In this document: piece after piece, positions 1 to 36,928 of the stretch | How the letters are laid out: each line of letters starts with the position of its first letter | Position numbering within the stretch: position 1 is the first letter of the stretch | Source: Iodobacter sp. | GTDB lineage: Bacteria > Pseudomonadota > Gammaproteobacteria > Burkholderiales > Chitinibacteraceae | DNA length: 36,928 bases | Assembly: GCF_025352645.1 (NCBI RefSeq) | Contig: NZ_JANXSO010000081.1 | Coordinates: 1 to 36,928, forward strand | Direction of reading: 5' to 3' | Notes under the pieces: generated by a model | The model's input: the letters and a program-made list of their open reading frames with translations, nothing else | Told to the model about the DNA's origin: nothing | Database searches by the model: none | Made by a program: the position numbers and the translations under genes

Positions 1-146
1 CCGCTATTTGGCGGAAATGCAGTACCGATTTAATAGGCGTTTTGATTTATGCGCCCTTATTCCCCGCATGCTGCATGCCTTACTCATTGCTAAGCCTTGC
101 CCGCGAGGGCGATTAACTGAGCAAGAGACATAATCAGGTAAAAGTT
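1..146. other. Intergenic stretch with a dispersed 25-base repeat
   Basis: No gene is supported here. The kinase reading frame is closed by a TAA at 114-116. Bases 118-142 are identical to 19873-19897 elsewhere in the window. A short GC-rich inverted repeat lies around 98-111. The minus-strand open frame across this stretch is not convincing as a gene. Confidence 0.5.
118..142 (+). repeat. 25-base dispersed repeat, copy 1
   Basis: The 25 bases starting TGAGCAAGAG and ending CAGGTAAA recur exactly at 19873-19897, in the same orientation. The flanks of the two copies differ. This copy ends five bases before the TTG start proposed for the histidine kinase, so it supplies the weak AGGTAA ribosome-binding sequence. 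Its origin is unknown; an intergenic repeat family or the edge of a lost mobile element would both fit. Confidence 0.7.
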
Positions 147-3100
147 TTGCCACGGCATGAATTAGATGAAAGCCAAAGCGATATTGATGCATTACATGCT
201 TTGGATAGCTTGGACACCTTGGCTATTTTACGTGCGGTGCAGGCTATTTCTAGCGAAGTAGGCTTGCAGCCATTACTAGGGCGTTTATTAAAAATTATTG
301 TTGAAGCAGCGGGGGCAGAGCGCGGTGCAATTGTGGTTAGAGATGGCGATCAATTGCATATTGAGGCCATTTTAAATTTTGAACAGGCCGTTTTGCCAGA
401 AAGTTTATTGCGATTTGTATTTAATACTGGGCAAATAACGTTGCTCAATGAGCTGACACAATTTGCTGAGTTTCGTGGCGACGCATACTTTATTCAGCAG
501 CGCCCAGCTTCTATTCTTTGCCGTGCGTTGGGGAGGAGTAGCTCGGTGCGGCGGGTACTTTATTTAGAGCACAGCACGATTAGCAATACCTTTTCTATGC
601 AGCGCAGACAGGTATTGGAATGGCTGTCGGCGCAGGCAGCTATTTCGATTGAAAATGCCCAAACCTATCAAGGCTTAGAGTCCTTGGTGGCTAAGCGTAC
701 AGATGAGCTGGAGCGCAATCGGAATATGCTGGAATCAATTCTAGAATACTCCCCTGCCTTGGTGTTTTTAAAAGATTTAAATGGGCGATATTTACGCCAC
801 AATTTGCGTTTGGCGGAGCTTTATAATCGCTCTGGGCAATCATTAGTCGGAATGAATGATGAAGAAGTTAGTGGGCCAGATGTTGCTAAACGCTTTTTGG
901 TGCAAGATCGCTTGGTGATTGAAGAAAATCGCCCAGTACGAGTTGAAGAAGAGATTCAACTTAGCGATGGATTGCATACTTTTCTCACGCATAAATTTCC
1001 TATTCGTGATATCGATGGCAGCGTGTACGCATTGGGTGGAATTTCAATTGATATTACTGAGTTAAAAATGGCCCAACAAAGCGCAGAAGCAGCCACGCAG
1101 GCTAAAAGTGCTTTTTTAGCCAATATGAGCCATGAAATCAGAACGCCAATGAATGCCGTGATTGGTATGGCCCATTTAGCACTTAAAACAGATTTAAATG
1201 ATAGGCAGCGCGATTATCTACAAAAAATTCATTATGCAGGGCAATCATTATTAGGAATTATTAATGATATTTTGGATTTTTCTAAAATTGAGGAAGGTAA
1301 ACTCACAATAGAAAAAATTGATTTTAATCTTGATCAGGTATTGGCTAATATTGCGACGCTGACTTCAGGGAAGGCAGAAGATAAACAAATTGAATATCTG
1401 TTTCAAGTGCATCCTGATGTGCCCCGTTATTTGGTGGGAGATCCCCTAAGACTAGGGCAGGTATTGATTAATATGGTGAGTAATGCCATTAAATTTACCG
1501 AAGAAGGCGAGGTGCATGTTACATGTGCTTTGTTGAGCAGTGATATTAAAACGGTAACCCTAAGATTTTCGGTGCGGGATACTGGTGTGGGGATGACAAG
1601 TGATCAATGTAAAAAACTGTTTTTACCCTTTAGCCAAGCTGACAGTAGTACTACCAGAAAATTTGGTGGTACTGGCTTAGGCTTGTCGATATCTAAGCGC
1701 TTGGTTGAGTTGATGGGCGGGAGTATTGGGGTAGAGAGTGTACCTAACCGTGGCTCTGTATTTACCTTTAGCTGTACTTTTGAGCGGGAAGCGACGCAAA
1801 TTCATAGCTCAACTCGCTTACCTAATCATTTGCATGGCATGCGAATTTTGGTGGTGGATGATAATGCCGTGGCACGTGAAATTTTGCAGGAATCCTTACA
1901 AAGCTTAACCTTTTCTGTAGATGTGGTGGCCTCTGGTGAGGATGCTTTGGTTAATTTACATCGTGCTGATGCAATTGAGCAGGCTTACAGCGTGGTATTT
2001 ACTGATTGGAAAATGCCAGAAATGAATGGTTTAGAGCTTGCTCGCCGGATCAGCATGGATAAACGATTAAATCAAATTCCTTCTGTAGTTTTGGTAACGG
2101 CTTATACTCGTGAAGATGTTCGAGTGGAAGCTGAATCAACATTAGTGGATGGATTTTTATTTAAACCGATTAATCAATCTATGGTGGTCGATACCTTGCT
2201 CACTATTTTTGCGCCTGAGCTATTACGAGATGTAGCTTCATTTACCCGTACAGATGCTGTACCTGATCTAAAAGGAATGCGGGTTTTATTGGTTGAAGAT
2301 AATTTAGTGAATCAGCAAATAGCCCTTGAATTAATGCGCTCTGCAAAAATTAGCGTGGATTTGGCGAATAATGGGCATGAAGCCATTAAAAAAATATTTG
2401 AATATGGCCCTAAATATTATCAGTGCGTATTAATGGATTTACAAATGCCACAAATGGATGGCCATGAAGCCACTGCCGTAATTCGTAGTGATAAAGCATT
2501 TAATAGTTTGCCAATTATTGCCATGACAGCCCATGCAATTAATGAAGAAAGGGCGCGTTGTTTGGCAGAAGGGATGAACGAACATATTACCAAGCCTATT
2601 GATCCAGCACTGTTATTTGAGCGTTTACAATATTGGCATCAGCATCGCTTAAATGCAGATGGTAGCCGCCGAGTTTATATTGGTGAGCCAGCCATTATTT
2701 TGGCAGATAGTGAAAAGCATGAGATGCTTGAATATGCGGTTAAAAACAACACCGCCGTAAAATCGCCAAGTACTGATTTAGGAAAACTACGATTACTTGC
2801 GGGCGTAGCGGGTTTAGATATTGAAGATGGCTTGGCTAGGCTAGGCAATAATGCAGAGATATATTGGTTGATTATTCAGCAATTAGCCAGCACCGAGCAC
2901 GATAACGTGGAGCGAATTCGCGCTGCTTTAGTGCAAAATGATATGGAAACAGCGTGTAGAACGGCACATTCATTGAAAGGCGCTGCTGCTAATCTTTCGG
3001 TGAATGATGCCACACAATTTGCAACTTTAGCTGAGGCTTTACTAAAGCGGGGTGAGGTGGGGGATGAATTTTTAATGGTGCTTAATCAATTAGATCACGC

Positions 3101-3155
3101 CATGCAAAGCTTTTGTGCTGCAGTGCAGAGGGTAGAAAATAGCACTTTGAGTTAA
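147..3155 (+). CDS. Hybrid sensor histidine kinase (GAF-PAS-HisKA-HATPase-REC-REC-HPt)
   Basis: Multidomain phosphorelay kinase of 1002 residues. Order: GAF at about 25-175, a short coiled coil, PAS at about 195-310, HisKA with phospho-acceptor His329 in SHEIRTPMN, HATPase_c at about 430-550 (boxes DTGVGM and GGTGLGLSI), a receiver with Asp620 in FTDWKMP, a second receiver with Asp764 in LMDLQMPQMDG, and an HPt domain with His941 in AHSLKGAAANL. No membrane segment is seen, so it is probably cytoplasmic. Every phosphotransfer residue is present, so the phosphorelay looks complete. The start is TTG at 147, since no in-frame ATG precedes the GAF domain. The opening LDSLDTLAILRAVQAISSE resembles the linker in front of the GAF domain in much larger kinase/AAA-ATPase/GAF/histidine-kinase proteins, so this may be the C-terminal part of such a gene. 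The signal sensed is unknown. Confidence 0.9.
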   Translation: MPRHELDESQSDIDALHALDSLDTLAILRAVQAISSEVGLQPLLGRLLKIIVEAAGAERGAIVVRDGDQLHIEAILNFEQAVLPESLLRFVFNTGQITLLNELTQFAEFRGDAYFIQQRPASILCRALGRSSSVRRVLYLEHSTISNTFSMQRRQVLEWLSAQAAISIENAQTYQGLESLVAKRTDELERNRNMLESILEYSPALVFLKDLNGRYLRHNLRLAELYNRSGQSLVGMNDEEVSGPDVAKRFLVQDRLVIEENRPVRVEEEIQLSDGLHTFLTHKFPIRDIDGSVYALGGISIDITELKMAQQSAEAATQAKSAFLANMSHEIRTPMNAVIGMAHLALKTDLNDRQRDYLQKIHYAGQSLLGIINDILDFSKIEEGKLTIEKIDFNLDQVLANIATLTSGKAEDKQIEYLFQVHPDVPRYLVGDPLRLGQVLINMVSNAIKFTEEGEVHVTCALLSSDIKTVTLRFSVRDTGVGMTSDQCKKLFLPFSQADSSTTRKFGGTGLGLSISKRLVELMGGSIGVESVPNRGSVFTFSCTFEREATQIHSSTRLPNHLHGMRILVVDDNAVAREILQESLQSLTFSVDVVASGEDALVNLHRADAIEQAYSVVFTDWKMPEMNGLELARRISMDKRLNQIPSVVLVTAYTREDVRVEAESTLVDGFLFKPINQSMVVDTLLTIFAPELLRDVASFTRTDAVPDLKGMRVLLVEDNLVNQQIALELMRSAKISVDLANNGHEAIKKIFEYGPKYYQCVLMDLQMPQMDGHEATAVIRSDKAFNSLPIIAMTAHAINEERARCLAEGMNEHITKPIDPALLFERLQYWHQHRLNADGSRRVYIGEPAIILADSEKHEMLEYAVKNNTAVKSPSTDLGKLRLLAGVAGLDIEDGLARLGNNAEIYWLIIQQLASTEHDNVERIRAALVQNDMETACRTAHSLKGAAANLSVNDATQFATLAEALLKRGEVGDEFLMVLNQLDHAMQSFCAAVQRVENSTLS

Positions 3156-3210
3156 TGTAAATTGATGGTAGCTAACGTGGCTTGCCCTTGAATTCATGTT
3201 TGTTACTTAT

Positions 3211-3246
3211 AAAAAAAGCACCGTATTTTGTACGGTGCTTTTTGTT
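3211..3246. terminator. Bidirectional intrinsic terminator
   Basis: A perfect stem (AAAAGCACCGTA with TACGGTGCTTTT) around a TTTTG-like loop is flanked by A and T runs on the two sides. It lies between two convergent genes, the histidine kinase (plus) and accC (minus), and can serve both. Confidence 0.9.
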
Positions 3247-3254
3247 TGAAAGGC

Positions 3255-4622
3255 TTAGATTTTCCCTTCGAGCTGTTTTCTGATTTCCGGCATTCTGTGC
3301 TCCAGATAATGAATGCTGGTGCTGCCTTTAATAAAGGCCTCATCCAAAAGCAATTGCTGGTGCAAAGGGATATTGGTGTTAATTCCCTGTACTACCATTT
3401 CTGATAGCGCAATGCGCATTCTGGCCATGGCTTGGGCGCGATCATCACCGTAGGTAATGATTTTGCCTATCATCGAATCGTAATGCGATGGCACGGTATA
3501 GCCTTGATAAACGTGAGAATCCACGCGCACACCAGGGCCACCAGGGGTATGGTAGGTGGTGATTTTACCTGGGCTAGGAATAAACTTGAGCGGGTCTTCT
3601 GCATTAATCCGGCACTCAATGGCATGGCCTTTGAGTTTTACGTCTTTTTGCGTATAGCGCAGTGGTAAATTAGCCGCCACACGAATTTGCTCTTGCACAA
3701 TATCAATGCCGGTAATCATTTCGGTAACCGGATGCTCAACTTGAACACGGGTATTCATTTCAATGAAATAGAATTCGCCGTTTTCAAATAAGAACTCGAA
3801 TGTGCCTGCACCACGGTAATTAATTTTGCGACACGCTGCAGTGCAGGTTTCGCCAATTTTTTTACGCTGTGCATCGGTAATGCCCGGTGCCGGTGCTTCT
3901 TCAATCACTTTTTGGTGGCGGCGCTGCATAGAGCAATCGCGCTCGCCTAGGTAAATAGCATTACCGTGTTGGTCGGCCAGAATTTGGATTTCGATATGGC
4001 GTGGGTTTTGCAGGTATTTTTCCATGTAAACCATGGCATTACCAAAGAATTTCTCTGCTTCTGATTTAGTCAGCTCAACGGCAGCAATCAACTCATCTTC
4101 GTTATTTACCACGCGCATACCACGGCCGCCGCCGCCGCCTGCTGCTTTAATAATTACTGGATAGCCAACGGCCTTACCAATTTTCATTAATTCAACAGGA
4201 TCATCTGGTAGGGCACCATCAGAGCCAGGTACGCAAGGTACGCCAGCTTCTTTCATGGCGTCTTTGGCAGAGACTTTATCACCCATCAGGCGGATAGACT
4301 CTGGGCGTGGCCCGATAAAGGCAAAGCCGGATTCTTCTACACGCTGGGCAAAGTCAGCGTTTTCACTTAAAAAACCGTAGCCTGGGTGAATAGCTTGTGC
4401 TTCAGTGACTTCCGCTGCGGCAATCAGAGCTGGTACGTTCAGATAGCTGAGCGTGGACGAAGCTGGGCCGATGCAGACGGATTCGTCGGCTAATTTAACG
4501 TATTTTGCTTCGCGGTCAGCTTCGGAATGAACGACTACGGTTTTGATACCCATTTCACGGCAGGCGCGCAAAATGCGCAGCGCAATCTCACCGCGATTGG
4601 CAATCAGAATTTTTTCAAACAT
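3255..4622 (-). CDS. accC: Acetyl-CoA carboxylase, biotin carboxylase subunit
   Basis: Biotin carboxylase of 455 residues, the normal family size. It carries out the ATP- and bicarbonate-dependent carboxylation of biotin on AccB, the first half-reaction of malonyl-CoA synthesis in the cytoplasm. Visible signatures are the N-terminal [17 protein letters not shown], the glycine-rich ATP loop [28 protein letters not shown], and [16 protein letters not shown] with the active-site Glu and Arg region. The ATG is preceded by GGAG at good spacing. It follows accB by 74 bases and shares the operon aroQ-accB-accC. Nothing unusual is seen in the protein. Confidence 0.98.
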
Positions 4623-4696
4623 GGTTTACTCCGTGAGGAGTGAGGAGTTAAGCGGGGCAAGGGCCTCACCGCTTAGTGCTCACCGGCAATGAATTA

Positions 4697-5155
4697 TCAG
4701 CCAATAATAAACAGTGGCTCGCCATATTCAACAGGGCGGCCGTTCTCGACCAAGATGGCCTTGATCACGCCAGCCTTATCGGCTTCGATCTCATTGAGCA
4801 GTTTCATGGCTTCAATAATGCACAGTGTATCGCCCACATTAACTTGCTGGCCGATTTCTACAAAGTTTTTTGCTTCGGGCGATGAGGCGCGGTAGAAAGT
4901 ACCCACCATCGGTGATTTAGCCACAAAGCCTTCAGGTTGCGCTTCAACTTCGGCAGCTACGGCTACTGCAACAGGTGCTGTGGCAGCGGCAGGCGCGGCA
5001 GGTGGCAACTGGTACTGCATTGCTTGCGCATAGGCAGGGATGTTCTGATTGACACGGGTGATACGAACGCGTTCTTCGCCTTCGGTCACTTCGAGCTCGG
5101 CAATGCCAGATTCTTCGACTAGATCAATCAGTTTCTTAAGTTTGCGCAAATCCAT
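4697..5155 (-). CDS. accB: Acetyl-CoA carboxylase, biotin carboxyl carrier protein
   Basis: BCCP of 152 residues. The N-terminal domain is followed by an Ala/Pro/Val-rich flexible linker at about 50-75, then a C-terminal biotinyl domain with the biotin-accepting Lys118 in EAMKLLNEI. It shuttles carboxybiotin between AccC and the AccAD carboxyltransferase. The ATG has a strong AGAGGAG ribosome-binding site just upstream. It sits between aroQ and accC on the same strand, the arrangement expected in betaproteobacteria. Confidence 0.98.
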
Positions 5156-5200
5156 AGGGGTCTCCTCTCTATATTGAGAATTTATCAGCGTTGATTTAAA

Positions 5201-5656
5201 TCAGCTGGCTTGGGGAGTAAAACGGAGTGCGAATTCCAGTGCGCATTCATAACCATACGCGCCTAGACCGCAAATAACGCCAACCGCAAGGTCGGAAAAA
5301 TAAGAGTGATGCCGGAACGATTCACGAGCATGAACATTGGATAGGTGGACTTCAACAAAAGGAATTTTTATCCCAGCCAGCGCGTCACGGATGGCAACGC
5401 TGGTATGCGTAAACGCGGCGGGGTTAATGATGATAAAATCTGTGCCGTCCAAATGGGCGGCATGGATGCGATCAATCAGCTCGTATTCGCGGTTCGATTG
5501 AAACGTGTCAACGCACGCAGCGCGCAGCTGTCCCAGTTCAACTAGCTTAGTATTGATGGTGGCGAGTGTATCCGCCCCATAATGCTGTGGCTCTCTTGAG
5601 CCAAGCAGGTTCAAATTTGGGCCATGTAGTACGAGGATACTGCGTGTGTTTTGCAT
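5201..5656 (-). CDS. aroQ: 3-dehydroquinate dehydratase, type II
   Basis: Type II dehydroquinase catalysing 3-dehydroquinate to 3-dehydroshikimate in the shikimate pathway. Signatures are [20 protein letters not shown] (catalytic Tyr/Arg loop), [21 protein letters not shown], and [18 protein letters not shown] with the active-site His. The start chosen is the ATG at 5656, giving 151 residues, the usual length of the family. The reading frame stays open to a TTG at 5734, but that 26-residue extension has no family counterpart and no ribosome-binding site. It is the first gene of the aroQ-accB-accC run, 45 bases ahead of accB. Confidence 0.95.
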
Positions 5657-5861
5657 CCGCTGTTCACTGTTGTTGCCTATCATTGGGCGAAGTTTGCCGC
5701 AGTATGTGCGAATTTGTCCAGAAAAAGTGGGCAATTTCGGTGAAAATACGTTCTAAAACACTTGTTTGAAAGCGTCCCAAGCCAAGCTGAGTGTGGGTTT
5801 TATCGTACAAGTGGATACATTTTTTGTAGTTTTGTTACATTTATAAAAAAGGCTGTTTTGC

Positions 5862-6890
5862 ATGCAAGTTGCTGACTTTGATTACCATTTGCCTGAATCC
5901 TTGATTGCCCAGTTCCCACCAGAAGTCCGTGGAGCAAGCCGCCTCTTACATATTGATGGCTTAACGCGGCAAGATTCACACTTTCGCCAGCTACCGCAGT
6001 TTTTACGTGCTGGGGATGTGCTTATTTTCAATGACACCAAGGTTATCAAGGCACGGGTCTTTGGTAAAAAAGACTCAGGAGGTGCAATTGAAGCCTTGAT
6101 TGAACGTGTTTTGGATGAGCATACAGCACTGGCACATATTCGCTCATCCAAGGCGCCTAAACCTGGCGCGAAGTTGATTTTTGCAGATCGTTGGCCCGCC
6201 ACTATGATCGAGCGCAAAGATGATCTATTTAAATTACGTTTTGATGGGGATGAGAGCGTTTTAGATATCTTGGAGCAAGCTGGCCAGCTGCCGCTGCCCC
6301 CTTATATCACCCATACCCCCGATGAAGAAGACGCGAAGCGCTATCAAACCATTTATGCCAGAGATCCAGGTGCGGTAGCCGCCCCGACCGCAGGCTTGCA
6401 CTTTACGCCGGAGCTGCTTGCTGAGTTACACGCGATGGGGGTTAAAACGGGCTATCTCACGCTACATGTTGGCGCGGGGACATTTCAACCGATACGGGTC
6501 GATGACGTGAGTGAGCACGTTATGCATTTTGAGCGGTATTCAATTCCTGAGACTACCGTCGCCTTAATTGAAGCGACAAAGTCCGCTGGGGGGCGAGTGA
6601 TTGCAGTGGGTACAACCAGCTTGCGCGCGCTTGAGGCCGCGTCACAGAATGGATTTTTAGCTGAGCCTATTGGCGACACAAACATCTTTATTACGCCAGG
6701 CTATCAATTCAAAGTGGTGGATCGGCTGATTACCAATTTCCATTTGCCAAAATCAACGCTTCTCATGTTAGTCGCTGCGTTTGTAGGCTTTGAGACAATG
6801 CAAGCTGCTTATCAGCACGCGGTAGAACATGAGTATCGATTCTTTAGCTATGGCGATGCGATGCTGCTGGAGCCCAAAGCCACCTCATAA
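5862..6890 (+). CDS. queA: S-adenosylmethionine:tRNA ribosyltransferase-isomerase
   Basis: QueA of 342 residues. It transfers and isomerises the ribosyl moiety of SAM onto preQ1-modified tRNA to give epoxyqueuosine. Family signatures include the opening [15 protein letters not shown], the segment [26 protein letters not shown] and the C-terminal [17 protein letters not shown]. The ATG at 5862 follows an AAAGG-like site. It is divergent from aroQ and is followed by tgt, which performs the preceding step of the same pathway. Confidence 0.98.
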
Positions 6891-6917
6891 GTGGGGTACT
6901 CATGTCTGAGCCGATGA

Positions 6918-8147
<1,230 letters not shown>

Positions 8148-8160
8148 AGCGGGGCGTCAT

Positions 8161-8192
8161 AAAAAACGGCACAGATTGTGCCGTTTTTTTTT
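8161..8192 (+). terminator. Intrinsic terminator after tgt
   Basis: An ACGGCAC / GTGCCGT stem is flanked by an A run and followed by nine T residues, starting 14 bases after the tgt stop. The A run means it could also act on minus-strand transcripts coming from the convergent gene at 8241. Confidence 0.9.
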
Positions 8193-8220
8193 ATTCAAGC
8201 TTTGCTGGGCATGCCTCGCT

Positions 8221-8240
8221 GGGCAGGGCATGCCGTGCCC
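8221..8240. repeat. REP-like near-palindrome
   Basis: A GC-rich near-palindrome (GGGCAGGGCATGCCGTGCCC) abuts the stop codon of the minus-strand flavoprotein gene and is followed by CTAC. It resembles the other GTGCCC...CCCTAC hairpins in this window, though it is not identical to them. Confidence 0.4.
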
Positions 8241-9509
8241 CTACTTGGCTAGTTCTAGCTCTAGTTTAACTGGCAGGGCAATTTTGTTGTCGGTGCTGTA
8301 TTGGTAATCATTGAAAATATGCTCAGCACTTAAAGTTTGATAGTTGCCGTTTTCCAGCTTGTGGCTGGTGTCTTTCAAGCGATAGGTGTAGTGGCCACAG
8401 GTCCAGCAGTCAAAGTTGCGCATATGCGTGCATAGACAGGTTTTATCCATCACTTTGATACGTTTAGCGTCTGGCTCAATGGCGATTACGCGGTTGTAGG
8501 CTTCGATATAGCTGCAGTTGCCTTTGGCGTCCAGCAGGTAGCCATAAGCTTCGCAGTTAGGGCGAATACCCGCGCCAATCGATGGGCTGTTTTTTAGCAT
8601 GCGCATCGGGTAGCCAGTTGGGGAAATCTGGTTTACTTCAATATTATCTTCGCTGGTCTTGAAATACTCTTGCTGCACATTAGCAGGTAAGCCGCATTCT
8701 TCCGACACAGTAAAGCGCGTTGCCACCTGTACTGCTGCAGCGCCTGCCTCTAGGTAGGCAACCGCGTCAGTGCCAGTAAAAATGCCGCCAGCAGGGATAA
8801 CGGGGATATCTAAATGCTCGTCCAGCATAAACTGGTGAATTTCGGCCACGATGGTGGCTAGGTCATATTGTGCCCAGTCCATACCAAAGCCTAAATGACC
8901 CCCTGCCAACGGGCCTTCTACCACCACATAATCGGGTAGGCGATTCAGCTTGGCGTTTTTACGCAGGAATAACTGTAAGGCACGTACCGATGAAACAATG
9001 ATGCCTAGCTTAGCATCACGAAAGCGTGGGTGATCTTCGATCAGCCCCATAGAGCCTAGGTGTAAGCCAGCAGCCAGTGTAATCCCATCAATACCAGCAT
9101 CTAAAGCGGCATTTAAACGGACCCGAAGTGTTTCTTTCGGGGCGTTCATGGTGAGTTTTTCCATGCAGTTGATAAAAACCATGCCATCGCCACGTTTGGC
9201 TTCCATGGTTTTACTGACATGCAGCTTGGTGGCTTCTTCTAGGCGGCCTAAATCAAACTGAACTTCGGATTTATCCGAGTTAGCTACATTGTGTTTGTAT
9301 TGTTGGAGCTTTTCTTTAACTTGCTTGGTTTTGTAGCGACGATCCGTCACTGTGTTGATCATTGCATCCGAGATATGGCCTACGCCACCTAAACGAGCCG
9401 CTTCAAGCGCCAGATCGGCGGTGGAAATATCAACACCCATGCCGCCAATCATGATCGGCACTAATTCTTTTTTGCCGAAGCGAAGGCGGAAGTCATCTAC
9501 ACGTTTCAT
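8241..9509 (-). CDS. Nitronate monooxygenase-like FMN-dependent TIM-barrel protein
   Basis: Protein of 422 residues in the nitronate monooxygenase / 2-nitropropane dioxygenase superfamily. Visible elements are the N-terminal MIGGMGVDISTADLALEAARLGGVGHI, the segment VEGPLAGGHLGFG with the histidine typical of the family, and the phosphate-binding IPAGGIFTGTDAVAYLEAGAAAVQVATRF. Family members oxidise nitronates or act as enoyl reductase-like flavoenzymes; the substrate here cannot be read from sequence. Unusual is the C-terminal extension with a cluster C-x-C-x-H-x(5)-C-x(2)-C-x-H that looks like a metal-binding knuckle. The start is the ATG at 9509; a TTG 18 bases upstream is less likely. Transcribed alone. 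Confidence 0.85.
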   Translation of the reverse strand: MKRVDDFRLRFGKKELVPIMIGGMGVDISTADLALEAARLGGVGHISDAMINTVTDRRYKTKQVKEKLQQYKHNVANSDKSEVQFDLGRLEEATKLHVSKTMEAKRGDGMVFINCMEKLTMNAPKETLRVRLNAALDAGIDGITLAAGLHLGSMGLIEDHPRFRDAKLGIIVSSVRALQLFLRKNAKLNRLPDYVVVEGPLAGGHLGFGMDWAQYDLATIVAEIHQFMLDEHLDIPVIPAGGIFTGTDAVAYLEAGAAAVQVATRFTVSEECGLPANVQQEYFKTSEDNIEVNQISPTGYPMRMLKNSPSIGAGIRPNCEAYGYLLDAKGNCSYIEAYNRVIAIEPDAKRIKVMDKTCLCTHMRNFDCWTCGHYTYRLKDTSHKLENGNYQTLSAEHIFNDYQYSTDNKIALPVKLELELAK

Positions 9510-9792
9510 CGTTTGTACTTTAACCAAGTAATCAAAAAGGGGCTAAACCTTCTAGTACTGCTCAAGTTGATTTCATATTACTGAAGTTCAGCTTGAGCAG
9601 AGCCTAGGCACCGCATATTTTTATCGCGTTAACACCACGAGGGTGGAGATTTTGCGGGTAAATTCAAATTAAAATGAGCATTTGAATTTAGGTAATTGTT
9701 GCGCAAACGCTTTTTTCTGCGTTTTTAATCCCCAGTCTGCGGTGGTTTGTAGAGAATTATCTATCGTTAAGCAGAGTAATTTATCATCTAAA

Positions 9793-10509
9793 TCAGCTGG
9801 CTAGCGCGCTTTGTTGCATGGCGATCAAATCTTTAATCCCTTGTTCCGCTAAGTCTAATAATGCATTCATTTCTAGGCGTGAAAATGCTACCCCTTCGGC
9901 GGTTCCTTGTACTTCTACGAATTTTCCGCTGCTGGTCATCACCACATTCATATCTGTTTCACAGTCTGAATCTTCAGGATAATCCAAATCTAGCACCGCT
10001 TCGCCTTGGTAAATCCCTACTGAAATGGCTGCAACATGCTCGCGAATCGGCGATTTTTCTAGTTTTCCAGCGGCAATCAAGCCATTGATGGCATCGGTCA
10101 TGGCCACAAAAGCACCGGTAATACTTGCAGTACGTGTGCCACCATCAGCTTGGATTACATCGCAATCAATAACAATTTGGCGCTCGCCCAAAGCGGCCAT
10201 ATCGACTACGGCACGTAATGAGCGGCCAATGAGACGTTGAATTTCTTGGGTGCGGCCACTTTGCTTACCTTGTGCCGCTTCACGACGCATACGGGTGTTG
10301 GTGGAGCGTGGCAGCATGCCGTATTCGGCCGTTACCCAGCCCTTGCCCTTGCCTTTTAAAAAGGGCGGTACGTTTTCTTCTACCGAAGCGGTGCATAGCA
10401 CTTTGGTATCGCCAAATTCAATCAATACCGAGCCTTCGGCATGACGCGTGTATTGGCGAGTAATGCGTACTTGGCGAAGTTCGTCGTTACGGCGTGCGGA
10501 AGGGCGCAT
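9793..10509 (-). CDS. rph: Ribonuclease PH
   Basis: RNase PH of 238 residues, a phosphorolytic 3'-5' exoribonuclease that trims tRNA 3' ends. Signatures include the start [45 protein letters not shown], and [20 protein letters not shown]. Length and motifs are normal and it appears active. In many betaproteobacteria rph lies next to a PP2C phosphatase, a Ser/Thr kinase and yicC. Here the same genes occur on the same side, but three extra genes lie between. Confidence 0.98.
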
Positions 10510-10717
10510 GGCGGGTCTCTTTATATTTTAGTTGGGCGGATTATACCGATGTTGTGCCTTACCATCGCTTTGCAATTTTACGCCCTGCAATAAGTCACAT
10601 TTACACAGTACAGGCGCTATATGACTAATATGTTGCAGGGCTCTGATCCGGTGCTGGGTGGCTGGCAGAGCTTTCTTGTAATTGGGTGTAAGCCAGCGCC
10701 ATAATTGCTCGTATTAT

Positions 10718-12709
10718 TTATGATTTAAGGGCAGTAAAGTCTGGGTCAGGACACTGATAGCCAAATTTTGGCGCCCAGTCAAACTGCTTGCCAGTTTTTA
10801 TGTAGCGCAGATAAAGCTGGCTGCCCGCTTTACTATCCTTTTGAATAACCCAGCTGGCTCCCTTGCAGAGTACGGCAGCATAGGCTTGGCTTTTGGGGGG
10901 CAATAGATCAGCGGCTAATACTGCAAGTGCGCTAGCTTTCCAGCGGTAATGCAGAAAATGCTGGTCAGATTCGGGCAGTGATTGTTGAGCTCGGCTGGCT
11001 TCCAACTTACTGATCCAGCGGGTGTTTTGCTCCATGGGCTTAAAGGCATCCTCCAGTAGACTGGTGCCACCGTAATCTGGCGTCATTTCATAGCTGCTAA
11101 ATTCCATTCCTTGCGCGCGCAGCAGAGTAGCGGCCCGAAAATAGGCTTGGGCACGCTTAGGCTTATCTACCTTGGGATCATCGGCAATCTGGCGCTGTTG
11201 AGCAAACTGTTGGGCCCATTCCCGATAATTAGGCGCCTCAAAGTAGCTTTGTGCTTCTGAGTAGCGGCCAAGCCGCATTAGTCGGCGTGCGAGTAGCTCT
11301 CTTAGCTTGACTGATGGTGTCTGGCGTTGCAGATAGCTATCGTTGCCTTCGATTACGGGCCTGAGTAGCGGGGCAGCAGCCTGAGTATGCTGATCTACAA
11401 AGCTTTTTAATTCGTCAGCGGTGAGCACGCGCTCAGCCACATCCGCTACGTCCATCCAGTATCGGCCAGAGCGATAGAGTAAATCCATCGCTTGCAAATA
11501 GTCATCACGGTGCAACGCCAGCAGCGCTTGTTCGGCGGCGATGCGAGTGGTGGGGGCGTCTGTATAGCTGGGGCTACTTTCACTGGGAAACTGCGCAGCG
11601 GCTTTGGCGTAGGCAGCGGTGGCTGCGGGGATACCGCCTTGGCGCAGTGCTATTTTTGCCCGTAGCCACCAAGCCAGCCCACTATCCCTGCTGTTTTTTA
11701 TTAGGGCTTCGGCCATGGTGTATTTGCCGGAGCGATAGGCTAGCGCTGCCAGCTTGTCGTTGTCCTGTTGCTTATTGGCCTGGCTGAGCAGGCTTAAAAT
11801 TGGATCTATAAATTGTTTGGTTTTTTCACCGCTCTCATCGTTGAGCTGCCAATCCAGATTGCCGCTGCGGCTGAGTAGCTCAATGGTGATTAATTGCTGG
11901 ACCAGCGGGTCTTTGATGCTGCTGCGCAATGGCTCATTATTTTCAGCTTTAATTAGATAGCCAGAGATAAACGTCAGGGAAGCGATGCCTTCTGGGTCGC
12001 CTTGAGCCGCTTGGCGGGCGTAATGCTGCGCCGCGAGTGGGATGTTTTTTTGCCTAAAATAAATACGCGCTTGTTGCCCAAGGCTGCTTAGAGAGAGCAA
12101 GTCAGGGTCTGCTGCGCCATTTTTAACGGCATCGATCAGCTGTTGAAAAACCTTAATCGCCTGCTCGCTCTCTGCTTTAGAAAGCGGTATGGGCGGAGTG
12201 GTTTCACGGTTATTGGGATCTTTTGCACCATCACCAATTAATGTTCTGCCTAAGGAATACAGTGCTTTCAAATGCCATTCGGCCTGTTCACTCTTTGGCA
12301 GGGCCAGTACTTGTCTGAAGTAATCTGCAGCTTGAGGGTCATGCAGTGAAAAGGCGAGGGCCGCCTTGGTGTAAAGGCGGGCAGCCATGGGCAGGCCTGC
12401 TCCTGCTTTCCATGCGGCATCGATATTGGGTGCGGCGCGCATGGCTTGTATTTGTGCTATTGGCGGAAAACTGGCTGGTGCTGCGGCTTTCCAAGTTGGC
12501 AATTGCGGATCTTTCGGCGTCAGGCGCGAGGCCTCCCATGCATAGTTACCCTCGGGCAGGGCTAAGAGGGTGGCGGTTCTATTCATCAGTAAGCGGTTGG
12601 GAAAATCTGGCCCGCATGCATCGACCGCCAGCGAAAACAGCAGCGTGCTAAGTGACAGAATAATAAGCGGATGCGGATTGCGCTGGCGAAGGGCTTTAAG
12701 GGCTGACAA
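10718..12709 (-). CDS. TPR-repeat putative lipoprotein
   Basis: Protein of 663 residues, not recognised as a named family. It starts with a basic segment and hydrophobic helix (LIILSLSTLLFSL) ending in VDAC; Cys32 is a plausible but non-classical lipidation site, followed by GPDFPNRLL. The rest is helical and repeat-like, with several TPR-type segments (for example AAQHYARQAAQGDPEGI, LMRLGRYSEAQSYFEAP). It is probably anchored in the periplasm. The start is TTG at 12709: a strong AGAGGA site lies eight bases upstream and no ATG is available before the signal sequence. It overlaps the end of the DUF3142 gene by 14 bases, implying coupled translation. It is the last gene of the five-gene run. 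Confidence 0.75.
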   Translation of the reverse strand: MSALKALRQRNPHPLIILSLSTLLFSLAVDACGPDFPNRLLMNRTATLLALPEGNYAWEASRLTPKDPQLPTWKAAAPASFPPIAQIQAMRAAPNIDAAWKAGAGLPMAARLYTKAALAFSLHDPQAADYFRQVLALPKSEQAEWHLKALYSLGRTLIGDGAKDPNNRETTPPIPLSKAESEQAIKVFQQLIDAVKNGAADPDLLSLSSLGQQARIYFRQKNIPLAAQHYARQAAQGDPEGIASLTFISGYLIKAENNEPLRSSIKDPLVQQLITIELLSRSGNLDWQLNDESGEKTKQFIDPILSLLSQANKQQDNDKLAALAYRSGKYTMAEALIKNSRDSGLAWWLRAKIALRQGGIPAATAAYAKAAAQFPSESSPSYTDAPTTRIAAEQALLALHRDDYLQAMDLLYRSGRYWMDVADVAERVLTADELKSFVDQHTQAAAPLLRPVIEGNDSYLQRQTPSVKLRELLARRLMRLGRYSEAQSYFEAPNYREWAQQFAQQRQIADDPKVDKPKRAQAYFRAATLLRAQGMEFSSYEMTPDYGGTSLLEDAFKPMEQNTRWISKLEASRAQQSLPESDQHFLHYRWKASALAVLAADLLPPKSQAYAAVLCKGASWVIQKDSKAGSQLYLRYIKTGKQFDWAPKFGYQCPDPDFTALKS

Positions 12710-13928
12710 GTGTTTTATCCTCTTGCAGAGATGAGCAGCGCAGCCAGCCTATGGGGCGAGACTGCCCGCTACGCAGCTGATCAGGTTTAATCAGCTTAAA
12801 GTGTTGTTGAGACCGATCGCTTGCCAGCTGGTAATTGCCGATGGCGTCTGCGGCTAGGCAGTCGCTGGCGACGATGCTGATTTGCCTAGGTAAGGGGGCA
12901 TCAGCTGGGCCGGCATTGTGCAAAACAATATCATGTAGTTGCTTGGTTTCGTTTAGTTTAGCGGGCAGGCTGTGGATTTTGACCTGCCAGTTTGGGGTGA
13001 GTGGCTGCTGCAAAATAACGGCGCTGAGCGTGCTTAGCGACCATGCGCGTTGATCACTTGCCAAAGGTAGCCGAAACCAGATTAAGCCTTGCAAACTTGG
13101 CAATCGTTGCGTTTGCAACTGTTGAATAAATTGGGCCAGTTGCTGCGGGGCAACAGTCAGTTCTTGCTTGTTATTTGTCATGCGCAGTGGGGATTCACTT
13201 TCGACCTGCCAGTCTTTACTCCCCCCACCCGTTAATCCCATGCCGTAAGCGGGTAGGGCGGCGCGAAATGGCCGATCGCTTAATTGGCTATAGCGTTTGA
13301 TCCAGCCGAGTGCCAGCTTGGCATCAAATAGCCCCTGCTCTGGTGAAAGCACGGCATGTACTTGTAATACGGATTGGTCAGTCAGCTGCAATATTTTGGG
13401 AAAAATAGGCGAGCTAATCCAAGTAGGCAGAGCGGTAATGCTCAATTGTAGCGCTGGCGGTAGTCCTTGTTTAAGCCCTTGCAAAAACTGCAAGTACTCC
13501 GGCAGGCGAGCGCTTGCCGCATCGTGGTCGATCTCTACCCCGAGCAGATTTAAGCCGCGAGCCTGCCAGCTTTGGGTAAGGGCAAAGATATGCTGATAAA
13601 TAGCGGGGCGGTCAGCGGGGTTTAATTGCTCGTCTAAACGCACAACCAGCCAGAGTGGGCGGCCATCTTTTTTGAGTTCGTCATAGTCAATACTTAAGTT
13701 GGGCCAGCCAGTTTGTGGATGGTGCTGCAAGGCCAGCACACGCAAAGCCGAGAATAGATGGCGACTTTGCAGCAAGGCACTGGCGTGCTCCTTTGTCCAG
13801 ACTCTTTGCCAGATATAGGCTTGCTGATCCCAAGCAGTGTTGGGGCGATGGTTTGCCACTAAAAAACCACTAAGGGCCAGTGTGGCAACTAGTGCTGTGC
13901 CACTTAGCATTAACTTTAATCGCGTCAT
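12696..13928 (-). CDS. DUF3142 domain-containing exported protein
   Basis: Protein of 410 residues with an N-terminal hydrophobic segment (GTALVATLALSGFLV), either a signal anchor or a signal peptide. The body matches the DUF3142 pattern: AYIWQRVWTKEHASAL, LLGVEIDHDAASARLPEYLQFLQGL, LSITALPTWI and VLQVHAVL. The arrangement resembles a TIM-barrel glycoside-hydrolase-like fold with an acidic EIDHD centre, but the activity is unknown to me. It lies 10 bases after the HGSNAT-like gene and overlaps the next gene, so all are probably co-expressed. A cell-envelope sugar substrate would fit the context, as inference only. Confidence 0.8.
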   Translation of the reverse strand: MTRLKLMLSGTALVATLALSGFLVANHRPNTAWDQQAYIWQRVWTKEHASALLQSRHLFSALRVLALQHHPQTGWPNLSIDYDELKKDGRPLWLVVRLDEQLNPADRPAIYQHIFALTQSWQARGLNLLGVEIDHDAASARLPEYLQFLQGLKQGLPPALQLSITALPTWISSPIFPKILQLTDQSVLQVHAVLSPEQGLFDAKLALGWIKRYSQLSDRPFRAALPAYGMGLTGGGSKDWQVESESPLRMTNNKQELTVAPQQLAQFIQQLQTQRLPSLQGLIWFRLPLASDQRAWSLSTLSAVILQQPLTPNWQVKIHSLPAKLNETKQLHDIVLHNAGPADAPLPRQISIVASDCLAADAIGNYQLASDRSQQHFKLIKPDQLRSGQSRPIGWLRCSSLQEDKTLVSP

Positions 13929-13938
13929 GGTAGAGCAC

Positions 13939-14622
13939 TTATTTTTTTAACAGCAAGCCCAGCACGCCAAATAAGATGGGCTGGTGTATTAGGTAGATAA
14001 TGAGGCTGTGCTTGCCTAGCCAGCGTAGTGGGGCGAGTTGGCGCTGGCCGCCTTGGGCTAGCCATTGAGCTGGCAGCATGGTTTGGGCGGCGATGCCAAG
14101 CAGTACCACGCCAAACCAAGGCAGCATTGGCACGTAATCTTCAGTTCTAGGTTTGTAAGTCATCATGCCCAGCCAAGCCAGTGCGGGCTGATCAAATAGC
14201 GTGGCTTGTAGCAGCACACCTAGCAAAATCAGTAGCAATCCTAGGATTAAGCAGAGGCGGGGTTTATTCCTAAACAGCGGGGCGATTAAGCCTGCCACAA
14301 AAAAGAAGTGCAGCACGCCAAACCAGATAATGGCATTGGGGAAAATAAACCAGCTGCCCAACGTGGCGGCTCCAGCACAGGCCAGTAATCTTAACTGACG
14401 TTGCCAGCTTGGTTGCGCTCTAGCGCAAAGACCCGCTACTGCAGCAAATAGGCTGACGATCAAGGTGCGGAGCGCCACCCACTCTGGATCAATATTGGTT
14501 TGCACTGACCAAACGCCGAAATAGGCCAGATCAAAAGAAAAATGAAACAACACCATTAAGACAACGGCAATGCCTCGAAGTAGATCAGGAAGAGGTTTAC
14601 GGGGCCTAAGGACTAATGACAT
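13939..14622 (-). CDS. HGSNAT-like (DUF1624) membrane protein
   Basis: Membrane protein of 227 residues with about seven hydrophobic segments. The start PLPDLLRGIAVVLMVLFHFSFDLAYF is typical of the heparan-alpha-glucosaminide N-acetyltransferase catalytic family (DUF1624/COG3503), where a conserved His and Asp lie in the first helix. Family members are thought to move acyl groups across the membrane to glycan substrates; the bacterial substrate is not known. It begins three bases after the PP2C stop and ends 10 bases before the DUF3142 start, so it belongs to the same transcript. Confidence 0.85.
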   Translation of the reverse strand: MSLVLRPRKPLPDLLRGIAVVLMVLFHFSFDLAYFGVWSVQTNIDPEWVALRTLIVSLFAAVAGLCARAQPSWQRQLRLLACAGAATLGSWFIFPNAIIWFGVLHFFFVAGLIAPLFRNKPRLCLILGLLLILLGVLLQATLFDQPALAWLGMMTYKPRTEDYVPMLPWFGVVLLGIAAQTMLPAQWLAQGGQRQLAPLRWLGKHSLIIYLIHQPILFGVLGLLLKK

Positions 14623-14625
14623 TAC

Positions 14626-15531
14626 TTATTTAGAGTACTTTTGGATGGCTGCCTGAATCTCAGCAATAGCGGCTTCGATATCATCGTCGGTGATATTGGC
14701 GCTGCTGCTTAAAGGGTCTATATGCGTAGTAATGGTGTTGGGGTCTAGTTTTTGAGTGGAAACGAAGGTGTTTTCGGAGAAAACGTTTTCATCCGCATCG
14801 TGCCAATTAATGCCGAGCGCACTGATATTATCGGAGAACTTACCCGCGCGTAATTCGGCTCTATCCATAAGCTGGGGTATAGAGAATAAAACAGGAAATG
14901 AGGATAAAAAGTGAATTAAATCGCTTTCATCCACAGAGCCCCACAGCCCATCGGTGCATAACAGCAGGGTATCGTTGTCAATTAAGAGAATCTTGCTGCC
15001 TAGATCGATATCTGGCTTGAGGGTTCCGCCCAGACAATTATAAATTTTATTTCTTTCTGGGTGAATTAAGGCTTCTTCGGCGGTGATTTTGCCATCATTA
15101 ACCAATTGCTGCACCTTAGAATGGTCTTTGGTTTGCAGTAAAATTTCGCCTTTACGCAGCACATATAGGCGTGAATCCCCAACGTGAGCCCAATGCAAAA
15201 CACCGTCTTGTATTACACAGCAGACCACGGTAGTGCGTGGGATTTCAAGTAGCTGATGATTGCTTGCATAATGAGAAATCGCACTATGGCATTGCAGTAA
15301 AGCATCATGCAGAAATTGCGTTGGTTTTCTGAGGTAGGGTTGTGCTTTTTTCTGAAATTGATCAGTGAGTAGCTCAACGGCAATTTGCGCCGCAATTTCG
15401 CCATGTAAATGGCCACCCATGCCGTCAGCCACCACTAATAGCAATGCGTCTCGGCTATAAGAATAGCCTAAGCGATCTTGATTATATTGCCGCCCGCCTT
15501 GGCGGCTATTTTGATATACAGTGAATTTCAT
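14626..15531 (-). CDS. PP2C-family serine/threonine phosphatase
   Basis: Metal-dependent protein phosphatase of 301 residues. Motifs are RQYNQD (residues 14-19), VVADGMGGH with Asp36, HVGDSRLYVLR, LLCTDGLWGSV and the late Asp-Asn of SDNISALGI, covering the usual metal ligands. A C-terminal tail of about 60 residues, rich in Asp, Glu and Ser, follows the domain. The start is the ATG at 15531, whose ATGA overlaps the kinase stop and has GGAAA upstream. A 13-residue extension inside the kinase gene is rejected. It very likely reverses phosphorylation by the adjacent kinase. Confidence 0.93.
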   Translation of the reverse strand: MKFTVYQNSRQGGRQYNQDRLGYSYSRDALLLVVADGMGGHLHGEIAAQIAVELLTDQFQKKAQPYLRKPTQFLHDALLQCHSAISHYASNHQLLEIPRTTVVCCVIQDGVLHWAHVGDSRLYVLRKGEILLQTKDHSKVQQLVNDGKITAEEALIHPERNKIYNCLGGTLKPDIDLGSKILLIDNDTLLLCTDGLWGSVDESDLIHFLSSFPVLFSIPQLMDRAELRAGKFSDNISALGINWHDADENVFSENTFVSTQKLDPNTITTHIDPLSSSANITDDDIEAAIAEIQAAIQKYSK

Positions 15532-16496
15532 TCTGTTTCCAACTGGCCTTTGTTCGAAAACTCGACCCATTTGCGTCTTAGTGTGCTCACAATGCCGCTG
15601 CGTTTAAGCGGCGCGGAGCCACGCTCTAATAGCTGCTTTTGTAGTTGTGGCACACTTTGTGGGCGCAGGCTAGGATCTAAACTTAAACATAATGAAATAA
15701 GCTCGATGAGTTCGGGCGAGTAGCGATCCCCATAGCGATCATGCAATTTAATCACCTTATCTTCTTTCAAGCGTAAATCCGCAGGTTGTGGAGCCGTGCC
15801 GGCGATACAGGCAAATAAGCTAGCACCAATGCCATAAATATCAGTCCAAGGGCCGTGCGGATCTTTTTTATTATATTGCTCAGGCGCAGCAAAGCCTGGG
15901 GTGTACATGGGGGTGAGCTTGCTTTGCTCTAGGGCTAAAGTTTGGCGTGCGGAGCCAAAATCAAGCAATACCGGTGAGCCATCTTTGCGAATATAAATAT
16001 TGGCGGGTTTGATATCTAAATGTAATAGTTTGTTTAGATGAACTTCGCGTAAACCATTGAGTAAATGATAAAAAACATGGCGAATTAAGCCTTCGTCTAC
16101 CCCTTCTCTGCCATGCTTAAGCTGAATTTCTTTTTGCAATGTGCGGCCACGCTCATATTCCATCACCATATAAACCGTATCATTGGCACGGAAAAAATTA
16201 CGCACCCGGATAATGTTAGGATGTTGAATATGAGCTAAGGTTTTGCCCTCTTCAAAAAAGCATTTTAAACCGTGGCGAAATAAAGCAATGCTATCTTCGC
16301 TGCGTGCTTGTACCACATCACCTTCGGTTCTGAGCGCTAAAGAATTGGGTAAGTATTCTTTAATCGCAACCGGATAATCATTCTCATCATGGGCCAGATA
16401 CACAATACTAAAGCCACCCGCCGACAATAACTTGGCGATGGTGTAGTTCTGGAGTTGATAACCGCGTGCGAGCGGTTGATTGCTTGGAGTTGCCAT
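15528..16496 (-). CDS. Bacterial serine/threonine protein kinase
   Basis: Hanks-type kinase of 322 residues, soluble, with no membrane or sensor domain. Motifs in order: glycine loop SAGGFSIVYLA (residues 25-35), Lys46 in VAIKEYLP, the catalytic loop HLDIKPANIYI (an HxD form), DFGSAR for magnesium, and APEQY. The regulatory mechanism is not visible. It is the first gene of a minus-strand run with PP2C, HGSNAT-like, DUF3142 and TPR genes, and is divergent from yicC. Its stop overlaps the phosphatase start by four bases. Substrates are unknown; the downstream envelope genes are natural candidates. Confidence 0.93.
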   Translation of the reverse strand: MATPSNQPLARGYQLQNYTIAKLLSAGGFSIVYLAHDENDYPVAIKEYLPNSLALRTEGDVVQARSEDSIALFRHGLKCFFEEGKTLAHIQHPNIIRVRNFFRANDTVYMVMEYERGRTLQKEIQLKHGREGVDEGLIRHVFYHLLNGLREVHLNKLLHLDIKPANIYIRKDGSPVLLDFGSARQTLALEQSKLTPMYTPGFAAPEQYNKKDPHGPWTDIYGIGASLFACIAGTAPQPADLRLKEDKVIKLHDRYGDRYSPELIELISLCLSLDPSLRPQSVPQLQKQLLERGSAPLKRSGIVSTLRRKWVEFSNKGQLETE

Positions 16497-16582
16497 CCGA
16501 CTCTTTTCGTTATACTGATGTATCTGTTAATTTTGATTTCAGCTTGAGGGAATGTAAAGCTATTCCCTTTAAAGGAACCCTA
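16497..16582. promoter_or_regulatory. Divergent promoter region between kinase operon and yicC
   Basis: The 86-base gap must carry the start signals of the five-gene minus-strand run and of yicC. A TATACT hexamer at 16511-16516 could be a plus-strand -10 box, with TTGCCA 15 bases upstream. The overlapping GTTATA reads TATAAC on the minus strand. The AAAGGAA site at 16571-16577 is the ribosome-binding site of yicC. Assignment of boxes is tentative. Confidence 0.35.
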
Positions 16583-17449
16583 ATGATTTTAAGTATGACT
16601 GGTTTTTCCTCCATTCAGCGCGAATTGCCAGGTGGCACACTAAGTATTGAGCTGCGCTCAGTGAATCACCGTTTTTTAGACCTCACCCTTCGCACCCCAG
16701 AGGAGCTTCGCCCCCTAGAGGGAGGAATGCGCGAGCGCGTTGCTGCTAAATTAGCACGTGGCAAAGTTGAGTGCCGTGTTAATTGGAATGCCCGTGTCGG
16801 TGCCGAAGCCGCTTTACAACTTAATACTGAATTATTACAACAGCTTTTAGCTGCTGCTGCCGTGGCTAAGAAAATTGCACCACAGGCGTCAGAATTACAA
16901 CTGGGCGAATTACTTCGTTGGCCAGGCGTGTTATCCGCCCAAGTTGCCGCGCCAGAATCGTTAGGCGCAGCCTGCTTAGAAGTGCTGGATGAAGCTCTCT
17001 TCGATTTTAGCGCCAGCCGTGGCCGCGAAGGTGAAAAGCTTAAAGCGCATTTGCTAGAACGCATTGCAGGTATGCAAACCATTGTTGATGAGATTACGCC
17101 GTTGATCCCGCAATTGGCGGCGGCTTATGAAGCGCGGATGAAGGCGCGTTTTCTAGATGTACTGGGCACCAATGACGATGAGCGCGTGCGCCAAGAAATT
17201 GTTATTTTTGCGCAAAAAATTGATATTGATGAAGAACTATCGCGCCTGAATGCCCATTTTAGCGAAATTCGTCGCATCTTAGAAAAAGGCGGCTCGGTGG
17301 GCAAGCGCTTGGATTTCCTTATGCAAGAGTTGAATCGCGAAGCCAATACACTAGGCTCTAAATCCGTCAGCGCCGAAACCAGCCGTGCATCAATTGAATT
17401 AAAAGTACTGATAGAACAGATGCGTGAACAAATTCAAAATATTGAGTAA
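16583..17449 (+). CDS. yicC: YicC family endoribonuclease
   Basis: Protein of 288 residues, matching E. coli YicC in length and layout: MILSMTGFSSIQ at the start, LSIELRSVNHRFLDLTLRTP, and the C-terminal KRLDFLMQELNREANTLGSKS. YicC proteins are described as endoribonucleases acting in RNA turnover. The start chosen is the ATG at 16583, with AAAGGAA seven bases upstream; the frame is open for 39 more codons but these have no homology. It is divergent from the kinase operon and followed by a terminator. Confidence 0.95.
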   Translation: MILSMTGFSSIQRELPGGTLSIELRSVNHRFLDLTLRTPEELRPLEGGMRERVAAKLARGKVECRVNWNARVGAEAALQLNTELLQQLLAAAAVAKKIAPQASELQLGELLRWPGVLSAQVAAPESLGAACLEVLDEALFDFSASRGREGEKLKAHLLERIAGMQTIVDEITPLIPQLAAAYEARMKARFLDVLGTNDDERVRQEIVIFAQKIDIDEELSRLNAHFSEIRRILEKGGSVGKRLDFLMQELNREANTLGSKSVSAETSRASIELKVLIEQMREQIQNIE

Positions 17450-17486
17450 AGTTTTGAACCACATCTTAGCGCTTTAGTTAAATATG

Positions 17487-17521
17487 CAAAGCCCTGCAAA
17501 TACAGGGCTTTGTTGTTTTTT
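17487..17521 (+). terminator. Intrinsic terminator after yicC
   Basis: The stem CAAAGCCCTG / CAGGGCTTTG with loop CAAATA is followed by a T-rich tract, 37 bases after the yicC stop. Confidence 0.88.
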
Positions 17522-17551
17522 AGATCTAAGTCATAAAACTCAGATAAATAG

Positions 17552-18016
17552 CAGGTAAGTTATGTATCGGGTTTTTCAAAAGTGCTGAGTGCAAATACTC
17601 GGGTCAGCTATGTGCTTGCTGCAGATCTGGGACATTTAAAATTGATGTGTGGTGGCGGTACATCCGAACTGCTGGAGCAACTGCTGTGCCGAATGCTGAC
17701 AGAAGGCAGTTATGAAAAGCACCGCAAGCGTATTGCTGACCGCCTGCTGGAATCCGGGGGGCGGGTAGCGCAGTGGCTGGAGCGTCTGGGCTGTGTTGCA
17801 CCCTTTAGCGGTGGGATGTTTATCTGGGCACAGCTGCCAGAGGGTGAGGATGCTGAAATATTGGCAAGGAAGGGAATGGTTCAGGGGCTGCTGCTGGCTC
17901 CAGGCTCGCTGTTTAGCCGTCATCAACGGTTTGCTCGCTTTATGCGATTTAATGTTGCATACAGTGATGATCCCCATGTGGAGCAGGCGTTTAGCGCATT
18001 GATAAGGAATGCTTAA
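17552..18016 (+). pseudogene. C-terminal remnant of a PLP-dependent (MocR/class I) aminotransferase
   Basis: The open frame encodes only the last third of a fold-type I aminotransferase. It begins just before the PLP-lysine motif (YVSGFSKVLSANTRVSYVLA, Lys codon 17579-17581). It continues through LLEQLLCRMLTEGSYEKHRKRI, FSGGMFIWAQLPEG and LLLAPGSLFS to the normal C-terminal end, RFMRFNVAY. A TAG at 17549-17551 closes the frame upstream, and the preceding bases are the yicC terminator, so the N-terminal 250 or more residues (and any GntR-type DNA-binding domain) are absent. A GTG at 17582 could start a 144-residue peptide, but that lacks the catalytic lysine. It is most likely a non-functional relic left by a deletion next to yicC. 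Confidence 0.85.
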
Positions 18017-18054
18017 GTCTGGTGCTTTAGCTTGAGGGCTAGAGCATAGTGATT

Positions 18055-18095
18055 AACAAAGCCCCTGCTTGATTTACCCAAGCAGGGGCTTTGTT
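18055..18095. terminator. Strong hairpin, probable bidirectional terminator
   Basis: A perfect 16-base stem (AACAAAGCCCCTGCTT with its complement at 18080-18095) encloses a nine-base loop. It lies between the aminotransferase relic (plus) and the convergent repeat-protein gene (minus). T tracts are short on both sides, but stem strength and position fit termination. Confidence 0.75.
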
Positions 18096-18122
18096 ATCAA
18101 CGGTGTGATGAGCAGGGCTGTT

Positions 18123-18563
18123 TTAAATTACAGATGAGGCAGAAGCATTACCTGATTTTTTTTGAACAACTGAAGCTGCTGAAGCTGCGTGCTTTTTAGC
18201 TTGGGTTTTTTGCACAGCAGAAGCCGCAGATGCTGCATGTTTTTTAGTTTGGGCTTTTTGCACTGCTGATGCGGCAGATGCTGGTTTTTTTACATCTGCT
18301 TTGTGTACAGCAGAAGCCGCAGATGCTGCGTGTTTTTTAGCTTGGGCTTTTTGCACGGCTGATGCGGCAGATGCTGGTTTTTTTACATCTGCTTTGTGTA
18401 CTGCTGATGCAGCAGAAGCGTGGTGTTTTGAATGTTTTGCTGGGGCCACCTTGGTGGCGTGTGTTTCAACTTTAATCGGAGTGGATGCAGATTCTGCTGC
18501 TACACCGAAAGCGGTAGTTGCAACAAATACGGTAGCAGCGATAGTTTTGAGCAGTTTGTTCAT
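18123..18563 (-). CDS. Exported Lys/Ala-rich repeat protein
   Basis: Protein of 146 residues with a clear signal peptide (MNKLLKTIAATVFVATTAFGVAA, cleavage expected near residue 23). The mature part is almost wholly made of a 15-16-residue unit of the form ASAASAV-(H/Q)-K-A-(D/Q)-x-KK-(P/HA). About five full copies and two degenerate ones are present, in alternating H/D/P and Q/Q/HA versions. It is strongly basic, low in complexity, and has no Cys or aromatic residues after the signal, so it is probably an extended, disordered periplasmic or secreted polycation. The ATG has AGGAAC upstream. The DNA repeats make copy number prone to slippage. It resembles alanine/lysine-rich histone-H1-like repeats only in composition; no function is assigned. 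Confidence 0.8.
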   Translation of the reverse strand: MNKLLKTIAATVFVATTAFGVAAESASTPIKVETHATKVAPAKHSKHHASAASAVHKADVKKPASAASAVQKAQAKKHAASAASAVHKADVKKPASAASAVQKAQTKKHAASAASAVQKTQAKKHAASAASVVQKKSGNASASSVI

Positions 18564-19051
18564 GGTCTGGGTTCCTGAAGTTAGGTTGGTAGTGAAGCGG
18601 ACAAATTCAGTATCTACCCTCTGGATTAAGAGTTCGATAAGGCTTTAGTAGCGATGTGTAACCATCTGTTTTTTAATGCTTTTGGCATTATTTTTATTGA
18701 GTTGAAAACTTAATTTTCGTTCAAAGTTCACCAGATCTGCACTGGCTTTTAAGTAAATGCAGCTGCGCCAGCCTGTCACCAGATGACATTTTTTCATCGC
18801 TGATATCAATGAGGCCGGATGTCTCAATCCGGCGCATCAGGCTTTTGCGCTGCGCTGGCTTTTCAATAATGGCTTGCGTCACCGATTTGAGTTGAAAGCG
18901 CTCTGGTGGGTAAAAAATCGGCGTCATCAAATACAGGTTATTTTGTTGCAGCCGCAATCCGTCTATTAATCGTCTTTGAGCTTATTGACAGCCATGTTAC
19001 TGACGCTTACTCTGCTATTCCTTTCGCCATTCACATGGCAAAAGGGGCTGC
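18564..19051. other. Intergenic stretch with two doubtful minus-strand small frames
   Basis: Two overlapping minus-strand open frames occur here, 18721-18957 (78 codons, inner ATG at 18927) and 18645-18827 (60 codons, another frame). The peptide segment FYPPERFQLKSVTQAII and onward looks protein-like but I do not recognise it. The two frames could be one small gene split by a frameshift. Neither has a good ribosome-binding site. An AATGC/GCATT hairpin lies near 18675. The last bases hold the AGGGG site of the exporter gene. Confidence 0.3.
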
Positions 19052-19669
19052 ATGCTTAGCTTTTCTACGATGCTTATTTTTTCAGCTGCCGCTCTGGCGC
19101 TGACTGCTACGCCCGGCCCAGATATGTTGCTGATAGCCTCTTCTAGCGTTAGCCAAGGCAAAAGGGCGGGCTTTGCCACACTAGCGGGCATTATGGTGGG
19201 CACTTACTGCCACGCACTGGCGGCAGCTTTGGGCCTGTCACAACTCTTGTTACGCCTTCCCTTTGCTTTTGATTTACTGCGCCTTGCCGGTGCAGCTTAT
19301 CTGCTTTATTTAGCATCGAAAACATTTCGCTCTAAGGCTACTGCCTTCTCTCCCAATGCCGCTATGTCAAAAATATCGGCCAAGCAGGCTTTGCTGCGCG
19401 GGCTGCTGACCAATCTGTTTAATCCCAAAATGATGCTGTTTGTATTGGCCCTGTTTCCGCAGTTTGTAAAACCTGAAGCAGGGGCGGTGGCGGTGCAGAT
19501 CATGCTGCTGGCGACTGTATTAAACCTGATTGGATTAATGGTGAATGGTGTGGTGATTTTTGCTGCGGGTAAATTAAGCACCTTGCGATCCAATCGCCCA
19601 TCCCCTTGGCCGCAATATCTGTTATCGCTGGTGTTTGCTGGGCTGGCGGCACGGTTGATGATGCTGTAA
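19052..19669 (+). CDS. LysE/RhtB family amino-acid exporter
   Basis: Inner-membrane protein of 205 residues with six hydrophobic segments. The opening FSAAALALTATPGPDMLLIASSSVSQGKRAGFATLAGIMVG carries the hallmark TPGPD motif and the G-x(3)-G-x(3)-G of the first helix. The central GLLTNLFNPKMMLFVLALFPQF is also diagnostic. Family members export amino acids or related metabolites by proton exchange; the substrate is not readable. The ATG is preceded by AGGGG. Monocistronic by position. An 18-base palindrome begins within its stop codon. Confidence 0.92.
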   Translation: MLSFSTMLIFSAAALALTATPGPDMLLIASSSVSQGKRAGFATLAGIMVGTYCHALAAALGLSQLLLRLPFAFDLLRLAGAAYLLYLASKTFRSKATAFSPNAAMSKISAKQALLRGLLTNLFNPKMMLFVLALFPQFVKPEAGAVAVQIMLLATVLNLIGLMVNGVVIFAAGKLSTLRSNRPSPWPQYLLSLVFAGLAARLMML

Positions 19670-19686
19670 ATGTGCGATCGCACATT
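19669..19686. other. 18-base perfect palindrome at the exporter stop codon
   Basis: AATGTGCGATCGCACATT is fully self-complementary and starts at the last base of the exporter stop codon. It has no loop or T tract, so it is a poor terminator and better suits a dimeric protein-binding site or a recombination/methylation site (central GCGATCGC). Confidence 0.6.
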
Positions 19687-19760
19687 GCATATTTTTGAGC
19701 GGTGGCCTGATGGATAAATGTTCCTGATTATCTCTCTTGCTCAATCTCATTATAAATATC

Positions 19761-19820
19761 GTAGGGCGGGTGAAACCCGCGTATTTCTTCAGTATGGCTC
19801 TCGAGTTTCACCCGCCCTAC
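19761..19820. repeat. Inverted REP pair (16-base arms)
   Basis: GTAGGGCGGGTGAAAC at 19761-19776 is exactly complementary to 19805-19820, with a 28-base spacer. The pair looks like a bacterial interspersed mosaic element of two head-to-head REPs. The arms end in GTAGGG/CCCTAC, as do REPs near the transposase at 31217. Confidence 0.75.
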
Positions 19821-19872
19821 ACATTTAAAAACCAAGTCCAATACTCAAGAAACCCATCTGCGCAGAGTCCAT

Positions 19873-19897
19873 TGAGCAAGAGACATAATCAGGTAAA
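19873..19897 (+). repeat. 25-base dispersed repeat, copy 2
   Basis: Exact same-strand match to 118-142. Just upstream, AAACCCATCTG is also shared with the start of the palindromic element at 32777. Confidence 0.7.
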
Positions 19898-19910
19898 TGT
19901 TTAGCTTTGC

Positions 19911-19931
19911 GTGGGCACAAAAGCGTGCCCA
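19911..19931. repeat. REP-like hairpin
   Basis: TGGGCAC and GTGCCCA arms flank AAAAGC. The same TGGGCAC core is used in the hairpins around the transposase at 31217. Confidence 0.6.
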
Positions 19932-19963
19932 GTTATAGCTCGTGGCGATGAGCTGATGGTTTT

Positions 19964-19997
19964 GTAGGGTGGGCAAGGCGCTTTATCTTGCCCACGC
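19964..19997. repeat. REP-like hairpin
   Basis: GTAGGGTGGGCAAG followed by CTTGCCCACG forms an eight-base stem with a nine-base loop. It is the same GTAGGG-TGGGC family as the neighbouring elements. Confidence 0.6.
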
Positions 19998-20208
19998 GGG
20001 TTGTTACCAAAAGGCTGGCAGAATGCGCGGGCTAGGGGGCTTCGAAGTAAATAAGGCTGAAGACGTGATGTATTTTTCTTTGCTTAAAGGCAAGCATGTC
20101 GCTTTTGCACTCAGCCTATTGCGCTATCTGGCGTAATTTATCAGACAGCCTGTAGTATAGAGCGGCGCCACTTGCATGGGCGGTGGCTTTAGCTTAAGGG
20201 AGAATACA

Positions 20209-21162
20209 ATGAATCAGTTGCAAAAATTGCTGCTCGGTATCTGTGTTTTGGGCACTTTGCAGGCAGAAGCCGCTGCACCCATGGTTAAAACTTCGGCACC
20301 AGGGTTTTATCGGGTGATGTTGGGGGAGTTTGAAATTACTGCGCTTTCAGATGGCACGGTGGCTTTGCCGGTAAACACCTTGCTCACCAAAATCAGCAAG
20401 GGCAAGATCGATAAGGAGCTGGCAAAGTCTTATTTAAGCAGCCCGCTAGAAACATCGGTGAATGCCTATTTAATTAATACTGGCGAAAAACTGGTGCTGG
20501 TGGATACGGGGGCGGCAGGTTTATTTGGCCCGACCTTAGGGCATTTTATGGAAAACTTAAAAGCCGCAGGTTATCAGCCAGAGCAGATCGATGAAATTTA
20601 TATCACCCATTTGCACGGCGATCATATGGGTGGGTTGATGGTGGGCGAGCAGCTGGCTTTTCCTAATGCTGTATTGCGTGTGGATCAGCGTGATATTGAT
20701 TTTTGGCTAAGCCAAGCCAATATGGACGCGGCCCCTGAAGCGATGAAAGGTTTTTTTAAAGGTGCGGTGGTGTCAATTGGCCCTTGGGTTAAGGCGGGTA
20801 AGCTAAAGACATTTGATGGCAATACGGATTTAATCCCTGGTGTTAAGTCGGTCTCCACCTATGGGCATACTCCAGGGCATAGCATTTATATGGTAGAAAG
20901 CCGTGGGCAAAAGCTGGCGCTTTGGGGCGATTTAATGCACGTTGCCGCGGTGCAATTTGCGATGCCTGAGGTGACGATTCGGTATGATACGGATAGCAAG
21001 TCCGCCGCTAAGCAGCGCCAGCAAGCCTACGCCGATGCAGCAAAACAAGGCTATTTGATTGGCTCCGCTCATTTATCCTTCCCAGGGCTTGGGTATTTAC
21101 GTAAGGTAGGCAAGGGCTATAGCTGGCTGCCAGTGAATTACTCGCCCATGTACGGTAAGTAA
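20209..21162 (+). CDS. Exported metallo-beta-lactamase-fold hydrolase
   Basis: Protein of 317 residues with an N-terminal signal peptide (LLLGICVLGTLQAEAAA). The metal-binding motif HLHGDHMGG (HxHxDH) is followed by a later His in TYGHTPGHS, an Asp in LWGDLMH and a late SAHLSFPGLG, so both zinc sites look complete. The layout resembles periplasmic MBL-fold proteins related to lactonases and methyl-parathion-hydrolase-like enzymes; the substrate is unknown. The start at 20209 has AAGGGAGA upstream and gives a proper signal peptide; an upstream ATG at 20176 adds 11 residues that spoil it. No operon partner. Confidence 0.88.
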   Translation: MNQLQKLLLGICVLGTLQAEAAAPMVKTSAPGFYRVMLGEFEITALSDGTVALPVNTLLTKISKGKIDKELAKSYLSSPLETSVNAYLINTGEKLVLVDTGAAGLFGPTLGHFMENLKAAGYQPEQIDEIYITHLHGDHMGGLMVGEQLAFPNAVLRVDQRDIDFWLSQANMDAAPEAMKGFFKGAVVSIGPWVKAGKLKTFDGNTDLIPGVKSVSTYGHTPGHSIYMVESRGQKLALWGDLMHVAAVQFAMPEVTIRYDTDSKSAAKQRQQAYADAAKQGYLIGSAHLSFPGLGYLRKVGKGYSWLPVNYSPMYGK

Positions 21163-21292
21163 GCGATGTGAGTAAGAATAAGCCCGCCATCTTTTTGCCT
21201 TAGCATAAAAGCAGCGGGTTTTTGCCCAGTCAGTTGGCCGCAACACATGGTGATTTTTGTATCTAAGCTCTCTTTTTCGGACTTATCTGTAA

Positions 21293-22099
21293 ATGAAATA
21301 TCTGGTCATTGGTCACCCTATTGCGCATAGCAAATCCCCACAAATTCATCAGGCTTTTGCTGCTCAATTTAATTTGCTCGATTTTAGCTATGAGCGCTGT
21401 TTGGCTCCTTTAGATGGCTTTGCTGGGCTGGTGGCGCAGTTTGCAGAGGCAGGTGGTGCTGGGGCGAATATCACCGTACCGTTTAAGGAAGAAGCCTTTC
21501 GGCTGTGTACAAAGCTCACCGAGCGTGCCGCTGCTGCAGGCGCGGTGAATACCATCAAGTGTGTGGATGGCGTGCTGCTTGGCGACAATACCGATGGCGC
21601 GGGCTTGGTGGCAGATCTATTGCGGCATACCGGCTTAGCAGGCAAACGCGTTTTGCTATTGGGGGCTGGGGGGGCGGCGTGTGGTGTGCTGCTGCCTTTA
21701 TTGGAGCAAATGCCGCAAAGCTTAACCATTGCCAATCGCTCTGTGGCGCGGGCGATGAGCCTTGCTGAAAAGTTTAGCGGCAATATAAAAATAATCGCGC
21801 AGGCTTTTGACACTTTAGAGGGCGAATTTGATGTGATTATCAATGCCACTTCGGCAAGCTTATCTGGTGAGGCGCTGCCCTTAGCTGGCAGCATCTTTGC
21901 TAAGGATTGTGTGGCTTACGACATGATGTATGGCAAAGGTGAAACGCCGTTTATGGAGCAGGCCCGCTTAGCTGGAGCCTCACAATGTATCGATGGTTTA
22001 GGCATGCTACTGGGGCAGGCGGCTGAGGCATTTTATGTATGGACCGGTTTACGTGCGGATATCGTGCCCGTATTGGCGGCAATGCGGGCGGCTTTGTAA
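21293..22099 (+). CDS. aroE: Shikimate dehydrogenase
   Basis: AroE of 268 residues, NADPH-dependent reduction of 3-dehydroshikimate to shikimate. Visible are the substrate site [11 protein letters not shown], the catalytic Lys65 in [18 protein letters not shown] with the second catalytic Asp, the nucleotide loop [16 protein letters not shown] for NADP phosphate, and the end [18 protein letters not shown]. Normal length and complete. The ribosome-binding site is weak. Its stop overlaps the mtgA start (TAATG), so the two are coupled. Confidence 0.97.
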
Positions 22100-22800
22100 T
22101 GGCAAAGCGATCAGTCGCTGGCTGGCTAGGCCGTGTGATATTGGGCGTGCTGGCGCTATTTTTGCTCTGGAATCTGTGGATTGTTGGTCATGTGTTGATG
22201 TGGAAATGGGTTAATCCATCGGCTACTTCTTTTATGAGCGAGCAGTTGGGGCAATTGCAGCAAAATAACCCAGATGCAGAGTTGCGGCATACATGGGTGC
22301 CCTATGCGCAGATCTCCCCAAATCTTAAACGTGCCTTAGTAGCGAGTGAAGACGCCAAGTTTTTAGATCATGAAGGTTTTGATTGGGAAGGAATTCAGGT
22401 GGCCTGGGAGAAAAACCTAAAGAAAGGCCGTATTGTGGCGGGAGGCTCGACCATTAGCCAGCAGCTGGCAAAAAACCTATTTTTATCGAGTGCCCGCAAT
22501 CCGCTACGCAAAGTAGAGGAAGCCATTATCACCGTGATGCTAGAGGCCATTTTAGATAAGCGGCGTATTTTTGAAATCTATTTAAATGTGATTGAGTGGG
22601 GCAATGGCGTTTTTGGCGCGGAGGCAGCGGCGCGTTATTACTATAAAACCAGTGCCGCCCATTTAGGTGCAAGTCAGAGTGCTAAATTGGCCTCGATGGT
22701 AACCAATCCGCGTTATTTCGATAAAAATCGTAATGATCGTAAGCTTCTACGTAAAAGTAGCATCGTTTTACGCCGCATGCCCTATGCAGATGTTCCCTAG
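22099..22800 (+). CDS. mtgA: Monofunctional biosynthetic peptidoglycan transglycosylase
   Basis: MtgA of 233 residues, one N-terminal membrane helix (VILGVLALFLLWNLWIVGHVLM) and a periplasmic glycosyltransferase-51 domain. It polymerises lipid II into glycan chains. The catalytic Glu lies in ASEDAKFLDHEGFDW. Other motifs are GGSTISQQLAKNLFLS, RKVEEAIITVMLEAILDKRRIFEIYLNVIEWG and GAEAAARYYY. The start is the ATG overlapping the aroE stop. A longer frame from 22039 lies inside aroE and is rejected. aroE-mtgA is a common betaproteobacterial pair. Confidence 0.97.
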   Translation: MAKRSVAGWLGRVILGVLALFLLWNLWIVGHVLMWKWVNPSATSFMSEQLGQLQQNNPDAELRHTWVPYAQISPNLKRALVASEDAKFLDHEGFDWEGIQVAWEKNLKKGRIVAGGSTISQQLAKNLFLSSARNPLRKVEEAIITVMLEAILDKRRIFEIYLNVIEWGNGVFGAEAAARYYYKTSAAHLGASQSAKLASMVTNPRYFDKNRNDRKLLRKSSIVLRRMPYADVP

Positions 22801-23098
22801 GCTTTATTACCCTTAGCTTGCAGCTGAAAATCAAGAAGCGTTAGCGGCTAATGATTACTAGCTTATCTCATTGTTTTATAAAATTTATATTTGATAATTT
22901 ACTTTGAGCTGTGGGTTTTGAGGCTGGCTTAAATAAAAAATATCCGTTGTTTTACTTACATTTATTTTAGATGTTATTATTTTGCAGTGTGTTTAGCTGA
23001 CGTTTATATGTTATTAGTAGTCAGTTTAAGGTCAAATGGCTTGAGTAAGTGAGTTAAACAGAATACTCTGCATCAATCCTCCCTAATGACCTATCTCT
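22801..23098. other. AT-rich intergenic region ahead of the TPR cluster
   Basis: This 298-base gene-free stretch is AT-rich from about 22850 to 23000. It probably contains the promoter of the first TPR gene, but no box pair stands out. I see no hairpin with a T tract after mtgA. Confidence 0.4.
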
Positions 23099-24130
23099 AT
23101 GGCACAACATGCTGAAATTAATAGCTTAATTGCTGAATGTGATCGCCTTGTTTATCTTGATCCCAGCCTAAGCCTGCAATACGCAGAAGAGGCTTATGCC
23201 TTGTTGGCAGGCTGTGACACCCCACTTCTTGTGCGAGTCACGCTTGCATACTCACGCTCTCTCGTTGCGTTTGGCCGATTAGAAGAATCTCTTGCTTGCT
23301 TGCTTAAAGCGCTCACGCAGGCCGAGGTGGAGAATCAACGATCCGTGCAAGAGGGCTTACTACAAGAGCTGGCCCTAAGCTATTACAGCATGGGCCAATA
23401 TGAAGAGGCGGCGGAGTATTGGGCGGATTGCATTAATAGTACTGAGTTTTCTGCCGCAACAAAACTCAATGGGCATATTGGAATTGGCATGATTTATTTT
23501 GCCTATGGTCAGATTGATCAAGCTTTAGCCCAGCATAAAATGGCAATTTCCTTATTAAATAATCAAATGCCCGCAATCAGCCATGCTCGGGCTTGGATAA
23601 ATTTGGCGGCGAGTTATTTTAAATTAAAGCAATGGCATGAAAGCCAGCATGCTTTAGTGATGGCCTATCCTTTTGCCCAAGGTGCTAATCATCAAGAATT
23701 TGTTGCTGAGATTTATCTATATATGGCGCAGATTGCCTTAGAAACAAATAACTTGGATGCAGCAAGGCATAAGCTGGCACAGGCTAAGCGCTGCTGTAAG
23801 GTTTGGGCATGGGGAGAAATACAGCAGCAGCTATTGCATGGGCGTATTTTTTTAGCCACAAGCCGTTTGGATGACGCAATTTATTATTTTAAACAAGCGC
23901 TGAAAAACGCCAATGAGATGGGGGCTAGTAAGCATATATTAAAGGCTTATCATTTGCTTTCGATGGCTTACCAGCGTGCGGGAGATAAGGAAAACGCAGA
24001 GAATGCCTATGGTTGCTATCAAGCTGCCTGCGTGCGAGGTGACATCTCTAGTCAAACAGAATGCTTACAAAAAATAAATAAATTACTGACATTTAAAAAG
24101 GATTGTTTGGAAATGCTGCACTGTGCATAG
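23099..24130 (+). CDS. TPR-repeat protein, first of three paralogues
   Basis: Soluble protein of 343 residues made of tetratricopeptide-like helices, with no signal peptide. Repeat-like segments include ALSYYSMGQYEEAAEYWADCI, GHIGIGMIYFAYGQIDQALAQHKMAI and ARAWINLAASYFKLKQWHESQHAL. It aligns by eye along most of its length with the next two genes. It has no output domain; the sequence ends shortly after the last helix pair. The start ATG lacks a clear ribosome-binding site. Probably a protein-interaction scaffold or sensor for the GGDEF paralogue downstream (inference). Confidence 0.82.
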   Translation: MAQHAEINSLIAECDRLVYLDPSLSLQYAEEAYALLAGCDTPLLVRVTLAYSRSLVAFGRLEESLACLLKALTQAEVENQRSVQEGLLQELALSYYSMGQYEEAAEYWADCINSTEFSAATKLNGHIGIGMIYFAYGQIDQALAQHKMAISLLNNQMPAISHARAWINLAASYFKLKQWHESQHALVMAYPFAQGANHQEFVAEIYLYMAQIALETNNLDAARHKLAQAKRCCKVWAWGEIQQQLLHGRIFLATSRLDDAIYYFKQALKNANEMGASKHILKAYHLLSMAYQRAGDKENAENAYGCYQAACVRGDISSQTECLQKINKLLTFKKDCLEMLHCA

Positions 24131-24191
24131 ATTGTCATACCTACAAGTGTTAAGATGGGCATTGTAAACTAAATGTCAATTTGGTGTCATA

Positions 24192-25208
24192 ATGCTTGCG
24201 TCCCCTGTTGATCAGCTCCTTCAGCGAGCTAAGCAATTAATTTCTTCCCGCAGCGTTGATTCTCTGGGGTTTGCGACGCAAGCGTGTGACTTGGCGGTAG
24301 AGCTTGGTTGTCGTCTAAGTGAGGCCGCAGCCCTAACCGTTTATTCCAGCGTATTGCAGCTTTTTGGCCGACATCGTGAAGCAATCAAGATCTTAGATAA
24401 GGTTTTAGATATTGCAGAAACCGATGAGCTGGGCGTTTGGCGCGGGGAAGCCTTACAATTAATGGGAAGGCATACTTACACGTTGGGTGAGTATGAAAGC
24501 GCTGCGAAATATTGGTGCCGCTGCTTAGAGCTCTCTACGCAAGCCATAGAAACCACCCAGCGTTTATGCGCCCATATTGGCTTGGGGCAGCTTTATTATG
24601 CTCATGAGCAATTTGAAGTCGCGCTTATTCATCATAAAATGGCGCAGGATTTAGCCAAAAAAGAGCATGATGCTAATTATCAAAGTATCTGTCTCATTAA
24701 TATCGCAGTTGATCTTTACCGTTTAAATCGCCTAGATGATGCAATGTCAATTGCAAGACAAGCGCTGCCTTTGGTACGCGCCGAGGGTAATTATGAGCTA
24801 GAGGCCGAAGTTTATAGTGTGTTTGGCTTAATTCGATTAGAGCGTGGCGATATAGAGCGCGCTAGAATGAATTTTCTGGTAGCTTTAAAAATTAATCGCC
24901 TACATATTAATACTTGGAATGAAGCGGCTAATTTACTGGCTTTAGGGCGCTGCTCTTTAGCAGGGGGTGAATATGAAGCCGCGCTGGATGAATTACACCG
25001 CGCATTTACGGTAGCGGATGTCATGGAATCACAAAAATTATTAGCTGATATCCACGAAATATTTTCGCTCGTTTATCAAAAAATGAATTTTCCAGATTTA
25101 CAAGAGCAGCATGAATTGGCACATAAAAAATTACGCGTGGTACTTTTAGAGCAATCCGCATCTGCACAGCTGCGCTCTATGGAGCTTGCATTATTAGTGC
25201 CTGGCTAA
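24192..25208 (+). CDS. TPR-repeat protein, second of three paralogues
   Basis: Protein of 338 residues, all-helical TPR type, without signal peptide or output domain. Parallel segments to its neighbours are HTYTLGEYESAAKYWCRCLEL and AHIGLGQLYYAHEQFEVALIHHKMAQDL, followed by INIAVDLYRLNRLDDAMSIARQAL. It lies 61 bases after the first paralogue and 118 before the third, all on the same strand, so an operon or local duplication is likely. The short upstream gap repeats ATGTCA-like motifs but no firm signal. Confidence 0.82.
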   Translation: MLASPVDQLLQRAKQLISSRSVDSLGFATQACDLAVELGCRLSEAAALTVYSSVLQLFGRHREAIKILDKVLDIAETDELGVWRGEALQLMGRHTYTLGEYESAAKYWCRCLELSTQAIETTQRLCAHIGLGQLYYAHEQFEVALIHHKMAQDLAKKEHDANYQSICLINIAVDLYRLNRLDDAMSIARQALPLVRAEGNYELEAEVYSVFGLIRLERGDIERARMNFLVALKINRLHINTWNEAANLLALGRCSLAGGEYEAALDELHRAFTVADVMESQKLLADIHEIFSLVYQKMNFPDLQEQHELAHKKLRVVLLEQSASAQLRSMELALLVPG

Positions 25209-25326
25209 GCATGAGTATTCAATAAGAAAGATAGCCGTGGTTTTATTTAATACGATTTACCTTGATCTAATGGATTAGTATGTCCTAATTTGATGGTAGA
25301 TTAATGTTAAGAGTAAAAGCGCTAGC

Positions 25327-26901
25327 ATGCCTATTCATAATGCCATTGACGAAATAAATATCCGCGCCCGCCAGATGAGCTTGGTGAGCAAACAGGATGC
25401 GCTTCAGTTGGCAGAAACTGCGTGCCAGCTTGCCACTCAGGCCAAATATAATTTGGGCTATGCCCAAGGATTGCTTAATCACGCTTTAGCCTTGGCACAA
25501 AGCCCCTCGTTTGATGAAAGCATGGCTTTAATGCGGCATAGCTTATTGCTGGGTGAAGAGCATTCTTTCCGTGAGCATGTAGTGGATTGCTTGCAAGAAA
25601 TTGCCGGTGCTTATTATGCACAATGCCAATATGATTTATCCTTACAGTATTGGTCTTATTGCTTGGATGTCTCCTTAAATATCGCTAATAATGAAGCATA
25701 TATTCAAGCTCATATTGGCATAGGTCAAATTTACTTTTCCCATGATGATTTTCCAAGCGCATTAGAGCACTATCAGCAAGCGGCTGACTATTTACCGAAA
25801 ATTAATAATGATAAATTAACGGCCTCTTTATTGATTAATCTAGGCGGTGTGTATTTGCCGCTTATGCAATATGATAAAGCTTTATTATCTTTAAAAAATG
25901 GCTTGCGGCATGCTAAAACAGTGGATCATCTTGAGTATGTTTCAGAGTCTTTATGTTTGATTGGTCAGGTTGAATGGGCATTGGGGAAAAAAAATTCAGC
26001 ATATAGTAATTTGCAAATGGCACTTAAGCTTAATCAAAAGTTAAATCATCAATGGGGTATTGCAGTTAATTTATTAGCTTTAGGGCGGATGAGCTTAGAG
26101 AAGGGGGATGATAAATTAGCTTTGAAATATTTATCCTTTGGTTTATCTAACGCTACGCAAAGAAATGCCGTCAATTTGGTATTGCAATTTGAGCAATTGT
26201 TGGCGGAATTAGCGGAGCGGCGTGGCGATTACAAAGTGGCATTTATGCATTTAAAACGCTTTAGCTTGGGGCTACAAACGTTTAAAAATCAGCTTTCCCC
26301 TCATAAATTGCATGCAATGAAAATGCAATTAGAAATGGAAAACGCGCGCTTAGAAAACGACGATTTACGCCGCCAGCGGGCAAGTCAGCATCGGGAAATC
26401 CAGCGGGTAGAGCGGCTGGCCAGTTACGATGGCTTAACGGGCATTTTAAACCGCCGTGGTTTAGAAGAGCAGGGTTGTGAGCTGTTTTTGCGCCAGTCAC
26501 AAAGCCAGAAGTCATTGTCTGTTTTAATGATTGATGTAGATCACTTTAAGCGGGTAAATGATCGTTGCGGGCATCCAGTGGGGGATAAAGTATTGCGGCA
26601 GATTGCGGCTTTACTTAAATCTGGCTGTCGGCAAGATGACTTGGTAGGGCGCTATGGGGGCGAAGAGTTTGTGGTGCTCTTACCTAACCATGAAGGCGTG
26701 GCTGCCATCGAAGTGGGGGAGCGGCTGCGTAGCTTGGTGGATGCTTGGATTTGGTCGAGGATACATCCAGAGCTAAATATCACCATTAGCGTGGGCATTG
26801 CCAGTATTGTGGATGATGCTTCATTAGAAGCTTTGCTTAATCGCTCTGATCAATGCCTTTACCAAGCCAAGCAACAGGGGCGCAATCGGGTGGTGGTTTA
26901 A
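25327..26901 (+). CDS. TPR-GGDEF diguanylate cyclase
   Basis: Protein of 524 residues. Residues 1-335 are TPR repeats paralogous to the two preceding proteins (YYAQCQYDLSLQYWSYCLDV, AHIGIGQIYFSHDDFPSALEHY). A coiled coil at about 335-365 (MKMQLEMENARLENDDLRRQR) leads into a GGDEF domain with LTGILNRRGLEEQ, MIDVDHFKRVND, and the active site RYGGEEF at 442-448. An RxxD (RQDD) sits five residues before the GGEEF, the usual place of the product-inhibition I-site. It should make cyclic di-GMP and be inhibited by it. No membrane segment, so cytoplasmic input through the TPR part. Active-site residues are intact. Confidence 0.92.
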   Translation: MPIHNAIDEINIRARQMSLVSKQDALQLAETACQLATQAKYNLGYAQGLLNHALALAQSPSFDESMALMRHSLLLGEEHSFREHVVDCLQEIAGAYYAQCQYDLSLQYWSYCLDVSLNIANNEAYIQAHIGIGQIYFSHDDFPSALEHYQQAADYLPKINNDKLTASLLINLGGVYLPLMQYDKALLSLKNGLRHAKTVDHLEYVSESLCLIGQVEWALGKKNSAYSNLQMALKLNQKLNHQWGIAVNLLALGRMSLEKGDDKLALKYLSFGLSNATQRNAVNLVLQFEQLLAELAERRGDYKVAFMHLKRFSLGLQTFKNQLSPHKLHAMKMQLEMENARLENDDLRRQRASQHREIQRVERLASYDGLTGILNRRGLEEQGCELFLRQSQSQKSLSVLMIDVDHFKRVNDRCGHPVGDKVLRQIAALLKSGCRQDDLVGRYGGEEFVVLLPNHEGVAAIEVGERLRSLVDAWIWSRIHPELNITISVGIASIVDDASLEALLNRSDQCLYQAKQQGRNRVVV

Positions 26902-27186
26902 GCTCTGCTCTGGCTATTTTGGGGCTAGCTTTGAGCCGTTTATCTACGTTGTATTTTTCCTTAATATTCTTAAATCTAGATCTTATATAGGCAATGGCGC
27001 TAGAAATAGTTCGTTTTGTTGCATTACGGCTATTTTTTTACATTGGTGTATATCGCGGCTAAGCCATTAAAAACGGGTGTTTAAGGGGGGCTAGCGTATG
27101 TCCCCAAAAAAAATGGGGCTATAACAATGGGGGTTTTCCGATAAAATCAATCCTCCCATGATCCCGCAAGCCCTAAGAGTCCCGCC
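26902..27186. other. Intergenic region before the giant oxidoreductase
   Basis: A 285-base stretch, AT-rich up to about 27060 and then with runs of G and A. No gene, hairpin terminator or clear promoter is identified. Confidence 0.35.
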
Positions 27187-30100
27187 ATGGCCGAGCCTAT
27201 TAATACTCCCATCCCTCCTCAGCAGCATGCTGCGCATGATCGTCTGCGCGAAATTCCTTACAACTACACCTCGTTTTCCGATCGTGAGATTGTGATTCGC
27301 TTGCTGGGGGATGATGCCTGGCAGGTGCTCGATGATTTGCGTCAACAGCGTAAAACCGGCCGCTCCGCGCGGATGCTGTTTGAAGTATTGGGGGATATTT
27401 GGGTTGTAAAGCGTAACCCTTATTTGCAAGACGATTTACTCGATAACCCCAAGCGCTTAAATATGTTGGCCGAGGCCATGCACCACCGTGTGCATGAGAT
27501 CGAAAAACGCCGTCAGGAAAACGCACAGGTTGGCTTGTTGATAGACCGTACTCGCGAGGCGGTAGAGTGCTTTGAGCGCGAGTTTATTGATGTGGCCCTG
27601 CTGCGCCGTAAAGTGCTTAAAAAAATGGGCCGCATTACCCGTAATGACAATATCTGCTTTGATGGCTTGGCGCGGGTTAGCCATGTAACCGATGCCACTG
27701 ACTGGCGCGTGGAATACCCTTTTGTGGTGCTGGCCCCCGATACCGAAGAAGAAATGGCTCCCTTGGTGGCGGCCTGTATTGAGCTTGGCCTGACGATTAT
27801 CCCACGTGGCGGTGGCACGGGTTACACCGGTGGTGCTGTGCCGCTGACGGCGCTTTCTGCTGTGATTAACACAGAAAAACTCGACCAGCATAATGGGGTT
27901 GAATACCGTGAATTGCCGGGTGTTTCTGGCAAAGTGGCCACTATTCAGTGCGGCGCAGGGGTGGTGACACGCCGCGTCATGGAAACCGCTGAGGCGGCTG
28001 GGCTAGCATTTGCAGTTGATCCAACCTCGGCCGATGCATCCTGTATTGGCGGCAATGTGGCGATGAATGCCGGGGGTAAAAAAGCCGTGCTGTGGGGCAC
28101 GGCGCTGGATAATCTGGTGAGCTGGAAGATGGTTGATCCAGACGGCAACTGGATGTTTATCGAGCGCATGGATCACAATATGGGCAAGATCCATGATGCC
28201 AAGCAAGCCACTTTTCGCATCCGCAAGTTTAAGCCAGATGGCAAAACGCTGATCAGCGATGAAAACTTAGTAATCCCTGGCAATAAGTTCCGTAAAGAGG
28301 GGCTAGGCAAGGATGTAACGGATAAATTCCTCTCTGGCCTGCCCGGTATTCAGAAAGAAGGCACCGATGGGCTGATTACCAGCGCTCGTTTTGTGCTGCA
28401 CCGTATGCCAGCGCATGTGCGCACCGTTTGCCTGGAGTTTTTTGGTGAAGTCAGCCGCGCTGTGCCATCGATTGTAGAAATCAAAGATTATCTAGACGCG
28501 CATCCAAGCGTGCAGCTGGCAGGGCTGGAGCATTTAGACTGGCGCTATGTGCGTGCCGTGGGCTATGCCACCAAGGCCAAGGGCCATGGTCGGCCTAAAA
28601 TGGTACTGGTAGCCGATTTAGTCTCAGACGATGAAAACGCCGTGGGTGAGGCTGCCAGCCATGTGGTGAAGTTGGCGAATGTGCGCGGTGGTGAAGGCTT
28701 TGTGGCGGTAACGCCCGAGGCAAGAAAGAAATTCTGGCTGGATCGCGCCCGCACGGCGGCGATTGCGCGCCATACCAATGCCTTTAAAGTGAATGAAGAC
28801 GTGGTGATCCCATTGCCACGGCTGGGCGAGTATTCCGACGCGATTGAGCGGATTAATATTGAGCTGTCTTTAAACAGTAAGCTGGATCTGCTGGATAAGC
28901 TGCAAGACTTCTTTGCCCACGGCCGCCTGCCGGTGGATGGGGGGGATGCACCGGTGAGTGCTGAAGAGTTTATTGGTGATCGGCGTGAAAGCGCACTGGC
29001 GCTGATTGAGAAATCACGCTTGCACTGGCAGTGGATTTTTGATCACCTAGATGATTCCTTCGAGCTATACCGCGCCACATTCCCGACTATGCCTTTAGAA
29101 AAAGAACTGATTGGTGATGATATCCCACAAAGCGTGTTCCTTGCGCTGCGTGATTTTGTGCTGCGGGTGAGCTGGAAGCGCGAGTTGCTGGGCGAGCTGG
29201 AAACGCTGTTCTCTGGCCGCACGGATAAATCGATTATGGAGCTGGTGTTTGCCATTCAGCAAAAAGTGCTGAAAGGCCGCACTTGGGTTGCGCTGCATAT
29301 GCACGCTGGCGACGGCAATGTGCACACCAATATCCCCGTGAATTCTGACGACTATGAAATGCTGCAACGCGCGCATAAAGCCGTGGCGCGGATTATGGGC
29401 GTGGCCAGAAACCTGAATGGGGTGATCTCGGGCGAGCACGGCATCGGCATTACCAAGTACGAATTTTTAAGTCGCGAAGAGCTGCTGCCCTTTGAGGCCT
29501 ATAAAAAGCGGGTAGACCCGAACGGCCACTTTAATAAGGGCAAGCTGATGCTGGGGGCGGATTTATCCAACGCCTATACGCCATCATTTAGCCTGTTGGG
29601 CGCTGAATCACTGATCTTAGAAGCCTCCGACATCGGCGAGATCAGCAATAGTGTAAAAGACTGTCTGCGTTGCGGTAAATGTAAGCCAGTGTGCAGTACA
29701 CACGTGCCACGGGCTAATTTGCTCTACAGCCCACGCAATAAGATTCTGGCAACGGGCTTACTCACTGAAGCGTTTTTATACGAAGAGCAAACGCGCCGTG
29801 GCGTGTCGCTCAAGCATTTTGATGAGCTAGGAGACGTGGCCGATCATTGCACGGTCTGCCATCGCTGCTTAAATCCTTGCCCGGTTAATATCGACTTTGG
29901 CGATGTTTCGGTGGCTATGCGTAATTTCTTGCGCAAAGAAGGCAAAAAGAAATTTAACCCGATTACCGCACTGGGTATGGGTTTCTTAACCATCAAAGAC
30001 CCCGCCACCATCAAGCTGATCCGCAAGGTAACCATTGAGTGGGGCTATAAAGGCCAGCGGCTGGCGCACGTTATTGCCAAACGGATGGGCCTGCTCAAGC

Positions 30101-31092
30101 CTGCCTTGAAAGCGCCGCCTGCCACGCTGGGCAAGGCTTCGATTAAAACGCAGGTGATTCATTTTATTAATAAGCCTATGCCAGGTGGCCTGCCTAAAAA
30201 AACCGCCCGCGCCCTCTTGGATGTGGAAGATGCAACAACGGTGCCGGTGATTCGTGATCCGCAAAGGATGAATGAAGAACAGGAATCGGTGTTTTACTTC
30301 CCAGGCTGCGGCTCAGAGCGCTTATTTAGCCAAGTGGGCCTCGCCACCCAAGCCATGCTTTGGCATGTAGGCACCACCACCGTGCTACCGCCAGGCTATC
30401 TGTGCTGTGGCTACCCGCAAACATCGGGGGGAGAGAAAGACAAGGGCGACAAGATCACCATGGATAACCGCGTGTTATTCCACCGCCTTGCCACCACGCT
30501 GAATTATCTTGATATCAAAACGGTGATTGTGTCTTGCGGCACCTGTATGGATCAGCTGCAAAGGTATCAGTTTGAGCTGATCTTCCCCGGCTGCCGTCTC
30601 TTGGATATTCACGAATATCTGCTGGAAAAAGGCGTGAAATTACAAGGCGTAAGCGGTGAGCGTTATATGTACCACGAGCCATGCCACACCCCGATGAAGA
30701 CGTACAAAGGTATCGATGTGGCGAACCAGCTGATGGGCGAAAAAGTGGAGCTGAATGATCGCTGCTGCGGCGAATCAGGCACTTTTGGCGTATCTAAACC
30801 GCAAATCGCCACCCAAGTGCGCTTCAGAAAAGAAGAGGAAATGAAAAAAGGTGCAGACAAATTACGCGCCGAATCTGGCGTGCTGGTGGATAAAGCCGGC
30901 AAACCTGCGCCCGTAAAAATCCTCACCTCCTGCCCATCCTGCCTGCAAGGCTTAAGCCGCTACAACGACGACGCAGGCACCACCGCCGATTACATCGTGG
31001 TAGAAATTGCTAAAACGATACTCGGTGAAAACTGGATGCCAGAATACGTGGCAAAAGCCAGAAATGGCGGGATTGAACGGGTGTTGTTGTAA
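27187..31092 (+). CDS. DUF3683 FAD-linked / Fe-S oxidoreductase (1301 residues)
   Basis: A single chain joining functions usually split over subunits. Residues 1 to about 130 are the DUF3683 region. A PCMH-type FAD-binding domain carries [15 protein letters not shown] near 205-220. An FAD-oxidase C-terminal domain ends near [13 protein letters not shown]. Two 4Fe-4S clusters are bound by Cys826/829/832/836 and Cys888/891/894/898. Two CCG (heterodisulfide-reductase-like) modules follow ([39 protein letters not shown]). The plan resembles glycolate oxidase GlcD plus GlcF, or a D-2-hydroxyacid dehydrogenase fused to its electron-transfer partner, so it probably oxidises a 2-hydroxyacid and passes electrons to the quinone pool. 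Homologues of this size are common in Neisseriales and other betaproteobacteria. The exact substrate is unknown. Monocistronic. Confidence 0.88.
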
Positions 31093-31111
31093 TGTTTATG
31101 CCGATTGAAAT

Positions 31112-31131
31112 GGTGGGTACAGGTGCCCACC
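31112..31131. repeat. REP hairpin upstream of transposase
   Basis: GGTGGG and CCCACC arms (GGTGGGTACAGGTGCCCACC) are followed by CTAC. Imperfect inside; same family as the hairpin at 31169. Confidence 0.7.
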
Positions 31132-31168
31132 CTACTGGCGTTGAAATGCAAGGTTGGAGTCTTGTGGG

Positions 31169-31186
31169 GTGGGCACCTGTGCCCAC
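31169..31186. repeat. REP hairpin, left flank of transposase
   Basis: GTGGGCACCTGTGCCCAC. Its exact reverse complement occurs at 31802-31819, so the transposase gene is framed by oppositely oriented REPs. Confidence 0.8.
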
Positions 31187-31216
31187 GCGCTTTAGCGGAT
31201 ATGCCACGGAGGAGTT

Positions 31217-31730
31217 ATGTCTCGTTATCGGCGTGCATCAGCAATGGGAGGCAGCTACTTTTTTACGGTAGTTACCTATCAGCGCCGCGCTATTTTATGC
31301 GATGATTTTATTCGCAATGCATTGCACGCTGCGATTGAAGATGTGTGGGTTTTTCGCCCATTTATCATTGATGCATGGGTTTTATTGCCAGATCATTTAC
31401 ATTGTATTTGGACATTACCTAAGGGCGACAGTGATTTTTCTACCCGCTGGATGATGATTAAACGCGATGTATCTGTGGCATGCCGTGATCAATATCATCG
31501 GGCAGATTTAATCAATGATTCTAAGAAAAAACACCGCGAATCAAGCATCTGGCAACGTCGTTTTTGGGAGCACCAAATTCGTGATGAAGAAGATTTTGCT
31601 CAGCATTTCGATTACATTCATTTCAATCCGGTCAAGCATGGGCTTAGTAGCTACGGCCTCAGAATGGCCGTTTTCGACCTTCCATCGCTATGTAGAAAGT
31701 AGTGTTTATTTGCCAGATTGGAATATTTAG
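31217..31730 (+). pseudogene. REP-associated tyrosine transposase (RayT), frameshifted
   Basis: Single-strand Y1/HUH transposase of the IS200-like REP-associated family. The HUH pair is His60-x-His62 in LLPDHLHCIWTLP, and Tyr133 in FDYIHFNPVKHG is the likely nucleophile. The frame opened at 31217 ends at 31702 with the aberrant tail SSYGLRMAVFDLP. In the +1 frame the same bases give LVATASEWPFSTFHRYVESS and on to DWNI, ending at 31730, which is the normal family C-terminus. One extra base near 31646 therefore explains the shift; without it the protein would be about 170 residues, the usual length. A GGAGG site precedes the ATG. REP hairpins flank both sides, as expected of this family. Confidence 0.82.
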
Positions 31731-31742
31731 CTTCGAGAGCGA

Positions 31743-31769
31743 GTAGGGGGGCACGCTTTTGTGCCCACG
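31743..31769. repeat. REP-like hairpin downstream of transposase
   Basis: GTAGG, a G run and GGGCAC are followed by GCTTTT and GTGCCCACG. It is closest to the hairpin at 19911-19931. Confidence 0.6.
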
Positions 31770-31801
31770 CCGTGTGTGTATGGATCCGCCAATTTGAACG
31801 C

Positions 31802-31819
31802 GTGGGCACAGGTGCCCAC
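31802..31819. repeat. REP hairpin, right flank of transposase
   Basis: GTGGGCACAGGTGCCCAC, the exact reverse complement of 31169-31186, followed by CCTAC. Confidence 0.8.
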
Positions 31820-31835
31820 CCTACGTTGTGGCCTG

Positions 31836-32126
31836 CGCCGCTGGTCATCGCTCACGTGCTACGTGACAAGCGGCATCGCGCCGATTGACAACAATCCAGT
31901 TGAGAACTGCATTCGACCAATTGCGCTTGGCAAAAAGAACTGACTCTTTACCAGCAGCGAGCGTGCCGGTCAACGCGCCGCCGCGATTCACACACTGCTG
32001 GGCACCGCCAAATTGAACGGCCTAGACCCGCAGGCGTGGCTGGCCGATACCTTATACAAACTCCCCACTTGGCCGAGCAGCCGAATCGACGACCTGCTAC
32101 CGCTGCGCATGCTAGCAGAAAAATAA
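31836..32126 (+). pseudogene. IS66-family transposase, C-terminal remnant
   Basis: One frame reads RRWSSLTCYVTSGIAPIDNN, then PVENCIRPIALGKKN, a TGA stop at 31941-31943, then LFTSSERAGQRAAAIHTLL, AKLNGLDPQAWLADTL and RIDDLLPLRM, ending with TAA at 32126. This is the C-terminal end of an IS66 transposase (IDNNxVExxIRPxALGKKNWLF), with the expected Trp codon turned into TGA. The rest of the element is absent and the sequence passes straight into a REP on the left. No terminal inverted repeat is seen. A dead fragment. Confidence 0.88.
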
Positions 32127-32193
32127 AGTTTAAAGCTGCGGGGCGGCTGAGGCCTTGCGGGCTAAAATAAGTGCCACCCCGCTTGATGGATGG

Positions 32194-32607
32194 TTAGCCC
32201 TGTGGGGACTTCTCACGCTTTGGCAATCTCGGATCCATATGATCCCAATGCTGAGCACTGGACACGTAGAAATCCAGTCGGGGATTAAACATCGACGCAT
32301 CATCGAGCGTGCCAGCCTTAATACCGAGCACACCAGGCATCATCTCCAGCTTGGTAAAGAGCTGTGATCCGCAGCTTGGGCAGAAGCCTCGCTCAATAAA
32401 ACAACCGGAATCGCCTGTTGACCGAAAGTACTTTGGTGCGCCACTGATGGAAACACTGGCCTCAGAAAAAAACATTGCAGGCGTGAACGAGCCCCCCGAA
32501 CTTCTCTGACAGTCCTTACAGTGGCAATTGCCTGAGAAAGCAGGCTCTGAATCGCTTTCATACCGTACTTCGCCACAAAGGCAAGCGCCCGCATATTTTG
32601 ATTTCAT
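32194..32607 (-). CDS. GFA-family (CENP-V/GFA domain) zinc protein
   Basis: Protein of 137 residues of the glutathione-dependent formaldehyde-activating enzyme (GFA/DUF636) family. The zinc ligands are visible as CLCGEVRY, NCHCKDCQRSSG and GFCPSCGSQLF. The family was named for one glutathione-formaldehyde adduct enzyme, but most members have no proven activity, so function should stay general. Normal length and complete. It stands alone between an IS66 relic and a palindromic repeat element, which suggests a mobile or recently rearranged location. Confidence 0.9.
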   Translation of the reverse strand: MKSKYAGACLCGEVRYESDSEPAFSGNCHCKDCQRSSGGSFTPAMFFSEASVSISGAPKYFRSTGDSGCFIERGFCPSCGSQLFTKLEMMPGVLGIKAGTLDDASMFNPRLDFYVSSAQHWDHMDPRLPKREKSPQG

Positions 32608-32776
32608 ATTGAGTGCTTCTTGATGGTTGAGTAATTTAATATTTTGGTCAATGAAATAATTCCTAGGGGGTCACCATATTGATTTTTAATTAATCAGTGG
32701 CAATAGGTAGGGGGATTACCATCCAAGAAATTATATCGAGGTATTGCCCGCCAAGCCTTGTATATAAATTAGGGAA

Positions 32777-32907
32777 CCTCGAAAAACCCATCTGATCTCA
32801 TAATACTGCGTTGCGCATTAAAAAAATCTCCTTACATATCAAGCATATGCAGCGTCGATTTTTTTAATACGCGCCTTGTCTTATTTAGAAATATAGGTTT
32901 TTCGAGG
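32777..32907. mobile_element. MITE-like palindromic repeat element
   Basis: Perfect 12-base terminal inverted repeats (CCTCGAAAAACC at 32777-32788 and GGTTTTTCGAGG at 32896-32907) enclose a near-symmetrical sequence. An inner pair ATTAAAAAAATC / GATTTTTTTAAT is placed at almost equal distance from the ends. The whole 131-base unit can fold into one long hairpin and has no coding capacity. The size and architecture fit a non-autonomous miniature element. A clear flanking target duplication is not evident by eye. Confidence 0.65.
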
Positions 32908-33084
32908 CCCCCATTAATACAATCAAATACCTCGATAGGTATGACGGGTTAGCCGAAGGCTCGCTCCGAAACAACTTCCCTTGGGGAATAAGCCCGCTCC
33001 CACAAGTTCATATCAGCTATGCGGGATTTTTAGCCAACTTTTCTAGCTTTCATTCTTACATTCATACCGCAGAACCTTTTGACA

Positions 33085-33149
33085 TGAATTTTTCTCATGC
33101 TATTGCTGAGAAATGATCATTTTCGTTCATGTGCTCATTCAGGTATAAA
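33085..33149 (+). promoter_or_regulatory. Candidate activator-dependent promoter for mesX
   Basis: TGAATTTTTCTCA at 33085-33097 is one base off the MetR-type consensus TGAAN5TTCA. A 12-base palindrome AAATGATCATTT lies at 33111-33122, and TATAAA at 33144-33149 may be a -10 box with no good -35. The arrangement suits a regulator binding upstream of a weak promoter. The actual regulator is a guess. Confidence 0.3.
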
Positions 33150-33328
33150 TTAGACTGCACTCTTAACAATAGACGATATTGTAGTTGATTCTGATTTGTA
33201 TCATTAGGCAAAAATCAGAAAAAACTGGGAATACGATCGTCTGGGATGATCCGAAAAAAATTGGAAAGTCCAAAAAGAGCATGAAATAAATTCAGGTTTT
33301 ATCTCAGAAATTAGGATACCAGATCATA

Positions 33329-34312
33329 ATGAGTAAAGAGTTTACATTTACAATTAAGAGTATTAGTTTCGATGAGAACTATCAGCCCTCAGACAATACG
33401 CGTATCACAACTAATTTTGCGAACTTGGCTAGAGGCGAGAGTCGCCAGGAGAATCTGCGCAATACCTTAATGATGATTAACAATCGTTTTAACGAGTTGG
33501 CAGATTGGGATAACCCTGGAGCCGATCGTTATTCTGTTGAGCTTGAAATCATTTCTGTTGAATTAAACATCGATTCTGAAATCAGCAGCAAGGGTTTACC
33601 TTTAATTGAAATATTGAAAACGAATATTGTTGATCTAAAGACTAAAGAACGTATTGCGGGCATTGTAGGGAATAATTTTTCCTCTTATGTTCGAGATTAT
33701 GATTTTAGCGTATTACTATTGGAACATAATAAGAATCAAGCCAAGTTCAGCACCCCAGAAAACTATGGCGTGCTACACGGAAAACTATTTAAAAGTTTCG
33801 TTAGCTCTAGTACTTACAAAGAAAATTTCAACAAACAACCGGTTATCTGTTTAAGTGTTTCAAGCAGCAGAACCTATCAAAGGACTGAAAATCAGCACCC
33901 TGTATTAGGTGTTGAATACCTGCAAGATGAATATTCCCTGACGGATGAGTATTTCAAGAAAATGGGCTTGCAGGTTCGGTATTTTATGCCTGCAAATACT
34001 GTGGCACCTTTAGCATTTTATTTTTCGGGTGATTTGCTAGCTGATTACACGGATCTGGAGCTTATTGGCACCATCAGTACGATGGGGGCATTCCAAAAGA
34101 TTTATCGACCTGAAATTTATAATGCAAATTCTACAGCAGGAAAATTTTATCAACCTAGTTTGAAGCATCAGGATTATTCATTAACTCGAATTGTTTATGA
34201 TCGAGAAGAACGTAGCCGACTAGCGATTGAGCAAGGAAAGTTTGTTGAAGAGCAGTTCATCAAGCCATATAAAAATATTCTTGAAGAATGGGCTGCTGAT
34301 TGCGTTCTTTAA
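33329..34312 (+). CDS. mesX: DUF1852 protein, MesX-type partner of methionine synthase
   Basis: Protein of 327 residues matching the DUF1852 family by its opening FTFTIKSISFDENYQPSDNTRITTNFANLARGE and by regions such as NTLMMINNRFNELADWDNP and the late MGAFQKIYRPEIYN. It is cytoplasmic, with no signal peptide or membrane segment. Genetic work on the MesD family showed that DUF1852 and oxygen are needed for methionine synthesis by the neighbouring core synthase, which suggests an oxygen-using enzyme that supplies the methyl group. The chemistry has not been settled to my knowledge. AGGA lies 13 bases ahead of the ATG. It is followed 22 bases later by the synthase gene. Composition is more AT-rich than the preceding oxidoreductase. 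Confidence 0.9.
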   Translation: MSKEFTFTIKSISFDENYQPSDNTRITTNFANLARGESRQENLRNTLMMINNRFNELADWDNPGADRYSVELEIISVELNIDSEISSKGLPLIEILKTNIVDLKTKERIAGIVGNNFSSYVRDYDFSVLLLEHNKNQAKFSTPENYGVLHGKLFKSFVSSSTYKENFNKQPVICLSVSSSRTYQRTENQHPVLGVEYLQDEYSLTDEYFKKMGLQVRYFMPANTVAPLAFYFSGDLLADYTDLELIGTISTMGAFQKIYRPEIYNANSTAGKFYQPSLKHQDYSLTRIVYDREERSRLAIEQGKFVEEQFIKPYKNILEEWAADCVL

Positions 34313-34334
34313 TTAAAATACTGGATTATTTGCC

Positions 34335-35363
34335 ATGAAAATACTATTACCGACTTCAACTGCTGGCAGTTTACCGAAACCCTCTTGGCTGGCCGAGCCA
34401 GAGAAACTTTGGTCACCTTGGAAATTGCAAGATCAGGAATTAATTGACGGCAAACAAGATGCTTTACGTTTGTCACTGCAAGAACAATTACACGCTGGTA
34501 TTGATATTGTTAGTGATGGTGAGCAAACGCGCCAACATTTTGTCACTACATTTATTGAGCATCTCAGTGGTGTTGATTTTGAGAAGCGTGAGACCGTTAG
34601 AATTCGTAATCGCTATGATGCAAGCGTACCCACCGTGGTTGGTGCTGTGGCGCGACTAAAACCAGTTTTTGTTGAAGATGCCAAGTTTCTTCGTCAGCAA
34701 ACCAATCAGCCGATTAAATGGGCTTTGCCTGGCCCGATGACGATGATCGATACGCTTTATGATCGCCACTATAAAAGCCGTGAAAAATTGGCTTGGGAAT
34801 TCGCTAAAATTCTTAATCAAGAAGCCCGTGAATTAGAGGCCGCTGGGGTGGATATTATTCAATTTGATGAACCTGCATTTAATGTATTTTTTGATGAGGT
34901 AAATGATTGGGGTATTGCTACTTTAGAAAGAGCAATTGAAGGGCTTCAATGTGAAACTGCTGTACATATTTGCTATGGCTACGGCATTCAAGCCAATACC
35001 GATTGGAAAAAGACTTTGGGTTCAGAGTGGCGCCAATATGAAGCCGCTTTCCCAAAACTGCAAAAATCTAATATTGATATCATCTCACTAGAATGTCAAA
35101 ACTCGCATGTTCCAATGGATCTCATTGAACTCATTCGAGGGAAAAAAGTGATGGTCGGTGCGATTGATGTGGCAAGCCATACCATTGAAACGCCCGAAGA
35201 AGTCGCCGACACTCTAAGAAAAGCACTTCAGTTTGTTGATGCGGATAAGCTCTATCCTTGCACCAACTGCGGTATGGCGCCTTTACCGCGTGAAGTCGCA
35301 AGAGGCAAGCTCAATGCTTTAACTGCTGGCGCGCAAATCGTCCGCAAAGAGCTCTCGGCCTAA
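34335..35363 (+). CDS. mesD: Core (folate-independent) methionine synthase, MesD type
   Basis: Protein of 342 residues corresponding only to the C-terminal catalytic barrel of MetE, about half the usual 750 residues; the N-terminal folate-binding half is absent. The zinc/homocysteine site is conserved: His211 and Cys213 in VHICYGYG, Glu253 in SLECQNSH and Cys312 in CTNCGMAPL. The substrate-binding Asp is in QFDEPAF. The opening PTSTAGSLPKPSWL is the normal start of the domain, and the gene starts cleanly, so it is not a truncated metE. It transfers a methyl group to homocysteine from a donor other than methyl-folate. Adjacency to DUF1852 places it in the MesD group found in aerobic bacteria. 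Its ribosome-binding site is weak, suggesting coupling to mesX. Confidence 0.92.
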   Translation: MKILLPTSTAGSLPKPSWLAEPEKLWSPWKLQDQELIDGKQDALRLSLQEQLHAGIDIVSDGEQTRQHFVTTFIEHLSGVDFEKRETVRIRNRYDASVPTVVGAVARLKPVFVEDAKFLRQQTNQPIKWALPGPMTMIDTLYDRHYKSREKLAWEFAKILNQEARELEAAGVDIIQFDEPAFNVFFDEVNDWGIATLERAIEGLQCETAVHICYGYGIQANTDWKKTLGSEWRQYEAAFPKLQKSNIDIISLECQNSHVPMDLIELIRGKKVMVGAIDVASHTIETPEEVADTLRKALQFVDADKLYPCTNCGMAPLPREVARGKLNALTAGAQIVRKELSA

Positions 35364-35373
35364 AGCATGATGC

Positions 35374-35420
35374 AGGGTTAGCTTTTACGCTTGGATATTT
35401 CTCATCAAGCCGGTAACCCT
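35374..35420. other. Nested hairpin in the mesD-reductase gap
   Basis: AGGGTTA at 35374-35380 pairs with TAACCCT at 35414-35420 around an inner GCTTG / CAAGC stem. There is no following T tract, so it is more likely a processing or stability structure than a full terminator. Confidence 0.35.
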
Positions 35421-35543
35421 CATTTCAAGCAAAAATAAATATCAATTCTTATCAAAACTTATTCAGATGATCTGCCTACGCGCCTCAATAGCATGTGCTA
35501 CCGCTAAATCTAAAGAAGTACGATTCAATTTAGGAACAATATA

Positions 35544-36035
35544 ATGGTTGAAGCAACGGACTTCAGAAGTGCAATGTCGTTGTTAAGCGGTGCGGTTAAT
35601 GTCGTTACCACGACAGGGGCGTCTGGTCGTCATGGATTCACTGCATCTGCGGTTTGTAGTGTCACGGATACACCACCAACATTATTGGTCTGTATGAATA
35701 GAGCGGCAAGGTCACATACTCATTTTATAGAAAATAAAATTTTAACCGTGAATGTTTTAGGTGCACATCATCAGCATATTTCCAGCGTATTTTCATCCAA
35801 ATTGAGTTCAGCAGAGCGCTTTGAATATGGAAATTGGACTGAATTAAAAACGGGAGCGCCTGTTTTAGATGATGCTTTGGTGAGTTTTGATTGTCAGATT
35901 GAGCAAACTCAAGAAGTCGGTACACATACTATTTTTATTTGCCAGATTGTCGCTATTCAACAAAGTCAACATGATCAGGGATTGGTTTATTTTAATCGTG
36001 CTTATCATCATGTGGGTCAGGCCGAAATCGCTTAA
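35544..36035 (+). CDS. Flavin reductase family protein (HpaC/RutF-like)
   Basis: Protein of 163 residues of the NAD(P)H:FMN reductase domain family. Visible are FRSAMSLLSGAVNVVTTTG, GRHGFTASAVCSVTDTPPTLLVCMNR (flavin-binding core), ILTVNVLGAHHQHISSVFS and the C-terminal LVYFNRAYHHVG. These proteins reduce free FMN or FAD for a partner monooxygenase. No monooxygenase gene lies nearby other than the oxygen-requiring MesX/MesD pair, 180 bases upstream on the same strand, so it is a likely supplier of reduced flavin to that system (inference). AGGAA precedes the ATG at good spacing. Confidence 0.9.
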   Translation: MVEATDFRSAMSLLSGAVNVVTTTGASGRHGFTASAVCSVTDTPPTLLVCMNRAARSHTHFIENKILTVNVLGAHHQHISSVFSSKLSSAERFEYGNWTELKTGAPVLDDALVSFDCQIEQTQEVGTHTIFICQIVAIQQSQHDQGLVYFNRAYHHVGQAEIA

Positions 36036-36229
36036 ACCCAATTTTTACTTAACAGGTAATGATCAGGAATGGTCGAGCCAGCTTCGGCCTGTTTTAAAAT
36101 CGCCATAATCTGGCATCATCAATTGCCTACGGCTTTCATGTAAAAGCTACTTAAAGACTGCGATAAAATTCTACTTAAAAATGAGCTGATTTTGTGTGGG
36201 GATTACCTAAAGACCTATATAAGACCCAT

Positions 36230-36268
36230 AAAAAAACCCGCAAAAGCAAAGCTTTCTGCGGGTTTTTC
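36230..36268. terminator. Bidirectional terminator between flavin reductase and glnA
   Basis: AAAAACCCGCA and TGCGGGTTTTT form an 11-base stem with flanking A and T runs, enclosing an inner AAAGC/GCTTT pair. It lies between convergent genes: it follows the flavin reductase and terminates glnA from the other strand. Confidence 0.9.
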
Positions 36269-36301
36269 TTATCTAAGCCTGCACAAAACAGGCATTAGAT
36301 A

Positions 36302-36928
36302 TTACAAGCTGTAGTACATATCAAACTCAACTGGGTGAGTGCTCATGCGGATGCGGTTTACTTCTTGCATCTTCAATTCGATATAGCTGTCGATCCAGTC
36401 ATTGCTAAATACGCCGCCACGAGTTAGGAACTCACGGTCTTTATCTAGCGCATCCAGTGCTTCATCCAAAGATGAGCAAACTGTTGGGATCAACTTGTCT
36501 TCTTCTGGTGGCAAGTCGTACAGGTTTTTGTCTGCAGGATCGCCTGGGTGAATCTTGTTTTGCACGCCATCCAAGCCAGCCATCAACAGCGCAGAGAAGC
36601 ACAGGTATGGGTTAGCCAATGGATCTGGGAAACGCGCTTCAATACGACGGCCTTTATCTGACGATACGTGTGGAATACGGATCGAAGCAGAGCGGTTACG
36701 TGCTGAATACGCCAATTTAACCGGCGCTTCATAATGCGGAACCAAGCGCTTGTAGCTGTTGGTGCCCGGATTAGTAATCGCGTTCAAAGCTTTAGCGTGC
36801 TTGATGATACCGCCGATGTAGAACAGGGCGAATTCGCTCAAACCTGCGTAGGCATTACCTGCAAACAAGTTTTTGCCGTCTTTCCAAACCGACTGGTGAA
36901 CGTGCATACCGCTGCCGTTATCGCCAAC
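36302..36928 (-). CDS. glnA: Glutamine synthetase type I, C-terminal part (runs off the window)
   Basis: The last 208 codons of GlnA; the gene continues past the window edge. The in-frame sequence begins [18 protein letters not shown], a conserved active-site strand. [18 protein letters not shown], the active-site Arg segment [10 protein letters not shown], and [13 protein letters not shown] follow. The regulatory tyrosine in [10 protein letters not shown] (codon 36518-36520) is kept, so adenylylation control is expected. The enzyme makes glutamine from glutamate, ammonia and ATP. Its promoter lies outside the window. Confidence 0.97.

Follow-up and report, generated by a model that had tools for sequence, protein, structure and literature searches.

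A mesX-mesD methionine synthase locus of Iodobacter, with flavin reductases as optional partners and a TauE/SafE permease as a recurrent neighbour of related loci

Price et al. (2021, PMC7857596) described methionine synthases of the MesD type for Acinetobacter baylyi (ACIAD3523/3524) and Sphingomonas koreensis. According to this work, MesD needs MesX (DUF1852) and oxygen, and neither methyl-folate nor cobalamin, and mesD together with mesX is enough to rescue metE and metF deletions of E. coli. The requirements that a sequence-only reading of the DNA analysed here had ascribed to MesD-type synthases are therefore published for homologues. Price et al. also noted a nearby flavin reductase, predicted a flavin cofactor, and left the source of the methyl group open; where they describe the S. 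koreensis screen, no reductase is listed with the methionine-rescued genes. In a 2026 study of Acinetobacter baumannii, B12 lowered DUF1852 by 8.3 log2 units (PMC12892962, table 1) and, by 2.5 log2 units, a flavin reductase two locus tags from it. Two strains appear to escape N2O through MesD (2026 mBio, PMC13059711). The later literature on MesX, MesD and DUF1852 that we searched, mostly outside subscription journals, yielded no paper identifying the methyl donor.

The window, a stretch of 36,928 nucleotides from Iodobacter sp., contains the same two proteins as A. baylyi and S. koreensis, and it is a further copy of the published MesD/MesX system, for which our interpretation repeats the published one. 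The sequence-only reading had placed mesX, mesD and a flavin reductase in a row on one strand, and its coordinates, strand and order all held (Table 1). Gaps of 22 bases (mesX to mesD) and 180 bases (mesD to the reductase) separate the genes. This three-gene order is not due to chance, because it recurs in related genomes. A. baylyi likewise has a flavin reductase nearby (ACIAD3522), and the locus of strain DSM 14961 shows the same order, with identities of 79% for MesX, 89% for MesD and 75% for the reductase. The window has a MetR-type site, whereas the DSM 14961 locus is without one. The host genome (4.39 Mb, rated 99.96% complete) additionally carries a full metE and a metH interrupted by a contig end; therefore MesXD is probably not the only methionine synthase of the host. 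We see no difference of kind from the A. baylyi system.

Table 1. Predicted regulatory sites and genes of the mesXD locus in the window
Feature	Position	Strand	Remarks
Predicted MetR-type operator ATGAATTTTTCTCAT	33084..33098	.	245 bases before mesX; ATGA-N7-TCAT
Second TGAA-N5-TTCA site TGAAATAAATTCA	33282..33294	.	47 bases before mesX; conserved among close relatives
mesX (DUF1852/PF08908)	33329..34312	+	327 aa; putative oxygen-dependent methyl-supplying protein; PF08908 612.9 bits
mesD, core methionine synthase limited to the catalytic half of MetE	34335..35363	+	342 aa; NF006589 707.9 bits
Flavin reductase, RutF/HpaC type (PF01613), optional partner	35544..36035	+	163 aa; PF01613 136.7 bits

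MesD exceeds by far the cut-off (392 bits) of the NCBIfam model NF006589/PRK09121 'methionine synthase'. Its alignment to MetE is confined to the C-terminal half (TIGR01371 positions 425-753 of 754), which bears out its earlier description as a half-length MetE. The protein thus has the MetE catalytic half without the folate domain, and its gene adjoins a DUF1852 gene, both of them marks of a MesD core methionine synthase. It aligns closely with PDB entry 3RPD (E 6.3e-202). The zinc ligands His211, Cys213, Glu253 and Cys312 had been named correctly and are intact. Homocysteine-binding residues Ser12, Glu63 and Asp178 correspond to Ser22, Glu73 and Asp188 of 3RPD, with an offset of 10 that is our own reading of the correspondence. 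All seven residues are invariant in 64 aligned proteins, with the exception of one Cys312 that is read as Trp in a locus (L068) whose mesD reads in two pieces.

MesX matches the Pfam family 'Putative oxygenase MesX' over positions 1-323 of 323, and all 71 aligned MesX proteins match this family. Searches with phmmer, with a profile of the 71 sequences against PDB, and of Pfam at E-values up to 10 gave nothing significant other than PF08908, and revealed no flavin motif, no solved relative and no resemblance to families that bind folate or flavin. AlphaFold2 models of the window protein and of a relative (L112), which used 15 and 16 related sequences, reached mean pLDDT values of 60.5 and 67.4, and neither has a Foldseek match at E <= 0.001. 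Because the models are poor and without match, we do not claim a fold for MesX. The third protein belongs with certainty to the class that had been read from the sequence, the free flavin reductases of PF01613. Its subfamily is not sure, as it stays under the equivalog cut-offs of both the nearest subfamily, RutF (TIGR03615, 222.1 versus 254.75 bits), and the second nearest, HpaC (TIGR02296, 163.8 versus 205.95 bits).

For a comparison of gene neighbours, we collected 68 non-duplicate mesX neighbourhoods from 52 genomes (that of the window included), 10 named contigs and 6 plasmids. The plasmid loci were hand-picked from 209 matching records, and some 'plasmid' records are chromosome-sized. 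Loci on the same contigs as others (L002 and L014, duplicating L071 and L070), with a cut gene (L013) or with too little downstream DNA (L111-L113) were not counted, and a sub-cut-off match in G276 and two fragments in G224 were also dropped. All 68 neighbourhoods have mesD behind mesX on the same strand, with one gene intervening in a single locus (L064). As controls, we used the neighbourhoods of 28 of the 30 metE genes over cut-off (leaving out G000 and G378, where metE lies beside mesX) and of metH from 32 of 50 genomes over cut-off. The first neighbour survey took the longest reading frames, which concealed real genes in G+C-rich loci. The counts for PF01613 and TauE were repeated with profiles on all six frames, with the same outcome (TauE in 21 of 70 stretches, including a distant copy in L094, and reductase in 16 of 70, including a fragment in Thioclava).

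A PF01613 reductase adjoins mesXD in 15 of the 68 loci, or 16 if the Thioclava fragment is counted. Together with four reductases of the MsuE type, this gives 20 loci with an adjacent flavin reductase of either kind; in the other 48, none was found adjoining. For 81 same-strand frames from the reductase-less loci, the Pfam families listed (25 of 73) include no further flavin reductase. In the family to which the window belongs, each of the nine mesX loci has a PF01613 reductase. Among the 44 mesX genomes of a draw from the phylum, three have it next to the pair (G000, G490 and G721), and seven if the MsuE type is included.

The PF01613 reductases are found after mesD on the same strand, and they fall into distinct groups. 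Clade A (62-100% identical) comprises the proteins of the window, its family relatives, Acinetobacter and the group g328. The Devosia reductase is about 40% identical to clade A, and clade B (L065, L072 and L075) shows 75-83% identity among its members and 21-31% to clade A. The Thioclava fragment, of 92 amino acids, occupies the same place. The MsuE-type proteins belong to another Pfam family. In L064 (G224, group g3), the gene between mesX and mesD encodes a flavodoxin-like FMN reductase (PF03358) over the MsuE equivalog cut-off (TIGR03566, 231.4 versus 212.5 bits). All three g167 loci (L061, L093 and L108) have an MsuE-type reductase directly before mesX on the same strand, and the two copies that were scored reached 248.7 and 256.7 bits with the same model. 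In the MesX tree, the label 'reductase only' requires 6 changes and the label 'both' 4 among the labelled rows, with unsettled bootstrap values, which fits repeated gain or loss of the reductase.

The expected number of the 52 genomes with PF01613 within 4 kb of mesX is 0.21, and 11 were observed. Neither PF01613 nor MsuE-type reductases were found in the 28 metE and 32 metH neighbourhoods of the same set, as searched with profiles and queries that were built from mesXD neighbours and that quite different relatives could escape, in stretches some of which (L156, L164, L166, L169, L176 and L181) are cut by contig ends. The co-location is therefore not due to chance, given the excess over expectation, the unrelated clades in the same slot and the clean controls. 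Flavin reductases of two Pfam families are real and repeatedly recruited neighbours of mesXD.

The same survey speaks against the three-part synthase with an obligate reductase that had been proposed from the sequence. Two of 53 mesX genomes (G636 and G747) are without any PF01613 match genome-wide, and in a further one (G753) the sole match is broken and below cut-off. Only a minority of loci have an adjacent reductase, so that the co-location survey proposed with that reading upheld the recurrence of the partner and not its generality. The rescue of E. coli with mesD and mesX alone (PMC7857596) also counters an obligate role. On these grounds, we regard the flavin reductase as an optional partner, apparently taken up by bacteria on several occasions; its presence next to mesXD is not a marker of the system.

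Flavin reductases are known as partners in two-component FMN-dependent monooxygenase pairs such as RutA/RutF, HpaB/HpaC and MsuD/MsuE. The mesXD loci resemble these in that a RutF/HpaC- or MsuE-type reductase lies beside the gene for an oxygen-dependent protein. They differ in that MesX matches none of the oxygenase families of these pairs, and in that the adjacent reductase is usually missing. We favour, with some reserve, a folate- and B12-independent MesD/MesX synthase under MetR control, in which the optional reductase feeds FMNH2 to a flavin-using MesX. MesD would activate homocysteine on zinc, and MesX, with oxygen, would take a methyl group from a common metabolite and hand it to MesD. 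The reductase would most likely provide reduced FMN to MesX, a role that housekeeping reductases would fill at loci where none is adjacent. That MesX uses flavin, that it carries the methyl group, and where this group comes from are all three what we infer.

The main rival is that MesX is a metal-dependent oxygenase of the non-heme iron type, with the reductase at most keeping the metal reduced, or being incidental; we regard this as rather unlikely. The 71 MesX proteins share only two invariant histidines (His150 and His190) and only one invariant cysteine (Cys174), and Glu196, close to His190, is invariant as well, so that a two-histidine-one-carboxylate site is thinkable; the many loci without adjacent reductase would also suit such an enzyme. 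However, 91 of 327 MesX positions are invariant in the alignment, which makes such a set of residues weak evidence, and the quality of the models does not allow one to see whether the four residues meet. The repeated recruitment of unrelated flavin reductases would moreover be left unexplained, and it was the finding of MsuE-type neighbours that added weight to flavin use by MesX and took weight from a metal.

The reductase could also serve another task, for example the reductive reactivation of cobalamin for MetH, and share only its regulation with mesXD. Such a role would suit the 50 of 52 mesX relatives that have metH above cut-off, but we consider it improbable: neither kind of reductase adjoins metH in the 32 neighbourhoods, and B12 lowers the reductase along with mesX in A. 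baumannii (PMC12892962).

Reduced flavin can act on methylene-tetrahydrofolate, as in TrmFO- or ThyX-like chemistry. A reductive MesX that converts this compound to the methyl group in a similar way, bypassing MetF, would account for both the flavin reductases and the independence of MetF, but is very improbable, as the activity needs oxygen (PMC7857596) and MesX shows no similarity to the folate- or flavin-binding families searched.

Reductases are not the only recurrent neighbours of the pair. In 20 of the 68 loci, a TauE/SafE permease (PF01925, sulfite-exporter-like) was found no more than 4 kb from mesX, and in none of the 60 metE/metH neighbourhoods was there one (Fisher P 7e-7, like all our P-values ignoring relatedness). 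In the 52 genomes, 15 cases were seen where 0.45 would be expected. The position of the permease gene varies. Five loci from the family of the window, a g328 locus and an Acinetobacter plasmid have it behind the reductase, and two Gilvimarinus loci have it behind mesD, in both arrangements on the same strand. Upstream and divergent copies are seen in Shewanella and g326 (seven loci together), and g142, g361, g365 and, further off, g359 have the gene downstream on the opposite strand. An additional copy in L094 is about 6 kb away. In the window, no TauE/SafE permease lies beside mesXD. The permeases form four clades with 31-47% identity between clades, which suggests about four recruitments. 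The label 'TauE only' requires just 2 changes in the MesX tree, and within one lineage the TauE neighbourhood may have been inherited once.

The word TauE is absent from the main texts of Price et al. (2021, PMC7857596) and of Leyn et al. (2014, PMC4239095), the latter also lacking the word flavin, and a literature search for TauE and methionine synthase gave, among the matches listed, none on MesXD by title. This neighbourhood, repeated and specific, was thus not found in the literature searched and seems new. The same seems to hold for reductases of the MsuE type next to the mesXD pair or within it, and for the co-location count against a metE/metH control.

MsuE-type reductases are named for the use of methanesulfonate. 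Because, in the neighbourhoods compared, mesXD gained permeases of four clades and reductases of two families as neighbours and metE and metH did not, we tentatively suggest that MesX might be an FMNH2- and oxygen-dependent enzyme whose reaction consumes or sets free a small anion, possibly sulfite or an acid resembling a sulfonate, which TauE/SafE would carry across the membrane; the odds are against so specific a proposal. Such a reaction would recall flavin-dependent cleavage of carbon-sulfur bonds and, if true, would point to the missing methyl donor. If permease and reductases belong to the reaction, the search narrows to reactions that are linked to oxygen and flavin and involve a small anion.

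The distribution of mesX is patchy. It is present in 9 of 61 relatives of the window genome, 7 of 369 genomes drawn from the class (6 over cut-off) and 44 of 398 drawn from the phylum, each count including the window genome and the draws overlapping, and in 3 of 289 genomes from the class of G684. On plasmid records, matches numbered 209 in 72,556, and scans of IMG/VR for diverse MesX gave two contigs. Five window genes that flank the cluster were looked for and not found near mesX in the other loci of the window's genus; one of the five has partial matches in mesX loci of other genera. Patchy distribution and unshared flanking genes fit a mobile block. A large FAD/Fe-S protein encoded upstream (27187-31092) was considered as a conserved neighbour and rejected, since it is absent from all other loci of the set, some stretches of which (for example L071) end short of the corresponding position.

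Regulation by MetR, which forms part of the flavin-linked synthase that we favour, was predicted previously. Leyn et al. (2014, PMC4239095) list PF08908-metE2 among the well-conserved MetR targets and give the site consensus as ATGAA-N5-TTCAT. The operator candidate of the window is one letter off this consensus, and a site of the same pattern precedes the same gene pair. Of 71 loci, 50 have ATGA-N7-TCAT in the 300 bases preceding mesX. In an unbiased scan of these 300 bases for spaced palindromes it ranked first, with 33 of 46 genus labels (1.07 expected), and TGAA-N5-TTCA ranked third, with 13 (0.75 expected); genus counts are upper bounds, as the labels mix named genera with coded ones, and g326 and Shewanella, for example, may be one genus. 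The function of the second site, so near the start codon, is uncertain. The MetR-type sites before mesX agree with the 2014 prediction, and control of mesXD by homocysteine through MetR appears likely.

A LysR gene lies near mesXD in eight loci, a count from outside the six-frame repetition, and resembles that of L116, for which MetR is the best-scoring NCBIfam model, though below cut-off (256.8 versus 382 bits). In L065, such a gene is located past metE and could belong to metE instead. A cobalamin riboswitch as regulator of the window operon was rejected, as the window holds none at gathering score or in a lax search. We scanned 51 mesX loci for this element (leaving out L111, L112, L117, L119, L120 and several others), of which a batch of 20 gave none. 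In Acetobacter (L118) it is on the opposite strand, and in two loci, Devosia (L005) and G773 (L034), it lies directly before mesX on the same strand.

Genes for TauE/SafE permeases accompany mesXD, the oxygen-dependent pair for folate- and B12-independent methionine synthesis, in several lineages. Among the 68 non-duplicate mesXD neighbourhoods, 20 loci encode such a permease within 4 kb of mesX (L007, L008, L010, L011, L060, L066-L069, L071, L076-L078, L083, L088, L096, L098, L099, L104 and L116), and none was found in the control set of 60 metE/metH neighbourhoods. The permeases fall into four clades. On an Acinetobacter schindleri plasmid (L116), the order mesX-mesD-reductase-TauE is followed by the locus's own MetR-like regulator, a LysR gene with MetR as its best NCBIfam match, below cut-off. 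One published study (PMC4239095) describes MetR orthologs as absent from the Moraxellaceae, the family of this host.

The reductase partner is not of one kind. MsuE-type FMN reductases (PF03358) are encoded beside or inside mesXD at four loci (see table), and this family is unrelated to PF01613, to which the reductase of the window belongs.

Features with coordinates
Feature	Position	Context
MsuE-type FMN reductase (PF03358)	L064:9336-9971	between mesX and mesD
MsuE-type FMN reductase (PF03358)	L061:9970-10494	directly before mesX
MsuE-type FMN reductase (PF03358)	L093:7895-8431	directly before mesX
MsuE-type FMN reductase (PF03358)	L108:7409-7996	directly before mesX
146-base element, inverted ends	window 32770-32915	between GFA-domain gene and mesX
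REP-associated tyrosine transposase gene	window 31217-31702	
Fragments of second, decayed mesX	G224:C1:2175963-2176446 (L021, L022)	

MesXD may be the sole methionine synthase of one small genome (G773, loci L034 and L110; 1.9 Mb, rated 100% complete), which carries mesXD, with a cobalamin riboswitch preceding mesX, and in which neither a metH match nor a full metE was found. Another genome (G378, L065) has metE-mesX-mesD-reductase in a row; its metE is of full length and sits some 300 bases upstream of mesX.

The short element upstream of mesX in the window is a dispersed, MITE-like repeat: it has 30 matches within its own genome, counting itself, of which 22 are near full length with 82-100% identity.

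Decayed or interrupted copies were also seen. The genome with the MsuE-type gene between mesX and mesD (G224) retains an intact mesX besides the fragments of the second. The mesD of L068 (G372) reads as two pieces: either the gene is broken or the assembly is faulty at this point. Finally, mesX-mesD occurs on two IMG/VR contigs (L111 and L112), in both of which mesX starts about 2-2.5 kb from one contig end; these genes are perhaps host DNA adjoining a provirus.
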